Origin: Pseudomonas nunensis
Lineage (GTDB): Bacteria > Pseudomonadota > Gammaproteobacteria > Pseudomonadales > Pseudomonadaceae
Direction: 5' to 3'
NCBI RefSeq assembly: GCF_024296925.1
Contig: NZ_CP101125.1
Location: 1,552,501 to 1,616,500 of the forward strand
DNA: 64,000 nucleotides
In this document: positions 1 through 64,000 of the stretch, in pieces
Position numbering within the stretch: position 1 is the first letter of the stretch
Layout: every line of letters begins with the position of its first letter
Notes under the pieces: generated by a model
What the model saw: the letters and a program-made list of their open reading frames with translations, nothing else
Told to the model about the DNA's origin: nothing
Database searches by the model: none
Program-made: the position numbers and the translations under genes

Positions 1-1224
1 CACGCATCAGCTTCCTTGCCGACGCTGAAATCTGCCGACGCTTCTGTACGTCGCCGATCCCTGATGGCGGGTTGCGGCGCCCACGCCGTTCACGACGGGC
101 TGACCGACGTGATTTATGTGCTGCTGCCAATCTGGCAGGCGCAGTTCGGCTTGAGTTTCGCCCAGATCGGCCTGTTGCGCGGTGCCTATGCCGGGATGAT
201 GGCCGGGTTTCAACTGTTGGCGAGCCGGGCCGCCAAACGTTGGGGGCGCGAGCGCCTGTTGGTGGGCGGCACGGCACTCGCCGGTCTGGCCTATTTGCTG
301 GCGGGGCAGGCGGGCGGGTTGACGGTGTTGTTGCTGGCGTTGCTGTTGGGCGGATTGGGCGCGAGTACCCAGCACCCGCTGGCCTCTTCGTTGATCACCG
401 ATACTCACGAGGCTGGCGGCGGGGTCAAGCAAGCGTTGTCGCAGTACAACTTCTCCGGAGACATCGGCAAAACCTTGATTCCGGGGTTGATCGGTTTGTT
501 GCTGACGGTCATCAGTTGGCGCGCTAGTGTCACGCTGCTCGGCGTGCTCGGGCTGGCCGCCGCAGGATTGTTGTGGTGGCTGATTCCGGCGCGTTCGGAG
601 TCTTTGTCCAGCCAGGGCAAAGCCTCCAAGGCGATCACGGGCAGCGGTTCTGCCGGCGGATTGCGCGCGCTGATTCTGACCGGAACCCTGGACAGCGCGG
701 TGCGCATGGGCTTTCTCACGTTCTTGCCGTTTCTATTGAAAGACAAGGGCGCCGGGACGGCAGGTATCGGCCTGGCGCTGACGATGCTGTTTGTCGGCGG
801 CGCGTTCGGCAAGTTGCTGTGCGGTTATCTGGGCGCGCGCATCGGCATGGTCAAAACCGTGTGGCTGACCGAGTTCACCACCGCAGTATTGATTGTCATG
901 GCGGTGTACCTGCCGTTTCTTGGCCTGATGGTGATGTTGCCGCTTCTGGGCCTGGCGCTTAATGGCACCTCGTCGGTGCTGTACGGTGCGGTGCCGGATC
1001 TGGCGGGACCGGGCAAACGCGAGCAGGCGTTCGCGGTGTTCTACACCGGCACCATTGGCGGTGGAGCGCTGGCGCCGGTGTTATTTGGCAGCCTCGGCGA
1101 CGTCACCGGCGTCCCCATCGCGGTGATCCTGTTGGCGGCCACGCTGTTGCTGACACTGCCGCTGTCCTGGCTGGTGCAACGAGGCCTCGACGCGGATGCG
1201 CGGCTTTATCAGGGCGCGCGTTGA
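1..1224 (+). CDS. MFS transporter, fosmidomycin-resistance (Fsr) type, 5' end uncertain
   Basis: A twelve-helix-type major facilitator protein of about 400 residues. The region before and in TM1 (HAVHDGLTDVIYVLLPIW) and the later segment QHPLASSLITD resemble the Fsr/fosmidomycin-resistance branch of the MFS, which exports drugs at the inner membrane using the proton gradient. The frame is open to base 1. The first start codon inside the window is TTG at 16 and the first ATG is at 64, so the real start may lie outside. It reads in the same direction as the phosphonate-type genes that begin 320 bp later. Fosmidomycin is itself a phosphonate, so a role as exporter or self-resistance pump for that locus is attractive, but it is inferred from context only. 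Confidence 0.85.
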   Translation, partial: HASASLPTLKSADASVRRRSLMAGCGAHAVHDGLTDVIYVLLPIWQAQFGLSFAQIGLLRGAYAGMMAGFQLLASRAAKRWGRERLLVGGTALAGLAYLLAGQAGGLTVLLLALLLGGLGASTQHPLASSLITDTHEAGGGVKQALSQYNFSGDIGKTLIPGLIGLLLTVISWRASVTLLGVLGLAAAGLLWWLIPARSESLSSQGKASKAITGSGSAGGLRALILTGTLDSAVRMGFLTFLPFLLKDKGAGTAGIGLALTMLFVGGAFGKLLCGYLGARIGMVKTVWLTEFTTAVLIVMAVYLPFLGLMVMLPLLGLALNGTSSVLYGAVPDLAGPGKREQAFAVFYTGTIGGGALAPVLFGSLGDVTGVPIAVILLAATLLLTLPLSWLVQRGLDADARLYQGAR

Positions 1225-1544
1225 TCGCCGGGGTTTTCACCCCGTGATGCTATCCCTGAATACCTATTCCATTCTCGCAAGTTGCGGCTGCTGATTTCGC
1301 AGGCGCAATGCTGCGCGGCCGAAGTGCAACTCATCGGCGAAGCTCCCGAAATAACCCAAGTGATGCAGTCCCGGTATTTGTTGTTTTTCCAGTATCAATA
1401 ACGACGTAAACGGTATTGGCCGGTGTTTAAACCGGTGGTCAGAATGTGAGAAGACCCGTTCGGTAAGGTGCCCGGTTTTGCACTTGCAGGAAACTGCATG
1501 TCGCCCGGTCGCCTGGTTTTCAAATCGTTTTCGCAGGTAAAACA
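1225..1544. other. 320-bp intergenic region with candidate operator of the PEP-mutase operon
   Basis: No gene is seen. A short GC stem (CGGGG-TTTTCA-CCCCG, about 1229-1244) just after the MFS stop lacks a T-run and is at best a weak terminator. The rest is the presumed promoter region of the aminotransferase-led operon and holds a 16-bp inverted repeat at 1420-1435. No clear -35/-10 pair could be assigned by eye. Confidence 0.5.
1420..1435. promoter_or_regulatory. Inverted repeat, candidate operator
   Basis: CCGGT-N6-ACCGG lies about 110 bp upstream of the aminotransferase start. It is a possible regulator or repressor site for the phosphonate-type operon. No regulator gene is adjacent within the window, so the assignment is speculative. 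Confidence 0.3.
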
Positions 1545-2774
1545 ATGAATAACAGCAAGACCTCTGCAATCCGATTGTCGTTATCCCATCGTGCGTTGAA
1601 TCTCAGTGCTCCGGGCACTTCCAGCATGCGCAGTAAAGCCAATGCGTTGAAGGAAAAGGGCATCAAAGTCATCAACTTTGCGGCCGGCGAATTATCATTC
1701 GACGCTTGCCAGGAAATGAAAGCAGGCGCCATCCAAGCTATTGAAGGCGCACGCAATCGTTATACCCCGCCGATTGGCTTGCCCCAACTTCGGGAGAAAC
1801 TGGCGCAACAGGTCAGTCAGCGTTGCGGTGTTTCTTACGCCGCCGATGAAGTGGCTGTAACCGCGGGCGCCAAACAGGCGCTGTATAACGCGGCAATGGT
1901 GTTGCTCAATCCCGGTGACGAGGTCATCGTCGCGACGCCTTATTGGGAAACCTTTCCAACGCAAATCCTGCTGGCCGGTGGCATACCAGTGCTGGTCGAT
2001 ACCAGGGCCGATGACTACCGGCTGACCTGCAAGGCCGTCGAAAGAGCCTTGACCCCGCGCACTAAAATGATCGTGATCAACACGCCCAATAACCCGACGG
2101 GCACGGTCTATCAACGGGAACAACTACTGGGGATTGCCCAACTCGCGTTCGATCATCAACTCTGGGTGGTGTTCGACGAGTGTTATCGCAAACTAGTGCG
2201 CGAGCCCCACGAACATCACAACATCGTGTCGCTGTTTCCGGCGCTGAAACAGCAGACCATCCTGGTTGATTCGTTCTCCAAGAGCCAGGCCGTCACCGGG
2301 TGGCGCATAGGTTATGCCTGCGCGCCGGCGCATGTGATCGCGGCCATGCATAACTTGCAAGGGCACACGACGTCCAACCCCAGCAGTCTTTCGCAATATG
2401 CCGCACTGAACACATTGACTGCCGATTCGCCAGACTTTGCCCGCAAGGTAAACACCTTTCTCGATCAACAACTGGTGGCGGCGTGTACGTGTCTTGGTTA
2501 TGTCGACGGCATTACCTGCGCGCCACCAGAAGGTGCGTTTTATCTGTTTGTCGATGTCTCGCGCCATCTGGGTCGCTATTACCTCGGTACAAAGATCCGC
2601 GACGTCGATCATCTCGCCGATTTGTTATTGACCGAAGCGCATATCGCCGTGGTTCCCGGCTCGGGTTGCGGTGATCCCAACAGCATTCGTATTTCGTACG
2701 CCGTCGAGCGTGCAGAGTTGATCGAAGGGCTGACGCGCTTCGGGCAATTCATGTCGGAAGTCGTCGCGGATTGA
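1545..2774 (+). CDS. PLP-dependent aminotransferase (class I/II, aspartate aminotransferase-like)
   Basis: A 409-residue fold-type I aminotransferase. Visible signatures are NNPTG (residues 182-186), the aspartate that pairs with the pyridine nitrogen in FDECY (D211), the Schiff-base lysine in SFSKS (K246) followed by GWRIGY (R254), and a carboxylate-binding arginine near the C-terminus in RISYA. The length matches bacterial AspC/AspB-like enzymes. It is first in a same-strand run with the haem-oxygenase-like, fumarase-like and PEP mutase genes. A likely role, inferred from this company, is amination of phosphonopyruvate (a close analogue of oxaloacetate) to phosphonoalanine. An ordinary aspartate or branched 2-oxoacid transaminase cannot be excluded. 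The SD sequence before the ATG is weak (AGGT). Confidence 0.85.
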   Translation: MNNSKTSAIRLSLSHRALNLSAPGTSSMRSKANALKEKGIKVINFAAGELSFDACQEMKAGAIQAIEGARNRYTPPIGLPQLREKLAQQVSQRCGVSYAADEVAVTAGAKQALYNAAMVLLNPGDEVIVATPYWETFPTQILLAGGIPVLVDTRADDYRLTCKAVERALTPRTKMIVINTPNNPTGTVYQREQLLGIAQLAFDHQLWVVFDECYRKLVREPHEHHNIVSLFPALKQQTILVDSFSKSQAVTGWRIGYACAPAHVIAAMHNLQGHTTSNPSSLSQYAALNTLTADSPDFARKVNTFLDQQLVAACTCLGYVDGITCAPPEGAFYLFVDVSRHLGRYYLGTKIRDVDHLADLLLTEAHIAVVPGSGCGDPNSIRISYAVERAELIEGLTRFGQFMSEVVAD

Positions 2775-2828
2775 CGGCTGTTATTCATCTTGTTGTAGCG
2801 CAGTGACCCACTAAACAAGGAGAACAAT

Positions 2829-3674
2829 GTGGAGAAGTTAAGCCGGAATTTCATCGAGTACGTCAATCAGGCCCTGGTTGATGTCGAGGACAGGAATCTT
2901 GTTGAAGCACTGCTGAGTGGTTTTCACAGCCACCCCGACAAGTTGGATAAATACTGCGAAACCTACGTCGAGATGACGTCCAACAATTGGACCGAGTCTT
3001 CGCTGTGCACGTTCTTTTGTGGCTGGCGCAGCCCCGACGGTGCGGCCCATGCGGTCTCCAGCATTATCGTGCGAATCCTTCAAGAGTCCGAGTCGCTGAC
3101 CGACGATGCCAAGTTGAAGATGCTGGAAGCGGCGCGGCACTGTGGCGAGATCATCATTGAAGATGTGGGCCTGGGTGAAATGCACGGGCATCCGCATCAT
3201 TCGAAGTTGTATTACCGCATGGCGTCGGCCATTTGCGGCTCCGATGACTGGCGTTTGCAGGACCGGTACCTGGACCCGATCACCAAGGAGTTTTCCAGTT
3301 GGGTCGGGGAAACCAGGCCACTGGCACCGAACCTCATCGAAGCCCTTGAAATGATGGCCATGACCGAGCTGTTCAACACCGGGGAATACAACTTGATGAC
3401 CCCGATGTGGAAACAATGGCTGCGCGAGGTTCGGGGTTATCCGTCGGGTGAAGCCAACCGGGTCGCCGCTTTCCTCAGCGTGCATTGCGGCAGCGTCGAG
3501 GCGCGTCATTTCAAGCACGCGGCAGAGGCGTTGAAACTCTACGCCAGCGCGACTCGGCAACCGATCAACTACTTGCGCATCGAGCGTCTGTCCAAGGACT
3601 ACGTGGCCAGGGCCTGCGTGCACCTCGGCAAAATGGCGTCGGTGTTGAAGAGTGAAGTACCTGCCTGGGACTGA
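2829..3674 (+). CDS. Haem-oxygenase-like (putative diiron) protein
   Basis: A 281-residue all-helical protein starting at GTG. An ATG two bases upstream is out of frame and closes after four codons, and AAGGAG at 2816-2821 fits the GTG. Residues 107-124 carry a pattern E-x4-D-x-G-x-G-x7-H, seen as EDVGLG followed by HPHH. It resembles the E/D/H ligand helix of haem-oxygenase-like iron enzymes (the HDO group: UndA, BesC, SznF central domain). Members of that group do oxidative C-C cleavage or N-oxygenation. No signal peptide is present. It lies 54 bp after the aminotransferase and 88 bp before the fumarase-like gene, so co-transcription is likely. The family call rests on motif reading only, and the substrate is unknown. 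Confidence 0.55.
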   Translation: MEKLSRNFIEYVNQALVDVEDRNLVEALLSGFHSHPDKLDKYCETYVEMTSNNWTESSLCTFFCGWRSPDGAAHAVSSIIVRILQESESLTDDAKLKMLEAARHCGEIIIEDVGLGEMHGHPHHSKLYYRMASAICGSDDWRLQDRYLDPITKEFSSWVGETRPLAPNLIEALEMMAMTELFNTGEYNLMTPMWKQWLREVRGYPSGEANRVAAFLSVHCGSVEARHFKHAAEALKLYASATRQPINYLRIERLSKDYVARACVHLGKMASVLKSEVPAWD

Positions 3675-3762
3675 CAGCGACGTCAGGCAACACGGGCCTC
3701 GGGCCATACCTTTCCATGCTGACGGATCCCGCCGTCAGCGGTTTTCTACAGGTTGAATAAAC

Positions 3763-5148
3763 ATGCGTGTCGAGTCTGATTCAATGGGGTCCATCGAGGT
3801 GCCTTCCGACAAGTATTGGGGTGCCCAAACCGAACGCTCCATCCACAATTTCCCGATTGGCCGGGCGCGTTTTCAATGGGGCACGCCGATGATCAAGGCG
3901 ATGGGGATCCTGAAGAAATCCGCAGCACTGGCCAATCTCAAACTGGGTGAATTGCCCGAGTCCATCGCGCTGCCGATTGTCGCGGCGGCGGATGAAGTGA
4001 TTGCGGGGCAGCTCGACGATCACTTTCCCCTGGTGGTGTTCCAGACCGGCTCCGGCACCCAGTCCAACATGAATGCCAACGAAGTCATTTCCAACCGCGC
4101 CATCGAGATGGCCGGCGGTGTCATGGGTAGCAAAGCTCCGGTCCATCCCAATGACCATGTGAATCGCGGGCAATCCTCCAACGATACTTTTCCGACCGCG
4201 ATGTACATAGCGGTGGTCAGCGAGGTCTTCGAAACGCTGCTGCCTGACGTCTCGCTACTGCGCGATACCCTGGGCGAAAAATCGCTGCAGTTTTGCGAAG
4301 TGGTGAAAGTCGGGCGCACCCACTTGCAAGACGCGACGCCGATTACCCTGGGGCAAGAGATCGGCGGCTGGGTCGAGCAGATTGATTATGCGTTGGCGTC
4401 GATTCAGCACAATTTGACCGGCCTCTATGACCTGGCGATCGGCGGCACGGCAGTCGGCACGGGGTTGAACGCCCACCCGTTGTTTGGTGACGAGTGCGCC
4501 AGGGTGATTGCCGAGTTGACCGGTTACCCGTTCAAGTCCTGCGCGAACAAGTTCTTTGCCTTGTCGGCCCACGATGCATTGGTAAACACCTCGGCCGCGA
4601 TCCGCACGCTGGCCATGGCGTTACTCAAGATCGCCAACGATGTGCGCTGGCTGGCCAGCGGACCTCGGTGCGGCATCGGCGAGATCGACATTCCCGAAAA
4701 TGAACCGGGCTCATCCATCATGCCGGGCAAGGTCAACCCGACCCAGTGCGAGGCGCTGACGATGGTCTGCACTCAAGTCTTCGGCAACGATGCGACCGTG
4801 GCTTTCGCCGGCAGCCAGGGCAATTTCCAGCTCAATGTCTATAAGCCGGTGATGGTCCATAACGTGCTGGAGAGCATCACGTTACTGGCGGACGCGTGCC
4901 GGGCCTTCAACGATAACTGCGCGGTTGGCATCGAGCCGAACCTGGGGAAAATTCACGAAAACCTCGAAAAAAACCTGATGTTGGTCACCGCGCTCAATCG
5001 GCATATCGGTTACGACAAGGCGGCCGTCATCGCCAAGACTGCTCATCACAATGGCAAGTCATTGCGGGAGGTGGCAGCGGAGTTGGGTCTGGTTTCCACA
5101 CAGGATTTCGACCGATACGTGGTGCCGCTGGACATGACTCATCCTTGA
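3763..5148 (+). CDS. Class II fumarase paralogue (FumC-like)
   Basis: A 461-residue member of the fumarase/aspartase superfamily. It carries the [14 protein letters not shown] block, the [19 protein letters not shown] block, [10 protein letters not shown] and the mobile signature loop [11 protein letters not shown]. All are of the FumC subtype rather than aspartase, and the length is standard. Housekeeping FumC interconverts fumarate and malate, and pseudomonads usually carry such a gene elsewhere. Placement between a putative diiron oxygenase and PEP mutase suggests a specialised copy. It may act on a phosphonate analogue of malate, aspartate or fumarate, or serve as a product-insensitive resistance isozyme. 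Both roles are inference. All visible catalytic motifs are intact, so it should be an active lyase/hydratase. Confidence 0.88.
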
Positions 5149-5196
5149 TTACTGCGCCGTTGCTCGCCTAATTATAAAAATGGAGCCTGGATTTGT

Positions 5197-6084
5197 ATGG
5201 ATACTGAAACCCGCCGAACCCACCTGGCAACACTGTTCAACAGCAAGCGTTGCCTGCGTGTCCTCGAAGCCCACAGTCCGATATCTGCGTTATTGGCACA
5301 GCGGGCCAAACTTGAAGTGGCTCCGGGGCAAAGCGTGTCGTACGACGCCATTTGGTCGAGTTCGTTGACGGACTCGACCCAGCGCGGCTTGCCGGACATT
5401 GAAATTCTCTCGCCGAGTAACCGGTTGCACGGTATTCGCGAGATTTTTGATGTCTGTTCGATGCCGTTGATTTTCGATGCCGATACCGGCGGCAAGTCCG
5501 AACATTTTGCGATTCATATCAAAATGCTCGAGCGGGCCGGCGTCTCGGCGGTGGTCATCGAAGATAAATGCGGGCTGAAGAAGAACTCGCTGTTCGGCAC
5601 GGCGGTCAGCCAGGAGCAAGAGTCGATCGAAGAGTTCTGCGAAAAGATTCGGGCCGGCTGTGCCAGTCGCGACAGCCAGGGGCTGATGATTATTGCGCGG
5701 TGTGAAAGCCTGATTCTCGACAAGGGCATGGAGGACGCCCTTGAGCGTTGCATGGCGTACGTCGACGCGGGCGCCGACGGCATCATGATTCACAGCCGCA
5801 AAAAGGACGGTCTGGAAATACTCGAGTTTGCCCGGTTGTTCCGTCTGCAATGCCCTCAGGTGCCGCTGATTTGCGTGCCGACCAGCTACTCCCATCTGCG
5901 ATTTGAGGTCTTGGAGAAAGCCGGATTCAATGCGGTGATTTACGCCAATCACATGTTGCGCAGCGCCTATTTGGCGATGCGGGATATTGCCGATGGCATC
6001 CTGGCTAACGGGAGGACTCTGGAAATGGAACCGCGTTGCCTGGGGATCGATGAAATACTCGATCTGGTTCCTGGCACCCGTTAA
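5197..6084 (+). CDS. pepM: Phosphoenolpyruvate mutase (phosphonopyruvate-forming)
   Basis: A 295-residue isocitrate-lyase/PEP-mutase superfamily TIM barrel. It has the mutase-specific signature EDKCGLKKNS (residues 122-131, the EDK-X5-NS motif that separates true PEP mutases from lyases) and the metal/phosphonate pocket FDADTGG (93-99). The enzyme rearranges PEP to 3-phosphonopyruvate, creating a C-P bond. The equilibrium strongly favours PEP, so a pulling second step is needed. No phosphonopyruvate decarboxylase (Ppd) is next to it, and the neighbouring aminotransferase is the best candidate for that step. It is the last gene of the run, 48 bp after the fumarase-like gene, and is closed off by a REP palindrome. 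Residues 1-50 are somewhat longer than in minimal PepM proteins. Identification is firm; the end product is unknown. Confidence 0.92.
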   Translation: MDTETRRTHLATLFNSKRCLRVLEAHSPISALLAQRAKLEVAPGQSVSYDAIWSSSLTDSTQRGLPDIEILSPSNRLHGIREIFDVCSMPLIFDADTGGKSEHFAIHIKMLERAGVSAVVIEDKCGLKKNSLFGTAVSQEQESIEEFCEKIRAGCASRDSQGLMIIARCESLILDKGMEDALERCMAYVDAGADGIMIHSRKKDGLEILEFARLFRLQCPQVPLICVPTSYSHLRFEVLEKAGFNAVIYANHMLRSAYLAMRDIADGILANGRTLEMEPRCLGIDEILDLVPGTR

Positions 6085-6105
6085 GTCGTTTGGACAGCGC
6101 TTCAT

Positions 6106-6222
6106 CCTGTGGCGAGGGGGTTTACCCCCGTTCGAGTGCGCAGCGCTCGCAGCTTTTTTAGGGTCGCTTCGCAACCCAACGGGGGTAAACCCCCTCGCCA
6201 CAGCAAGCTCCCTCGCCACAGG
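6106..6222. repeat. REP/BIME pair (GGCGAGGG type)
   Basis: Two inverted arms of the GTGGCGAGGG-type Pseudomonas REP flank a short spacer. The pair sits between two convergent genes (pepM and the dipeptidase fusion), where it can fold into a long hairpin. A third truncated arm follows at about 6204-6222. Confidence 0.9.
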
Positions 6223-6242
6223 TTGAGTGTCAGGTTGTGGAT

Positions 6243-7649
6243 TTACCGTTCGGGAAGACCCCACCGCTCACGCAGCTGCGCATATTCCGATTCCGGCAAC
6301 TGCACCAGCAACGGCCCCTGATGCGGGTCCAGCCAGCTCAATAGCCGATTGATATTCGCCGGATCCATCGCCGTACACCCCAACGTCCCCGACGTCGGCC
6401 CTCGCCAGATATGCAAGAAAATGCACGAACCTGCACCCGCCACCGCCGGTGTGTTGTGCTCGATGAAAATACCGTTGCGGTACATGTCATCGTCGCGGCG
6501 CATGCGTTCGGAGCTGTTCCAGTCCTTGGTCACCGTGGCCCCGTCGACCAGTTCGTTGTAGCGCTTGGACTGGCCGTCATCCACGCATTCAATGGTCGGG
6601 CTCAGCGGCTGGTAGGGCAGCTTGGTGTCGGCGCTGTTGGCGTAACCGAAGGCTGTACCCAGCTTGAAAATCCCCGCCGGCGCCTTGCCGTCGCCTTCGC
6701 GTTTGACCGGTCCTGTACGTTGCTCGACAACGGTCAGGCCTTTACCCCAGGCCAGTCCGCTTTTACCGACCACCACCGCAAACGGTTCGCCGACTTTTTC
6801 AAAGGTTTGGCCGTGGCGTTCATAGCGTTGGGCGGTGCCCTGGATGTCGGTCCAGTTTTTAGTGGTGACGATGATCAACTGATGACTGTTGCTGAGTTCC
6901 ATCGGGGTAATGGGAAAATCCATCACCTGGTTCAACGCCGGATTGCCGGTGTACGTGAAGTGCCACCACTCTTTCGAATAACCGACAAACCCTTCTTTTT
7001 GCATAGCGCTGGTGAGTCGTTGTCGATTGGCTTTGGCGGTCGCGTTGATCGCCGTGCTGTCGGCGTGTGCCGGCTCGTCGAAGCAGTCGAAACCGGTGCC
7101 CATGTCCAGCGCGCCATCCTGCCAGCGCTGGCCGTACGGAGCGGTGCAATCGACTTGCCTGGCCGAGGCTGACCCAGTGGAGGCGGGCAGGGCATTCGGG
7201 CCGGTCAGGGTCAGGTCCATCGTGCTGCCTTTGGAGTGTCCCGAGACTCGGGCCACATATCCCAGGCGCCAGAAGTCTTGCTTGTCCACGCGGGGATAGA
7301 ATTCGGCTTTGGTCGGATCGCCCGGCACCTTGGCGAAGTTGCCCATGTCGGCGACCGCACGGGCCGGTCGATAGCAGTCGAATACCTTCAACCCGTAGCC
7401 TTGCGCGTGCAGTGCGGTTTGCACTCGGGCCAGGGCCTTGGCCGCGTCCACTGACAACAGGCACTCGGGCGCCTCGTAACCGTCGAGCGGGTGGCCGGTG
7501 AAGTTGTGGGCCGTGGCGTAGCGGATGTCTTGCTGAATGCTCGGGTCAATCGAGCGCAAGTAGACCATGTGCTCGGGCCTGGGCTCGGCGTTCGCCAGGC
7601 ATGGCACGACGACGCACAGGGTGGACAGGATTTTGCTCAGCGTGCCCAT
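6243..7649 (-). CDS. Secreted fusion: VanX-type D-Ala-D-Ala dipeptidase + L,D-transpeptidase-like domain
   Basis: A 468-residue exported protein with a signal peptide of about 21 residues. Residues 25-235 form an M15D (VanX/DdpX-like) domain with CYRP (R94), SGHSKGSTMD (zinc ligands H138 and D145) and EWWH (catalytic E227, ligand H230). Residues 250-465 form a YkuD/COG3786-like L,D-transpeptidase domain with H413 in FLHIW and the nucleophile in SGTLGCTAM (C425). The first activity cleaves D-Ala-D-Ala dipeptides in the periplasm. The second cross-links or exchanges at L,D-bonds of peptidoglycan. Both active sites look complete. The two activities are usually separate genes, which makes the single chain unusual. 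It is convergent with pepM. Confidence 0.85.
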   Translation of the reverse strand: MGTLSKILSTLCVVVPCLANAEPRPEHMVYLRSIDPSIQQDIRYATAHNFTGHPLDGYEAPECLLSVDAAKALARVQTALHAQGYGLKVFDCYRPARAVADMGNFAKVPGDPTKAEFYPRVDKQDFWRLGYVARVSGHSKGSTMDLTLTGPNALPASTGSASARQVDCTAPYGQRWQDGALDMGTGFDCFDEPAHADSTAINATAKANRQRLTSAMQKEGFVGYSKEWWHFTYTGNPALNQVMDFPITPMELSNSHQLIIVTTKNWTDIQGTAQRYERHGQTFEKVGEPFAVVVGKSGLAWGKGLTVVEQRTGPVKREGDGKAPAGIFKLGTAFGYANSADTKLPYQPLSPTIECVDDGQSKRYNELVDGATVTKDWNSSERMRRDDDMYRNGIFIEHNTPAVAGAGSCIFLHIWRGPTSGTLGCTAMDPANINRLLSWLDPHQGPLLVQLPESEYAQLRERWGLPER

Positions 7650-7666
7650 GGCAAGTCTCCAAAAAG

Positions 7667-8182
7667 TCAGGTGCGACGGGCGATGTACACGAGGCTTTGC
7701 GGTTGTCCCGGTACGTCATCGAGCTCACTGAAGCGCTGCATGCCGATTTTCTCCAGCACGCCGATGGAGGCCAGATGACTCGGCCGGACCAACGCAAACA
7801 CCTGCTCGGCCTCCAGTTCTTTGAAGGCATGCGCCAGCGCAGTGGTGCCTAATTCCGTGGCAAAACCCTTGCCCCACGCTGCGGCATCAAACCGATAGCC
7901 GAGGTTGAGGCGCTCGACGTCGAGGTAGTTGTACAACGCAATGCCGCCGAATCCGATGACATGCTCCGGTGCTTCCCGGGCGGCAATCGCCCATTGTCCG
8001 TAGGCGTTTTTGTCCCAGTGGCGGAGCCAGCCGTCGAGCAGGTTTTCAGCTTGATGGATGTCGGTCAGCGGTCCGGCAGGGTTGAATTGATTGGTCGCCG
8101 GGTCGCCGTAGATGGCAAACAGGCGGGCCAGGTCTTCGGCCATCGGTGGCCTTAATATCAATCGCGCGGTGGTTTGTTGCAT
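7667..8182 (-). CDS. GNAT N-acetyltransferase (RimJ/RimL-like)
   Basis: A 171-residue acetyltransferase of the GNAT_3 group that includes RimJ/RimL-type enzymes. It opens with the typical TARLILRPPMAEDLARLF strand and helix. It contains the acetyl-CoA loop region around LGYRFDAAAWGKGFATELG and ends with the late strand VLEKIGMQRF. It would transfer an acetyl group to an amine of a protein N-terminus or small molecule; the substrate cannot be told from sequence. It lies 17 bp upstream of the dipeptidase fusion on the same strand, so the two may be co-transcribed. Confidence 0.85.
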   Translation of the reverse strand: MQQTTARLILRPPMAEDLARLFAIYGDPATNQFNPAGPLTDIHQAENLLDGWLRHWDKNAYGQWAIAAREAPEHVIGFGGIALYNYLDVERLNLGYRFDAAAWGKGFATELGTTALAHAFKELEAEQVFALVRPSHLASIGVLEKIGMQRFSELDDVPGQPQSLVYIARRT

Positions 8183-8503
8183 GGTCCGGTCAGTCCTTGG
8201 TCGGCACAGAAAGCGCCTATTGGGCTAGGGCATCGGTTGGCCCCGAGTGTATCGCCAACACGGAATTGAAGCGCCCGGGCTAACGAGCTTTTTTATCGCT
8301 CCCAAGCATATTTTTAATATTTTTCCTCTGCAGAGGGATGTCGCACTATCGAGCCATACCCCGCGTGGTTCGGCTTTCCCGGATTAAGGCCTGTTACACA
8401 ACGATGTCGGCCCAAGAGCCCGTCACGATGGAACTGTTATTGGTCTCTGGCCAGCACTGCCCGGCTTTACCCTAATTTTAAAAAACAGCTGTGGGAGCGT
8501 TCC
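8183..8503. other. Divergent intergenic region
   Basis: This separates the divergent acetyltransferase and binding-protein genes. It contains a notably AT-rich block near 8288-8330 in an otherwise GC-rich background, which suits a promoter. No repeat or obvious operator was seen. GGGAG about 8 nt before the ATG at 8504 serves as ribosome binding site. Confidence 0.4.
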
Positions 8504-9544
8504 ATGTCTTTATCTTTGCGTACCTGTGTCCCGTTTACCCTGGCCCTGTTGTGCAACAGCGTGTTCGCCGCGCCTCAGGATCTGACCGTCATATCGTTTG
8601 GCGGCGTCACCAAGCAGGCTCAGGACAAAGCCTACTTCCAACCCTTCAACGCCAGCGGCGCCGGGCGCATCGTCGCCGGTGAATACAATGGCGAGTTGTC
8701 GAAAATCAAGGCGATGGTCGATGTCGGTCACACCAGTTGGGACGTGGTCGAGGTCGAAAGCCCGGAGCTGCTGCGCGGTTGTGATGCCGGTTTGTTCGAG
8801 AAACTCGACCCGGCCAGTTTTGGCGACCAGAGCCAGTTCGTGCCGGGGACGTTTACCGAGTGCGGCGTGGCCACTTACGTCTGGTCGATGGTCATGGCGT
8901 TTGACCAGAACAAGCTGACCAAGACCCCATCCTCATGGGCGGATTTCTGGAACGTCAACGACTTCCCAGGCAAGCGCGGCCTGCGCAAAGGCGCCAAGTA
9001 CACCCTGGAAATTGCACTCCTGGCCGATGGCGTCGCGCCGGATCAACTCTACAAAGTGCTGAACACCCCAGAGGGTGTGAGCCGCGCGTTTGCCAAGCTC
9101 GACAAGATCAAGTCGAACATCCAGTGGTGGGAGGCCGGCGCGCAACCGGCGCAGTGGCTGATTGCCGGTGACGTGGTGATGAGCGCCGCCTACAACGGCC
9201 GGATCGCCTCGGCACAGAAAGAGGGCATGAACCTGAGCATCGTCTGGCCGCAAAGCCTCTACGACCCGGAATACTGGGCCGTGGTCAAAGGCACGCCGAA
9301 CAAGGCCCTGGCCGAGCGCTTCATCGCATTCGCCAGCCAGCCGCAGACCCAGAAAGTGTTCTCGGAAAACATCCCTTACGGCCCGGTTCACCGCCAGGCG
9401 CTGGCACTCTTGCCGCCGCAAGTGCAGCAGCAACTGCCGACCGCCGACGCCAACATGGCCAAGGCCCGAGCGGTGGATGCGGAGTTCTGGGTGGATCATG
9501 GCGAGGAGCTGGAAGAACGCTTTAATGCGTGGGCGGCTCGTTAA
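8504..9544 (+). CDS. Periplasmic ABC-transporter substrate-binding protein (PotD/spermidine-putrescine type)
   Basis: A 346-residue extracellular solute-binding protein of the type 2 periplasmic binding fold, with a signal peptide (cleavage near residue 23, CNSVFAAPQ). Segments such as LTVISFGG near the mature start, WDVVEVESPEL, and the hinge region GVATYVWSMVMAF match the PotD/AfuA-like polyamine or ferric-ion binding family. No ABC permease or ATPase genes are adjacent, so it is an orphan binding protein in this window. It may feed a transporter encoded elsewhere or act as a sensor. The ligand is not predictable from sequence. Confidence 0.85.
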   Translation: MSLSLRTCVPFTLALLCNSVFAAPQDLTVISFGGVTKQAQDKAYFQPFNASGAGRIVAGEYNGELSKIKAMVDVGHTSWDVVEVESPELLRGCDAGLFEKLDPASFGDQSQFVPGTFTECGVATYVWSMVMAFDQNKLTKTPSSWADFWNVNDFPGKRGLRKGAKYTLEIALLADGVAPDQLYKVLNTPEGVSRAFAKLDKIKSNIQWWEAGAQPAQWLIAGDVVMSAAYNGRIASAQKEGMNLSIVWPQSLYDPEYWAVVKGTPNKALAERFIAFASQPQTQKVFSENIPYGPVHRQALALLPPQVQQQLPTADANMAKARAVDAEFWVDHGEELEERFNAWAAR

Positions 9545-9559
9545 GCAAACACTGAAAAA

Positions 9560-9673
9560 CCTGTGGCGAGAGGGCTTTTGTGGCGAGGGAGCTTGCTCCC
9601 GCTGGAGTGCGCAGCAGTCCCTTCTTTGGGGGCCGCTTCGCAGCCCAGCGGGAGCAAGCTCCCTCGCCACAGG
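9560..9673. repeat. REP/BIME pair (GGCGAGGG type)
   Basis: Two inverted GGGAGCTTGCTCCC-type arms with a half-copy in front lie between the convergent binding-protein and DHA2 exporter genes. Confidence 0.9.
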
Positions 9674-9679
9674 TCGGTG

Positions 9680-11059
9680 TTATGCCTTGGGCGCCACCAA
9701 CCGCAACGCACTCGCCACACTCCCCACCGCCGCAAAGCCCGCACCAATGCTCAGCGCCAGCACCGGGCCGTGGGTGCCCGACATGCCGAAGCTCAACGCC
9801 ACCAATGCAGCGCCGGTCGCCTGGCCGATCAGCCGGGCCATGGCGATGGTGCCGCTGGCGCCGCTGCTGCGTTCGCGTGGGGCGCTGGTCATCAGGGCTT
9901 TCTGGTTCGGGGCCTGGAAGAAGCCGAACCCAATCCCGCAGATGATCATGCGAATCACGATCCCGGTGGCACTGAGATCTGCCGGCATGATCGCCAGGGA
10001 CACCATCCCCGCGCTGAGAATCGCAAGGCCGATACCGCCAAGCAGGCCCGGCGGATAGGTATCGGACAAACGCCCGGCCATCGGTGCGATCAGCGCCACG
10101 ACGATGGACCATGGGGTCATCAGGAAACCGGTCTGGATCGGATCGCGGCCCAGGGTGGTTTCGAAGAAGAAGGGCAGCGAGACGAACGCCAACCCTTGAG
10201 TCGCGAAGGAGCAGAACGCAGTCAGCGTCGACAGGGCAAACATCGGGCGCTTGAGCAAATCCAGAGGAAACATCGGTGCCGGATGCCCGGCTTCACGGCG
10301 CAACATCAGCGCTCCGGCGATCAGGAACACCGCCAGGGCGATCACCACACTACTCATCGAGCCCAGTTGCGCGGCCTGACTCAGCGCGAAAATCAACGCA
10401 CCGAAAGTGATGACGTTGAGCACAGCGGTCAGCCGGTCAAACACGACGGCTTTGGGCTGGCTGGTCGGCAAGGAGCTCCAGGCGAAGCTCAGGGCAAACA
10501 ACCCAAGGGGCAGGTTGATCGCAAACAGCCAGGGCCAATTGGCCACCGACAGCACCAGCGAGGCGATGGTCGGGCCGGCGGCGAAGCAGGTGCCGACCAC
10601 CAGCGCGTTCAGCCCCAGGCCACGGCCCATACGTTCCGGCGGGAAGATCAAACCGATCAGTGCGGCGTTCACGCTCATGATCGCACTGGCCCCGACGCCC
10701 TGGAGCACGCGCGCCACGGTCAGGGTCGGCAGCGACCACGCGAGCGCGCACAACCCCGACGCCACCACGAACAGGATGATGCCGCTGAGGAACACTTTGC
10801 GGTGCCCGATGATACCGCCCAGCGCGGCGAACGGCAGCAGCGTGGCCACGGCCGCCAGTTGGTAGGCGTTGATAATCCACACCGAGGCGGCGGGGGAGGC
10901 GTTGAGGTCTGCGGCAATAGTCGGGAGCGCGGTGTTGGCGATGGCGGTGTCGAGTACCGCCAGGGCAATCGACACCAGAATCGCCACCAGCCCGCGCAGT
11001 TCACGGGGGGTGAGTTTGCCGGGTGCGGCGGTCGGGAGCTGCGAGGCGGGCTGAGTCAT
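9680..11059 (-). CDS. MFS multidrug exporter, DHA2/EmrB-QacA family
   Basis: A 459-residue, fourteen-helix-type MFS pump. The TM1 motif LDTAIANTALPTIAADL (motif D1 of DHA2 exporters), the helix 2/3 loop GGIIGHRKVFL (motif A) and RVLQGVGASAIM (motif C region) are clear. It would export drugs or toxic metabolites by proton antiport. No membrane-fusion partner (EmrA-like) is adjacent, so it probably acts alone in the inner membrane. The substrate is unknown. Confidence 0.88.
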   Translation of the reverse strand: MTQPASQLPTAAPGKLTPRELRGLVAILVSIALAVLDTAIANTALPTIAADLNASPAASVWIINAYQLAAVATLLPFAALGGIIGHRKVFLSGIILFVVASGLCALAWSLPTLTVARVLQGVGASAIMSVNAALIGLIFPPERMGRGLGLNALVVGTCFAAGPTIASLVLSVANWPWLFAINLPLGLFALSFAWSSLPTSQPKAVVFDRLTAVLNVITFGALIFALSQAAQLGSMSSVVIALAVFLIAGALMLRREAGHPAPMFPLDLLKRPMFALSTLTAFCSFATQGLAFVSLPFFFETTLGRDPIQTGFLMTPWSIVVALIAPMAGRLSDTYPPGLLGGIGLAILSAGMVSLAIMPADLSATGIVIRMIICGIGFGFFQAPNQKALMTSAPRERSSGASGTIAMARLIGQATGAALVALSFGMSGTHGPVLALSIGAGFAAVGSVASALRLVAPKA

Positions 11060-11174
11060 GCGTTGCGACCGCCCAAGGCAAGGAGTGAAAGACGGATCAT
11101 GCTGATTCCCCGTGTGCAGGCGTTGCGCAAGGGCCTCACTCTACCTAAATCCGTGGACGGTTCGCGAGCCTGAC

Positions 11175-12035
11175 TTACTTCGCGCCGAACAGCATCGTCC
11201 AGTACACGCCCTCGTCGCTGCGTGCATCGGTGGCGAAGGCTGCGCCGACCTGGGTGAACATCGGGTTCATCAGGTTGGCGCAGTGCCCGGGGCTGGCGAG
11301 CCATCCGGCCATCGCCTTGCTCGGTGAACTCTGGCCAGCGGCGATGTTTTCGCCGATCTGCCGACCACGGAAACCCGCCGCCCTGGCGCGGTCCGCCGGC
11401 ATTTCACCGTCGGGGTCCTGATGCGCAAAGTAGTTGCCGTAGGCCATGTCCTTGCTGTGACCTTGCGCGGCGGCGCCCAACGCGGCGTTCCAGCTCAATG
11501 GCCGGGCGGCGGCGAAGCGTCGGCCGCCACACATCCGCGACTTTGCCCGTGCTGCGTTGACTTCGGCCAGCAACGTTTTGTTGGCTGATCGGGTGTCGCT
11601 GACCTGATTGTCGAGCACCGGCCGCGCCAGCACGATTTGCCATTCGCTGCGGGCGCGACTGATGCCGATGTCGGCGTACTGCGCATCGAGCAGCGCGCCG
11701 CAGTAGTTGTCCTGCAACTCATCGAAGGCGTCCTCGGCATCCCGCGCGCCGACCAGGCGGATCGTGCGCACGGTCACCGCTTGATAACCGTTCTGCTTCA
11801 AACCCTCGCGCAAGGCCCCGCCATAACCGAGCGGCAGCGCCAGATTCGACTTCAGCACCAAGGGTTTCAAGCCCTGAACCGGGCGTATCGAACAGCCCCG
11901 AGGGTGGGCGCGGTAATTGTTGATCTCCGACACCAGCTGCCGTTCCTCGCTGGCGTGGGCGGGCGTGGCGAACAGGGGGAATAACGGGAAAAAACAGAGC
12001 GAAACAACGCGAAAAGACAAGGCGATCTGGCGCAT
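11175..12035 (-). CDS. Secreted CAP/SCP-domain protein (YkwD-like)
   Basis: A 286-residue exported protein with a signal peptide ending near the HASEE motif. The C-terminal half (about 145-286) is a bacterial CAP domain with the typical blocks GHSKDMAYGNYFAHQDPDG, GENIAAG and GHCANLMNP. The two histidines (in the GHSKDM and YFAHQD blocks) and the glutamate of GENIA form the usual CAP cavity. The N-terminal half (about 30-140) has its own LVSEINNYR start and looks like a second, degenerate CAP-like repeat (compare LVSEINNYRAH with LLAEVNAAR). The function of bacterial CAP proteins is poorly known; envelope or secreted roles are usual. Confidence 0.85.
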   Translation of the reverse strand: MRQIALSFRVVSLCFFPLFPLFATPAHASEERQLVSEINNYRAHPRGCSIRPVQGLKPLVLKSNLALPLGYGGALREGLKQNGYQAVTVRTIRLVGARDAEDAFDELQDNYCGALLDAQYADIGISRARSEWQIVLARPVLDNQVSDTRSANKTLLAEVNAARAKSRMCGGRRFAAARPLSWNAALGAAAQGHSKDMAYGNYFAHQDPDGEMPADRARAAGFRGRQIGENIAAGQSSPSKAMAGWLASPGHCANLMNPMFTQVGAAFATDARSDEGVYWTMLFGAK

Positions 12036-12220
12036 GAGGCGAACGGCTCTGATGAGATGAAGACGGTACTGACGACCATGGGGCCGAGGGAGCGCTAGTC
12101 GTTTGGGCGGACGAGCGCATTTCAGGGCAGGTCTAAGACTGCGGGTTTTAAATCTGGTTCATGGGAGGGGAAGGCAAATTTTGGGTGGGGGGTATCCGCA
12201 ATTATTTACCCATCGCCGAT

Positions 12221-12316
12221 CCCCTGTGGGAGCGGGCTTGCTCGCGAAGGCGGAGTGACAGGCAACAAAAGTGTTGAATGTGATGGCCCCTTCGCGGGCA
12301 AGCCTCGCTCCTACAG
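12221..12316. repeat. REP pair (GGGAGCGGGCTTGCTCGCG type)
   Basis: A plus-oriented REP arm and an inverted, slightly diverged arm (CGCGGGCAAGCCTCGCTCCTAC) are separated by about 40 bp. Confidence 0.9.
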
Positions 12317-12356
12317 TTGATCGGGGTCGATCAGGAATGTTGTGCCTGCCGCAGAT

Positions 12357-12454
12357 CCCCTGTGGGAGCGGGCTTGCTCGCGAAGGCGGGGTGTCAGTCG
12401 ACATTCATTTTGAATGTGCCGGCCTCTTCGCGAGCAAGCCCGCTCCCACAGGGG
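12357..12454. repeat. REP pair (GGGAGCGGGCTTGCTCGCG type)
   Basis: A head-to-head pair of near-identical arms 40 bp after the previous pair. The spacer includes the common GTGTCAGTCGACATTCA segment. Confidence 0.9.
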
Positions 12455-12511
12455 ATCTGCGTTGGGTACAAAGTTGGCAATTCCCACAGATCCCACAGGG
12501 TTCAGCGGGGT

Positions 12512-13816
12512 TTATTTGCTCGCGGGCAACCGCAGTTCTGCGCACAAGCCGCCGCCTTCGCGGTTGCTCAGGGTCAGCGAGCCGCCAATCGCCAGGGCCA
12601 GTTGCTGGGCGATGGCCAAGCCCAGGCCGGTGCCGCCGGTGCTGCGGTTGCGTGAGTTTTCCACGCGGTAGAACGGCTCCATCACTTGCGCAAGTTCGTC
12701 CTCGGCAATCCCCGGTCCACGGTCCATGACTTTCACCGACAAGCTGCCGTCGGCCTTTTTTTCCACCTGCAACTCGGCAGCCCCGGCGAATTTCAGGGCG
12801 TTGTCCGTGAGGTTCACCAGCACCCGGCGCAACGCGTGGGGGCGGGTGTCGATGACGGCGGCGGTCTTGCCACTCAGTTGCACGTCTTTGCCCATGTCCT
12901 GATAGTCGAACACCAGGCTGTCGAGAAACGAATCCACATCTGTGCGCCGGCTCTCTTCGGTCGCGCCATGCACGCTGCGGGCATACGCCACGCCTTCGCG
13001 TACCAAGTGTTCCATCTCGCCGAGGTCATTCCACAGTTTGTCTTTCTCGCTGGAATCGTCCATGAATTCCGCCCGCAGTTTCATGCGGGTGATCGGGGTT
13101 TGCAGGTCATGGGAAATCGCCGCCAGCAGTTGCATGCGCTCCTTGAGATACGCCGCGATCCGCGCCTGCATGGCGTTGAACGCCATGGCGGCATGGGCGA
13201 CTTCGGTCGGGCCTTTTTCGTCCAGCAGCACCGCGTGGGTGTTGGGGTCGAGGGTTTCCACGGCCACGGCGAGGCGGGTGAGGGGGCGGATGGCGATGCG
13301 CACGGCCAGCCAGGTGCAGGCGAGCATCAGCGCCAATTGGCCCAACAATACAATCGGCAACCACGGCGACAACGGCACCATCGCCGGTCGCACATCGATG
13401 GTCACCGGGCTGCCATCCGCCAGTTTCAGGTGCACCTGAAAGTGTTTCTGCTGCCCCGGGATATCGGTCACGGTCATCGGATAATCCATACCGATGGCGT
13501 CTTTGATCGAGGTCACGGCGATCGGCGTATCGCGCATGGCCGTACCCGGTGAACCTTCGTCCAGCAGATAGCGATAATTGCGTCGTTCCAGCTGTTTCAG
13601 CCAACCCGCACGCTCTTCCGCCGGCAAGCGGTCAAGAATGGCAATCGACGTCGAGACATCGGTTTCCAGATTGCCGAGCATGGTGTTTTTCGAACTTTCG
13701 TAACGCTCGTAGTACTGAGCGCCAAAGGACAATGCCTGGGCGAGGATCAGGCCAACCAGAAAGATCAGCGACAGCCGTGACGCCAGGGTGCGCGGCCAAC
13801 GCATCGAGAGGTTCAT
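12512..13816 (-). CDS. Sensor histidine kinase of OmpR-type two-component system
   Basis: A 434-residue membrane kinase. TM1 lies at about 12-32 and a periplasmic sensor loop spans about 33-160. TM2 is at about 160-182, followed by a HAMP domain. A HisKA domain follows, with the phospho-acceptor histidine in AAISHDLQTPI. The HATPase_c domain has an N-box (NLTDNALKF), G1 (DRGPGI) and G2 (GTGLGLAIAQ). The HDLQTP form places it with the EnvZ/RstB-like kinases. Its start overlaps the stop of the response regulator by 4 bp (13813-13816), so translation is coupled. The signal is unknown. Binding half-sites in the promoter upstream of the regulator suggest autoregulation. Confidence 0.93.
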   Translation of the reverse strand: MNLSMRWPRTLASRLSLIFLVGLILAQALSFGAQYYERYESSKNTMLGNLETDVSTSIAILDRLPAEERAGWLKQLERRNYRYLLDEGSPGTAMRDTPIAVTSIKDAIGMDYPMTVTDIPGQQKHFQVHLKLADGSPVTIDVRPAMVPLSPWLPIVLLGQLALMLACTWLAVRIAIRPLTRLAVAVETLDPNTHAVLLDEKGPTEVAHAAMAFNAMQARIAAYLKERMQLLAAISHDLQTPITRMKLRAEFMDDSSEKDKLWNDLGEMEHLVREGVAYARSVHGATEESRRTDVDSFLDSLVFDYQDMGKDVQLSGKTAAVIDTRPHALRRVLVNLTDNALKFAGAAELQVEKKADGSLSVKVMDRGPGIAEDELAQVMEPFYRVENSRNRSTGGTGLGLAIAQQLALAIGGSLTLSNREGGGLCAELRLPASK

Positions 13817-14553
13817 GACGACGCCCCGATCACTTCCACCGGCAGGGAAAACACATAACCTTCGCTGCGCACGGTCTTGATATAGGCTGGCTCGCGGGCA
13901 TCGTCGAGCAAGCGTTGGCGCAAGCGGCTCACCAGCAAATCGATGGAACGGTCGAACAGATCGGCATCGCGGCCCTGGGTCAGGTTCAGCAACTGATCGC
14001 GGTTGAGCACCCGTTGCGGATGATCGAGAAACACCCGCAGCAAGCGGTATTCCGCGCCGCTGAGGGCGACCATGGTGCCGTCGCTGTCGAGCAGGTGCCG
14101 GGCCGAAGTGTCCAGGCGCCAGCGACCGAAGGCCAGCAGACGACCACTTTCGGTGACCACCAGGTTCGGCGGCAGCATGCGGGTACGGCGCAGCACGGCG
14201 TTGATCCGCGCCAGCAATTCACGGGCGGCGAACGGCTTGACCAGGTAATCGTCGGCACCCATTTCCAGGCCGATGATGCGGTCGGTTTCGTCGTTGCGTG
14301 CGGTGAGCATCAGCACTGGCGTGGCTTTGTGTTTACCGGCACGCAACTCGCGGCAAAGCATCAGCCCATCGTCGCCGGGCATCATGATGTCGAGCACGAT
14401 CAGGTCCACCGGCGTCGACTCCAGGAACGAGCGCATCTGCCGCCCATCCGCCACGACCGTGGTGCGCAGGCCATTCTTCTTCAAGTAGTTGCCTACCAGC
14501 TCTCGAATCTCGCGGTCATCGTCCACGATGAGAATGTGATCGACGTGTTCCAT
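13813..14553 (-). CDS. OmpR-family response regulator
   Basis: A 246-residue two-domain regulator. The receiver domain (1-120) has the acidic pocket DDD, the phosphorylated aspartate in LIVLDIMMPG and the lysine in YLVKPF. The C-terminal winged helix (about 140-240) shows DLFDRSIDLLVSRLRQRL as recognition region and the YIKTVRSEGYVF wing. It is translated just ahead of its kinase. It is divergent from a DUF2790 gene across a 297-bp region holding two tandem TGTATC-type half-site pairs in 10-bp phase, the spacing OmpR-type dimers use. The target set is unknown. Confidence 0.93.
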   Translation of the reverse strand: MEHVDHILIVDDDREIRELVGNYLKKNGLRTTVVADGRQMRSFLESTPVDLIVLDIMMPGDDGLMLCRELRAGKHKATPVLMLTARNDETDRIIGLEMGADDYLVKPFAARELLARINAVLRRTRMLPPNLVVTESGRLLAFGRWRLDTSARHLLDSDGTMVALSGAEYRLLRVFLDHPQRVLNRDQLLNLTQGRDADLFDRSIDLLVSRLRQRLLDDAREPAYIKTVRSEGYVFSLPVEVIGASS

Positions 14554-14624
14554 GGGGCCAAGCCTCTATCAATAGGGAATGTTGCGCAGTCTATCGAGCC
14601 TTTGCCCGTTCGCCTGCCGCCCTT

Positions 14625-14640
14625 TGTATTTCAGTGTATC
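14625..14640. promoter_or_regulatory. Tandem OmpR-type half-sites, distal pair
   Basis: TGTATT and TGTATC start exactly 10 bp apart (14625 and 14635). They are followed by CGTATC at 14644 and an inverted GATACA at 14654. This is the geometry expected for a head-to-tail OmpR-family dimer. It lies about 75 bp upstream of the regulator start codon, so it may govern the two-component operon itself. Confidence 0.55.
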
Positions 14641-14692
14641 TGGCGTATCGACGGATACACGCAGACGCAAAAACGTGAAATTTCCGGGGATT

Positions 14693-14708
14693 TGTATCGC
14701 TGTGTATC
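14693..14708. promoter_or_regulatory. Tandem OmpR-type half-sites, proximal pair
   Basis: TGTATC-N4-TGTATC (starts 14693 and 14703, 10-bp period), with a further GATACG at 14722, lies about 145 bp upstream of the DUF2790 gene. It probably lets the adjacent response regulator control the divergent secreted-protein genes. Confidence 0.55.
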
Positions 14709-14850
14709 GGGCGGCGGCTTTGATACGTAACGATTTACTCAGGCCTTTTCCCGACACAGACGGGATACCTCCCGAGCTTCTAATGGGTTCCATCGAGGCA
14801 AACCAACCCGCCTCGGCCCAACCAATCATTGAAGCCTTGAGGGAACCATC

Positions 14851-15114
14851 ATGAACACCAAAGCCGTCTACGCCGCTTGCCTGTTTGCCGCCCTGAATAT
14901 CTGCACGTTGTCGGCCCGTGCCGAAGCCGATGTCACCCCGAAAACCTACACCTACGGCACGCATTTGGACATCCAGAAAGTCGTGTCGCTGAAAGAGGAC
15001 ACCGGTCCTTCCTGCGGGATTGTGAATGCCCGGCTGACTTACCTGGACTCCCAGGGCAAAACCCAGGCCCTGGACTACAGCAAGTTCTCCGATGACTGCC
15101 ACGAAGGCAACTGA
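14851..15114 (+). CDS. Secreted DUF2790 family protein
   Basis: An 87-residue small exported protein with a signal peptide (about 24 residues, ending SARAEAD). The mature body has the DUF2790 features YTYGTHLDIQKVVS and CGIVNARLTY, with a cysteine near each end that could pair. This family is almost confined to Pseudomonas and has no assigned biochemical function. It diverges from the OmpR-type two-component genes, with phased half-sites between them, so it is a likely regulatory target. Confidence 0.88.
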   Translation: MNTKAVYAACLFAALNICTLSARAEADVTPKTYTYGTHLDIQKVVSLKEDTGPSCGIVNARLTYLDSQGKTQALDYSKFSDDCHEGN

Positions 15115-15153
15115 GCCTTTATCCCAATCCCCATTTGAAACAGGAAGAACACC

Positions 15154-15408
15154 ATGATCAACGTGACTCGCTATTTGACCGCCATTGCCTTCTCCGTTGC
15201 CGGCGCCGCTGCGCATGCCAATGCGGCGGTTGAACAGGATAGCTGTGGCAGTGCCACGTGCTTCCAACTGACGCCGGTGGCGCACAAGGACAGCAACGCT
15301 TTCCTGGCCGAGGATGGTTCCAGCCGCACGCCGCAGGGGCAGATGGTGGCGGAGAGCGGCACTGACCGGACGCCACAAGGGCAGTTGCTGGATAACCAGA
15401 CGGCTTGA
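15154..15408 (+). CDS. Small secreted protein with RTPQGQ repeats, unknown function
   Basis: An 84-residue exported protein with a signal peptide ending ANAA. The mature part is about 60 residues, with one CGSATC pair and two copies of an (S/D)RTPQGQ(M/L) repeat about 16 residues apart (RTPQGQMVAESG then RTPQGQLLDNQ). A good AGGAAG ribosome binding site precedes the ATG, and it follows the DUF2790 gene by 39 bp, so the two are probably co-transcribed. It matches no family I recognise. A role in the envelope stress or metal response of the neighbouring two-component system is possible but unsupported. Confidence 0.75.
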   Translation: MINVTRYLTAIAFSVAGAAAHANAAVEQDSCGSATCFQLTPVAHKDSNAFLAEDGSSRTPQGQMVAESGTDRTPQGQLLDNQTA

Positions 15409-15441
15409 TGCCGGGCCGCGATTCCGTGAACACACCCATAT

Positions 15442-15538
15442 CCCCTGTGGGAGCGGGCTTGCTCGCGAAGACGGCGGCACATTCAACATCGATGTGTCAG
15501 ACACACCGCTTTCGCGAGCAAGCCCGCTCCCACAGGGG
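15442..15538. repeat. REP pair (GGGAGCGGGCTTGCTCGCG type)
   Basis: A head-to-head pair inserted between the small secreted protein and the DipZ-like gene. The DipZ reading frame stays open across it, which makes the frame look falsely long. Confidence 0.9.
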
Positions 15539-15580
15539 ATGTGTGGTGGCCGCCCAATCCAATTTTTCCAAGGTGATCCC

Positions 15581-16792
15581 ATGTTCCTCATCGCATTCCT
15601 CGGCGGCATTTTGACCGTCCTCAGCCCCTGCATCCTCCCGGTCGTGCCGTTCCTGTTCGCCGGTGTCGAGCGCACCCGCTCTTCGATCCTGCTCACCCTC
15701 GGCGGCATGGTCCTGACCTTCGCCCTGATCTCCAGCCTGGCCGTGGTCAGCAGCGAGTGGGTGGTCCAGGCCAACAACACTGGTCGGCATGTGGCGCTGA
15801 TCGTCATGGTGCTGTTTGCCCTGTCGCTGATCTCCGCCCGAGTCGGCGGTTGGCTGGCGCGTCCATTCGTGCTGCTGGGCAATCGCCTCGACCCCAACAC
15901 CCGTAAAATGTCCGGCCCGTTGAGTTCGCTGATGATCGGCGTCGCGACCGGGCTGCTCTGGGCCCCGTGCGCCGGGCCGATCCTCGGCGTGATCCTCACC
16001 GGCGCCATGCTGCAAGGCGCCAACGCGCAAACCAGCCTGCTGCTGGTGGCCTATGGTTTGGGCAGCGCGTTGTCCCTGGGCACCTTGATCTTCGCCGGTC
16101 GCGGCTTGGTCAATCGCCTGAAAGCATCGATCCCGGTCACCGGTTGGCTGCGTCGGTTTGCTGGTGTGGCAGTGCTGGGCGCCGCTGCGGTGATTTCCAC
16201 CGGCGCCGACAAAACACTGTTGGCCGGCACCTCGTCGGAAGGCGTCAGCAGCCTCGAGAAAGGTGTGTTGGAAACCGTGCCGAAAGTGGTCGATTACTTC
16301 GTCAGCAAGGTCAAGGCCGACACTTCCATGGACAACGCCCAAGGCCCGATGCCTTCGCTCAACGGCGCCGTCGAATGGCTGAACTCGACGGCCCTGACCA
16401 ACGAGTCCCTGAAAGGCAAAGTGGTGCTGGTGGATTTCTGGACCTACGACTGCATCAACTGCCAGCACACCTTGCCGTACGTGAAGGACTGGGCGAAGAA
16501 ATACGAGAAGGACGGCTTGGTGGTGATCGGCGTCCACACCCCTGAATACGGCTTCGAACGCATCATCGACAACGTCAAGGATCAGGTGAAAAAACTCGGC
16601 ATCACTTACCCGGTGGCCATCGATAACAACTACGCGATCTGGCGCAACTTCGACAACCAGTACTGGCCAGCGCACTACCTGATCGACGCCAAGGGGCAGG
16701 TGCGTTACACCCACTTTGGTGAAGGTCGCTACGACACCCAGGAACAGATGATCCAGCAGTTGCTGCAAGAGGCCAAAGCTCCCGCGGCCTGA
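15581..16792 (+). CDS. dipZ: DipZ-like CcdA-thioredoxin fusion
   Basis: A 403-residue inner-membrane protein. The N-terminal CcdA/DsbD-beta-like domain (about 1-220, six to seven helices) has cysteines in LSPCILP and WAPCAGP, and carries electrons across the membrane. The C-terminal periplasmic thioredoxin-like domain (about 265-400) has the redox motif CINC in the TYDCINCQHT block. It passes reducing power from cytoplasmic thioredoxin to periplasmic thiols. The start at 15581 is chosen because AAGGTG precedes it at the right distance and the open frame upstream runs through a REP palindrome. It follows two small secreted proteins carrying cysteines. Confidence 0.9.
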   Translation: MFLIAFLGGILTVLSPCILPVVPFLFAGVERTRSSILLTLGGMVLTFALISSLAVVSSEWVVQANNTGRHVALIVMVLFALSLISARVGGWLARPFVLLGNRLDPNTRKMSGPLSSLMIGVATGLLWAPCAGPILGVILTGAMLQGANAQTSLLLVAYGLGSALSLGTLIFAGRGLVNRLKASIPVTGWLRRFAGVAVLGAAAVISTGADKTLLAGTSSEGVSSLEKGVLETVPKVVDYFVSKVKADTSMDNAQGPMPSLNGAVEWLNSTALTNESLKGKVVLVDFWTYDCINCQHTLPYVKDWAKKYEKDGLVVIGVHTPEYGFERIIDNVKDQVKKLGITYPVAIDNNYAIWRNFDNQYWPAHYLIDAKGQVRYTHFGEGRYDTQEQMIQQLLQEAKAPAA

Positions 16793-16810
16793 CCCTTCGA
16801 CATCAATGGC

Positions 16811-17269
16811 TCACAGGTCTCGCACCATGAGCCATTGTTCTTTGTCCCACGCCCGAAAACCTTCCAGCAGCGTCCAGCCACGCTTGGCGTAGTAGTCGCG
16901 CTTGCCCTGGGTATGCAGGTAGATTCGCGCCACACCATTGGCTTTGGCGTGATCGCAAATCCCCTCGATCAACTGTTCCGCCAGGCCCTTGCCCCGCGCT
17001 TCGGGGCTGACGAATACACAGGCCAGCCAAGGACCGAGGTCCGGTCGGTGCGCCAGATCAGCCCTGGCGAGTGCCGCGCCGCCCAACAAGTGATCGCCAT
17101 CCAGCGCAATCAGGCATTTCCAGTCGTCATTGGTTTGGCCGGCCGCGAACTCCCGTTGCCAGTCGGCCAGCGGTTGCTCGGCGTATTCGTAATGGAATTG
17201 CCGATGAATCCACGCGGCGAAGGTGTCGCTGTGCTGCGGGTGATGGGCGAGCCAGTCCAGGCGGGGCAT
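16811..17269 (-). CDS. GNAT N-acetyltransferase
   Basis: A 152-residue GNAT protein. The acetyl-CoA binding block CVFVSPEARGKGLAEQLIEG and the late segment IYLHTQGKRDYYAKRGW are diagnostic. The start at 17269 (MPRLDWLAHH) is preferred over the longer frame because GAAGGAA sits 7 bp upstream and the extension overlaps the AraC-family gene. The substrate is unknown. It lies downstream of the AraC regulator on the same strand. Confidence 0.85.
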   Translation of the reverse strand: MPRLDWLAHHPQHSDTFAAWIHRQFHYEYAEQPLADWQREFAAGQTNDDWKCLIALDGDHLLGGAALARADLAHRPDLGPWLACVFVSPEARGKGLAEQLIEGICDHAKANGVARIYLHTQGKRDYYAKRGWTLLEGFRAWDKEQWLMVRDL

Positions 17270-17309
17270 GTCCGATTCCTTCAACGTTGGGCGGACATAA
17301 AAGCCGATT

Positions 17310-18299
17310 TCAGGGCGCGCAGGCAATCCCCGATTTGCTTCCCGTGGCGGCTTGCCCGCGTCGCCACGCCGCTGGCGGTGCACCGAACTCGCGGCGAAAC
17401 GCGCGGCTGAACGCGGTATCGGTTTGGTAACCGACTTCCTCGGCAATCCGCGCCAATGAAGTGTTGCTGCGGCGTAACAGGTTGGCTGCCAGCAACATCC
17501 GCCATTGGGTCAGGTACTGCATCGGCGAGCTGCCGACCAATTGCTGGAAGCGCTCGGCCAATACCGACCTTGAGGTGCTGGCGGTGCGTGCCAGTTCTTC
17601 CAGGGTCCAGCAATGACTGGGCTTGGTGTGCAGCGCATTCAGCGCGGCGCCGACAATCCGGTCGCTGACGCCTGCCAGCCAACCGGTGCGACCTTCGCCG
17701 TGTTCGTTCATGTACAGGCGCAGCACTTCGATGAACAGCACCTCGGCCAGTTTCGCCAGTACGCCTTCGCCGCCCGGCCTTGGCGAGCGCGCCTCGGCCA
17801 GTGCGTAACGCACCGAAGATTCCAGCCACATACCGGTATTCGAGCCGCGCACATTGACCCGGATCACTGGCGGCAACCCGGTCAGCATCATTCCCGCCAG
17901 CCGCGTATCGCACGCCAGATAACCGCACACCAGCCGCGTGACGGCTCCGCCACCGCCATAACTCAGCTGTCGTGGACGCCGCGCCAGCACCGCGTCAAGA
18001 CGTGCGCCAGTGGCGGGTTTAAGTCCGGGTTCAGAGCACATGCGATGCGCATCGCCCTGGGGGAATACCACCACATCACCGGCATTCAGCAGCAGCGGCG
18101 GATCATCACCGAGTTCGACGTAACACTCGCCTTCGGTGACCAGGTGAAAGATCACCACCCGCTCGGCGCCCGGTTCCAGAAACGGCGCGGCCGAGTCGGC
18201 GCTGGGAGACTGATAACACCAGGGCGCGGTGAACCTAGCATTGATGAAAATCGCGCCGATCAGGCGCACCACACGCAGGGTTTGGGAGAGGGCGTCCAT
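17310..18299 (-). CDS. AraC-family transcriptional regulator with cupin sensor domain
   Basis: A 329-residue regulator. The N-terminal cupin_6 domain (about 5-190) has GECYVELGDDPPLLLNAGDVVVFPQGDAH as its two cupin strands, with HLV and GDAHRM histidines. Two HTH motifs at the C-terminus (about 220-320) include LAERFQQLVGSSPMQYL and IAEEVGYQTDTAFSRAFRREFG. It diverges from the DUF4242/methyltransferase pair. A 13-bp direct repeat in 21-bp phase lies in the shared intergenic region, the usual AraC site geometry, so it probably controls that pair. The effector is unknown. Confidence 0.92.
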   Translation of the reverse strand: MDALSQTLRVVRLIGAIFINARFTAPWCYQSPSADSAAPFLEPGAERVVIFHLVTEGECYVELGDDPPLLLNAGDVVVFPQGDAHRMCSEPGLKPATGARLDAVLARRPRQLSYGGGGAVTRLVCGYLACDTRLAGMMLTGLPPVIRVNVRGSNTGMWLESSVRYALAEARSPRPGGEGVLAKLAEVLFIEVLRLYMNEHGEGRTGWLAGVSDRIVGAALNALHTKPSHCWTLEELARTASTSRSVLAERFQQLVGSSPMQYLTQWRMLLAANLLRRSNTSLARIAEEVGYQTDTAFSRAFRREFGAPPAAWRRGQAATGSKSGIACAP

Positions 18300-18363
18300 G
18301 GTGATTGCTCATTTTGGGCGAGTCGCTTGATTGTGAGCCGGTTGTCGCGCGGCGTGAAACCTC

Positions 18364-18397
18364 CGGACGATCGGACAGTGTTGGCCGACGATCGGGC
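18364..18397. promoter_or_regulatory. 21-bp-phased direct repeat, likely AraC-type operator
   Basis: GACGATCGGACAG at 18364-18376 recurs as GACGATCGGGCAG at 18385-18397 (12 of 13 identical, period 21 bp). Two helical turns is the standard spacing for the two AraC subunits. It lies between the divergent AraC-family gene and the DUF4242 gene. Confidence 0.65.
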
Positions 18398-18479
18398 AGG
18401 ACGCAGGCCCGCGCTGGCGCGATAGTTGAAGCACAGGGTCACTGCCGGCCTTGTACTGATAAGAAGAAGAGAGGTTGCC

Positions 18480-18770
18480 ATGCCGAAGTTCGTCATAGAG
18501 CGAGAAATCCCAGGCGCCGGAGCACTGTCGGATCGGGATCTGAAAGCCATTTCGCAAAAGTCCTGCCGGGTATTGCGCGAGTTGGGCCCCGAGGTGCAAT
18601 GGCTGCAGAGTTACGTCACCGGCGACAAGATCTACTGCGTGTACATCGCGCCGAACGAAGAGCTCATCCGGGAACATGCCAGGCAGGGCGGTTTCCCGGC
18701 GAACAGCGTGTCGCAGGTCAGAGGCATCATAGATCCCACCACGGCGGAAGAGTCGTCCGTCAGAGCCTGA
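18480..18770 (+). CDS. DUF4242 small protein
   Basis: A 96-residue cytoplasmic protein of the DUF4242 family (ferredoxin-like fold). It has MPKFVIEREIPGAG at the start, a central EVQWLQSYVTGDKIYCVYIAP strand pair and EEL-REHARQGGFPAN. The start at 18480 has a GAGAGG ribosome binding site; the longer frame does not. Homologues are often described as nickel-binding, but no biochemical role is established. It is co-directional with the methyltransferase 33 bp downstream and divergent from an AraC regulator. Confidence 0.85.
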   Translation: MPKFVIEREIPGAGALSDRDLKAISQKSCRVLRELGPEVQWLQSYVTGDKIYCVYIAPNEELIREHARQGGFPANSVSQVRGIIDPTTAEESSVRA

Positions 18771-18803
18771 TTTCTGTTCAAACCCGCGAGGGAGCCACAC
18801 CTC

Positions 18804-19616
18804 ATGAGTACACCCATTGATCTTACTGCCCTGAAAAACCGTCAGATGGTCGCTTGGGCCAGTGGCGACTACGCCGTGATCGGCACCACGTTGCAGATCG
18901 TCGGCGAGCAACTGGCCGAAGCCTGCGACCTGCGCTGCGACGAACTGGTGCTGGACGTCGCCGCCGGCAATGGCAATGTCACGCTCGCCGCTGCCCGTCG
19001 CGGCTGCAAAGTCACTTCCACCGACTATGTGGCAGCGTTGCTCGAACGCGGCGAAGACCGCGCCCGGGCCGAGCGGCTGGAGGTGATTTTCCAGGTGGCC
19101 GACGCCGAAGCGTTGCCATTTGACGATGCCAGTTACGACGCCGTGCTCTCGACCTTCGGCGTGATGTTCGCGCCGGATCAGGCCAAGGCCGCTGCGGAAC
19201 TGGCGCGGGTGGTCCGCCCCGGTGGCCGCATCGGACTTGCCAACTGGACGCCGGAAGGCTTTGTCGGCCAGATGTTCAAGACCCTCGGCCAACACCTGCC
19301 GCCACCACCCGGGGCACAACCGCCGTCGAACTGGGGCAATGAAGCCTGGTTGCACACGCACTTCGACGAACACGACTTCCAGACCCAGGTCACGCGCCGC
19401 ACCTTCAACTTCCGCTACCGCTCGGCCGCGCACTTCATCGACACCTTCCGCAGCTGGTACGGGCCGGTGCACAAAGCCTTCGCGGCACTGCCGGCGGACG
19501 GAGCCGCAGCACTGGAAAAAGACTTCACCGCGCTGCTGAACAGGACGAACCGGGCAGGGGAAGGATCGCTGGTGGTACCGAGCGAGTACCTGGAAGTGGT
19601 CATCACCCGGCGTTGA
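18804..19616 (+). CDS. Class I SAM-dependent methyltransferase
   Basis: A 270-residue Rossmann-fold methyltransferase of the UbiE-like Methyltransf_11/25 group. SAM-binding motif I is VLDVAAGNGNVTLAAARRG. Motif II is seen in STDYVAALLERG, and motif post-I/III in AEALPFDDASYDAVLSTFGVMF and RVVRPGGRIGLANW. It would methylate a small molecule; the substrate is not evident. It is likely co-transcribed with the preceding DUF4242 gene and controlled by the divergent AraC-type regulator. Confidence 0.88.
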   Translation: MSTPIDLTALKNRQMVAWASGDYAVIGTTLQIVGEQLAEACDLRCDELVLDVAAGNGNVTLAAARRGCKVTSTDYVAALLERGEDRARAERLEVIFQVADAEALPFDDASYDAVLSTFGVMFAPDQAKAAAELARVVRPGGRIGLANWTPEGFVGQMFKTLGQHLPPPPGAQPPSNWGNEAWLHTHFDEHDFQTQVTRRTFNFRYRSAAHFIDTFRSWYGPVHKAFAALPADGAAALEKDFTALLNRTNRAGEGSLVVPSEYLEVVITRR

Positions 19617-19633
19617 AGACTGGCAACACCAAT

Positions 19634-19728
19634 CCCCTGTGGGAGCGGGCTTGCTCGCGAAGGCGGTGGATCAGTCGATATTGATGTTGGCTGACACGCC
19701 GCCATCGCGAGCAAGCCCGCTCCCACAG
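19634..19728. repeat. REP pair
   Basis: A head-to-head GGGAGCGGGCTTGCTCGCG pair downstream of the methyltransferase, with the TTGATGTTGGCTGACAC spacer segment that also occurs in the pair at 21540. Confidence 0.9.
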
Positions 19729-19769
19729 TTGTCCGGGGCCAGTTGCGGATTTTTGTGTAATCCACCAAT

Positions 19770-19801
19770 CCCCTGTGGGAGCGGGCTTGCTCGCGATGGC
19801 G
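19770..19801 (+). repeat. Single REP arm
   Basis: A lone plus-oriented arm CCCTGTGGGAGCGGGCTTGC that runs up to the stop codon of the convergent acetyltransferase gene. Confidence 0.85.
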
Positions 19802-19806
19802 GACTT

Positions 19807-20244
19807 TCAGGCGCTGGGGATGTTGACTTTCACCTTCTTCCCCATGCTGATTCGTGGCTCCACTCCATAACCCAGCGACTCATAAAAACTCTTCACTTGC
19901 TCATTGGTGCTGACAATCTGCAGATTGATCTTCATGCACCCGCGAGCCGTCAATGCCTGCTCGGCATGGCGAACCAGCCTGGCGCCCAAGCCTTGTCGGC
20001 GCTGCACCGGATGCACCGCCACCGAATACAGCCAGCCACGATGGCCGTCGTATCCCGCCATCACCGTGCCCACGACCACTTCGCCGTCCAGCGCCACAAA
20101 AAACAACCCATCAGCGACAGCCAGTTTCTTGTCGATCACCAGGCTTGAGGTGTTGTGCGCGGTCTCGTAGCCGAACGCGGTTTCCCAGAGTTCGATGACA
20201 GCGGCGCGATGATGCTCGTGGTTGTAATCAACGATCGGGAACAT
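19807..20244 (-). CDS. GNAT N-acetyltransferase, YpeA-like
   Basis: A 145-residue GNAT protein resembling E. coli YpeA. The block VVGTVMAGYDGHRGWLYSVA, the acetyl-CoA loop HPVQRRQGLGARL and the final SFYESLGYG are characteristic. The start at 20244 (MFPIVDYNHEHH) is chosen from domain alignment; the open frame upstream is non-coding in character. The substrate is unknown. Confidence 0.87.
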   Translation of the reverse strand: MFPIVDYNHEHHRAAVIELWETAFGYETAHNTSSLVIDKKLAVADGLFFVALDGEVVVGTVMAGYDGHRGWLYSVAVHPVQRRQGLGARLVRHAEQALTARGCMKINLQIVSTNEQVKSFYESLGYGVEPRISMGKKVKVNIPSA

Positions 20245-20396
20245 GACGAATCCTTTCACTGTGAGGGGGCCGACACTATCGGCATGGGCTGTGTTCTGTC
20301 CATTCGACCACTCGGCGAAATAAATCTGGCTCAACACAGCTACATACCGGATGAACTGCTTTAATCGAAGTTCTGAAAAATCAGGACGCACCCGCA

Positions 20397-20996
20397 ATGG
20401 ACGCTTCAACCGCAACAACGCTGCAGAACCTGCTTGCCCGCCGACGCAGCGTTCGGCGCTACACCGACGAAGCGGTCCCATTGAGCACCTTGCTTAACAT
20501 CCTGTCTGCCGGACAGGGCCGCACCTCTGCAGAGGGAAAACGTGCCGCGCCCTCGGCCCATGCTCTGTATCCGCTAACGCTGGGCGTCATTGTTCGTCGG
20601 GTTGAAGGTTTGCAACCGGGCTTCTACGCATTCGACCCCGAGTCGGCACAGCTCAAGCTGTCGGGTCCGGACCTTGAGGCCGGAGTCCTGAACGAGGCCG
20701 CACTGGGCGACGAAACCTGGCTGGAGGACGCCGCCGTCGTGGTGGCGATTATCGGCAACCGGGAATTGGCGCTCCAGCATTTTGCTGAACAACAAACCGA
20801 TGGACTGCGGGGCGCGCGCTATATCGATTTTGAAGCGGGCGCGGTCGCGCAAAACATGTACCTGGCGGTGACGGCCGAGGGACTGGGGTCGGTGGTGGTG
20901 ATGGGTTTCGACGATGCCGCGATGAAAAGCGCGCTGAAACTGGGTGAATCCAGTCACCCGGTGGCGCTTTTTTGCGTGGGTCGGTCGGCAGACTGA
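20397..20996 (+). CDS. SagB/ThcOx-type nitroreductase-like flavoprotein
   Basis: A 199-residue FMN-dependent nitroreductase-fold protein. RRSVRRYTDEAVPL is the phosphate-binding start. APSAHALYPLTLGVI is the SagB/ThcOx hallmark, YIDFEAGAVAQNMYLAV the dimer helix, and GLGSVVVMGF the last core strand. SagB enzymes oxidise azoline rings in peptide antibiotics, but stand-alone homologues like this occur widely with no YcaO or precursor nearby. None is present here, so a peptide-modifying role is not supported. Confidence 0.85.
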   Translation: MDASTATTLQNLLARRRSVRRYTDEAVPLSTLLNILSAGQGRTSAEGKRAAPSAHALYPLTLGVIVRRVEGLQPGFYAFDPESAQLKLSGPDLEAGVLNEAALGDETWLEDAAVVVAIIGNRELALQHFAEQQTDGLRGARYIDFEAGAVAQNMYLAVTAEGLGSVVVMGFDDAAMKSALKLGESSHPVALFCVGRSAD

Positions 20997-21033
20997 TCCG
21001 CTCCCGGAGTTGTTCTGCGGTGTACTTCTAAAT

Positions 21034-21492
21034 TCAGTCCGGGCTCAAACGCTGCGCCATGATGATCGTGCGTTCGACACCGTGGAACTCATCGCGGATT
21101 TTTTGAAAACCCAACTTCAGGTAAAAACCTTCTGCGGTGATGGAGGAGGGGACGCGCAGGATTTTGATGTTGGCGTCGCGGGCGACGGATTGCAGGGTTG
21201 TCATCAACTGTCGGCCGATTCCGCTTCCTTGATGATCGGGGGCGACGAACACGCTGCGAATGATGTCGTGATCGAGGCTGGCGGTGGCCACAACTTGATG
21301 GTCAAGGGTCGCCACGAATACTTGGCGTTGGCTCAGCAAGAGAAGGATGGATTCGGTAGAGAAGCTTGTTTCTACCTGAGCAATGATCTCGGCCGAATAG
21401 TCTTGGGCGTTGGATTGGCGCAGGGACTGGATGATGACCTGGCTGATGGCGGCTGCGTCTTGCGGGTTGGCGAGTCGGATCTCATTGTTCAT
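21034..21492 (-). CDS. GNAT N-acetyltransferase
   Basis: A 152-residue GNAT protein with the acetyl-CoA loop SVFVAPDHQGSGIGRQLMTTL and the terminal ITAEGFYLKLGFQ strand. The start at 21492 (MNNEIRLANPQD) has AAGGAA upstream; the 14-residue extension to 21534 does not. The substrate is unknown. It is the fourth GNAT of this window. Confidence 0.87.
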   Translation of the reverse strand: MNNEIRLANPQDAAAISQVIIQSLRQSNAQDYSAEIIAQVETSFSTESILLLLSQRQVFVATLDHQVVATASLDHDIIRSVFVAPDHQGSGIGRQLMTTLQSVARDANIKILRVPSSITAEGFYLKLGFQKIRDEFHGVERTIIMAQRLSPD

Positions 21493-21539
21493 TTGGCTAC
21501 ATTCCTTTGTGGCGAATCTCCCGGTCTGGCGCAATCAAA

Positions 21540-21633
21540 TGTGGGAGCGGGCTTGCTCGCGAAAGCGGTGGTTCAGTCGAGCCTGATGTTGGCTGACACA
21601 CCGTCTTCGCGAGCAAGCCCGCTCCCACAGGGG
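21540..21633. repeat. REP pair
   Basis: A head-to-head pair between the acetyltransferase and DUF488 genes. The spacer shares TGATGTTGGCTGACAC with the pairs at 19634 and 24415. Confidence 0.9.
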
Positions 21634-21655
21634 AATTGCGGTGTTCGGAGGGGAG

Positions 21656-22042
21656 TTAGATTATCTCGGCGCCCCGCGCTTGCAGCAATTCACGCAAAAC
21701 CGAGCGGTGACAATGCGCCTCATCCTCGCAGTAACACCCCACCGCCAGCGACGTTTGATGGGACAACGCCGCCAACAAATCCAACAAATGGCTTGGCGCA
21801 GGGTGATTCATTTCAGCCTTGAATTTGCGCTTGAAAGCGTCCCACGCCTTGGCATCTTCAGCTGCTTTCGCCTCGGCGACCAGTTCCGGGCTGGGGGACA
21901 GCAGCGGCTGCCAGACATCATAAAAATCACGGCTGGCGAACTCGGCTTTCGGTACGCCCCGAGGCGGGCGGCGCACCGTGCCCAGGCGCAGGCCTTCGTC
22001 GGGCCCACGCGGTGAGCCCAGCCGCACGATGTGGATGGCCAT
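21656..22042 (-). CDS. DUF488 family protein
   Basis: A 128-residue cytoplasmic protein. The C-terminal CYCEDEAHCHRSVLRELL block is the DUF488 hallmark (a conserved cysteine/histidine cluster), and the N-terminus IVRLGSPRGPDEGLRLGTVRRPP is typical. The function is unknown. It follows phosphatidylcholine synthase by 6 bp on the same strand, so the two are surely co-transcribed, although no functional link is known. Confidence 0.88.
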   Translation of the reverse strand: MAIHIVRLGSPRGPDEGLRLGTVRRPPRGVPKAEFASRDFYDVWQPLLSPSPELVAEAKAAEDAKAWDAFKRKFKAEMNHPAPSHLLDLLAALSHQTSLAVGCYCEDEAHCHRSVLRELLQARGAEII

Positions 22043-22048
22043 GCCGGT

Positions 22049-22771
22049 TTACTTGTGTCGCGAGCCGTCAAACCATTCCATCGCGGTACGCCAGATGCAG
22101 ATGCCCAGGAAGTAGGCGGACATCAGCAACCAAAGCCCCATCACCATCGGGTTGATCACCGGGTGGTTGACCACCAGCGACAAGCTGCACAGCAGCCAGA
22201 TGGCGGTCACGGCGATGTTGATCGGCATGAATTTGCGCACGCGGAACGGATGCAGGAATTTCATCCGGGTCACGGTCAGCAGGGCCAGGCCAATCACGGT
22301 CAGCAGTGTGATCCACGGCGACGGACTAATGATGTACAGGCACAGCGCGACGACGTTCCAGGCAGCGGGGAAGCCCTGGAAGTAGTTGTCCTTGCTTTTC
22401 ATGTTGACGTTGCAGAAGCAGAACAGCGACGAGACCAGGATCAGCGACACGGTCAGCAGCAGCGTGTAGTCCGGCAACGGGATGTAGCGGTAGATGAACA
22501 GCGCCGGGATGAACACGTAGGTCAGGTAATCGATGACCAGATCGAGGATCGAGCCGTCGAAACTCGGCAGCACCGATTGCACATTGACCTTGCGCGCCAG
22601 TGCACCGTCCAGGCCATCGACGATCAGGGCCACGCCCAGCCACAGCAAGCAATGAGTGGCCTGATTCTCCAGCAGCGCGAGGGTGGCCAGGAAGGCAGTG
22701 ACCACGCCAGTGGCAGTAAAACCATGGGCGCCCCATGCTTTGAGCCTGGCGATGTGTAGGGTCGATATCAC
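22049..22771 (-). CDS. pcs: Phosphatidylcholine synthase
   Basis: A 240-residue inner-membrane enzyme of the CDP-alcohol phosphatidyltransferase family. It condenses choline with CDP-diacylglycerol to make phosphatidylcholine directly. The signature DGLDGALARK, then LPSFDGSILDLVIDYLTY, follows the Pcs-specific variant with a longer spacer between AR and G than in other CDP-OH transferases. About seven helices are visible. The GTG start at 22771 (GTG-ATA, VISTLHIARLKAWGAHG) is preferred over an ATG 114 bp upstream. GGAG lies at a good distance, and the length then matches the usual 240 residues. Confidence 0.9.
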   Translation of the reverse strand: MISTLHIARLKAWGAHGFTATGVVTAFLATLALLENQATHCLLWLGVALIVDGLDGALARKVNVQSVLPSFDGSILDLVIDYLTYVFIPALFIYRYIPLPDYTLLLTVSLILVSSLFCFCNVNMKSKDNYFQGFPAAWNVVALCLYIISPSPWITLLTVIGLALLTVTRMKFLHPFRVRKFMPINIAVTAIWLLCSLSLVVNHPVINPMVMGLWLLMSAYFLGICIWRTAMEWFDGSRHK

Positions 22772-22972
22772 GGGAGGGTTCTCCAAAATGTGAAGCAGGC
22801 CAGTCAGCACCCTTCTATTGGGGGCGTCGGCAAACCGGGTCGGGTTGCAGGTATCGACCGGGAAACCGGGGTTAAGGTTCACCATCTATGAATCTTAGCT
22901 GTCCCGTAAGAAATTACTTCGGAGAAATTTGCATGGCTCCCAGCCAGTAATGGTCGCAAATCATGGTGGCAC

Positions 22973-23089
22973 TTGTGGCGAGGGAGCTTGCTCCCGCTTG
23001 AGTGCGCAGCACTCACAAAATCTCTGCCTGTTCGCAGAAACTTTGGGGCCGCTTCGCAGCCCGGCGGGAGCAAGCTCCCTCGCCACAGG
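22973..23089. repeat. REP/BIME pair (GGCGAGGG type)
   Basis: Inverted GGGAGCTTGCTCCC-type arms with a 60-bp spacer containing the imperfect AGTGCGCAGCACTCAC palindrome. Confidence 0.9.
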
Positions 23090-23119
23090 ATTGATGTCAG
23101 TCCTTTGATCATGGGCGGT

Positions 23120-23485
23120 TCAGCGAGGGAAGAACACTCGCAGCCGATGCTCATCGGGGTCAAGCGCGACGAACGTGCGACCAAAATCCAGCTCGGTGGG
23201 CGTTTGCAGGATGCTCAAGCCCAGGCTCGACCATTGGCTGAACAGCGCGTCGATCTCTTCAGCGGACTCCACCGGAAACGCGAGCTCCATGCCGCCGCCG
23301 GTCATCCCTACCGCCGGTTCAGCGGTGTGTCGCGACCAGAGGCCCAGTTTATAGCCGTCTTCCAGTACAAACAGCGCGAACGTCGGGGATTCTTCCACGG
23401 GTTTCAGTCCCAGCAGAAATTCATAGAACCGGGCGCTGACGGCGGGATTTTCGACGAAAAGCAACAGATAGCGAGGCGTGATCAT
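23120..23485 (-). CDS. VOC/glyoxalase-fold protein
   Basis: A 121-residue vicinal-oxygen-chelate protein. The strands PRYLLLFVENPAVSARFYEFLLGLKPVEESPTFALFVLEDGYKLGLWS and the late FVALDPDEHRLRVFFPR segment show the paired beta-alpha-beta-beta-beta module. Such proteins include bleomycin-type antibiotic-sequestering proteins and dioxygenases. The metal ligands are not all obvious here, so binding rather than catalysis is possible. The ligand is unknown. Confidence 0.82.
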   Translation of the reverse strand: MITPRYLLLFVENPAVSARFYEFLLGLKPVEESPTFALFVLEDGYKLGLWSRHTAEPAVGMTGGGMELAFPVESAEEIDALFSQWSSLGLSILQTPTELDFGRTFVALDPDEHRLRVFFPR

Positions 23486-23661
23486 GGGACTGCTCCGTGG
23501 TAAGTCGGTGCAGCATAAAAGCTGGCACTGTCAGTTTCTGTCAGGAGCGTGTTGCAGCCGTTCACGTCAGCCAAACGGTGCTGGCGCAATTGCCGGCGGG
23601 GACTATTGTTGCCTGACTGCGTCAAGCTTATTGAACAGCGTCTATTGATGAGGACGTCCAC

Positions 23662-24387
23662 ATGAACACTAGCGATTTGCTCGAACAACTTCTGCGGGCC
23701 GGCCAGGGCTCGATGACGCAACAGGGCGGCGGCGCTTCGCCATCGCAGGGAGGCTTGGGCGGTCTCGGAGGATTGCTCGGTGGCCTGTTGGGCGGTGGCG
23801 CTGGGTCTGGCGCGGGAGGTGGCGGGTTGGGTGTTTTGCTCGGTGGCTTGCTGGGCGGCGGCTCTGCGCTGGGCGGCTCGACCCGGACTCGATCTTCCGG
23901 CGGCACCAACTATGCGGCGCTGGCCTCCCTCGGGATGATGGCATTCCAAGCCTATCAAGCCTGGCAGCGCAACCAGGCCTCGGCCCCGCAACAAGCCCCT
24001 CGCACCGTGGATTTGCTGTCCGGCCCGGAAGTCGAAGACCACAGCCACGCGGTGCTGCGCGCCTTGATCGCCGCTGCCAAGGCTGACGGGCGGATCGATG
24101 ACAGCGAGAAACAGATGATCAGCACCGAAATCGGCCGCCACACCGACGACCCGCAATTGCAGCAATGGCTCGACGAAGAAGTCGCCCGCCCGCTGGACCC
24201 CGCCGATGTGGCGAAATCCGCCACCGACCCGGCCATCGCTGCGGAAATGTACCTGGCCAGCGTGATGGTGGTGGACGATCAGCAAGACGCCGAGCGCAAT
24301 TACCTGGATGAACTGGCGGCTGCGCTGAATATCGATCCGCAGTTACAGGTGCATCTGGAGCAGCAGGCGAAGGGTGGGGCGGTGTAG
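23662..24387 (+). CDS. DUF533 family (YebE-like) membrane protein
   Basis: A 241-residue protein. The N-terminal third is extremely glycine-rich (repeats of GGLLGGLLGGG between residues 24 and 80). A hydrophobic stretch (NYAALASLGMMAFQAYQAW) follows, then a TerB-like helical domain (about 120-235) with AVLRALIAAAKADGRIDDSEK. This layout is the DUF533/YebE family. The function is unknown; the TerB-like domain with acidic residues suggests metal or membrane-stress roles. Confidence 0.85.
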   Translation: MNTSDLLEQLLRAGQGSMTQQGGGASPSQGGLGGLGGLLGGLLGGGAGSGAGGGGLGVLLGGLLGGGSALGGSTRTRSSGGTNYAALASLGMMAFQAYQAWQRNQASAPQQAPRTVDLLSGPEVEDHSHAVLRALIAAAKADGRIDDSEKQMISTEIGRHTDDPQLQQWLDEEVARPLDPADVAKSATDPAIAAEMYLASVMVVDDQQDAERNYLDELAAALNIDPQLQVHLEQQAKGGAV

Positions 24388-24414
24388 CGCTGGAATTGAT
24401 GCATCGTTTGTACT

Positions 24415-24570
24415 GCCGCCTTCGCGAGCAAGCCCGCTCCCACAGTAGATCGGCGGTGGATGCGGATCTTGCGTACAACCTCAATCCCCTGTGGGAGCCG
24501 GGCTTGCCCGCGAAGAAGCCGGCACATTCAATATTGAAGTTGGCTGACACACCGCCTTCGCGTCTACGAG
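24415..24570. repeat. Inverted and direct REP arms
   Basis: A minus-oriented REP arm at 24421-24445, a diverged plus arm at 24486-24522 (GGGAGCCGGGCTTGCCCGCG) and a truncated third arm ending at CTTCGCGTCTACGAG near 24570. Confidence 0.8.
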
Positions 24571-24577
24571 CACCCCG

Positions 24578-24677
24578 GTAGGAGCTGCCGAAGGCTGCGA
24601 TCTTTTGATCTTGCTTTTGATCTGTTCGATGTAAAAGCCGCCGAAGATCAAAAGATCGCAGCCTTCGGCAGCTCCTT
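24578..24677. repeat. Long palindromic repeat (GGAGCTGCCGAAGGCTGCG type)
   Basis: AGGAGCTGCCGAAGGCTGCG followed by ATCTTTTGATCTT recurs as an almost perfect inverted copy after a 35-bp centre. The structure would fold into a stem of about 33 bp. It differs in sequence from the REPs elsewhere in the window and is a separate dispersed repeat class. Confidence 0.85.
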
Positions 24678-24685
24678 GTATCTCG

Positions 24686-24711
24686 ACTATCGCTCCGTCA
24701 GGAGCGATAGT
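24686..24711. repeat. Perfect 11-bp-stem hairpin beside IS110 element
   Basis: ACTATCGCTCC-GTCA-GGAGCGATAGT. It may be the boundary or the palindromic target of the IS110 insertion, since members of this family often insert in REP-like hairpins. Confidence 0.7.
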
Positions 24712-24914
24712 TCTCGACTGATCATCGAGGGAGGGACCTGGAAGCCGTGCAGCTCCTTAGGCTTTTTGCCTGTGACGTAGATTGTGCTCCAGCCCTCCAC
24801 ACTCACTCGTACAGTTCGAACGGTATCTTGGGCCCGTCTCTGGCGAGAGCCCGCATTCACAAGGTTGGACAGAGTGCAGTGATGATCGCAAGGGATCTAA
24901 TTGGGGAGACGGTC

Positions 24915-25886
24915 ATGTCCAGTTTCGTCGGCGTTGATGTTGCTAAAAACACCTTTGATATCGCTACACATCTGCCAAACGGCAAGCACAAAACCAAAGC
25001 CAAACTGGCTAACGACGCCAAGGGTTTCAACGAGTTTGAAGCCTGGTTGCAAAAGCAGGTCGAACCTTCAGCGCTAATCGTGATGGAAGCCACCAGTGTC
25101 TATCACCTGGAACTCGCTGAGTTTGTCTACAACAAGGGTTACCGGGTCTGTGTGGTCAATCCGGCCACGACCCATGCCTACGCCGGCAGCGAATTGCGCC
25201 GGATCAAAACCGATAAAAGCGACGCCAAGCTGATCGCTGACTTCGCCCGGGAAAAGGCTGAAAAGCTTCAGCTGTGGGCGCCGGAGCCTCTGAAGTATCG
25301 CCAGCTGAAAGCCTTGGTTCGCCGCCTGGATGACCTTCAGGAAATGGAACGAATGGAGCTCAATCGTCTGGAGGTGTCTGACGAAAAGGTCAAAGGCTCA
25401 ATCAACTCCGTGCTGCGTCATATCGAAAAAGAGATCGCGCAAACGCACAAAGCGATCAAAAAACACATCGATGACGACCCGGATATGCGCGAGATGCGCG
25501 ACTTGATCGTGACCATCGACGGTATCGGGCAGAAAACGCTTGAGCGGCTGCTGGCTGAGCTGGGCGACCTGCGCAAATATGACGATCCTCGCAAGTTGGT
25601 CGCTGCGGCAGGGTTGAACCCCAAGCTACAGGACTCGGGACTGCTCAAAGGCCGCACCGTGATCTCGAAAATCGGCTCAGCGCGCGTGCGGGCAGGCCTT
25701 TACATGCCTGGCCTGGTGGCGCTGCAGCATAACAAGGCGATCATGGCGATGAAGGATCGCTTGAAGGCCAACGGCAAGGCCCCCAAGCAGATCATCTGTG
25801 CAGCAATGCGCAAGCTGCTGCACTTCGTTTACGGCGTGCTCAAGTCGGGCCAGCCTTATGACCCGAAACTTGCGCTTGCCCGGTGA
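24915..25886 (+). mobile_element. IS110-family transposase (DEDD type), apparently intact
   Basis: A 323-residue transposase. The N-terminal DEDD_Tnp_IS110 domain has D in FVGVDVAKNTF, E in IVMEATSVYH and paired aspartates in KTDKSDAKLIADFA. The C-terminal Transposase_20 domain has IDGIGQKTLERLLAELGD and LVAAAGLNPKLQDSG, plus the conserved serine region ISKIGSARVRAGLYMPGL. The start at 24915 follows GGGGAG and gives the standard length; the frame stays open upstream without similarity. The right end is within 34 bp after the stop, because the DUF3313 gene ends at 25920. No passenger gene is carried. Confidence 0.92.
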
Positions 25887-25919
25887 GGTTCAAGACGGTA
25901 TCTACGGTGGAAGCGAGAT

Positions 25920-26594
25920 CTACCGAATAAACGCCTGCAAATCCGCCGTCAATTTGCTGATCGCCGCTTTGAAGTCATTGGTAGTGATCTTCTCGCTCGA
26001 GTTCTTCAGCTGTTCGCCAAACACCTTGCGCACCACTTTGGCCATGATCTGGTTATTGCTGGCATCCACCAGTTCCGCTTCAAGGAACAGCGTAGTGTCC
26101 TGGCTGCGATGGCCGGACGCTGCGCTGACCCCGCCAACCACGGCCGCGACCGGCACCACTTCATACCATTGCATGCCCTCGTTGGACGCGGTGACACCAG
26201 TGATCGCCGCCCGCACGACCAATGTTTTCGAGCCCGCCGGAGCCTTTTTGGCGCTCGGCACGACGCGGTATTTCTGGCCGAGCACACCTTTGGCGCTGTT
26301 GGTCATGTAGGTCTGCAATTCTTCCAGTGTGCGCTGGTCGACCCGTTCGTTGGGCTTTGGCTTCGGATACAGTTCCAGCTTCATGAAGGCGACGGTGTCG
26401 TAGGCGTTGGGGTTCCACGACGGGCTGACCCAGCGCATGGCTTTCTCGCCACTGGGGGTGGTCACTTCCTGGAGGTTGTTGTAGTTGGGCAGGAAGCCGG
26501 AGTACTGCTCCCGCTCGGTGACTTTCGAAGTACAACCGCCCAGCAGCAGGCTGGCCAGTGCGGCGCCGATCAACACGTTTCGGGACAGTTTCAT
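25920..26594 (-). CDS. DUF3313 lipoprotein
   Basis: A 224-residue outer-membrane-type lipoprotein. The start at 26594 gives MKLSRNVLIGAALASLLLGGC with the lipobox cysteine at residue 21. The body contains SGFLPNYNNLQEV and RDxxQDTTLFLEAELVDA-type strands of the DUF3313 family. A GLY zipper-like segment VVPVAAVVGGVSAASG lies near the middle. The function is unknown. Its 3' end abuts the IS110 element with only 33 bp left, so the insertion may have removed its terminator. Confidence 0.85.
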   Translation of the reverse strand: MKLSRNVLIGAALASLLLGGCTSKVTEREQYSGFLPNYNNLQEVTTPSGEKAMRWVSPSWNPNAYDTVAFMKLELYPKPKPNERVDQRTLEELQTYMTNSAKGVLGQKYRVVPSAKKAPAGSKTLVVRAAITGVTASNEGMQWYEVVPVAAVVGGVSAASGHRSQDTTLFLEAELVDASNNQIMAKVVRKVFGEQLKNSSEKITTNDFKAAISKLTADLQAFIR

Positions 26595-26767
26595 GGTGGT
26601 GGATGCTCCGTGGGGGTAATCGTTATTTTTTTGATAACGGTAGTTCAAAAACGCCGGAGCATAGGTGCGGACACTTACTGACAAGCGGTTTGCCAGGATG
26701 GACAGCATGATGGCCATTCAGTAGCATTTCGCGCCTCCCTTTGTGCCAAACACTTCAAGGACGATTC

Positions 26768-27829
26768 ATGTCGATGTTTCCCTTCAACTTCACTCGCGCC
26801 GTCGCCATCGTAACGTTCGTGTCCGCGCTGCTCAGCGGCTGCAGCGTCAACGGCACTTATCCCGACGCCACTGAACCGGATGCAGCCAAACTGCGCTTTG
26901 TCGCCAACACAGAAAACGCCACCCTCGATTACTTTGACGGCGCCCACTGTGACGGGTTGACGACAGGCATCCTTAACAATCTGTTCTTGGGCGACACCTC
27001 TCGCCGGGCAGGTATGAGCTCTGCACCGCCCGCCGATGCCAGGGGTTATCTTGAAATCAAGCTCAAGCCTGAACAGGATGCCTACCTGCGCGTCAACACC
27101 CTGAGTACTTTTTCGGTGTGCGGTACAACGTTCAACCTCACCCCTGAGCGTAATGCGGAATACGAACTGACGTTCGACGCCAGACCGGGACAATGCCGCA
27201 CATTGTTGCAGCGCGTCACGCGGGTTGATGGCAAGGACGTACGCACGCCTGTGCCGATCGAGCGCAAGGGGCTGCCCGCCTGTATAGGCCGCAGTCCATT
27301 ATTTGTGAAATTGCCGGATCCGTTGCCTGACACGCCCCATCGCGTAACCCTGATCAACCAAATCATCGACGACTCAACGAACCCGGCAATGAAGCCTGAC
27401 CCGGCCAAGGACAACAGCGATCGCTCGACTCCCGAACAGCTCGACAAATTGCTTGCCGAGCGCCAAGGCAAACTCGGTTTTACCTTGCCGGATGATTATT
27501 GGGCACTGTATCGCCAGAACCTGATCGCCTTCGACGATGAAGCGGCCCAAAACAAAGCCCAGACCTTCAAGCGTTACACCGACGAGTATCGCCTGCGCCT
27601 GCAACGCCTGGACGATCAGCAACTGGAAGCCTGGGCAAAGCCTGAAGACAAATCGGCCAAGCCCGTCAACAAAGCAGCATTTGAGCAATACAAAGCGATG
27701 ACGCTGTTCTACTTTGAGGCCCAGAAAAATGTGCTGGTAGAGACCATCAACCACCACCTTGACCGGATGGCGCAGATGGATCGGCAGTACAAGGTGTGTG
27801 AGCGTTATTCGGAGTGCTGGAAGCGTTGA
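26768..27829 (+). CDS. Putative lipoprotein, unknown function
   Basis: A 353-residue exported protein. The signal peptide ends with the lipobox SALLSGC (cysteine at about residue 25). The start at 26768 follows AAGGA with 7-nt spacing. The N-terminal half (to about 170) is beta-rich, with paired cysteines (GAHCDG, SVCGTTF, GQCRTLL). The C-terminal part (about 215-353) is helical and charged, with PEQLDKLLAERQGKL and two terminal cysteines. I do not recognise the family. It diverges from the DUF3313 lipoprotein. Confidence 0.75.
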   Translation: MSMFPFNFTRAVAIVTFVSALLSGCSVNGTYPDATEPDAAKLRFVANTENATLDYFDGAHCDGLTTGILNNLFLGDTSRRAGMSSAPPADARGYLEIKLKPEQDAYLRVNTLSTFSVCGTTFNLTPERNAEYELTFDARPGQCRTLLQRVTRVDGKDVRTPVPIERKGLPACIGRSPLFVKLPDPLPDTPHRVTLINQIIDDSTNPAMKPDPAKDNSDRSTPEQLDKLLAERQGKLGFTLPDDYWALYRQNLIAFDDEAAQNKAQTFKRYTDEYRLRLQRLDDQQLEAWAKPEDKSAKPVNKAAFEQYKAMTLFYFEAQKNVLVETINHHLDRMAQMDRQYKVCERYSECWKR

Positions 27830-27837
27830 TGCCCAGA

Positions 27838-27858
27838 GCGGCGAGCCAGGCTCGCCGC
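27838..27858. terminator. Bidirectional-type hairpin between convergent genes
   Basis: GCGGCGAG-CCAGG-CTCGCCGC lies between the lipoprotein stop (27829) and the DUF3303 stop (27869). The stem is strong but lacks a clear T-run. Confidence 0.6.
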
Positions 27859-27868
27859 TTCAATGACG

Positions 27869-28147
27869 TTACTTGCCTAGCGTCCCCGCCAACAGTGGCG
27901 CCATTTGCTCGTCTGTCAGCGCCGCATGGACTTCCATGTTCATCAGGTCATTCCACTCCAGCACCCATGTCTGGATGGCGACCGGGTCACTGGCGTCGGC
28001 GATGCCAAAACCACTGGAAGCGCCGATCGCATGCCAGCGCCCGAGCATTTTCACGCCAGCGGGCGGGGCGCCTCCGGTCTTGAGGAATCGTTCGATTGCG
28101 GCGTTTCGGTTCTGCGGACTGATGGTCCAACTGACGATGAATAACAT
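27869..28147 (-). CDS. DUF3303 family protein
   Basis: A 92-residue small cytoplasmic protein. MLFIVSWTISPQNRNAAIERF and the strand GRWHAIGASSGFGIADA are typical of DUF3303, a dimeric alpha-beta barrel-type family. A perfect AGGAGGTG ribosome binding site precedes the ATG at 28147, which settles the start against the longer open frame. The function is unknown. Confidence 0.85.
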   Translation of the reverse strand: MLFIVSWTISPQNRNAAIERFLKTGGAPPAGVKMLGRWHAIGASSGFGIADASDPVAIQTWVLEWNDLMNMEVHAALTDEQMAPLLAGTLGK

Positions 28148-28368
28148 CTGCCACCTCCTGTCACGGATTGGCACCTGTTTGCGGATTGCGCACCTGGCTG
28201 GCGCCGGGGCCGGGTTCACGCGTGTGTTTGCAGGGCCGTCCAGGCTGGCTACAAACCATTGCTCCCACGATCAGGCATAGCAGCGGCGCGCTCCCGGCGT
28301 ACGACCGCTGATCTTGTTTCGATGGGTTAAGAGCGAATATCCAGGCCAGTGATACGCGGGTGAAACAC

Positions 28369-28770
28369 TCAGGCGTCGCGCAACAAGTCGTTGGCGTTGA
28401 GCAGCTCGTAGGCGATCTCCGGACGCTTTTCCAGGCTGCGACGAATCGCGGCGGGGATGGCGGCGCGGGTCTTGCGGCACAGGCCGGGCAGTTCCTCGAT
28501 CTGAATGCCGATACCGCGCATGGTGCGTACTTCGTTGAAGCTCGGCACCAGCTCCAGGCGAATGCCCAATTGGTCAAACATCCGCACTTGCAGGCGTTCA
28601 AGGTCGGCCAGGCTTTGCAGGTTTTCCAGACGATCCAGCAGGCGTTTTTCTTCCTGGCGGGTCAGGAACAGGATGCGCACGTCCGCGCCGGGTGTTTCCA
28701 GCAACGGGTCGCGCCCGCAGATGCAGGCGCCGGGAGGGCAGGGAGAGCGGATTGGGGCCGAGGTCGTCAT
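28369..28770 (-). CDS. Conserved hypothetical protein with N-terminal cysteine cluster
   Basis: A 133-residue protein. The first 20 residues carry a CPPGACICGRD cluster. The rest is mostly helical: ILFLTRQEEKRLLDRLENLQSLADLERLQVRM, then an MRGIGIQIEELPGLCRKTRAAIPAAIRRSLEKRP tail. The start is uncertain, because the frame is open to 28827 and no strong ribosome binding site is visible at any of the three ATGs. I recognise no functional family. The three N-terminal cysteines could bind metal. Confidence 0.65.
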   Translation of the reverse strand: MTTSAPIRSPCPPGACICGRDPLLETPGADVRILFLTRQEEKRLLDRLENLQSLADLERLQVRMFDQLGIRLELVPSFNEVRTMRGIGIQIEELPGLCRKTRAAIPAAIRRSLEKRPEIAYELLNANDLLRDA

Positions 28771-28825
28771 GGGCCAATCATAGAGGCCCATGAGCGGTTT
28801 TGCCCATAGCGTTTGCGCGCGGCCC

Positions 28826-28855
28826 AAGGGCAGGCATCGATTCGAGCCTGCCCTT
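28826..28855. terminator. Hairpin downstream of DUF2388 gene
   Basis: AAGGGCAGGC-N10-GCCTGCCCTT is a perfect 10-bp stem 28 bp after the DUF2388 stop codon (minus strand). There is no T-run, so it is a weak terminator or processing signal. Confidence 0.5.
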
Positions 28856-28882
28856 GATATTCACGCGGATAAACGTAGGTGT

Positions 28883-29197
28883 TTAGTGAGTCGCTGGCCC
28901 TTCGTACTGAGCAAGGATAGCGTTGGCCAGTTCTTCGTCGGTGGCGTTAAGTCCAGGGTTGTCCTGGCGGATCTGCTGCAACACCGCCTCCATGTAGACC
29001 CCGCGAATCGCGCCGTTACTGGCGACAAATGCAGACACGTCATCCCTGGCCGGAATCACCATTTTGTGATCTTTGAAGGTGGAATACAGCGAAGCGGAAA
29101 CCCCTGCCGAGGTCGCGACATCCTTGCCGCTTACGGCCAGGGCTGATCCGATGGGCAGGCACAATATCAGAGAAGTAATGAGTAGCATGCGGCGCAT
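28883..29197 (-). CDS. Secreted DUF2388 family protein
   Basis: A 104-residue exported protein with a signal peptide ending SALAVSG. The mature part has SASLYSTFKDHKMVIPARDDVSAFVASNGAIRG and DEELANAILAQYEG, typical of the Pseudomonas-restricted DUF2388 family. The start at 29197 has GGAGG 7 nt upstream. The function is unknown; it is a predicted periplasmic protein. Confidence 0.85.
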   Translation of the reverse strand: MRRMLLITSLILCLPIGSALAVSGKDVATSAGVSASLYSTFKDHKMVIPARDDVSAFVASNGAIRGVYMEAVLQQIRQDNPGLNATDEELANAILAQYEGPATH

Positions 29198-29348
29198 GGC
29201 GTCGTCCTCCAACAGCGTAAAGCGAAAAGGAAGTAACACATTACTTAGGAGGTGCGGCGAGGCTCAGGAGTTCAATGCTGTGCGCATAACCCCCGTAATG
29301 GGCGGTTGCGCCGCTGGTCTTAAACCAACGCTCGGATGGAAATAGGCT

Positions 29349-29375
29349 TAAATAACCACAGGATGGGGTCGATAA
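29349..29375 (+). promoter_or_regulatory. Predicted FliA (sigma-28) promoter
   Basis: TAAA, exactly 15 bp, then GTCGATAA: one mismatch from the consensus TAAA-N15-GCCGATAA. It lies 45 bp upstream of the GTG start of the chemotaxis receptor gene, which is a typical FliA target. Confidence 0.75.
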
Positions 29376-29420
29376 CCTCTTCAGAGCTGCCTTTCGCTGC
29401 GTCCACCAGGGGAACTACAA

Positions 29421-31034
29421 GTGTCCATAAAACTGCGTTTACTTCTCTTGATGGGGACTGGCCTGCTCACTGCGTTGATCATGAGCCTGGTCAGTTATGT
29501 GGGAAATACCCAGATGGCCCAGGCCGTCAACGACAGCGAGGTCAGCATGGCGGCGCTGCGTAATCACCTTGAAGCCGACATGATGCACGACGCCCTGCGT
29601 GCCGACGTGTTGTCGGCGATGCTGGTCGGGCTGGGCAAAAGCACCAGTACCAAGGCCGAGGTGCGCAGCTCCATCGAGGAACATGCGGCGCGTTTTCGCG
29701 AGGTGGTCGGGGAGAACCTCAAGCTGCCGGTCAACGACACCATCATGGCGGGCCTGAACAAGGTCAAGCCGAGCCTCGACACCTACATCGGCACCGCCGA
29801 ACGCATTGTCGGGCTGGCGCTGGAAAATCCGGACGCGGCGCAGCAGCAGTTGGGCTCGTTCAACACCGTGTTCACTCAGTTGGAAGGCGATATGTCGTCG
29901 CTGAGCGAGCTTATCGAAACCAACACCCAACAGGCCAGCCAAGCCACTCAGCAAGCGATCAGCCACGCCAACATCGCCCTCGGCAGCGTCCTCGTTGCCA
30001 GCCTGTTGCTCCTGCTGGCCCAGGGCCGCTGGGTGATCCTGAGCATCCTCGGCCCATTGCGCTCGGCCAGCCGCATCGCTGATAGCATCGCCCACGGCAA
30101 CCTGAGTGAAACGATCATCGAGCCGACCGGCCACGACGAAGCCAGCACCTTGATCCGCACCCTGGCGACCATGCAACGCGATCTGCGCGGCATGATCGAA
30201 GTAGTGCGCAGCAACGCCCATGGCGTCAGCGGCATGAGCCAGCAATTGAGCAACGGCTGCCACGAAGTCGCCGGCAGCAGCCAGCAGCAAAGCGTCGCCG
30301 CCAGCACCATGGCCGCCGCTGCCAGCGAAATGACCGCCAGCATCGAGGAAATCACCCGCCACGCCGACCGTGCGCTGAACATGGCCAACCAGGCTGAAGA
30401 ACTGGCCAAGGATGGCGGCCGGGTGATCCATCAGGTGGTTAACGACATGGACGGCATCGCTCGTTCGGCACAACAGTCGGCCCAAGTGATTCGCACGCTG
30501 GACAAGGAATCCGAGGGGATTTTCAGCATCATCCAGGTGATCAAGGGCATCGCCGACCAGACCAACCTGCTGGCGCTCAACGCGGCGATCGAGGCCGCAC
30601 GCGCCGGTGAGCAGGGCCGTGGTTTTGCCGTGGTGGCCGACGAAGTCCGCAGCCTGGCCGGGCGTACCAGCGCCTCGACCCAGGAAATTGCCGCGATGGT
30701 CGCGCGCATCCAGCAAAGCACCCGCGAAGCCGTGACCAGCATGGAGGCCGGCGTGGCCCAGGTCGACAAAGGCATGGCGGTGACCGCCGATGTCGAGCGC
30801 GCCATTCGTGAAATCCTCGAAGCCACGCTGAACACCACGCAACTGGTCAACGACATCAGTCGCACCATCGGCGAACAGAGCCTGGCCAGCAACGAAATCG
30901 CCCATCAGGTGGAAATGATTGCCGGCATGTCCGAGGACAACAGCAAGGTGATCGGACGCACGGCGTCGACCACGGATGAGTTGTCGTCGCTGGCGGGGCA
31001 GTTGTCGCAGTCGGTGGATCGCTTCAGGCTTTAA
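29421..31034 (+). CDS. Methyl-accepting chemotaxis protein
   Basis: A 537-residue transmembrane chemoreceptor. TM1 lies at about 6-27, a periplasmic helical bundle spans about 28-185, TM2 is at about 186-208, and a HAMP domain follows. The cytoplasmic coiled coil has the conserved hairpin tip, seen in [20 protein letters not shown] and [15 protein letters not shown]. The GTG start at 29421 follows AGGGGA. It would signal through CheW/CheA to the flagellar motor. A near-consensus FliA promoter sits just upstream. No CheR-docking pentapeptide is seen at the C-terminus (it ends VDRFRL). The ligand is unknown. Confidence 0.93.
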
Positions 31035-31100
31035 AAACTTTCCTTGTGGGCCATCGGGCTTAAGTGCTGTAGGGTCCGATCGCCCCCAAGGAGAGTTGTA

Positions 31101-31766
31101 ATGATTGATCTGGCCACCTGGAACCTGACGATCCCTGTCGGGACGCCTGCCAAAGTCATCGATACGCCGCGATTGGTGGATGGCTATACCGATTCATATT
31201 TTCGCTCCGGCGATAACCTTTTTTTCTGGGCGCCGGTTACCGGCTCCAGCACCTCAAAGTCCGAATTCCCCCGCAGCGAACTGCGCGAAACCCTGAGCGA
31301 CGGGACGCTGCGCAACTGGACTTATCCCGAAGCCGATCACCGACTCAAAGCCGTGTTGAAGGTCAATCAAGTGCCTTCGACGGGCAGGATCGTGATTGGG
31401 CAAATCCATATCTACCAAGCTAAAGGCCCGTTGCTGAAAGTCGAATACCAGTACGACGCCGCCACGAAGAAAGGCAACGTGATTGCCAACTATCGGCTAA
31501 AACCGGGCAGTGAGGACATCACCATCGTGATTGCCCGGGACATTGCGCTGGGCAAGCCGTTCTCTTACGAAGTTCGCTTCAGTTCGGCCGGTTATCTGAA
31601 TGTCAGTTCCCAGGGTTACAGCTGGGGCAAGCAAATCAGTTCGAGCTGGAAGAACAAGCAGCTGTACTTCAAGGCCGGGGTGTATGCGCTGGACAATGCG
31701 GGCTATAAAAATGAAGGAGGGCAGGTGACGTTCAGTCAGCTGGATGTGGCGCATACCCGGCCCTGA
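31101..31766 (+). CDS. Alginate lyase, polysaccharide lyase family 7
   Basis: A 221-residue PL7 beta-jelly-roll lyase, starting after AAGGAGAG. The three catalytic blocks are present: RSELRE, QIH (in GQIHIYQ) and YFKAGVY. QIH enzymes often prefer guluronate-containing stretches. The protein starts directly at the mature fold (IDLATWNLTIPVG) with no signal peptide. That matches some small pseudomonad PL7 proteins and implies either non-classical export or action on intracellular oligosaccharide. No alginate synthesis genes are adjacent. Confidence 0.9.
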   Translation: MIDLATWNLTIPVGTPAKVIDTPRLVDGYTDSYFRSGDNLFFWAPVTGSSTSKSEFPRSELRETLSDGTLRNWTYPEADHRLKAVLKVNQVPSTGRIVIGQIHIYQAKGPLLKVEYQYDAATKKGNVIANYRLKPGSEDITIVIARDIALGKPFSYEVRFSSAGYLNVSSQGYSWGKQISSSWKNKQLYFKAGVYALDNAGYKNEGGQVTFSQLDVAHTRP

Positions 31767-31790
31767 GGGAAAAATGAGGTGTCTGGTCTG

Positions 31791-31865
31791 GCCTCTTCGC
31801 GAGCAAGCCCGCTCCCACAGGAGGAACGCATTCCAAAGGTGGGAGCGGGCTTGCTCGCGAAGGCT
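31791..31865. repeat. REP pair, short spacer
   Basis: Inverted and then direct arms of the GGGAGCGGGCTTGCTCGCG type with only about 20 bp between them, located between convergent genes. Confidence 0.9.
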
Positions 31866-31892
31866 TTAGATCAGACAACCATTAACCTACAG

Positions 31893-32324
31893 TCAGATAC
31901 GGAAAGCCTGACGCCCAATCAACAGCCACTTGCCACCCTGTTTCTGCCAAATCTGAAAGTTCTCGATCTCGGTCGGCACCACTTCCGTGCCATTGAGCGC
32001 CTGCGCCGAGAAGTGGTTGCGCACCAACGCCGTATCGCCCAGCAGGGTGATGGTCTGCTTCTGCATTTCGAGGGTCTTGAATGCGCTTTTGCCGGTTTCG
32101 ATATCGGCAATAAATTCTTTCTTGTCCTGGACCTTGCCGCTGGAATGCCCATAGCTCAGCTTCTCGGCCGTAAGCTTTTGCAGTTCGGGAATGTCCTTGT
32201 GCAGCATGGCTTGGGTCAGGTGATCGACCGCTTGGGCCACGTCTTTCTCGGCGGTTGCGGGAGCGGCGGCTACATAGCCGCTGAACAGGCACAGAAAACC
32301 GATCACTAATTTAGCTTTTTGCAT
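31893..32324 (-). CDS. Exported NTF2-like (SnoaL/DUF4440-type) protein
   Basis: A 143-residue periplasmic protein with a signal peptide ending VAAAPAT. The cone-shaped NTF2-like fold is indicated by the first helix (VDHLTQAMLHKDIPELQKLTAEKLSYGHS) and the strands TITLLGDTALVRNHF and WQKQGGKWLLIGRQ. Such proteins bind or isomerise small molecules; no catalytic residues stand out. Confidence 0.8.
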   Translation of the reverse strand: MQKAKLVIGFLCLFSGYVAAAPATAEKDVAQAVDHLTQAMLHKDIPELQKLTAEKLSYGHSSGKVQDKKEFIADIETGKSAFKTLEMQKQTITLLGDTALVRNHFSAQALNGTEVVPTEIENFQIWQKQGGKWLLIGRQAFRI

Positions 32325-32505
32325 GGTATTTCCTTGTTGTTGTGGGTGGTCGAGACTGATGAATTCGTCAGTCGTCGTACAACTTAGCAGATATTTTGCG
32401 GATAAGGCATAGCGTGTTTCGGGGTCTTATCGCCATTTGTCGGGCGCGAGGAACGGGCCTTCAGCTCGGTGCTTCCAAGGGGAAACAACCCGAGGAAGCC
32501 TGACC

Positions 32506-32727
32506 ATGAACGACGAAGCGAAACGGGAAGCCTTGGCCACCTGGTACAAACTGCTGCGACACCCCGAAATCCGCATGGACAGCGAGGAGCACTACGACGA
32601 ACTGCTAAAAGCCGCCGATGAGATGGAACGCACCGGGTTGATCAACGCCGCCGAGTGGCGCGTGCTGGTGCGCGAGGCAGGGGTTGCCTTTGCCAATTCG
32701 ATTCAAGGCGTCGGTGGTGGAACCTAG
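32506..32727 (+). CDS. Small conserved hypothetical protein
   Basis: A 73-residue acidic helical protein (MNDEAKREALATWYKLLRH, then EEHYDELLKAADEMERTG). The start at 32506 has GAGGAAG upstream. It forms a probable operon with the HhH and DUF72 genes that follow (12-bp gap, then a 4-bp overlap). I recognise no family. Confidence 0.75.
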   Translation: MNDEAKREALATWYKLLRHPEIRMDSEEHYDELLKAADEMERTGLINAAEWRVLVREAGVAFANSIQGVGGGT

Positions 32728-32739
32728 GAGGGGTGAGCC

Positions 32740-33171
32740 ATGAGCAAATCGATTAGTGCCCGGGATCTGGGCATTGAACTGAAAAGCGCTGATGAAAGCG
32801 CCTTGTTCAAATGGTTTGTGGCGAGTTTTTTGATGGGCAAGCGTATCCAGGCAGACATCGCCGCGCAGGCTTATCGCGTGATCGTTGAAAAGCACACGCG
32901 TGACACCGCGCGCAAATTGGCGGCGTGTACACATCGTGAGTTGGTGATGATGCTTGGTGAAGCGCATTACGTGCGCTACGACGAAACAACTGCCGAGCGC
33001 TTGCGCCACTTGGGCAAAAAGCTCAGTGACGAATACGCCGGCAAAATCGGCCACATCCACAGCGCCAGTGAAGACCGCCAGGCCTTCGAAAAACGCCTCG
33101 GCGAGTTCGAAGGCGTCGGACCGAAAACCATCGAAATCTTTATGCGCGATGCGGCGGCGGTGCTCTATTGA
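32740..33171 (+). CDS. HhH-GPD-like DNA-binding protein
   Basis: A 143-residue protein of endonuclease III-like helical fold. ALFKWFVASFLMGKRIQADIAAQAYR matches the first HhH-GPD helices. The C-terminal LGEFEGVGPKTIEIFMRDA is a helix-hairpin-helix with the glycosylase-type lysine in GVGPKT. The protein ends only about a dozen residues later, so the catalytic aspartate region and the Fe-S cluster of true Nth/MutY are missing. It may bind DNA without full glycosylase activity. It overlaps the DUF72 gene by 4 bp. Confidence 0.75.
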   Translation: MSKSISARDLGIELKSADESALFKWFVASFLMGKRIQADIAAQAYRVIVEKHTRDTARKLAACTHRELVMMLGEAHYVRYDETTAERLRHLGKKLSDEYAGKIGHIHSASEDRQAFEKRLGEFEGVGPKTIEIFMRDAAAVLY

Positions 33172-33890
33172 AACCGCTCTACATCGGCACCGCCGGCTGG
33201 AGCGTGCCACGGGAATATGCGGCGATGTTTCCCGACTCCGGCACGCATTTGCAACGCTATGCGGCGCAACTGACGGCGGTGGAAATCAACAGCTCGTTCT
33301 ACCGCCCGCATCAGCCCCAGACCTATTTTCGTTGGGCGCAATCAGTGCCGCCGGCGTTTCGGTTTTCGGTGAAGATGCCCAAGCTCATCACCCATGTTCA
33401 GCGCTTGCAGAACTGCGAAGCGTTGCTCGACGAGTTCCTGTCCCAATGCCTGCAATTGGGGGACAAGTTGGGCTGTTTGTTGATTCAATTGCCGCCGTCG
33501 CTGGCCTATAACGCAGCGGTGGCCGCCGAGTTTTTCCGCATCCTGCGCCAACGTTATCTCGGTTCCGCCGTGCTGGAACCTCGCCATGAAACTTGGCGCG
33601 CAGCCAGCGGTTTACTGATCGAGCACCGGATCGGGCGAGTCGCGGCTGATCCATCGACGATCACCGGTGGCACCACGCCGGGCGGATGGTCCGGGGTGCG
33701 TTATTGGCGGCTGCATGGTTCGCCGCGGATTTATTACAGTGACTACGACATGGGTCGATTGCAGGCACTGGCGGAGAAGATTCAACTGTCGGCGCAGGCG
33801 GGAGCCGAGACTTGGTGCATCTTCGATAACACCGCGAGCGGGTTTGCTTTGGGGAATGCGCTGAGTTTGCTGGGGCTTTCAGGGCCTTAG
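33168..33890 (+). CDS. DUF72 family TIM-barrel protein (YecE-like)
   Basis: A 240-residue protein. YIGTAGWSVPREY at the start, then AVEINSSFYRP, FRFSVKMPKLITH and VLEPRHETW define the DUF72/YecE family. The start is TTG at 33168, within TATTGA where the preceding gene stops, so translation is coupled. The function is unknown. Pairing with an HhH protein hints at nucleic-acid metabolism, but this is inference from context. Confidence 0.85.
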   Translation: MKPLYIGTAGWSVPREYAAMFPDSGTHLQRYAAQLTAVEINSSFYRPHQPQTYFRWAQSVPPAFRFSVKMPKLITHVQRLQNCEALLDEFLSQCLQLGDKLGCLLIQLPPSLAYNAAVAAEFFRILRQRYLGSAVLEPRHETWRAASGLLIEHRIGRVAADPSTITGGTTPGGWSGVRYWRLHGSPRIYYSDYDMGRLQALAEKIQLSAQAGAETWCIFDNTASGFALGNALSLLGLSGP

Positions 33891-33909
33891 TTTGAGGGTG
33901 CTTGTGCTG

Positions 33910-34085
33910 GCCTCTTCGCGAGCTTGCTCGCGAAGGCGTCAGCCCAGACTCACCCGAAATCAGCGACACCCACAAATCCCCTGTGGGAGCGGGCTTGCTC
34001 GCGAAGGCGTCCGCCCAGACTCACCCGAAATCACGACCCCCACAAATCCCCTGTGGGAGCGAGCCTGCTCGCGAAGGCGTCAGCC
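33910..34085. repeat. Tandem REP array, about 70-bp period
   Basis: A short palindrome (TCGCGAGCTTGCTCGCGA) is followed by two head-to-tail units of 71 and 70 bp (33930-34000 and 34001-34070) plus a partial third. Each unit consists of one REP arm plus the linker GCGTCNGCCCAGACTCACCC. Unlike the head-to-head pairs elsewhere, all full arms here point the same way, which suggests unit duplication. Confidence 0.85.
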
Positions 34086-34099
34086 CTGACACCATTTAT

Positions 34100-34561
34100 T
34101 CAAGGCGAACCAACAAACCCATTCAAATACTCGACCCGCTTTTGCGTCTGCTCCAGCAGGCAGGCCGTATGGATCGTGCCAAAGCCACTGCCGCCAATCG
34201 ATTCATACGTCTCGAATTCGCAACTGGCATCTCTTAAGGCAATCCAGGCCAGTTGAGCCTTTTTCAGCATCAAATCCTGAGAGGGTTGGTTCGGAGCAGA
34301 GCCATTGTCTTTGTACCGCGCAATTAAGGTTTTGTAGGCCGTATTCAATGCGTGGTCTGAGGCTTTGAGCTGTCGCTGCAGGCAATCGAACATCTGGCCT
34401 TCCGTGGCGGCAGTGGCGCAGGTGCTGCTGGCTTGTGCGGTTGTGCTGAGCGCGAGCAACAAGGCTGGTACGAGAATAAATGAGCGGTATAGGGGATGTT
34501 GTCTGTTACGGGCAATCGTAATTCGCTCAGCGTGGGCGTCCAGGGGGAGAAGTCCATCCAT
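34100..34561 (-). CDS. Secreted LprI-like (DUF1311) protein
   Basis: A 153-residue protein whose mature part (about 45-153) carries the DUF1311 pattern. It shows TCATAATEGQMFDCLQRQL, KKAQLAWIALRDASCEFETY, a GGSGFGTIHTACLLEQT block and four spaced cysteines. A hydrophobic signal segment (LVPALLLALSTTAQAS) lies at about 30-45. The start at 34561 gives an over-long N-terminus, and I see no better in-frame start codon, so the true start is uncertain. Members of this family include lysozyme inhibitors; the role here is unproven. Confidence 0.72.
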   Translation of the reverse strand: MDGLLPLDAHAERITIARNRQHPLYRSFILVPALLLALSTTAQASSTCATAATEGQMFDCLQRQLKASDHALNTAYKTLIARYKDNGSAPNQPSQDLMLKKAQLAWIALRDASCEFETYESIGGSGFGTIHTACLLEQTQKRVEYLNGFVGSP

Positions 34562-35165
34562 GGTTCATCGTTCTCAGGTGTAGGAGGGCGCCACTTTAAC
34601 GGTCTGGTGCGAGGCTTGGCGAGAGGCTGAACTTAAGGTTTCTGGATGCTTGTGCTGGCCCCTTCGCGAGCAAGCCCGCTCCCACAGTTGATCGTATTCC
34701 CATGTGGGAGCGAGCCTGCACGCGAAGGCGCCAACCCAGACCCACCTGAATCTGCTGTGTACACAACTCCCCAGTGGGAGCGGGCTTGCTCGCGAAGAGG
34801 CCCGCCCAGACACCGCAAATCCAACAGCCCTCAGCCCCAAACCCGGACCACCAAGTCGCGAACAGACGCGCGGGTTTGCCATGTCGTGATATTCTTCGCC
34901 CCAACTTGCTTTGACCTATTCAGTTCGCACGTCCTCGAGACGCGCAAACAGGATCAATGTCGCTCAAGTAGCTGAAGCCAATAATGATAAAAAGTCAGTT
35001 CAGTAGGGACATATAAACTGAGGTCGATGGAGACACGTCGGCCTTGTGTGCCCACCCTCCAATCCTGATGTACGGGAACCCGCGACATGCTGCCTGCATG
35101 CCGTGAACCAAGGGCCCTGGCGTTGGGATGGAAGGGCGGATGGCGTTTTATCATAGGTGCTACAG
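34562..35165. other. 604-bp divergent region with REPs and mqo promoter
   Basis: The first half carries three REP arms (34657-34811). The second half (about 34880-35165) is lower in GC and must contain the mqo promoter; no confident -35/-10 pair was assigned. No gene is supported. Confidence 0.5.
34657..34811. repeat. REP cluster, three arms
   Basis: One inverted arm at 34657-34688 is followed by two direct arms at about 34703 and 34772 in 70-bp phase. The linker GCCAACCCAGACCCACCTGAA resembles that of the array at 33930. Confidence 0.85.
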
Positions 35166-36815
35166 ATGCTTAAGAAACTCAACACGGCCCTGCTGGGGCT
35201 GGCTTTGTCGATGGGGATCACGTCCGTTCACGCGGAAGAGGCAAAGAAAGTCGATGTGCTGCTGATTGGCGGCGGCATCATGAGCGCGACCCTGGGTGTG
35301 TGGCTCAATGAGTTGCAACCGGACTGGTCCATGGAAATGGTCGAGCGCCTCGACGGCGTCGCCCAGGAAAGCTCCAACGGCTGGAACAACGCCGGTACTG
35401 GTCACTCCGCCCTGGCTGAGCTGAACTACACCCCGGAAGACGAGAACGGCAAAGTGTCGATCCCGAAAGCCGTTGAAATCAACGAAGCTTTCCAGATCTC
35501 CCGCCAGTTCTGGTCGTGGCAGGTTCAGCAAGGCGTCCTGAAGAACCCGCGTTCGTTCATCAACTCCACTCCGCACATGAGCTTCGTGTGGGGCGATGAC
35601 AACATCAAGTTCCTGAAAAAACGCTACGAAGCCCTGCAAGCGAGCCCGCTGTTCGCCGGCATGCAGTACTCCGAAGACCCGGCTGTGATCAAGAAGTGGG
35701 TTCCGCTGATGATGGAAGGGCGCGACCCGAACCAGAAAATCGCGGCCACCTGGACCCCGATCGGCACAGACGTGAACTTCGGCGAAATCACCCGCCAGTT
35801 CGTTGCGCACCTGCAAGCCACACCGAAGTTCGACTTGAAACTGTCTAGCGAAGTGCAAGACATCACCAAGAACGAAGACGGCACCTGGCGCGTCAGCTAC
35901 AAAAACCTGAAAGACGGCACCAAAACCGAAACCGACGCCAAGTTCGTGTTCATCGGCGCGGGCGGCGGTGCATTGCACCTGCTGCAGAAGTCCGGCATTC
36001 CTGAAGCCAAGGAATACGCAGGCTTCCCGGTTGGCGGCTCGTTCCTCGTGACCGAGAACCCGACCATCGCCGAGCAACACCTGGCCAAGGCCTACGGCAA
36101 AGCCTCCGTTGGTGCACCGCCAATGTCGGTTCCGCACCTCGACACCCGTGTCCTGGACGGCAAGCGCGTCATCCTGTTTGGCCCATTCGCGACCTTCAGC
36201 ACCAAGTTCTTGAAAGAAGGCTCGTACCTGGACCTGCTGACCAGCACCACCACCCACAACATCTGGCCGATGACCAAAGTCGGCATCAAGGAATACCCAC
36301 TGGTTGAGTACCTTGCTGGCCAACTCATGCTGTCCGACGAAGACCGCATGAACGCTCTGAAAGAATACTTCCCGAACGCCAAAGCCGAAGACTGGCGCCT
36401 GTGGCAAGCCGGCCAACGCGTGCAAATCATCAAGCGTGATGAAGCCGCCGGTGGCGTGCTGAAGTTGGGTACCGAAATCGTAGCGTCGGCTGACGGTTCG
36501 ATCGCTGGCCTGCTGGGCGCCTCCCCAGGTGCCTCGACCGCTGCGCCGATCATGCTGACCGTGCTGCAAAAGGTCTTCAAGGATCAGGTTGCTTCCCCGG
36601 CCTGGCAGGAAAAGCTGCATCAGATCGTGCCAAGCTATGGCACTCAACTGAACAACGATCCAGCCAAAGTGGCTGAAGAGTGGGCTTACACTGCAAAAGT
36701 GTTGCAGCTGACTCCGCCACCGGCGATCCCGCAGTTGACCGCTCCGGCTGCTCCGGCTCCTGCTGATGCTGGCAAGGCTCCGAAGGCAAATGCCGCTAGT
36801 GATATGGCTCTGTAA
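35166..36815 (+). CDS. mqo: Malate:quinone oxidoreductase
   Basis: A 549-residue FAD-dependent membrane-associated enzyme. It oxidises malate to oxaloacetate and passes electrons to the quinone pool (TCA cycle). The FAD-binding start is [16 protein letters not shown], and [20 protein letters not shown] is the Mqo hallmark. Two features fit the pseudomonad version. One is a signal-like N-terminus ([21 protein letters not shown]). The other is an Ala/Pro-rich C-terminal tail. The start at 35166 follows AGGTG; an in-frame GTG nine bases earlier is less likely. A strong terminator follows. Confidence 0.95.
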
Positions 36816-36831
36816 CTAAAAGCCCTGTCGG

Positions 36832-36871
36832 AAAAAGCCCACTGAACCGGCGACGGTCAGTGGGCTTTTTT
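36832..36871 (+). terminator. Rho-independent terminator of mqo
   Basis: AAAAAGCCCACTGAACC, a 7-nt loop, then GGTCAGTGGGCTTTTTT: a GC-rich stem with an A-run before and a T-run after, 16 bp past the mqo stop. It could also act on transcripts from the opposite strand. Confidence 0.9.
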
Positions 36872-36923
36872 GTGGCCGGGATTTGGCTTTCTCGGATCAC
36901 ACAACCTCTGATCCTGACGAGCA

Positions 36924-36972
36924 CCCTGTGGCGAGGGAGCTTGCTCCCGCTGGGCTGCGAAGCAGCCCCAAA
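36924..36972 (+). repeat. REP copy (GGCGAGGG type), one intact arm
   Basis: An intact arm CCTGTGGCGAGGGAGCTTGC and the start of the usual CTGGGCTGCGAAGCAGCCCC centre. The second arm is lost, replaced by unrelated sequence (remnant AGGGGGCCTGCAAGCTACC near 37020). Confidence 0.8.
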
Positions 36973-37174
36973 ATTCTGGATCCCGAGACGCTGTTTCTTC
37001 TGTCGAGTTCGGTCCGGCGAGGGGGCCTGCAAGCTACCCAGAATTGGTGCTGGTAGGTCAGAAACAGTCATTTACAATCCACGAAAAAGCGAGCCTCAGG
37101 CGACTTTCGGATACCTTGCTCGCCTCGAAATAATAGCGAGTGAATGCTCATTGCCGATAGATGCGTGTTACGAA

Positions 37175-37201
37175 GGGCCGGTATCGACCCAAGGTGGACG
37201 T
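37175..37201 (+). repeat. Imperfect repeat flanking lectin gene, left copy
   Basis: GGGCCGGTATCGACCCAAGG and the bases after it match the reverse complement of 38578-38605 at most positions (shared pattern GGGCnGnnAnCGnCCnAA, then GGnC). The lectin gene lies between the two copies. Confidence 0.4.
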
Positions 37202-37331
37202 GCGGTGTGGTCTGATCTCGACGGATTCGATGATTAGTAGCGGCCCGAAGTTGGTTGATCCCTTGTCACCAAGGGGCCGCTTGAATCCGTTGTGGATGGT
37301 AATAAACGTTTTGTGGAGACTAGACCGCCGC

Positions 37332-38348
37332 CTATCGAGCTGTTGGGCCAGATGTTATGGCCCGCAGTACTTTCCAGCTTCCGGTGCCGACGCCGGCCCT
37401 GTTCGGCGAGCGGTTTGTATAGACGTGATAACCAATGGTCTTTCTTCCGGCGAAATGATTACAGGTATCTAGATATCCACCTTGAGAATTGTTGTATTCG
37501 TTTCGGAGGCTGATCGGGTCTCCGATATAGATCTGTGAGCCGACAGCACCGTACATTACGACCCAATCGAGAGTTTTATGACCGGTTTTTTCAACGCCGC
37601 GGTTCGCCTTTTCCGCTGTGGAGACATTGTAAAGCTCTGGTGAATTGGCGTGATTGTTCGTATCGAGATAGCCGCCACCGTTTTTGTCGCTGTATCCCGG
37701 GCCGTCTCCGTACAGATTCAATAGCCTGATGGTATCGCCAGAGCGCACTCTGTCACCGTCTGGCTTGCCCGTTGCGGATCCGACCAACCAGGTGTCGATG
37801 GGGCCTTCTTTTTCTGGTGAGAGAACGGACACAACATCATACTTGGCGCCCACCTCTTTGGAACTGTCATAGACAGAGAGATAGCCGCCGTTCCAATTGG
37901 CATAACCGTTTAGAAAGCGGACTTTGTCGCCGTATTTGAGCACATCAGCTGTCGGCTCAGTGGTGAGCGTTTTCTTCTCTACGCTGACGTTGAATGAGCC
38001 GCTGTTGTTCCCGTAATCTCCCGCCAAATCATTGATGAGAAAGGTGAGTTCTCCGTCGGTCGGTACCGTCCAGCGGAACACTCCGTTATTAATCGGGGTG
38101 AGATAGTCATCGCCGATCTTCATCAGGAGCGCACCGACAAGTCCATCCGGATAGACCAACCCGGCGGGCTTGTACGAACCAACGAGACTCTCATCCCCTT
38201 GAGGGCCATAGGCCCTCCCTGAGCCACGCTCTACCCACCCCGAGGCGATAATCGTAATTACGTCTCCCTTCTTAACCTTAAAACCTGTCGCTCTGCCGCT
38301 CTCCAGCTTTGCATCGACGGTGCCGGACCAGATATCGGATTGAGACAT
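37332..38348 (-). CDS. LecA-like domain fused to three-repeat beta-trefoil
   Basis: A 338-residue protein with no signal peptide. Residues 5-126 are a PA-IL/LecA-type lectin domain: GDVITIIASGW, YGPQGDES, VGALLMKIGDD, GVFRWTVP and NDLAGDYGNNSGSF. The calcium-ligand positions of LecA correspond to D107, D111, N114 and N115. The LecA galactose contacts H50/Q53 are not conserved, because an insertion (SLVGSYKPAG) falls there. Residues 140-328 hold three repeats beginning GDKVRFLN, GDTIRLLN and GDPISLRN, with GGYL and a late Trp-x-Val/Leu, typical of a beta-trefoil. It is probably a bivalent carbohydrate-binding protein. AAGGAG precedes the start. Base composition is less GC-rich than its neighbours, suggesting acquisition. 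Confidence 0.82.
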   Translation of the reverse strand: MSQSDIWSGTVDAKLESGRATGFKVKKGDVITIIASGWVERGSGRAYGPQGDESLVGSYKPAGLVYPDGLVGALLMKIGDDYLTPINNGVFRWTVPTDGELTFLINDLAGDYGNNSGSFNVSVEKKTLTTEPTADVLKYGDKVRFLNGYANWNGGYLSVYDSSKEVGAKYDVVSVLSPEKEGPIDTWLVGSATGKPDGDRVRSGDTIRLLNLYGDGPGYSDKNGGGYLDTNNHANSPELYNVSTAEKANRGVEKTGHKTLDWVVMYGAVGSQIYIGDPISLRNEYNNSQGGYLDTCNHFAGRKTIGYHVYTNRSPNRAGVGTGSWKVLRAITSGPTAR

Positions 38349-38398
38349 TGTGAAGCTCCTTTTTCAAAAGTGATTTCCCTGCCAATTGCGGGGATGCA

Positions 38399-38417
38399 AC
38401 AACGTTCGCCACGTTGT
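38399..38417. promoter_or_regulatory. Perfect palindrome in lectin promoter region
   Basis: ACAACGT-N5-ACGTTGT, 51-69 bp upstream of the lectin start codon. A dimeric repressor or activator site is plausible. It does not match the lux-box pattern of quorum-sensing regulators. Confidence 0.45.
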
Positions 38418-38538
38418 GACCTGCGTACTCACTAGTGAAGGAACCCACGTTCAAAGATACGAACCGGCCTAGCTCCATGCTCATTCTGACGGTTTGGGAT
38501 TCCTTCCCGCAGGTCGCGAACTGACTATAGAGGGTGAG

Positions 38539-38560
38539 GGTAATCTGTCAAAAAATTACC
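38539..38560. promoter_or_regulatory. Inverted repeat upstream of lectin gene
   Basis: GGTAAT-N10-ATTACC, about 190 bp upstream of the lectin start. It is a candidate operator with no known match. Confidence 0.3.
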
Positions 38561-38577
38561 GAAAGCAACCGTCCATG

Positions 38578-38605
38578 ACTGACCGCTCTTGGCCGGTTTC
38601 TGCCC
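38578..38605 (-). repeat. Imperfect repeat flanking lectin gene, right copy
   Basis: The reverse complement reads GGGCAGAAACCGGCCAAGAG and continues CGGTCAGT, related to 37175-37201 in opposite orientation. Confidence 0.4.
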
Positions 38606-38756
38606 GTCCCCCCAAGTCGCTTGTGTCCCCAACTATTAACCGATCAGTAGGTGAGCGAGCGACCTGGCCACCCGGTTTTACCCCATAAACCCGAGCTGCC
38701 CTAACGCCAGATTTCTCCTTCAAACAACCAAATCAAAATAAACAAGCCAACTCCAA

Positions 38757-41700
38757 TCAACGCCTAGCCATCGGACCGCCTGGGCGTTTCACATCGCGCT
38801 CTCGACTTACCGCGCCAGAGCCCACAATGCGACTTGATTGAGGCAACCGTGGCGTACGCAGTAACAGACTGATGTCCTCTGCGCTGACCGCTCTGCTGAA
38901 AAAGTGGCCCTGAATTTCATCGCAGCCGTTTTCGCGCAGGAAGGTTTGCTGTTCTTCGGTTTCGACGCCTTCTGCAATGACTTTGAGGTTCAGTTTGTGC
39001 CCCAGCGAGATCACTGCGGTGGCGATGGCTTTGTCGTTCTCGTTGTCGGGCAGATCGCGTACGAAAGACTGGTCGATCTTGAGTCTCGCGATCGGGAAGC
39101 TTTTCAAGGCGGCGAGGCTGGAGTAGCCGGTTCCGAAGTCGTCGATCGAGAGACTGATGCCCATTGATTGCAGTTCTTTCATTTTGCTGATGGCTTGCTG
39201 AAGGTCTTGCATGATCAGGCTTTCGGTCAGCTCCAGCTCAAGGTACTTCGGGTCCAGTCCGGTTTCTTGCAAGGCATGCCTCACCCGGTCGATCAGGTTC
39301 CTTTCGATGAACTGGCGTGCGGAAATATTCACCGACATGGTGATCGGCGGGCAACCCGCATCCTGCCAGGCCTTGTTCTGCCTGCACGCGGCATGAATCA
39401 CCCAGTCGCCGATGGGCACGATCAACCCGGTCTCTTCGGCCTGCGGAATGAATTTGATTGGAGAGACCATGCCGAGTTCGGGGTGCTGCCAGCGGATCAG
39501 CGCCTCTACGCCGATAATCTGACCTGACTGCAAATCCACCTGCGGCTGGTAGAGCAGCAGGAATTCGTTATGGTTGAGCGCGTTTCGAAGCCCGTCCTGC
39601 ATGGCGAGTTTGCCTTGAACCTTGTTGTTCATCTCGCTCGTATAGAACTGGTAACTGTTGCGCCCCAATTCCTTGGCGCGGTACATGGCCGCGTCCGCGT
39701 TGCTGAGCAATGTGTCGGTATCATTGCCATCGGCAGGGTAGGTGGCCAGGCCCATGCTGCAGGTGACGTGGAGTGTATGGCCGCTGATTTGAATCGGCCG
39801 CAGGATGGCTTCCTGGATTTTGTGCAGGGCGGGAGTCACGCCATCGATGTCCGAGGGCTGGTCGAACAGGATGATCACAAACTCGTCGCCACCCAGGCGC
39901 ACGACGGTGTCGGTGCGGCGTACACACTCCAGCATGCGCTGGGCGACGGTTTTCAGCAGTTCGTCGCCAGCACTGTGTCCGAGGCTGTCATTCACCAGTT
40001 TGAATTTATCCAGATCGAGAAACACCACCGTCACCAGGCGGTTATAGCGCTGAGCGTAAAGAATTGCCTGTTTGAGGCGGTCTTCGAGCAGCGTGCGATT
40101 CGGCAGCCCGGTCAGTGCGTCATGGTCGCCCATGTAGCGAATACGCTTTTCGGTCAGCTGGCGTTCTATGGCGATGCCGGCAAGAGGTGTCGCCATGTTG
40201 ATCAGTCGCGTTTCGCTCGAGCGAGGGCTGCGTACGGTGTTGGAATACAAGGCAAACGTACCCAAGACATTTCGCTCATGGGACAGAATCGGTGTCGACC
40301 AGCAGGCGCGAAATCCATAGGACGCAGCGACTGAACGGTATTCCTCCCACAGCGGATCCTGCTCGATATCCGTGACGATGACCGGTTCGCGTCGATAGAC
40401 CGCGGTGCCGCATGAACCAACCTTCGGACCGATCGCAATCCCGTCGATGAGTTGGTTATAGGCTTGCGGCAAACTGGGCGCTGCCCCGTGCAGCAGGTGC
40501 TTGCCATCCTCATCCAGCACCAGGATCGACACCATCATCCCTTCCAGTTGGGATTCGACCAAGTGAGCCAGACTGTCGAGGACTTCTGATAGCTCGGTGC
40601 TCCTGGCGATCAGCTCCAGGACATGACCTTGTCCCGCGCGGATAATGGCTTCTTGCTCTAATCGACTGTTTTGCACGGCGAGCCGCTTTGTGGCGATGCT
40701 CAATTGGACGGTTCTTTTTTCCAGCTGAAGCCGATCTTGAAGGAATTGATTCACCGCGCGAGCCATGTTGCCGATCTCGTCCTTCCCATGCACCGCCATC
40801 ATCAAATGCGTTTTGTCGGTGTGCTCCTGACGCAGTTGCCGGCTGATTTCATTCAGTCGCATGAGCACATGACGGCCCATGAAAACCCGGGTCACGAACC
40901 AGGCGAACACCAGGCTGGCGCCCAGCATGATCAGCACCCATTGCTGACTAAGATTTGAGGCCTCAACCAGGCGCTGCACGGCCTCGCGATAGTCTTCGGT
41001 GTAAGCACTGGATTGCGCACGGGCCACCGCGACCAGAACCCCGGCCTCATTCTTCAGTTCCTCATTGAAGCGCTGTATGACGTTTTGCTGATTGATGAGA
41101 TTTAGGCGAAGGGTGAAGAGATCGGGCGTTTCCAGATCAGCGTCGGGTAACTGGCCGGCAGTGCGTGACAGGCGTTCATATCGGATTCGCAGCCGTTGCA
41201 CGGCATCACTGTCGAGTGCCTGCGGAAGATCGAAAAGCAACACCGCCAGTTCCAGGCTGGCCCGCGTCTGGGTCGCGGTTAACCGGGCGGTGTGTTCCTC
41301 CACGGTTTGCTCGAAGGTGACCTCCGTTTGCAGCAGGCTTTCGCGCAGTTGCGCAACGATGTTGGCAGTATTGCGGAACATCTGACTCGACTGATACATG
41401 TCCAGTATCGCCACGCCACTGTTCGCGGCAGTCAGCTGCTGCACCAGTTGATCAAGGGCTTCAAGCTGTTCAACGGTCGCCGCATAGCTTGAACGCAGGG
41501 CGTCGGGGGAGCGGGTTGTCAAAAGCTGATCGGTCTGGCGTTCGATCAGCAAGGTGCGCTGCAGCATGTCTTGCCCATTTTGCATGCGGACCAGTCGTTC
41601 ATCGGTCAGCTGACGGGTGGCGTTATTGGAAGTACGCAACGCGTAGACCGCCGTTGCACCGCCCGCCAGGATCAGCAGCGCCAGCGTCAGAAACGCCAGT

Positions 41701-41768
41701 GTGAACTGCGCGCGAAGCGATTGCGGCAAAAGCCAGCGTACGAGTCGGGAAGTAACGTCCAATGTCAT
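38757..41768 (-). CDS. TorS-like sensor with GAF-GGDEF-EAL output (c-di-GMP enzyme)
   Basis: A 1003-residue membrane protein. TM1 lies at about 18-40. A long periplasmic helical region (about 42-280) resembles the TorS sensor bundle. TM2 is at about 287-308, followed by a HAMP-like linker. A GAF domain (about 400-545, VGSCGTAVYRREPVIVTDI) comes next. Then a GGDEF domain with intact RLGGDEF and an EAL domain with intact EALIRW, DDFGTGYSSL and KIDQSFV. It can in principle both make and break c-di-GMP. Its ATG at 41766-41768 overlaps the TGA of the periplasmic binding protein gene (ATGA), so the two are translated together. A GTG nine bases earlier is a less likely start. The ligand probably comes from that binding protein. 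Confidence 0.9.
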   Translation of the reverse strand: MTLDVTSRLVRWLLPQSLRAQFTLAFLTLALLILAGGATAVYALRTSNNATRQLTDERLVRMQNGQDMLQRTLLIERQTDQLLTTRSPDALRSSYAATVEQLEALDQLVQQLTAANSGVAILDMYQSSQMFRNTANIVAQLRESLLQTEVTFEQTVEEHTARLTATQTRASLELAVLLFDLPQALDSDAVQRLRIRYERLSRTAGQLPDADLETPDLFTLRLNLINQQNVIQRFNEELKNEAGVLVAVARAQSSAYTEDYREAVQRLVEASNLSQQWVLIMLGASLVFAWFVTRVFMGRHVLMRLNEISRQLRQEHTDKTHLMMAVHGKDEIGNMARAVNQFLQDRLQLEKRTVQLSIATKRLAVQNSRLEQEAIIRAGQGHVLELIARSTELSEVLDSLAHLVESQLEGMMVSILVLDEDGKHLLHGAAPSLPQAYNQLIDGIAIGPKVGSCGTAVYRREPVIVTDIEQDPLWEEYRSVAASYGFRACWSTPILSHERNVLGTFALYSNTVRSPRSSETRLINMATPLAGIAIERQLTEKRIRYMGDHDALTGLPNRTLLEDRLKQAILYAQRYNRLVTVVFLDLDKFKLVNDSLGHSAGDELLKTVAQRMLECVRRTDTVVRLGGDEFVIILFDQPSDIDGVTPALHKIQEAILRPIQISGHTLHVTCSMGLATYPADGNDTDTLLSNADAAMYRAKELGRNSYQFYTSEMNNKVQGKLAMQDGLRNALNHNEFLLLYQPQVDLQSGQIIGVEALIRWQHPELGMVSPIKFIPQAEETGLIVPIGDWVIHAACRQNKAWQDAGCPPITMSVNISARQFIERNLIDRVRHALQETGLDPKYLELELTESLIMQDLQQAISKMKELQSMGISLSIDDFGTGYSSLAALKSFPIARLKIDQSFVRDLPDNENDKAIATAVISLGHKLNLKVIAEGVETEEQQTFLRENGCDEIQGHFFSRAVSAEDISLLLRTPRLPQSSRIVGSGAVSRERDVKRPGGPMARR

Positions 41769-42967
41769 GGATTCCACTGGTGGCGATAGATGTCTCGATA
41801 GCCATTGTCTGGGTCGTACTGGAATTTCTTCCCGCCGTCGAAGGCTATATTGTCGGCATTGACCAGGTGAATCGGCGCGACGAAACCGCTCACCGGCTGA
41901 CCTGCAAACAACCGGTTCAATTCATCCATCACTTGCCAGCCATGCAGGTTGAGCGGCTCGGCGACGGTGACGGTCTGGTAGGTTTTCGCCTGTATGCGCA
42001 AAAAAGCCGAAGCGCTGCCATCACCGGCAGACAACAGACTGATCCCGTCACTGGGTATTGCGGCATTGGTCAAAGAGGCAATCGAGTAGTCGAAATAGAT
42101 ATCGTTGATGGCCAGTGCGTGGGTCCAGCGCTTGCCATAGCGCTGCAGCAGCTCCTTGGTGATCGCTGGCATTTTCTCACTACTTTCGGAGATCGCGACA
42201 TCGCGCACTTCCAGCAACGTACATTCCCGACAGGCCCGAATAACATTTTCCATGGCCTTGGCTTTCGCCATGGCGATGCTGTATTTGGAATCGGTCAGGA
42301 TGACCACGCCGGCGCGTCCGTTTGACTGTGCGACTGCTGCCATGGCGGTGAGGCGCGCCACTTCGAGCGGGTCAGTGGTGACGTTCATGGCCACCGGCGT
42401 ACCGTCAATCGGCCCGGGGCGTGCCCCGGCGTGCCAGCCAACCACCGGCACATCATTTTTGGCGAAGCGCATCAGCGCTGCATTGTTCTCAACGGCATCG
42501 GAGCCGCACAGGATGAGGCCGTCGGGTTTCGCTGCCAGGGCATCGGAAAAGGCCTTGGCGCGCCCGGCCGATGATCCCGCGCCATCGAATATCTTCAGCG
42601 TCCAGCCCATCGCCTTGGCTGCCTCGCGAGCGCCCTGCGCGACACCGAGAATGCCGCCGTTACGCAGATCTTCTGCGACAAACGCGATGCTTTTGCCTCG
42701 CAGGGCTTGCGGACCGGATTCAGGGCCGCTCCAGCGAACAGCTTCGAGGGTGGCCCTGGCGACGATTTCCTGCGCCTGGATCACCGTAACCGTGGCGTTT
42801 TCGACCCGCGCTGCGATTGGCAGGTTCTGGGCGTATCCGGGCGCTGCCGTGAACAGACAGAAAACCGGAATTGAAGCCATCCAGCGTAGCCAGGCCTTGA
42901 TCAGACTGGTTCGATCACCGTATGTGATGCTGGGTCTAGAGCCGATAGCGCAATCATAGTCCGGCAT
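41765..42967 (-). CDS. Periplasmic sugar-binding-type/TorT-like sensor partner
   Basis: A 400-residue type 1 periplasmic binding protein (RbsB/TorT-like) with a long N-terminus and a signal segment ending APGYAQ. The blocks GKSIAFVAEDLRNGGILGVAQGAREAAKAMGW, KPDGLILCGSD, VPVVGWHAG and VVILTDS mark the two-lobe fold. The start at 42967 follows AAGGGA. No transporter genes are adjacent. It is instead fused by a 4-bp overlap to a TorS-like GGDEF/EAL protein. It most likely captures a small ligand and presents it to the sensor domain, as TorT does for TorS. Confidence 0.88.
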   Translation of the reverse strand: MPDYDCAIGSRPSITYGDRTSLIKAWLRWMASIPVFCLFTAAPGYAQNLPIAARVENATVTVIQAQEIVARATLEAVRWSGPESGPQALRGKSIAFVAEDLRNGGILGVAQGAREAAKAMGWTLKIFDGAGSSAGRAKAFSDALAAKPDGLILCGSDAVENNAALMRFAKNDVPVVGWHAGARPGPIDGTPVAMNVTTDPLEVARLTAMAAVAQSNGRAGVVILTDSKYSIAMAKAKAMENVIRACRECTLLEVRDVAISESSEKMPAITKELLQRYGKRWTHALAINDIYFDYSIASLTNAAIPSDGISLLSAGDGSASAFLRIQAKTYQTVTVAEPLNLHGWQVMDELNRLFAGQPVSGFVAPIHLVNADNIAFDGGKKFQYDPDNGYRDIYRHQWNP

Positions 42968-43000
42968 GGCGTCCCTTTTTTGCCAAGAATGCAGCGTCCA

Positions 43001-43016
43001 CTATTCAAAAGAATAG
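43001..43016. promoter_or_regulatory. Short inverted repeat upstream of TorT-like gene
   Basis: CTATTC-AAAA-GAATAG, 34 bp upstream of the start codon, in the promoter region of the two-gene sensor operon. It is a possible operator. Confidence 0.3.
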
Positions 43017-43238
43017 TCGGTTCTGCTGTCTTCAGGTCTTTGTGGGCAAGTGCGCGAACTTTAGTCCTGAACATTCAGGAAATGGGGCAGGGTCCATGGC
43101 ACAAAACAAGGGACGAGGGCCAATTGCATCGTTGACTACATTGGGTGGTTTTACAAGGCTTCTGATTTTGCACAGGCAACAGGCAAAAAAGGACGTGAGA
43201 GGCCGAACACTCGCCTGAAAACAGTCGGGGCGCGCTCA

Positions 43239-43859
43239 TTAATCGGCGTACATCAGCTCCAGGCTCTCGATCCACGCATCCGAGGCGTTGAATGTTGCGT
43301 AGTACTGCTGTCTTTCCGAACGACTCAATCGAGTGAAAAAGGGCAGAAAGTAACTATCGTTGTAATACCCCTGAGCACCTTGCATCGCACCGCCCCACCA
43401 GGCGGGGTCATAACCCTCAAACGCTATCCACGGCGGTGGAACGGCTAACCTCATTCCCTGAAGAGTGCTCAGAAAATGGATGCTATTCGTCACCATACGA
43501 ATCGTCGTGGCGTTAAATTCCGAGTTCGATCTGAAATAGATCAGGTGCTCGTCTTTTCGAGTATTTGAATAGCGCTTTACGGGCAGGCCATTGAATGGCT
43601 TTTCAGCGACGAAACTGAAATCCGATTCGACAAGCGACTCAAGTCCGGCAAAGTCAGCGTACGCGATTAAAAAAACACAGTAGTAGGCTGGAATGTCGAG
43701 ACTCGCCAAAGACACCACCTGCGAAAAGTCAGGTAATGGCCGGGCAGGGGGAGACAAAGGCTGAGTAAAAACTGACTTCAACTCGGAAAGGGAATAACCG
43801 ACGATCTGCTCGTCCGGGCTACGCCTGACGAAGGATTTGATACGTTTGAAAATGCTCAT
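43239..43859 (-). CDS. Hypothetical protein, unknown function
   Basis: A 206-residue soluble protein. It starts MSIFKRIKSFVRRSPDEQIVG; AAGGA lies 6 nt upstream of the ATG at 43859, so the seven-residue extension is rejected. Aromatic-rich segments (IPAYYCVFLIAYADFAGL, PPPWIAFEGYDPAWWGG, ARLxRSERQQYYATF-type C-terminus) suggest a compact alpha/beta fold. Codon use is less GC-rich than its neighbours. No family is recognised. It stands alone between the sensor operon and the Lys-rich protein gene. Confidence 0.65.
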   Translation of the reverse strand: MSIFKRIKSFVRRSPDEQIVGYSLSELKSVFTQPLSPPARPLPDFSQVVSLASLDIPAYYCVFLIAYADFAGLESLVESDFSFVAEKPFNGLPVKRYSNTRKDEHLIYFRSNSEFNATTIRMVTNSIHFLSTLQGMRLAVPPPWIAFEGYDPAWWGGAMQGAQGYYNDSYFLPFFTRLSRSERQQYYATFNASDAWIESLELMYAD

Positions 43860-44013
43860 TCGCGGTCCTTGATCCTTCATTTTTTTCTACAAGCTTCAAC
43901 GTCGTCCTGAGTTGTTAAGTTTGAGAAATGCCCACCAGTTAAGTACCTCGCCGGCCAATGACCATGTCTGGCGCAACCTCCTTCCAAAAGCCGTCGCGGA
44001 TACCATGAAGTAC

Positions 44014-44040
44014 GACGGGCACTGCGTTGCAGTGCCCGTC
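44014..44040. terminator. Strong hairpin downstream of Lys-rich protein gene
   Basis: GACGGGCACTGC-GTT-GCAGTGCCCGTC is a perfect 12-bp stem with a 3-nt loop. It lies about 80 bp beyond the stop of the gene at 44122 (minus strand) and has no T-run. Confidence 0.6.
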
Positions 44041-44121
44041 AACATCCATCGGATCAATTGACTGTGGATCAACTCCGCCGTATTAAAACAGAGGGCGTAA
44101 TGCCCTGGCAGAGGGCGGATG

Positions 44122-44361
44122 TCATTTTTTCTTTTTAGCCGGCTTGTCTGCCTTCTCTGCCTTCTTGGCCTTTTCAGGCTTGCTGTCAGCTTTTTTTGCC
44201 GATTTCTTTGGTTCGGCGTCTTTTTTCTTGTCTTTCTTTTCGGAAGATTTCGAAAGAGCCGAGGCCGCCGCTGACTTCTTGGCCGGCGATGCCTTTTTGT
44301 CTTTCAAATCCTTGCTGGCTTTCGATGCTTCGCCTTTGCTTTTCTTCTCGTCTTTAGCCAC
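44122..44361 (-). CDS. Lysine/alanine-rich histone H1-like small protein
   Basis: A 79-residue, highly basic, low-complexity protein (KKSAKKADSKPEKAKKAEK-type repeats, ending in KKKK) that resembles the KAAP-type tails of AlgP and bacterial H1-like proteins. GAGAGGTGG sits 5 nt upstream of the GTG at 44361, so this GTG is preferred over the ATG at 44382. It probably binds nucleic acid non-specifically. The function is inferred from composition only. Confidence 0.7.
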   Translation of the reverse strand: MAKDEKKSKGEASKASKDLKDKKASPAKKSAAASALSKSSEKKDKKKDAEPKKSAKKADSKPEKAKKAEKADKPAKKKK

Positions 44362-44672
44362 GTTAACCACCTCTCGGAGCATGCCGGTATTGGCACATGG
44401 CCTGTGGGATTGTCCACAAGCTAATCATTAGGCGAGTGCGTTCAGGAGCGGTTCAAATTTTTTGATGCGTCGAGATAGGTTGGGGGAGGGGATGCACCGA
44501 GTCACCAAATCCCATGAACTGAAAGAATAACGAAAGCTTCCCTGCGTAACCTCCGTGCAGTACCTCTGCTATCGTGTAAAAACCTCTGGTCGCTCATTTG
44601 GGCGATTTCCGTAAGCTCGCTTTACGGCACCGTCATCACGGTCAGGTTCGCGAGTTAACGGGAAACGAATCA
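44362..44672. other. 311-bp divergent region
   Basis: This separates the Lys-rich protein gene from the histidine kinase operon. No repeat, gene or clear operator was recognised. Confidence 0.4.
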
Positions 44673-46403
44673 ATGGACACGCCGCCAGTAGATCGTCCTT
44701 CCACCGAGCCCCAGTCTCGCGCCGAGAAGCTTGCCGAGTTTCGCCGACAACAGACCTTGCTCAAGACCGGCGCCCTTCAAGACGCCATCTTTAACAGTGC
44801 CTACTTTTCCAGTATCGCCACCGACGAAAAAGGCGTCATTCAGATCTTCAACGTCGGCGCCGAACGCATGCTCGGTTATCTGTCGGAAGACGTAATCAAC
44901 AAGATCACCCCCGCCGACATTTCCGATGCCGACGAATTGATTACCCGCGCCGCGGCGCTCAGCCTGGAGCTCAAGACACCGATCACGCCAGGGTTCGAAG
45001 CGCTGGTATTCAAGGCGTCCCGGGGTATTGAAGATATCTATGAGCTGACCTACATCCGCAAGGATGGCAGCCGGCTGTCGGCGATGGTGTCGGTCACGTC
45101 GTTGCGCGACAGCACCGAAACCATCATCGGCTATCTGCTGATCGGCACCGATAACACCGCGCGCAAGCAGGAAGAAGCTGCGCAGGCGTTGCTGGATCAG
45201 CGTCTGCGCGACCAGCAGTTTTATACGCGCTCGTTGATCGAGTCGAACATCGATGCCCTGATGATGACCAATCCCCAGGGCATCATTACCGACGTCAACA
45301 AACAAATGATGGCGTTGACGGGGCGGACCCGGGACGAATTGATTGGCGCGCCGTGCAAGAACTTTTTCACCGACCCGGCCCGTGCTGACGCGGCGATCAA
45401 GCGTGTACTCAGTGAAAACAAAGTCAGCGATTACGAGCTGACCGTGCGCGCCTACGATGGCACCGAAACGGTCGTTTCCTATAACGCGGCGACCTTTCAT
45501 GATCGCGATCGCAAGCTGCAAGGCGTGTTCGCCGCCGCCCGGGATGTGACGGAGCGCAAGCGCTTCGAGCGCACGCTGGAAGAGAAGAACATCGAGCTTG
45601 AACACGCCAGCCACATGAAGTCCGAGTTCCTCGCCACCATGTCGCATGAGCTGCGCACGCCGCTGAACGCCATCATCGGTTTTTCCGAAGCGCTCAAGGA
45701 CGGCATGGTCGGTGATATGACCGATACCCAGCGTGAGTACATCGGCGACATCTTCACCAGTGGCCAGCACTTGCTGTCACTCATCAATGACATCCTCGAC
45801 CTGTCCAAGGTCGAAGCCGGGATGATGGAACTGGAGCTGGAGCCCGTCGAACTGCAAAACCTGCTGAGCAACAGTTTGTTGATCGTGCGCGAGAAAGCCG
45901 CACTGCAACGCATCCAGTTGAAACTCGAGACCGATACCGAGCTTGGCACCTTCGAACTCGATCTGCGCAAGACCAAACAGATCATCTACAACCTGTTGGC
46001 CAATGCCGTGAAATTCAGTGCGCCGGGCGACGTGGTGACCGTGGCGGTGCGCCAGGTGCCGAGGGCTCAAGTGGGCACGATCGAGGGGGACTGGCCAGCT
46101 TACGGCTTCCAGCTCGCGGACAGCGACTATGAGGAATTTCTGGAGCTGAGTGTCAGCGACACCGGCATCGGCATAGCCCAGAGCGATATGGACAAGTTAT
46201 TCAGGGCCTTCAGTCAGATCGATAGCAGTCTGGCGCGTAAATTCGAGGGCACCGGTCTAGGCTTGGCAATGGTCAAGCAACTGACTGAACTCCATGGCGG
46301 CAGTGTCGCCGTGGCCAGTCGTGAAGGCACGGGCGCCCGATTTGCTGCGTGGTTGCCTATCCGTCGTTCCCCCAGTGTGGAGGCGCCGTGGCTGAAATCC
46401 TGA
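44673..46403 (+). CDS. PAS-PAS sensor histidine kinase
   Basis: A 576-residue cytosolic kinase with no membrane segments. PAS 1 (about 40-165) has IFNSAYFSSIATDEKGVIQIFN, and PAS 2 (about 175-295) has ITDVNKQMMALTGRTRDEL. HisKA carries H in ATMSHELRTPLNAIIGFSEAL. HATPase_c has NLLANAVKFS, SDTGIGIAQSDMDKLF and EGTGLGLAMVKQL. The preferred start is 44673 (MDTPPVDRPS); the upstream extension shows no similarity. It is first gene of a tight operon with a single-domain receiver (16-nt overlap) and a REC-PAS-GGDEF-EAL protein (9-nt gap). It probably phosphorylates both receivers and so tunes c-di-GMP. Confidence 0.92.
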   Translation: MDTPPVDRPSTEPQSRAEKLAEFRRQQTLLKTGALQDAIFNSAYFSSIATDEKGVIQIFNVGAERMLGYLSEDVINKITPADISDADELITRAAALSLELKTPITPGFEALVFKASRGIEDIYELTYIRKDGSRLSAMVSVTSLRDSTETIIGYLLIGTDNTARKQEEAAQALLDQRLRDQQFYTRSLIESNIDALMMTNPQGIITDVNKQMMALTGRTRDELIGAPCKNFFTDPARADAAIKRVLSENKVSDYELTVRAYDGTETVVSYNAATFHDRDRKLQGVFAAARDVTERKRFERTLEEKNIELEHASHMKSEFLATMSHELRTPLNAIIGFSEALKDGMVGDMTDTQREYIGDIFTSGQHLLSLINDILDLSKVEAGMMELELEPVELQNLLSNSLLIVREKAALQRIQLKLETDTELGTFELDLRKTKQIIYNLLANAVKFSAPGDVVTVAVRQVPRAQVGTIEGDWPAYGFQLADSDYEEFLELSVSDTGIGIAQSDMDKLFRAFSQIDSSLARKFEGTGLGLAMVKQLTELHGGSVAVASREGTGARFAAWLPIRRSPSVEAPWLKS

Positions 46404-46777
46404 TCGTCGAAGACAACGCCGCCAACATGCGTCTGGCCCGGCTGCTGCTCACCAGCGCCGGGCACAGCGTCGTGTGCGCGACCGATGCGGAAACCGGCCT
46501 GAAACTGGCGCGCGAGCGACAGCCGGCGCTGATTCTCATGGACATCCAGCTGCCGGGAATGGATGGCCTGAAGGCCACCTCGCTGCTCAAGAGCGATGCG
46601 CTGACAGCCGCGATCCCGGTGATCGCGCTCACCGCCATGGCCATGAAGGAAGACGAGGAAAAAACCCGCCTGGCGGGCTGCAATGCTTACATCATCAAGC
46701 CGTTACGCTACAAAGAGCTCTACCGGGTCATCGATACGTTGCTGCAAAACAATCTGCCTCAACAGCCCTCTACTTGA
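46388..46777 (+). CDS. Single-domain response regulator (DivK/CheY-like)
   Basis: A 129-residue lone receiver. It has EILIVEDNAANMRLA (acidic pair), the phospho-aspartate in LILMDIQLPGMDG, threonine in VIALTAMAM and lysine in AYIIKPLRYKEL. The GTG start at 46388 has GGAGG upstream and overlaps the kinase 3' end by 16 nt. With no output domain, it probably works by protein contact in a relay or as a phosphate sink within this operon. The DivK-like IQLPGMDG form supports a partner role with the kinase. Confidence 0.92.
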   Translation: MAEILIVEDNAANMRLARLLLTSAGHSVVCATDAETGLKLARERQPALILMDIQLPGMDGLKATSLLKSDALTAAIPVIALTAMAMKEDEEKTRLAGCNAYIIKPLRYKELYRVIDTLLQNNLPQQPST

Positions 46778-46786
46778 GCTCTTTCC

Positions 46787-48901
46787 ATGTCCGACATTGC
46801 CGCTACTTTATTGATCGTCGACGATGAACCGCATGTCTGCAAATTGCTGCAGATCCTGCTGCAGAACCAGGGGTATCAGACTTTAACGGCCGGTTCGGGC
46901 GAAGAAGCCCTGCTCATGGTTGCGCAACAACCACCGGACTTGATCCTGCTCGATATCATGATGCCGGGCATGGACGGTTTCGAAGTCGCCCGCCAGCTGA
47001 AAACGGACAAAGCCACCTCGAACATCCCGATCATCATGCTGTCCGCCCTCGGCGAGCACAGTGCGCGGATTTCCGGGCTGGAAGCGGGCGCTGAAGATTT
47101 CCTCAGCAAACCGGTGGAGAGCGCCGAGTTGTGGCTGCGGGTGCGCAACCTGCTGAGACTCAAGGCGTTTGGCGATTACCTGAAAAGCCACAGCCTGATG
47201 CTGGAAGAGCAACTGCAACAGCGCACCATCGACCTTGAGCGTTTTCGTTCGGCCATGGACGCGTCGGGTGACGCGATTTTCCTGATCAACCGCAGCACCA
47301 TGCGGCTGATCGAGTTCAATCGCCGTGCCTGCCAAGTGCTTGGCTACACCCCGGAAGAGCTCCTGAGCAAGACACCGGCCGATCTCAGCGAAGACTCCAC
47401 CGAAGAACTGGAGGTTTTGTACGACCAGATCATCGCCGGCCGAGGCCCCATTGAAGCCACGGAAACGCAGATCCGCTGCAAGGACGGCAGTTTCCTGCCG
47501 GTAGAAATTCACCGCCAAGCCTATAAGACCGGGGATGACTGGATCATCGTCGGCATTGCGCGGGACATCACGCAGCGTAAGGAAACCGATCAGCGCATGC
47601 TGAAAATGGCCCATTACGACACGTTGACCGGGCTGCCCAATCGCAAACTATTCTTCACTACCTTGCAAATGGGGCTGACCCAGGCGTCGCTCAGTCACTG
47701 GCAACTGGCGGTGGTGACCGTCGACCTGGACGATTTCAGCAGCGTCAACGAAACCTGGGGCCACCTACTGGGCGATCGAATGCTGGCGGAGCTGGGCCAG
47801 CGACTGACCAACTGCCTGAATGTGAGCGACACACTGGGGCGCATGGACGGTGACGAATTTGCGTTGATCCTGATGATTCGCGAGGGCCAGGTGGACCCGC
47901 TGCAAACCGTCGAGCGCATACGCGAAACACTGCGCGAGCCTTTTCAGCTCGGCGGCCAATCAACCGCGATGACTGCCAGCATTGGCATTGCCCTGTACCC
48001 GGATGACGGGGACGACGCACATGGGTTGATCAAGCACGCGAACACCGCCATGCACCGGGCGAAGAAGATTGGCCGGGATACTTATCGGTTTTATACGGCG
48101 CAAATGAATGAAGAGGCCTCGGCGCGGCAATCGATGGAAACCGCGTTACGTGAGGCGGTGAAGCAGCAGGCGTTCGAGCTGTTTTACCAACCCAAGATCG
48201 GCCTGGCCGACGGCCGAGTGTGCGGGCTGGAAGCGCTGCTGCGCTGGCCACGTCCGGGGCAGGCGAATGTCTCGCCGGCGGTGTTCGTGCCGATACTGGA
48301 AAGCCTCGGGCTGATTACCCAGGTCGGCAACTGGGTGATCACCCGTGTGTGCAAGCAAATCGCCGATTGGCAAGGCGCAGGGAAAGGCTCCTTCCAGGTG
48401 GCGGTTAACGTCTCCGGCCAACAGATCATCGAAGGTGATCTGATCGCCAGCATCCGCCAGGCGCTCATTGATCATCAGATTGAACCCCACTGGCTTGAGA
48501 TCGAGCTGACGGAAAGCTCGCTGATGGAGAACACGTCGCACACCATCGCCAGCTTGCAGACCCTGCAACAACTGGGGGTCAAGGTGTCCATCGACGACTT
48601 TGGCACCGGTTATTCAAGCCTCGCGTACCTGCGGCGGTTTCCGATCGACAAACTCAAGATCGACATCGCCTTCATTCGTGAAGTGACGAGTAACCCCCAG
48701 GACGCGGCCATTGCCAGGACCATCATCGAATTGGCCCACAGCCTCAACCTGCAAGTGGTCGCCGAAGGGGTGGAGACCCCCGAGCAACTGGCGTTCCTCA
48801 CGGCCAACGGTTGCGATCAGGTGCAAGGCTATCTGTTCAGCCGGCCACTGCCCGTCACGGAGTTGGAGTCTTTTCTGCAGGGGCAGCAGTGCTTCACCTG
48901 A
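46787..48901 (+). CDS. REC-PAS-GGDEF-EAL response regulator (mainly c-di-GMP phosphodiesterase)
   Basis: A 704-residue cytosolic protein. The receiver (1-125) has VDDEPHVCK, D in LILLDIMMPGMDG and K in FLSKPVE. A PAS domain (about 145-265, ISQR-type end ITQRKETDQRM) follows. The GGDEF domain (270-430) has a degenerate active site, RMDGDEF (D in place of the first G). The EAL domain (450-695) is intact: EALLRW, ELTESSLME, DDFGTGYSSLAYL, KIDIAFI and EGVET. It is therefore probably a phosphodiesterase whose GGDEF domain is regulatory. It is the last gene of the kinase operon. It resembles RocR/PdeR-like regulators in layout, but no orthology is claimed. Confidence 0.92.
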   Translation: MSDIAATLLIVDDEPHVCKLLQILLQNQGYQTLTAGSGEEALLMVAQQPPDLILLDIMMPGMDGFEVARQLKTDKATSNIPIIMLSALGEHSARISGLEAGAEDFLSKPVESAELWLRVRNLLRLKAFGDYLKSHSLMLEEQLQQRTIDLERFRSAMDASGDAIFLINRSTMRLIEFNRRACQVLGYTPEELLSKTPADLSEDSTEELEVLYDQIIAGRGPIEATETQIRCKDGSFLPVEIHRQAYKTGDDWIIVGIARDITQRKETDQRMLKMAHYDTLTGLPNRKLFFTTLQMGLTQASLSHWQLAVVTVDLDDFSSVNETWGHLLGDRMLAELGQRLTNCLNVSDTLGRMDGDEFALILMIREGQVDPLQTVERIRETLREPFQLGGQSTAMTASIGIALYPDDGDDAHGLIKHANTAMHRAKKIGRDTYRFYTAQMNEEASARQSMETALREAVKQQAFELFYQPKIGLADGRVCGLEALLRWPRPGQANVSPAVFVPILESLGLITQVGNWVITRVCKQIADWQGAGKGSFQVAVNVSGQQIIEGDLIASIRQALIDHQIEPHWLEIELTESSLMENTSHTIASLQTLQQLGVKVSIDDFGTGYSSLAYLRRFPIDKLKIDIAFIREVTSNPQDAAIARTIIELAHSLNLQVVAEGVETPEQLAFLTANGCDQVQGYLFSRPLPVTELESFLQGQQCFT

Positions 48902-49112
48902 TCCATTTCAGCGGGATCAGGCAAGAATTCAGCAGAATGCAGCCATCGCTGCGGCCTACCCAAGTCGTACCCTGTACGCACCACGGCGCCATTTAGCCGC
49001 CAAGTCCCCCAGACGGTCGACGCTCAATCGACCGCTCCTGTCATCCACTTGAACGATTCAGCAACTACGCTACTCCTCTTGTATTCAACATCTGACTCAA
49101 AAGGCGATCGCA

Positions 49113-50180
49113 ATGACCAAGACTTACAGCTATGCCGCGCAAGGCGCCAAGGACTCGCTCAAGCCTTTCACCTTCGAACGTCGCGCCCCGGGCGCTGATG
49201 ATGTGCAGATCGATATCCTCTATTGCGGCGTGTGCCATTCCGACCTTCACACCGTAAAAAACGAGTGGCACAACACCCTGTATCCGTCGGTGCCGGGCCA
49301 TGAAATTGTGGGTCGTGTAACCGCGGTCGGCGCAAATGTCAGCAAGTTCAAGGTTGGCGACCTGGCCGGCGTTGGCTGCATGGTAGACAGCTGCCAGCAC
49401 TGTGCATCGTGTGCGGAAGGCGACGAGCAATATTGTGAAAATGGCTTCACCGGTACTTACAACGGTCCGGTGTTTGGCGGCGAGAACACCTTCGGTGGTT
49501 ACTCGGACAATATCGTGGTGAAGGAGAAGTTCGTTCTGAGAATTTCCCACGGTGACGCCAATCTGGCTGCTGTCGCGCCGCTGCTGTGTGCCGGCATCAC
49601 CACGTATTCGCCTCTGCATCACTGGAAGGTTGGTCCTGGCAAGAAAGTCGGCGTAGTCGGTCTCGGCGGTCTGGGGCATATGGCCGTGAAGATTGCGCAT
49701 GCCATGGGCGCGCATGTGGTGTTGTTCACCACGTCGCCGAACAAGCGTGAAGACGGTTTGCGTCTGGGCGCCGATGAAGTGGTGGTATCAAAAAATCCGG
49801 ATGAGATGGCCAAGTTTGCCAACACCCTGGATTTCATCCTCAACACGGTTGCCGCGCCGCATGATCTGGACGCGTTCCTCGGCCTGCTCAAGCGCGATGG
49901 CACGATGACGCTGGTCGGCGCGCCGGACAGTCCGCATCCGTCGCCGTCAGTGTTCAACCTGATCTTCAAGCGCCGCAGTCTGGCCGGTTCGTTGATTGGC
50001 GGGATTCAGGAAACCCAGGACATGCTGGATTTCTGCGCCCAGCACGGGATTGTTTCGGATATCGAGATGATCAACATTCAGGACATCAACGAAGCCTATG
50101 GCCGGATGTTGAAGGGCGATGTGAAGTATCGGTTTGTGATTGATATGAGCAGCCTCAAGAAAGAAGCGAATGCTGCTTGA
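49113..50180 (+). CDS. NAD(P)-dependent zinc alcohol dehydrogenase (YahK/CAD-like)
   Basis: A 355-residue medium-chain dehydrogenase. The catalytic zinc site shows in CGVCHSDLHTV and GHEIVGRV. The structural zinc four-cysteine set is in SCQHCASCAEGDEQYC. The Rossmann motif is VVGLGGLGHMAVK, followed by TTSPNKREDGLRLGADEVV. It belongs to the cinnamyl-alcohol/YahK aldehyde reductase branch, reducing broad aldehydes with NADPH. It is a single-gene unit followed by a hairpin at 50187. Confidence 0.92.
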   Translation: MTKTYSYAAQGAKDSLKPFTFERRAPGADDVQIDILYCGVCHSDLHTVKNEWHNTLYPSVPGHEIVGRVTAVGANVSKFKVGDLAGVGCMVDSCQHCASCAEGDEQYCENGFTGTYNGPVFGGENTFGGYSDNIVVKEKFVLRISHGDANLAAVAPLLCAGITTYSPLHHWKVGPGKKVGVVGLGGLGHMAVKIAHAMGAHVVLFTTSPNKREDGLRLGADEVVVSKNPDEMAKFANTLDFILNTVAAPHDLDAFLGLLKRDGTMTLVGAPDSPHPSPSVFNLIFKRRSLAGSLIGGIQETQDMLDFCAQHGIVSDIEMINIQDINEAYGRMLKGDVKYRFVIDMSSLKKEANAA

Positions 50181-50186
50181 TGGATC

Positions 50187-50211
50187 GCCCCTCGGATCTG
50201 ATCCGAGGGGC
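50187..50211 (+). terminator. Perfect hairpin after alcohol dehydrogenase gene
   Basis: GCCCCTCGGATC-T-GATCCGAGGGGC starts 6 bp after the stop. The stem is long and GC-rich, but there is no T-run. Confidence 0.6.
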
Positions 50212-50325
50212 ACATGAGCCACCCGTCAAAAGATTCCGCCTATCACGCTCTAACACTGCGGCTATTAGCAGTCCCCTCCAGACGGTCTAGTCTTACCGTT
50301 GCGCCAGCGCATGCTGGCCGCTTAA

Positions 50326-52791
<2,466 letters not shown>

Positions 52792-52804
52792 TGTAAGCAG
52801 CCAA

Positions 52805-52843
52805 CAGCCCGCTGAACCGTTAACGGTCAGCGGGCTTTTTTTT
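52805..52843 (+). terminator. Rho-independent terminator of katG
   Basis: AGCCCGCTGAACC-GTTAAC-GGTCAGCGGGCT followed by a T-run of eight, starting about 15 bp after the stop. It closely resembles the mqo terminator in sequence and layout. Confidence 0.93.
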
Positions 52844-52862
52844 GCCCTGCATTTACACAAAC

Positions 52863-52957
52863 CGTGTGGGAGCGGGCTTGCTCGCGAAGGCGTCGTGTCA
52901 GCCGACATCAATATTGGCTGACCCACCGCCTTCGCGAGCAAGCCCGCTCCCACAAGG
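52863..52957. repeat. REP pair
   Basis: A head-to-head GGGAGCGGGCTTGCTCGCG pair, with the spacer segment TCAATATTGGCTGACCCACC. Confidence 0.9.
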
Positions 52958-53107
52958 AATTCTGCAATCTGATCCGTATTTTCCAGTGCCATCTGCCTCT
53001 GTAACCAGATCAGCCCGAGTCCCACAATGCCTCACCGGCCCGGCCGCCTGAAGTGAACACACTTCACTGCGCCTGTTGCGCCGCAAACTCAAGTGGTAGG
53101 AGGCCTT

Positions 53108-53191
53108 ATGGCTAAGATGGCGATTTTCCTGGGTGGGTTTCTGGTGCTGACCATTTTGATTGGTGTCCTTGCCACGATTTCTCCGACATGA
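53108..53191 (+). CDS. 27-residue single-helix membrane miniprotein
   Basis: The open frame reads MAKMAIFLGGFLVLTILIGV and ends LATISPT, 27 residues: a Lys followed by a hydrophobic stretch of about 20 residues, as in single-pass membrane miniproteins. AGGAGG at 53098-53103 is a full Shine-Dalgarno match, although only 4 nt before the ATG. It is too short for usual gene finders. It is followed directly by a REP palindrome, which often marks transcript ends. No homologue is recognised; a small subunit or modulator of a membrane complex is possible. Confidence 0.6.
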   Translation: MAKMAIFLGGFLVLTILIGVLATISPT

Positions 53192-53198
53192 AGAAAAC

Positions 53199-53333
53199 CC
53201 TGTGGCGAGGGAGCTTGCTCCCGCTGGGGCGAGAAGCGCCCCCCTTCAGGCGCTGCGGTGTACCAGAAATAACCGAGTCACCGAATGGGGGCCGCTGCGC
53301 AACCCAACGGGAGCAAGCTCCCTCGCCACAGGT
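53199..53333. repeat. REP/BIME pair (GGCGAGGG type)
   Basis: Inverted arms with an 80-bp centre, between the miniprotein gene and the convergent small acidic protein gene. Confidence 0.9.
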
Positions 53334-53341
53334 GGCTTCGT

Positions 53342-53548
53342 CTAGTTGCCATCCGCAACCTTGCGTTCAATCTCATCAACTTTCTTCTGCAGCTCCTCCG
53401 CATCCTGCTCTTTAACCCGAGTAGAGGTGGGCGTAATTACCTCATCCACGCCTCGGGTATCGTCATCTCGATCCTCAAGATCGCGTTCCACCACATTCAC
53501 CGGTTTGCCGGATGCATCGGTGGGCGTTGCTTTCGATTCATCGTTCAT
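53342..53548 (-). CDS. Small acidic coiled-coil protein, unknown function
   Basis: A 68-residue hydrophilic protein. The N-terminal half is disordered-looking (MNDESKATPTDASGKPVN), a DLEDRDDDTRG patch follows, and the C-terminal part is a heptad-like helix (EQDAEELQKKVDEIERKV). GGAGGT lies 7 nt upstream of the ATG at 53548, which rules out the five-residue extension. No family is recognised. Confidence 0.7.
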   Translation of the reverse strand: MNDESKATPTDASGKPVNVVERDLEDRDDDTRGVDEVITPTSTRVKEQDAEELQKKVDEIERKVADGN

Positions 53549-53609
53549 TTCGCATACCTCCATTGACCGTATTCATTGGAGGCGCGGTTATGCCCAGAGT
53601 TCGAGATTT

Positions 53610-54632
53610 CTACAGTTCACTCTCGCGCCAGCGCCGTGCCTGAACCAGCACTGCCGGGGCAAAGTGCAGCATCACCATGCGCACCAGGTGGTGGGTGAGG
53701 ATAAACACCACATTCAGCCCGCCGCTGAACGCGACGATGGCGATGGTTTCGATGGCGCCGGGCATGTAGGCCAGCCACAACGACAACGGATCGCTGCCCA
53801 GCACTCGCGAGGCCAGGACTGCAAATGCTGCGGCGATGAGCACCATCAGCGAGACCGACATCACGCCGGAGCGGCCGTGGCGGACCAGGTCCGCCAGGGA
53901 AATATCCTTGAATTTGGAACCGATCAGCGTGCCGAGGATGACGGTGGCGAAGTTGACGCTCCAGGGCGGCATCTGGAAGTCCGGCAGGAAACCCATCTTG
54001 ACGTAGACGCCGGTGGCGACGATAGCGGTGAGCATGAACGGTGCCGGAACGCCGATGCGCAGCAGCACGCGACCGATGCCGATGCACAAGGCGATCAGCG
54101 ACAGAACGATCACCACGGTGCCCGTAAGCAACGGTGAGTCTTCGGCGATCACCAGGTTGGTTTGTGCGGGGATGAGAAAACTGACCAGCACGGTAATCGA
54201 CAGCAACCGCACCAGGTGCACGACGATCACTTTGCCGGACGCCCGCTCGGACTCCAGCAAATCAAACACCGCCGCGAGGGCGCCGGGGTAGACGGCCAGC
54301 AGCGAGTCCTTGAGATTCCAGCCAGACACCCGGAACAGCCAGAAACCGGCCACGGTGATCTGCACGGCCAGGCACACAAACAGAAAGCCCAGGCTCGGCA
54401 GCAGGGCGGCGGCGGTGTGGCTATCCCACGCCTTGAACATCAGGCCGGTGGCGATTCCGAGCACGACTTGTACGTAGCCGAGGCCCAAAGGCACGGTCGG
54501 CGCAAAGTGCAAGTTGCTGGCGATCAGTGCGCTCGTGAGGATTGAACCGAGCAACAGGCCGTGGGGCACGCCGGCGTATTGCAACGCCGCGCCTACCCCT
54601 GTGGCGATGAGCAAACACAGTAGGGTTTTCAT
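53610..54632 (-). CDS. AbrB-family integral membrane protein
   Basis: A 340-residue polytopic protein (about ten helices) made of two similar halves, as in the AbrB/AmpA-type duplicated membrane family. Compare PHGLLLGSILTSALIAS and GWNLKDSLLAVYPGALAAVFDLL in the first half with GVPAPFMLTAIVATGVY and DPLSLWLAYMPGAIETIAIVAF in the second. The PGA (L/I)xx(I/V) motif occurs in both halves. A transport role is usually assumed, but no substrate is known. Confidence 0.87.
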   Translation of the reverse strand: MKTLLCLLIATGVGAALQYAGVPHGLLLGSILTSALIASNLHFAPTVPLGLGYVQVVLGIATGLMFKAWDSHTAAALLPSLGFLFVCLAVQITVAGFWLFRVSGWNLKDSLLAVYPGALAAVFDLLESERASGKVIVVHLVRLLSITVLVSFLIPAQTNLVIAEDSPLLTGTVVIVLSLIALCIGIGRVLLRIGVPAPFMLTAIVATGVYVKMGFLPDFQMPPWSVNFATVILGTLIGSKFKDISLADLVRHGRSGVMSVSLMVLIAAAFAVLASRVLGSDPLSLWLAYMPGAIETIAIVAFSGGLNVVFILTHHLVRMVMLHFAPAVLVQARRWRESEL

Positions 54633-54725
54633 GAGTCTTCCTTGATTCTAGTTGTTTCCCAATGTTTCAAACCATGCACTTTCTCCCATTGATCCGCGTG
54701 CAGCGTCAAGCAAAAGGCGCTGCGC

Positions 54726-55103
54726 CTATTCCACAGGCGTCGGCATCTTCATCGGCGCGCTTTCCCCCATCGTGCTGTATTGCTCACGCAGGGCGCGCAG
54801 TTCCTTGGTCCCCAACTTGTCCAGGCACAGTGCCGCGTTTTGCGCTTCGTGGGTGGCACGAAGCAGCTCGTCGATTTTCAAGTGCAGAATGTCGTTGTCG
54901 CGGTTCTGGGTGTTTTGAATCAGGAAAACCATCAGGAAGGTGATGATGGTGGTCGAGGTGTTGATGATCAGTTGCCAGGTGTCGTTGTAATGGAAGTACG
55001 GCCCGGTGCACGCCCAGATGCCGATCAGGGCAATGGCGAGCAGGAAGGTTTTGGAGCTGCCGGCCCAGTTGGAAAGGGATTGACAGAATTTTGCGAATTT
55101 CAT
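54726..55103 (-). CDS. Low-affinity iron permease-like small membrane protein
   Basis: A 125-residue protein with two helices (FLLAIALIGIWACTGPYF and LIINTSTTIITFLMVFLIQ) followed by NTQNRDNDILHLKIDELLRAT. This is the pattern of the Fet4-like low-affinity iron permease family. Bacterial members are much shorter than yeast Fet4, and iron transport by them is not shown. The start at 55103 (MKFAKFCQSLS) has AGGAA upstream. Confidence 0.87.
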   Translation of the reverse strand: MKFAKFCQSLSNWAGSSKTFLLAIALIGIWACTGPYFHYNDTWQLIINTSTTIITFLMVFLIQNTQNRDNDILHLKIDELLRATHEAQNAALCLDKLGTKELRALREQYSTMGESAPMKMPTPVE

Positions 55104-55236
55104 GGCCGTGGTTCCTGAGGGTGGGTGAACCATGGACTGCGGCGAGTTCTTGAAATTCTTTTTTACATTTAAACAGTCCGACGAAACGTCTTTTTTAGGC
55201 TGGAGGTGTCTGGCTTGGGGTTGTGGTGATATTGAG

Positions 55237-55269
55237 GGCCTCTTCGCGGGCGAGCCTCGCTCCTACAAA
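55237..55269 (-). repeat. Single diverged REP arm
   Basis: GCCTCTTCGCGGGCGAGCCTCGCTCCTAC, one minus-oriented arm of the diverged type. Confidence 0.75.
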
Positions 55270-55277
55270 GATCTCGA

Positions 55278-57857
55278 TTAGGGGCGGGAATTTCTGAGCA
55301 GTTGGCTGAAGGCTTGTTTGTCGATCGGGCGGCTCATGTAGAAGCCTTGCACTTCGTGGCATTGATCGGCGCCGAGGATGTTCAGCTGTTCTTCGGTTTC
55401 GACGCCTTCGGCGGTGACGGTCAGGCCCATGGCTTTGCCCAGGCCGATGATCGCCTGGACCACGGCGCGGTCGTTGCCGCCGCTGCCCATCGAGGCGATG
55501 AAGCGTTTGTCGATTTTGATGCCATCGAACGGGTAAGCGCGCAAGTATCCCAGCGAGGAATAGCCGGTGCCGAAGTCGTCCATGTTCAGACGCACGCCGA
55601 GTTCCTTGAGGGCGTTCATGGTAGTGAGGGCGCCGTCGATGTCGTTGAGCATCACGTTTTCGGTGATCTCCAGTTCGAGGCGGCTGGCCGGGAAGCGCGT
55701 TTCGACCAGCACCTCGCGGACATCCTCGACCACGTCGCTGCGGGCGAATTGGGCCGGGGACAGGTTGACCGATAGCATGAGGTCGTCCGGCCAGGTGAGG
55801 GCGGTTTCACAGGCTTCGCGCAGGACCCAGCGCCCCAGCGGCACGATCAGGTCGGTTTGTTCGGCCAACGGAATGAACAAGTCCGGCCCCAGCAGCCCTT
55901 GGGTCGGATGCTGCCAGCGGACCAGCGCTTCAACCGAGACGATTTCCTTGCCGTCCACTTTGTAGCGCGGCTGGTAATGCAGCACAAACTCATGCCGTTG
56001 CACCGCCAGCCGCAGGTCGTTTTCCAGTTGGCGACGATGCTGGATCTGGTCGCTCATGTGCGCTTCGAAATAGCACCAAGTGTTTTTACCGTCGGACTTG
56101 GCCTTGTACAGGGCAATGTCGGCACAGCGGATCAGTTCGCTGGGCACATAACCCAGGCGTCGGCTGAGAGCGATGCCCAGACTCGCGCCGACATGCAGGG
56201 CGTGCTGTTCATAGTGGATGGGCCGGTGCAGGCTTTCGATCAGCCGGGCGCAGAACTTGTCGACCTCGCTGCGGCTGTCCATGTTGTGCAGCACCACGAC
56301 AAACTCGTCACCGCCCAGCCTGGCCACGATGTCATGGTCGCGGGTGCACTCACGCAAACGCGCGCCGACTTCCTGCAACACCACATCGCCGGCGGGATGG
56401 CCGAGTGAATCGTTGATCGGTTTGAAGTTGTCCAGGTCGAGCATCAATAACGTCAGCGGCGCCGAGTGTTCCTTGAGCAGCAGGGCCTCTTCCAGATAGC
56501 GCGCGAGCTTGTTGCGGTTGGGTAATCCGGTCAGCGCGTCGTGCATCGACAGGTGCTGGATTTGCGCGTGGGCTGCGACTTCATCGGTGATGTCGCTGGC
56601 TGTGCCCCGGTAACCAACTATGCGCTGGTTGTCGAAGATCGGTCGCGCAGACACCCGGCAGTAGCGTTGTTCCCCGGTCTGATCGCGGTAGGTGCAGCGC
56701 AGGTCGCTGACACTGGTTTCTTCGGTCAGTTTGTTCAGCCACAGGGCCAGCGGCGTGGTGTCGCAATACAGCAATTGCTCGATGTTCAGTCCCAGCCATT
56801 GCTGATCGGAGAAACCCGTGACGGCGCTGAAGCGTCCCGACAAATAGGTAATGAACTGGCGCTGATCGATTTCCCAGATCCAGTCGGACGCCGCTTCCGC
56901 CACCGCGCGAAAGCGCTCTTCGCTGGCCTCCAAAGCGTGATTGGCGGTTTCCAGCGCCTGGTTGGAGGCTTGCAAGACTTCATAACTGCTGTCGACGTAT
57001 CGAGACGAGCGCAGCGCATAGCGAAAGAAATAAGCGGTCAGCAACATCAGCAACACCAAGGTCCCGCCCAGGGTTGGCAACAACGACCACAACAAATGCT
57101 TGCCGGGCTGATCGAGTTCGGCGATCAGGCTGTAGCCGGTGCTTTCCAGCGGCACTTGCTGCTGGTTTTTTGCGAGGGAGCCATCGAGAGCGAGTTTCAG
57201 ATTGTCCAGGCCATAACTGGTGCCCAGGGCATGCAGTTTGGCCGTGCTCAGTTGATCGACGAACACGAGCACTGACGTGGTTTTCGGATCTTCAATCGGA
57301 CGCTCGTCATTCGGCATGATCGCCTCGGCGGTCAACAATGCCGGCGCTCCTTCGAACATCGTGTACAGGCTCACCGGTTTGTTCAGTTCCTCCTGGCCCT
57401 GGACCTGCTCGATCAACGCTGCGGCAGACGCCGTCAGGTAACTGGAAAATTCTCCCTCGACCAATTGCCCGCGAATCACCGCGTATTTGGTGCGCGCCCG
57501 ATCGAGCACGAACACGCCCTCGTAGCCATCGCTGGTGAACATGGTTTTGCCCATGTTTTGCTGGGTGTACGCCCAGTCAGTGTCCACTTCGCCATTCAAA
57601 TGGTCATAGGCGGAGGTCCAGAAGGCGTAACTGGTGATGTAGTTTTTCGACGCGGTGATGCGGTTTTCCAGCGCGCGGGCGGTGTAGAAGCGGGTGTCGT
57701 TGATGTCTTCGGCGTCGAGGCCGGTGGCGATGCTGAACAACGCGCCGACCACCATGCACACGCCGACGATAAACAGAATCGCCATTGCAAAAGCCAGGCG
57801 TCGGGTTACAAGGTTTTGTCGCGTGGGGGCGGGGGCCGTATAGGCTGAGACATCCAT
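55278..57857 (-). CDS. CHASE4-PAS-GGDEF-EAL membrane protein (c-di-GMP enzyme)
   Basis: An 859-residue inner-membrane protein. TM1 lies at about 18-42. The periplasmic CHASE4-type sensor (about 45-265) has ITSYAFWTSAYDHLNG and GYEGVFVLDRARTKYAVIRGQ. TM2 is at about 270-290, followed by a coiled linker. A PAS domain (about 315-430) has DWIWEIDQRQFITYLS. The GGDEF domain has intact RLGGDEF, and the EAL domain has intact EALVRW, ENVMLND, DDFGTGYSSLGYL and KIDKRFI. Both catalytic sites look functional. The start at 57857 (MDVSAYTAPAP) has AAGGA with 7-nt spacing, so the 34-residue extension is rejected. Confidence 0.92.
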   Translation of the reverse strand: MDVSAYTAPAPTRQNLVTRRLAFAMAILFIVGVCMVVGALFSIATGLDAEDINDTRFYTARALENRITASKNYITSYAFWTSAYDHLNGEVDTDWAYTQQNMGKTMFTSDGYEGVFVLDRARTKYAVIRGQLVEGEFSSYLTASAAALIEQVQGQEELNKPVSLYTMFEGAPALLTAEAIMPNDERPIEDPKTTSVLVFVDQLSTAKLHALGTSYGLDNLKLALDGSLAKNQQQVPLESTGYSLIAELDQPGKHLLWSLLPTLGGTLVLLMLLTAYFFRYALRSSRYVDSSYEVLQASNQALETANHALEASEERFRAVAEAASDWIWEIDQRQFITYLSGRFSAVTGFSDQQWLGLNIEQLLYCDTTPLALWLNKLTEETSVSDLRCTYRDQTGEQRYCRVSARPIFDNQRIVGYRGTASDITDEVAAHAQIQHLSMHDALTGLPNRNKLARYLEEALLLKEHSAPLTLLMLDLDNFKPINDSLGHPAGDVVLQEVGARLRECTRDHDIVARLGGDEFVVVLHNMDSRSEVDKFCARLIESLHRPIHYEQHALHVGASLGIALSRRLGYVPSELIRCADIALYKAKSDGKNTWCYFEAHMSDQIQHRRQLENDLRLAVQRHEFVLHYQPRYKVDGKEIVSVEALVRWQHPTQGLLGPDLFIPLAEQTDLIVPLGRWVLREACETALTWPDDLMLSVNLSPAQFARSDVVEDVREVLVETRFPASRLELEITENVMLNDIDGALTTMNALKELGVRLNMDDFGTGYSSLGYLRAYPFDGIKIDKRFIASMGSGGNDRAVVQAIIGLGKAMGLTVTAEGVETEEQLNILGADQCHEVQGFYMSRPIDKQAFSQLLRNSRP

Positions 57858-58220
57858 GCACTCGTCCTTGATCCATTGTCGCGGCGGGTGGGCAGCCTTG
57901 GTTGTTGAACTTGTCTGGCTGCCCGGTGATTCAGACATTTGCGACGGTTGGTGATGCATCTATGGGCGTGAGTATAGGTCGCGTGGGGGAGAGTGTTGGG
58001 ACCATCCTGGGTTTGGCGGTGATTGTCAGGGCCTCTTCGCGAGCAAGCCCGCTCCCACAGGGGATTTGTGTATTCCACAGATCCAATGTGGGAGCGGGCT
58101 TGCTCGCGAAAGCGGCTGCCCAGCCGCCACAAACCCCGGATCAATTCGAGGTCCGTCATCCTGAGATAGACTCAACTCTGTGCATCAACCGGCAGGAGTG
58201 ACCACTGTGGCGCGACTCAA
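57858..58220. other. 363-bp divergent region
   Basis: This separates the c-di-GMP protein and the regulator gene and contains one REP pair (58030-58115). No clear promoter or operator was assigned. Confidence 0.45.
58030..58115. repeat. REP pair, tail-to-tail with conserved spacer
   Basis: An inverted and then a direct arm. The spacer AGGGGATTTGTGTA, then CACAGATCCAATG, is almost identical to that at 60138-60226. Confidence 0.9.
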
Positions 58221-59441
58221 ATGGATTCGCTGATCACCGCAGCAGCGCGAGCACTGGCGGCGGGTGATCCCCTCGGAGCGCTGAACCGCATCGCCCTGCG
58301 CGAAGACGCGGCGGCGCTGGCATTGCGGGGCATTGCGATGGCGCAACTCGGCGATCTGCAGCGAGCACGGGCATTGGTGCAGCGGGCGGCGCGGGCGTTC
58401 GGGCCAAAAGAGGCGTTGGCGCGAGCGCGATGTGTGGTCGCCGAGGCCGAGATCGCGTTGGCGTCACGGGACCTCGGTTGGCCGGTCAAGAAGCTCGACG
58501 CGGCACGATTGACGCTTGAGGCCCACGGCGATTTCGTTAATGCCGCTCATGCGCGGTATCTGGAGATTCGGCGTCTGCTGCTGATCGGACGCCTGGATGA
58601 CGCACAGCACACACTTGCCGAACTCGACCCCGCGCCGTTGCCGCCAGCCCTGCGTGCGGTGCATGAACTGGTGGTGGCCGGGATTGCGATGCGGCGCCTG
58701 CAATCCAACACGGCACGTGCAGCCCTGACCCGAGCCGAAGCGGCCGCCCTTGATGCCGCAATTCCCGCACTTACTGCCGAAGTCGGGCACGCCACCCGGA
58801 TCCTCGACACGCCCGTCGCGCGGTTGATTGACCATGGCCAGGAGCGACCGGTGTTGCTGGCGGAAGTTGAAGCGCTGCTCGCCTCGACATCGCTGGTGGT
58901 GGACGCCTGCCGCTACAGCGTGCGCGGTGCTGGCATGTCGGTTCCCCTGGCTTCGCGACCGGTGTTGTTCGCCATTGTTCGGGCGCTGGCGGAAGCCTGG
59001 CCGGGGGACGTGTCGAGAGAAACGCTGATCGCGCGGGCCTTTCGACTGAAGCTTGGCGATGAGTCCCATCGCGCCCGTTTGCGCGTCGAGGTCGGACGTT
59101 TGCGTGCGGCGCTGGAACCCCTGGCCAGCGTGACCGCCACCTCGCGCGGTTTTGCGTTGGTGGTGCGCGGTGAAAGCGACGTCGTGCTGTTGGCGCAGCC
59201 TGTCGAGGAGAAATACGCGGCGTTGTTCGCGTTTCTTGCCGATGGTGAATCGTGGTCGAGCTCAGCGCTGGCGCTGGCGCTCGGCACCAGTCAGCGCAGC
59301 GTGCAACGGGCACTCGATACACTGGCGGCGGGCGACAAGGTGCAGTCATTCGGACGTGGCCGGGCGCGGCGCTGGATGACCCCGCCGGTGCCCGGTTTCG
59401 CGACGACTTTGTTACTCACGGCGCCGCTGCCCAGTGATTAG
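58221..59441 (+). CDS. Putative transcriptional regulator: TPR-like + winged helix + HTH
   Basis: A 406-residue soluble protein. The N-terminal part (about 1-200) is an alanine-rich helical repeat of TPR character (ALALRGIAMAQLGDLQRARALVQRAARAFG). The central part (about 225-325) resembles a winged-helix of OmpR/BTAD type: SVPLASRPVLFAIVRALAEA, HRARLRVEVGRLRAAL, then TSRGFAL. The C-terminal part (about 330-395) is a second HTH (LALALGTSQRSVQRALDTLAAGDKVQSFGRGRARRW). The order of helical repeats before the DNA-binding part is unusual for this class. The beta-propeller gene starts 35 bp downstream on the same strand, so the regulator may control or depend on it. Confidence 0.72.
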   Translation: MDSLITAAARALAAGDPLGALNRIALREDAAALALRGIAMAQLGDLQRARALVQRAARAFGPKEALARARCVVAEAEIALASRDLGWPVKKLDAARLTLEAHGDFVNAAHARYLEIRRLLLIGRLDDAQHTLAELDPAPLPPALRAVHELVVAGIAMRRLQSNTARAALTRAEAAALDAAIPALTAEVGHATRILDTPVARLIDHGQERPVLLAEVEALLASTSLVVDACRYSVRGAGMSVPLASRPVLFAIVRALAEAWPGDVSRETLIARAFRLKLGDESHRARLRVEVGRLRAALEPLASVTATSRGFALVVRGESDVVLLAQPVEEKYAALFAFLADGESWSSSALALALGTSQRSVQRALDTLAAGDKVQSFGRGRARRWMTPPVPGFATTLLLTAPLPSD

Positions 59442-59476
59442 GATCACCTCACCAACCCGTGACTGAGGAAGCGATC

Positions 59477-60106
59477 ATGAAACATTCAACAGCCGAAATA
59501 CTCCGTGAATATGGACCTTTTGCCGGTGTCGACGCCGTGCATGGCGTGACCTGGGACGGCCAGCGTGTCTGGTTCGCCAGCGGCGAAAAACTCAACGCCC
59601 TCGACCCGGCCAGCGGCCAGACCTTGCGCGCCATCGACGTCACCGCCGACGCCGGCACCGCATTCGATGGCGAGCACTTGTTCCAGATCGCCGCCGATCG
59701 CATCCAGAAAATCGACCCCAAGACCGGCCGCGTGCTGCACACCATCCCCGCGCCCGGCGATAGCGATTCGGGCCTCACCTGGGCCGAAGGGACGCTGTGG
59801 GTGGGCGAGTACCGCGACCGCAAGATTCATCAGATCGACCCTGAGACCGGGGCCATCCTGCGCACCATTGAGTCCAACCGTTTTGTCACCGGCGTGACCT
59901 GGGTCGAGGGCGCGTTGTGGCATGGCACCTGGGAAGGCGATGAGAGCGAATTGCGACGGATTGACCCGACCACTGGCGAGGTTTTACAGAGCGTGAAAAT
60001 GCCGGCAGGGGTGGGTGTTTCGGGGCTGGAGTCGGATGGCGGCGATCAGTTCTTTTGCGGCGGTGGTGGCAGTGGAAAGGTGAGGGCGGTGCGGCGGCCG
60101 AGATGA
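59477..60106 (+). CDS. Beta-propeller protein (YncE / glutamine cyclotransferase-like)
   Basis: A 209-residue protein made of about four to five blades. Each blade has a (V/L)W(F/V/H) strand and an ID-P-x-(S/T)G turn: LDPASGQ, IDPKTGR, IDPETGA and IDPTTGE. It has no signal peptide, so it appears cytoplasmic. The start at 59477 has GAGGAAG 5 nt upstream and is preferred over GTG at 59459. Such propellers may bind ligands; no catalytic residues of glutaminyl cyclase are evident. It is paired with the regulator gene upstream. Confidence 0.8.
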   Translation: MKHSTAEILREYGPFAGVDAVHGVTWDGQRVWFASGEKLNALDPASGQTLRAIDVTADAGTAFDGEHLFQIAADRIQKIDPKTGRVLHTIPAPGDSDSGLTWAEGTLWVGEYRDRKIHQIDPETGAILRTIESNRFVTGVTWVEGALWHGTWEGDESELRRIDPTTGEVLQSVKMPAGVGVSGLESDGGDQFFCGGGGSGKVRAVRRPR

Positions 60107-60137
60107 GTTTAATCGCTGATTTTGGTGGCGGCTCTGA

Positions 60138-60226
60138 GGCCGCCTTCGCGAGCAAGCCCGCTCCCACAGGGGATTTGTGTACGCCACAGATCCAATGTGG
60201 GAGCGGGCTTGCTCGCGAAGAGGCCA
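60138..60226. repeat. REP pair, tail-to-tail with conserved spacer
   Basis: Same organisation and nearly the same spacer as the pair at 58030-58115, 2 kb away, flanking the regulator/propeller pair on both sides. Confidence 0.9.
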
Positions 60227-60299
60227 TCACAGACAACGAAAAGCCTCGGACGGTAAAGTATGATTTGTGCCTACCCCAGCCAGCCACAAGGACCACCCC

Positions 60300-60662
60300 A
60301 TGGCTTCAAGCAAACGCGAACAAGCCCACATCGAACGCCGCCTCGTCGCGACTCTGACCGAAGCCTGTGAAACCGCCAAAGCCGAAATCATCGGTTTCAG
60401 CTGGCTGACCCACGAAGTCGATTACGCCAGGTTCCCCTCCAGCCTGCGGGTGATCTGGGTCTTCAATACCGAAGCCGAGAAAAATCAGGCATTGGCCAAC
60501 GGGCAGGGCGAGCGCATGCTCGAACTGACCACCTTCGCGTTGACTGAGGCAGAGGTGCTCGTCAGCCCGGTAGCCGCGCATGTGCAGTTCGACTCCGAAG
60601 AGCAATGCCAGCGAGTCAACGGCGGGAACTGGGTGCAACGGTTGGCGCGAGGAAAGTCATAG
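60300..60662 (+). CDS. Conserved hypothetical protein
   Basis: A 120-residue soluble alpha/beta protein. It has a basic N-terminal helix (SKREQAHIERRLVATLTEACETAKAEI), then FSWLTHEVDYARFPSSLRVIWVF and a LVSPVAAHVQFDSEEQCQ strand. The start at 60300 follows AAGGA. The last 6 bp overlap the 3' end of the convergent hydrolase gene. No family is recognised. Confidence 0.72.
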   Translation: MASSKREQAHIERRLVATLTEACETAKAEIIGFSWLTHEVDYARFPSSLRVIWVFNTEAEKNQALANGQGERMLELTTFALTEAEVLVSPVAAHVQFDSEEQCQRVNGGNWVQRLARGKS

Positions 60663-61421
60663 CCCGGCGCCTATCAACTTGAGGTACTCGGGGCTCTCGG
60701 AAATTGAATTGTGCCCGACCCCCGCAATCACCTTCATCGACGCCATGCCCGGATTGAAATGCCCATAGAGCCGATCCGTGCTCGAACGCGGGATCACTTC
60801 GTCGTTTTCAGCGGCAATCAAGAGCGTTGGTACGCTGATGTGTTCGGCGTATTTGCCTGAGTCAAACGTATCCTTCAACAACCACTTCACCGGAAAAACC
60901 GAGTACTGGCGAGCGGCGAGTTCCAGCAGGCTGTTGTAGGGCGTGATCAGGATCAGCCGCGCCGCCGGGCGTTGGCTGGCGAGGCGAATGGCGACGCCGG
61001 TGCCGAGGCTGCGACCGATCACCGCCACTTGCGGATGTTCGGCGTAAACCCGGTCAAACAGGTCCAGGGCATCGCGCGCGATAGCCTCTTCGGAAGGCGA
61101 GCCGGAACTGCCACCGTATCCCCGGTAATGCAGCAGGTAGATCGCCTGATCCGGGAACGCTTCGGAAAACGAAGGCAGGTTTTGCGAGACATCTTCGGCA
61201 TTGCCGCCGAAGTAGATCAGCGCCTTGGGACCGTCGTGGGGCCTGATGGATACCTGCAAATCCGCGTCGGCTACCGAGAGTTTCAGCACCGTGTCCGCTG
61301 TGGCCATGGCGCCGGGTTGCGGGAAGTAAATCAAGGCGCGTTGAAACACGAACAACGCCAGGCACAGCAGCAGGTAAACGGCTGCGAGCGCTACGAGGAT
61401 GTACACCAGAGTTCGTGGCAT
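60657..61421 (-). CDS. Membrane-anchored alpha/beta hydrolase (ABHD13/BEM46-like)
   Basis: A protein of about 254 residues. An N-terminal signal-anchor helix (TLVYILVALAAVYLLLCLALFVF) is followed by an alpha/beta hydrolase fold. It has the oxyanion segment KALIYFGGNAEDVS, nucleophile serine in IGRSLGTGVA, acid in AAENDEVIP and histidine in GVGHNSI. The catalytic triad is complete. It probably acts on a lipid or ester at the periplasmic or inner-membrane face; the substrate is unknown. The start is uncertain: ATGs at 61421, 61445 and 61481 all lack a clear ribosome binding site, and 61421 gives the most family-like N-terminus. Confidence 0.85.
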   Translation of the reverse strand: MPRTLVYILVALAAVYLLLCLALFVFQRALIYFPQPGAMATADTVLKLSVADADLQVSIRPHDGPKALIYFGGNAEDVSQNLPSFSEAFPDQAIYLLHYRGYGGSSGSPSEEAIARDALDLFDRVYAEHPQVAVIGRSLGTGVAIRLASQRPAARLILITPYNSLLELAARQYSVFPVKWLLKDTFDSGKYAEHISVPTLLIAAENDEVIPRSSTDRLYGHFNPGMASMKVIAGVGHNSISESPEYLKLIGAGL

Positions 61422-61522
61422 TCGGCTGATTTTTCTGGGTGGCATTGACGGCTCGGGCTGACGACAGCTTTCGCTGATCATTGTCGCAGTCTAGTCCATT
61501 GGCAGCCCCGCCCCGGCGTCTG

Positions 61523-62644
61523 TTACCGCACCGGGATCGGCAGGATTCCGAGCAGCAGCACAGGCCCGACAGGTTTTAGCGGCACATCGGCAACCCCTTT
61601 ACCGGAGCGCTGGAATAATTTGCAGCCCGCTTCATCACCGGCAGCGGCGATATGTGCGGCAAAACCGGACTTTGTTTTGGTGGGTGGCAGTTTTTCGCCG
61701 GCGGTGACAGAAAGGCTGTCGGAGATCGTCACCCAGATGATTGCGTTGGCATCGACATACGTCTTGATGTGGCGGTCGTTATAGTCCGCACAAATCATCA
61801 TCGCGAGTGTGTGCCCCCAAATGTTAATCGTAGGGCACTGGGTTCCCGGGACAAATTGAATCGAGGCATTCTGGTAGGTTTCATGAAAGTCGTTCTGTTT
61901 GCTGTACTTGAGAACGAGCACGCCGTCCAGGTAAACGAAACAAGTGTTCTTTACCAGGTACTTCAGCTCCGGGGCTTGCAGGGCGGCTATTTTTTGTTGG
62001 TAGGTTTGCTGTTGATTGAACCCGTCAATATTGGCCACCATCGCAGGTTCCCGGAATAACCGCGTAGAAGCGCCTTTTTTGTGAGACTTCCTGGCGGCAT
62101 GCCAGGCGCTTATCCCGGCCGCGTACTTTGCTCGACGCTCGAACTCCGCCTGTTGGTGAAGGGCCGTGGGGTCGAAGGCGTCATAAAAAATATCGGTTTG
62201 CTGATCCTCTTCATCAAACACTTCTTGCCCTGGCGGGTTCCATGCCGCCAGCGCCGGGGCCAGCAAGCGTGAGGGAATTGCGTCGACACCCTTGCGCCAT
62301 ACAACGGTGCCGCAAAACATCAGAACCCCCGGAAATTTTGCGCTTAACGCCCCCAGGGAACGGGTGATGTCTTGTTTTTCCTGTTCGGAATAGGAGAGTG
62401 CCGTAACCGTGTTTTTTTCAATGGTCTGCGGTCGAAACAGGTATTCCGGGGCCACAAAAATAGCGATTGGCTTTAAGCCCGCGACCGCTTCCACCGCGCT
62501 GGACGAACTGGATGAAGAAGACAGCAAGGCGCTCATCCGCGTGAGTTGTTCTTCAAGTTGAGCAAAACGCATCATCCAGGTAGTGGGCGCTTCCCTGGAG
62601 CCGAACCCGAAATTCTGATGCCAATAAAACACTGGAATATCCAT
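61523..62644 (-). CDS. Nitrilase-fold (carbon-nitrogen hydrolase-like) protein, atypical
   Basis: A 373-residue soluble protein. The residues of a nitrilase catalytic triad can be read as E67 in FVAPEYLF, K246 or K249 in VLVLKYSKQ and C285 in MMICADYND, in the right order and in matching local contexts. It differs from common nitrilases and amidases. A polyserine tract (eight Ser at 42-49) lies near the start. An insertion of about 100 residues between E and K contains a charged linker (EERRAKYAAGISAWHAARKSHKKG-like). The likely activity is amide or nitrile hydrolysis, substrate unknown. It stands alone between REP-flanked neighbours. The call rests on motif reading. Confidence 0.6.
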   Translation of the reverse strand: MDIPVFYWHQNFGFGSREAPTTWMMRFAQLEEQLTRMSALLSSSSSSSSAVEAVAGLKPIAIFVAPEYLFRPQTIEKNTVTALSYSEQEKQDITRSLGALSAKFPGVLMFCGTVVWRKGVDAIPSRLLAPALAAWNPPGQEVFDEEDQQTDIFYDAFDPTALHQQAEFERRAKYAAGISAWHAARKSHKKGASTRLFREPAMVANIDGFNQQQTYQQKIAALQAPELKYLVKNTCFVYLDGVLVLKYSKQNDFHETYQNASIQFVPGTQCPTINIWGHTLAMMICADYNDRHIKTYVDANAIIWVTISDSLSVTAGEKLPPTKTKSGFAAHIAAAGDEAGCKLFQRSGKGVADVPLKPVGPVLLLGILPIPVR

Positions 62645-62689
62645 AGGCTTCCTTAGCAGTCGATCGGTAGTTTTGTGTCCGCCACAAAT

Positions 62690-62786
62690 CCCCTGTAGGA
62701 GCGAGGCTTGCCCGCGAAGGCGGCTTAATCATCAGCAACGATGTTGACTGTCACACCGCTTTCGCGAGCAAGCCCGCTCCCACATT
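62690..62786. repeat. REP pair
   Basis: A diverged direct arm (GGAGCGAGGCTTGCCCGCG) and a consensus inverted arm between the nitrilase-fold and radical SAM genes. Confidence 0.88.
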
Positions 62787-62794
62787 TTTAGTCG

Positions 62795-64000
62795 TTACAT
62801 CAGGGTGTTTTGCGGCAACCCCAACAAACCCGTCAGCGTATTCATGATCCCTTGCTGCCGCGCCCGATCCACCTGGTGCAGCGCCTCTGCCGCCGCCACA
62901 TCCGCTGCACAATGCGGGCAAGTCACTTCGTGTTGATGGATGTACTGCAAACATCCACGGCACAGCGCCAGTTGCGTCGGCACGCGGCCTTCATCCGGCG
63001 ATTTCTGGCCCTGATTCGCCCAGGCCAGTTTGATCACCTGACCGCTGTCGCTGACGCTACTCACCGTTTCGCCGGTCTCGATGCGCTCGGTGATCAAGTC
63101 AAAACGCCCGACCGCGAATGACTTCTGCGCCGCGTCCTCCAGTTTGACAATCCGTTCGCGCAGCCCGCGTTTTTGCAGGTCCAGGGCGCGGTAATGGCAG
63201 TAGGGATTGTTGCCGGGCTTGCCGAGCAACGAGTGCGAAGTCCAGGTGCAACCGCCACGGCAGACGTCGTTGTAGTAGCAGCTGCGGCAGTAGCCCCACA
63301 GGTCATCGACCGAGCGCAGGCGGCCGAAGTGCATGCCTTCGCTGTAGTGCCAGATGTCGTGCAGGCTCATGTTGCGCACATTGCCGCCGGAAAAGCCGAC
63401 GGTGGCCAGCGACGGGCAACCTTTCACCGTGCCATCGGCTTCAAGCGCCAGCACGGTTTGCCCGGCGGCGCAGCCACTCCAGTGCACGCGTTCGTCGCCG
63501 AAACCTCGCCACATGTGCTCATACGGGCCGTAGTAACCGATGTTGTTGCCCACGTTCATCAGCAGGCCGCGATCAACGCCTTCTCGGTACAGGCGCGCGA
63601 GCAACGGCATCACTTCCAACAGTTGATAGGGTTGCAGCAACAGTTCCGGATGATCGACGGCGTTGCCCATGGCGACGGTCAACTGGATCTGCCAGTGGGT
63701 GGCGCCGAGGTCGATGATCAGGTCCATCAGTTCGGGCAAGTCGGGCAGGGTGGCGGCGCCGATCTGGGTATTGACGCTCACCGCCAGGCCGGACTGTTTG
63801 GCGCGGCGCAGGGTGTCCACGGCTTTGTCGAATGAGCCGGGCACGTTGCGCACCGCATCGTGCAGCGGCGCCAGTCCGTCCAGCGAAACCCCGACGCCAT
63901 TGAGCCCGGCGTCTACTGCGGCCTGCATTTTTGCTGGCGTGAGGTTGCGGCCACCGGTCTGGATCGCGCAATACATACCGTGGTCGTGGATAGCCTGGAT
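62795..64000 (-). CDS. Radical SAM/SPASM protein with C-terminal zinc ribbon (5' end outside window)
   Basis: 401 residues are visible, and the frame is open to the right edge. The Cx3Cx2C cluster motif would therefore lie outside, and the ATG at 63976 is internal. The visible part starts inside the SAM barrel (ACIQTGGRNLTP-like strand, then GVGVSLDGLAPLHDAVRNVPG and VSVNTQIGAATL). The SPASM region has CAAGQTVLALEADGTVKGCP and CRSCYYNDVCRGGC, which should bind auxiliary Fe-S clusters. The last 70 residues carry CRGC and CPHC, a zinc-ribbon pair. SPASM enzymes often modify ribosomal peptides or mature a partner enzyme. Any partner gene would be upstream, beyond the window. Confidence 0.88.
   Translation of the reverse strand: MQAIHDHGMYCAIQTGGRNLTPAKMQAAVDAGLNGVGVSLDGLAPLHDAVRNVPGSFDKAVDTLRRAKQSGLAVSVNTQIGAATLPDLPELMDLIIDLGATHWQIQLTVAMGNAVDHPELLLQPYQLLEVMPLLARLYREGVDRGLLMNVGNNIGYYGPYEHMWRGFGDERVHWSGCAAGQTVLALEADGTVKGCPSLATVGFSGGNVRNMSLHDIWHYSEGMHFGRLRSVDDLWGYCRSCYYNDVCRGGCTWTSHSLLGKPGNNPYCHYRALDLQKRGLRERIVKLEDAAQKSFAVGRFDLITERIETGETVSSVSDSGQVIKLAWANQGQKSPDEGRVPTQLALCRGCLQYIHQHEVTCPHCAADVAAAEALHQVDRARQQGIMNTLTGLLGLPQNTLM

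Follow-up and report, generated by a model that had tools for sequence, protein, structure and literature searches.

What does a phosphoenolpyruvate (PEP) mutase make when it is encoded in one run with an aspartate-type aminotransferase, a haem-oxygenase-like protein and a class II fumarase? The question is raised by positions 1545-6084 of the window (the whole stretch of 64,000 nucleotides analysed here), where we confirmed four open frames in one direction (+), AT, HDO1, FumC and PepM; the four-gene run of the preliminary description is real and co-directional. The larger cluster begins upstream of the window, with LysR, MFS1, a second haem-oxygenase-like protein (HDO2) and MFS2. We favour, with a probability of roughly 0.58, a model in which this LysR-associated cluster makes a small exported phosphonate antimetabolite, with FumC protecting the producer. 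The features are as follows.

1..1224, +, MFS2, major facilitator transporter (PF07690), proposed exporter, in 19 of 21 related loci; the gene starts 14 bases before the window (whole gene, L006 17486-18724)
1264..1360 (ends approximate), -, N-terminal fragment probably left from a second LysR regulator, lying between MFS2 and AT
1545..2774, +, AT, aspartate-type class I aminotransferase (PF00155; AspAT structures; 21/21 loci), proposed to transaminate phosphonopyruvate to phosphonoalanine
2829..3674, +, HDO1, haem-oxygenase-like dimetal oxidase/oxygenase, GTG start, proposed phosphonoalanine oxidase (AlphaFold2 model, structure matches, candidate metal ligands among near-invariant residues)
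3717..3740, +, terminator-like hairpin with T-run in the HDO1/FumC gap
3763..5148, +, FumC, additional class II fumarase (TIGR00979, 720.6 bits), proposed self-resistance copy
5197..6084, +, PepM, phosphoenolpyruvate mutase (TIGR02320, 416.7 bits; EDKX5NS)
6133..6149, +, hairpin then T-run 3' of PepM, possible transcript end, not above shuffle expectation

The LysR remnant was read by eye in the ORF 1264-1569 (-), and two related loci (L017 and L020) carry a complete second LysR-like ORF at this position. A stretch similar to the hairpin at 3717..3740 was also seen by eye 5' of FumC in L142. The evidence for terminators is weak, since the region has five hairpin/T-run sites where shuffled sequence would be expected to give 6.0.

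Proposed formation of phosphonoalanine

EDKX5NS is the diagnostic signature of PEP mutases, and it is conserved in all 19 PepM proteins of the 21 loci. PepM of the window also passes the family cut-off of TIGR02320 (416.7 against 319.55), in agreement with the earlier assignment as a true PEP mutase; the Roseateles protein, at 307.7, scores under this cut-off. By family, PepM would therefore convert PEP to phosphonopyruvate, an energetically unfavourable first step. It fails the phosphonopyruvate hydrolase family TIGR02321 (149.4 against 374.4) and does not pass the lyase cut-off either. The former failure speaks, for this locus, against a PalA-type catabolism of phosphonoalanine, which likewise combines an aminotransferase with a PepM-superfamily enzyme, unlike in L153, where the hydrolase PalA adjoins importer genes; here, a TIGR02320 PepM adjoins MFS transporters.

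The preliminary description had seen no classical second-step enzyme, a view that is outdated: transamination of phosphonopyruvate to phosphonoalanine by PnaA is a published coupling step for PepM (PMC11867202). AT is a pyridoxal phosphate (PLP) enzyme of the aspartate aminotransferase superfamily linked to pepM, and most likely transaminates phosphonopyruvate to phosphonoalanine, as its family, its co-occurrence with PepM and, by analogy, the PnaA precedent suggest; the earlier proposal to this effect is supported on the same grounds. AT would thereby pull the PepM reaction, turning phosphonopyruvate, the oxaloacetate analogue, into L-phosphonoalanine, the aspartate analogue. AT of this type was found in all 19 genomes with a matching PepM, plus G315, among the 34 genomes examined. 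In G165 (locus L101), it is paired with PepM without HDO1, adjoining a nucleotidyltransferase gene, and AT is therefore tied to PepM itself.

The likeness to the phosphonoalamide pathway of Streptomyces (PnaD/PnaA; PMC11867202), where an aspartate-aminotransferase-like PLP enzyme acts after PepM to form phosphonoalanine, holds at the family level. There, however, ATP-grasp ligases build tripeptides, whereas the present cluster has HDO genes and an optional fumarase, and no ligase was found among its genes. The pathways to fosfomycin of pseudomonads, pantaphos and FR-900098 also start with PepM but use a homocitrate-synthase-like second enzyme, of a kind not seen in this cluster: no match to an HMGL-like 2-phosphonomethylmalate synthase was found among the eight proteins of window positions 16-9541, nor among LysR, MFS1, HDO2 and MFS2. 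Other Pseudomonas PepM loci (L102, L151 and L152) do carry a homocitrate-synthase-like enzyme.

The haem-oxygenase-like proteins and the conserved core

The AlphaFold2 model of HDO1 and its structure matches display the seven-helix haem-oxygenase fold, and the residues kept in at least 90% of the 28 HDO1 and HDO2 proteins include E111, D112, H124, E180, H219, E224 and H227. From this conservation pattern we read three histidines and three carboxylates as candidate metal ligands. The spacing between H219 and E224 is presumably one longer than in CADD. Fold and candidate ligand pattern are both shared with the haem-oxygenase-like superfamily (UndA, CADD, HrmI, PolF, RohS, BesC and AetD; PMC13108848), with 8-14% identity over structural matches; HDO1 is probably an O2-activating diiron enzyme. 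Neither the HDO1 nor the HDO2 family has a Pfam or NCBIfam entry. We infer that HDO1 oxidises phosphonoalanine, the third step, which would give the active product; the earlier suggestion of a haem-oxygenase-like oxidase acting on the amino acid is plausible. No paper found in the open-licence literature searched describes such an oxidation, and the string 'phosphon' is absent from the main text of the superfamily review (PMC13108848); within that literature, the pathway is undescribed, as had been proposed.

The co-conservation of the four genes was borne out in part. AT, HDO1 and PepM occur together in 19 of the 21 related loci from named genomes, in Pseudomonas, Citrobacter and Roseateles, while FumC, present in eight loci against 21 for AT and 19 each for PepM and MFS2, is not part of the constant set. 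The smallest cluster seen, in Citrobacter (L022), consists of MFS2-AT-HDO1-PepM, which speaks against a fixed four-gene set; neither HDO2 nor a cluster-type FumC was found in that genome. The minimal unit would be three enzymes (PepM, AT and HDO1), with MFS2 as the exporter. In a sample of 398 Pseudomonas genomes, HDO1 was found in 19, a matching PepM in 18 of these and HDO2 in all 19. MFS1 and HDO2 go with the cluster in Pseudomonas, not in Citrobacter or Roseateles, and a three-enzyme pathway leaves the constant presence of HDO2 in the Pseudomonas sample unexplained.

The proposed role of FumC and other readings of the locus

FumC scores above the class II fumarase equivalog cut-off (720.6 against 664.75), and its catalytic motifs, which we take to be those of class II fumarases, are intact when aligned to solved fumarases. 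The 20 cluster copies (14 distinct) share at least 71% identity and form a separate group, at most 60% identical to 19 other FumC proteins of such genomes. All 23 genomes examined encode at least one other FumC, 44-58% identical to the window copy; in G000 there are, in addition, FumC-like genes with identities of 56% and 44%, and a third one with 38%. Thirteen fixed differences distinguish the cluster copies outside the catalytic motifs, one of them directly before a motif, and no resistance change is identified, since the motifs themselves are unchanged. In G354, LysR-MFS1-FumC is kept with an intact FumC, whose dN/dS to the window copy, 0.065, comes from a single genome and includes time before any loss; AT, HDO1, HDO2, MFS2 and PepM were searched for there and not found, and we infer that this genome once had them.

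According to the preliminary description, FumC would follow AT and HDO1 in the pathway and would add water or an amine to, or remove it from, a phosphonate counterpart of fumarate or malate. The location of fumC inside the operon, between HDO1 and PepM, its own sequence group, its co-occurrence with a PepM cluster in nine of the ten genus-sample carriers and its presence in the most distant locus, Roseateles L027, as expected of a pathway enzyme, all favour this reading. We nevertheless consider it unlikely: 13 of the 21 loci lack FumC, including 11 that possess PepM, AT and HDO1; G354 retains it with no biosynthetic gene found; and the catalytic motifs are unchanged. FumC is probably no pathway enzyme, since it is a canonical, extra copy, missing from most clusters and kept in G354. 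An extra copy beside housekeeping ones, in only eight of 21 clusters, fits the pattern of a resistance duplicate, and FumC looks, by analogy, more like the producer's protection. A duplicated housekeeping enzyme (BsfB, lumazine synthase) protects the producer in the flavophos bsf cluster of Burkholderia (PMC12871164), where it is dispensable for production, although that pathway has 2-phosphonomethylmalate synthesis as its second step and another duplicated target.

Other readings concern the substrate, the direction and the destination of the pathway. AT and HDO1 could act on a non-phosphonate amino acid, with PepM serving a separate purpose, as they are kept without PepM in L010 and in L012 (G315). 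This seems improbable to us. The loss of PepM and FumC in L010 is recent, since a FumC tail remains as a scar (a shorter one is found in L007). In L012, AT is altered in its GAKQ, SFSK..TGWR and RISYA motifs (the RISYA pattern is also missing in L025 and L026, both with PepM), and the dN/dS of HDO1 is about double the value obtained for its sister L008 with the same reference (0.070 against 0.037), in one lineage, with no rise in HDO2, LysR or MFS1, and flat values for AT itself (0.098 against 0.100). Very unlikely is a catabolic locus, in which AT would convert imported phosphonoalanine to phosphonopyruvate and PepM, running in reverse, would yield PEP: transamination is reversible and the PepM equilibrium favours PEP (PMC12871164), but a catabolic locus can be recognised elsewhere in the genus (L153 in G175), with a phosphonopyruvate hydrolase (576 bits), an aminotransferase and ABC importer parts, whereas the present PepM fails the hydrolase family and is accompanied by two MFS transporters (direction predicted) and an O2-dependent-type enzyme. 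The pairing of the same PepM and AT with a nucleotidyltransferase in L101 would suit a cell-surface polymer, rather than a diffusible product, as the destination of phosphonoalanine or a derivative, such enzymes being linked to surface phosphonates (PMC6697681); this we regard as highly improbable, since inspection by eye of the gene lists of L010, L012, L022 and L027 showed no nucleotidyltransferase next to HDO1.

The proposed product and its possible significance

Under the favoured model, FumC would be an extra working fumarase shielding the producer from a product that inhibits fumarase. If FumC confers self-resistance, the product would therefore be a fumarase-directed phosphonate antimetabolite, and producers whose clusters lack FumC would need other protection, such as export or other fumarases. 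S-2,3-dicarboxyaziridine inhibits fumarase. A work cited in PMC5943925 names it in its title as an aspartase inhibitor, and PolF, a haem-oxygenase-like enzyme, converts valine to an aziridine, one of several products (PMC12614342). Speculatively, and with little probability for this particular structure, HDO1 could join the amino nitrogen of phosphonoalanine to C3, giving 3-phosphonoaziridine-2-carboxylate, an aza relative of fosfomycin and phosphonate twin of dicarboxyaziridine, which would block fumarase (and aspartase), with FumC as the fumarase reserve. Equally open are a nitro or oxime product of N-oxygenation, or 2-aminovinyl- or 2-nitroethylphosphonate after decarboxylation.

If true, this would be the first phosphonate pathway, within the open-licence literature searched, to take phosphonoalanine through a haem-oxygenase-like diiron enzyme, and it could be rebuilt with just three enzymes; the cluster also brings two HDO families new to Pfam and NCBIfam. 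To our knowledge, few natural fumarase inhibitors are known, and because the embedded fumarase names the likely target in advance, the activity of the product is directly testable. Most likely, the cluster enables certain Pseudomonas, and a small number of other bacteria, to make a phosphorus-carbon metabolite through the oxidation of phosphonoalanine by an unusual iron enzyme.

The gene cluster and its probable first two enzymes

The window opens inside a gene cluster of a pseudomonad whose 7.33-Mb genome is assembled as one contig. As the preliminary description had proposed, four genes form a single run on the + strand, with intergenic gaps of 54, 88 and 48 bases, in that order. The cluster comprises:

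1545-2774, + strand: AT, aspartate-type class I aminotransferase
2829-3674, + strand, GTG start: HDO1, haem-oxygenase-like dimetal oxidase/oxygenase (HDO) protein
3763-5148, + strand: FumC, class II fumarase
5197-6084, + strand: PepM, PEP mutase
Ending at 1224, upstream of AT and partly outside the window: MFS2, major facilitator transporter (MFS family match)
Upstream of MFS2 (with MFS2, 14356-18724 of L006, a stretch including this cluster): HDO2, a second HDO protein; MFS1, a further transporter; a divergent LysR regulator gene (LysR and MFS family matches)

Downstream of PepM lies a convergent VanX/L,D-transpeptidase-like gene. By eye, the interval around 1264-1360 appears to contain the start of a second LysR gene that has decayed here but is still present at this MFS2-AT position in two other loci (L017 and L020). 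A long imperfect inverted repeat after PepM (6110-6210) may be a repeat element; it resembles by eye a repeat 3' of HDO1 in L010, a closely related locus.

PepM clearly passed the PEP mutase equivalog cut-off and stayed below those of the hydrolase and lyase models, which supports its reading as a true PEP mutase. Its EDK-X5-NS motif is kept in all 19 PepM proteins found among 21 HDO1 loci; the Roseateles protein is divergent (35% identity; score 307.7, just below the cut-off of 319.55). The closest solved structures to AT are aspartate aminotransferases, as its first assignment implied. Its GAKQ lysine, whose counterpart in the Thermus enzyme recognises the acidic side chain, is conserved at all of the 21 loci but one, L012, a locus without PepM. 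The preliminary description saw no classical second-step enzyme; AT is probably the step that it overlooked, since PnaA, the AT-like transaminase of the phosphonoalamide pathway, turns phosphonopyruvate into phosphonoalanine as a published PepM-coupling step (PMC11867202), and aminotransferases count among the usual second steps after PepM (PMC12871164). In addition, genome G165 pairs AT and PepM of the window's type, adjoining a nucleotidyltransferase, without HDO1, which ties AT to PepM itself; these genes possibly serve surface phosphonoalanine tailoring:

L101 (G165), 6630-11121: MFS, PepM (62%), AT (55%), nucleotidyltransferase

The HDO proteins and the apparent gene units

No Pfam or NCBIfam model matches HDO1 or HDO2. 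An alignment of 23 sequences gave a confident structure prediction for HDO1. Among the structures nearest to it are CADD, UndA, HrmI, PolF, RohS and BesC, together with relatives of TenA and PqqC that share the fold; Foldseek alone gave a best E of 1.1e-3. HDO2, about 30% identical to HDO1, has the same fold in an equally confident model. Residues E111, D112, H124, E180, H219, E224 and H227 are kept in at least 90% of 28 HDO1 and HDO2 proteins and appear to fit the three-histidine, three-carboxylate HDO pattern (review PMC13108848, in whose main text the word 'phosphonate' is absent); the haem-oxygenase-like assignment of HDO1 is supported by fold and candidate ligand pattern. Reactions on record for HDOs include N-oxygenation, C-C cleavage, desaturation and C-N ring closure (PMC13108848 and PMC12614342), so many types that the product is not readable from sequence.

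A scan of GTDB species genomes for HDO1 gave the 21 loci (19 Pseudomonas, one Citrobacter youngae, one Roseateles depolymerans). AT is present at all 21, MFS2 and PepM at 19 each, LysR, MFS1 and HDO2 at 17 each and FumC at 8; the four-gene set proposed earlier therefore stands for AT, HDO1 and PepM but not for FumC. In a 398-genome sample of the genus, with kinship of the genomes ignored, HDO1 (counted via the HDO2 query, E 7e-28 or better) occurs in 19, PepM of at least 60% identity in 19 (18 common to both), cluster-type FumC in 10 (9 shared) and HDO2 of at least 75% in 27 (19 shared). The smallest cluster, MFS2-AT-HDO1-PepM, is that of Citrobacter. In L012 (genome G315), PepM is gone and the AT motifs are altered; against the reference L011, dN/dS of HDO1 is 0.070, about twofold that of the sister locus L008 (0.037), with no rise for HDO2, LysR or MFS1, nor for AT (0.098 versus 0.100). 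In G257 (L064) the core is deleted, 37 residues of the PepM end being left beside MFS2, and LysR-MFS1-HDO2 is kept. Because of the changes after PepM loss and this deletion pattern, AT, HDO1 and PepM seem to form one unit and LysR-MFS1-HDO2 a second.

The latter unit also occurs in seven Pseudomonas loci (L058, L059, L060, L062, L063, L065, L068), with an aminotransferase about 30% identical to AT some 4.5 kb off; window-type AT, HDO1 and PepM are all lacking from these stretches, and the L068 genome carries them elsewhere. In L058 an ATP-grasp protein, an HMGL/DmpG-type aldolase and an acetaldehyde dehydrogenase lie between the HDO2 unit and the aminotransferase, with an FAD/NAD protein beyond; this type of gene set is an unexplored cluster. 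Further Pseudomonas PepM loci (L102, L151, L152) carry an HMGL-like homocitrate-synthase-type gene. Other loci seen were:

L153 (G175), 1417-7285: catabolic phosphonoalanine locus with ABC importer parts, aminotransferase and phosphonopyruvate hydrolase (576 bits)
L154 (G212), 3587-12341: PepM-like protein (35%) amid dehydrogenase-like and aminotransferase-like ORFs (by eye)
L147 (Azospirillum sp. B510 plasmid pAB510c), 7157-12425: adjoining malate synthase G, an MFS transporter, a GntR regulator and an HDO-like protein with 30% identity to HDO1

The cluster fumarase and the proposed pathway

FumC is a canonical fumarase by family cut-off, motifs and alignment to solved fumarases, as its class II label had indicated. 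Cluster copies form their own group: the 20 compared, of which 14 are distinct, share at least 71% identity with one another and no more than 60% with 19 other FumC. In addition, at least one other FumC copy, 44-58% identical to the window's, is found in each of the 23 genomes examined. The preliminary description made FumC a pathway enzyme, a role that its presence in the distant Roseateles locus would also fit; we consider this unlikely, as the gene is missing from 13 of the 21 HDO1 loci. On the AT+HDO1 tree its presence takes three changes (bootstrap range 2-3; root arbitrary), possibly one gain and two losses. The last 14 FumC residues remain after HDO1 in L010, and in L007, the closest relative, 16 bases from the end of FumC are fused to the FumC-PepM spacer; FumC was therefore deleted in both.

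Also against a pathway role, G354 keeps FumC at a locus without AT, HDO1 and PepM. What is left there is LysR, MFS1, an AMP-binding ORF and then FumC, which is intact (92%); HDO2 and MFS2 are likewise absent from the locus, and at the search thresholds applied the rest of that genome gave no match to AT, PepM or the HDO proteins. The dN/dS of this FumC against the window copy is 0.065, a value that spans time before any loss too. An immunity remnant would be expected to look like this, with regulator, transporter and target kept and the biosynthetic genes absent, a pattern seen in this one genome. A precedent for a protective FumC is the Burkholderia phosphonate flavophos, for which a duplicate housekeeping enzyme, lumazine synthase, is dispensable for production and protective (PMC12871164).

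Taken as a whole, the explanation that AT, HDO1 and PepM make an exported phosphonate from which FumC protects the producer has, in our estimate, a probability of about 0.58, slightly lowered because AT dN/dS stayed flat after PepM loss; the estimate for FumC as a pathway enzyme was raised a little. Most likely, PepM would convert PEP to phosphonopyruvate and AT would convert this to L-phosphonoalanine, both by family and precedent; L-phosphonoalanine would then give an oxidised product, as the smallest cluster suggests, for export by MFS2. The early steps are known chemistry. Searches of the open-licence literature found neither the PepM-AT-HDO combination nor a fumarase gene used for self-resistance (subscription papers and the list of Halophos genes lay outside this scope), and to that extent the first proposal of an undescribed pathway stands. 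Were FumC an immunity gene, a product similar to fumarate, malate or their carbanion would be expected, and a phosphonoaziridine or nitro compound would fit. We class the locus as a phosphonate cluster of the phosphonoalanine branch, to which it would add a new tailoring enzyme and a candidate new target.
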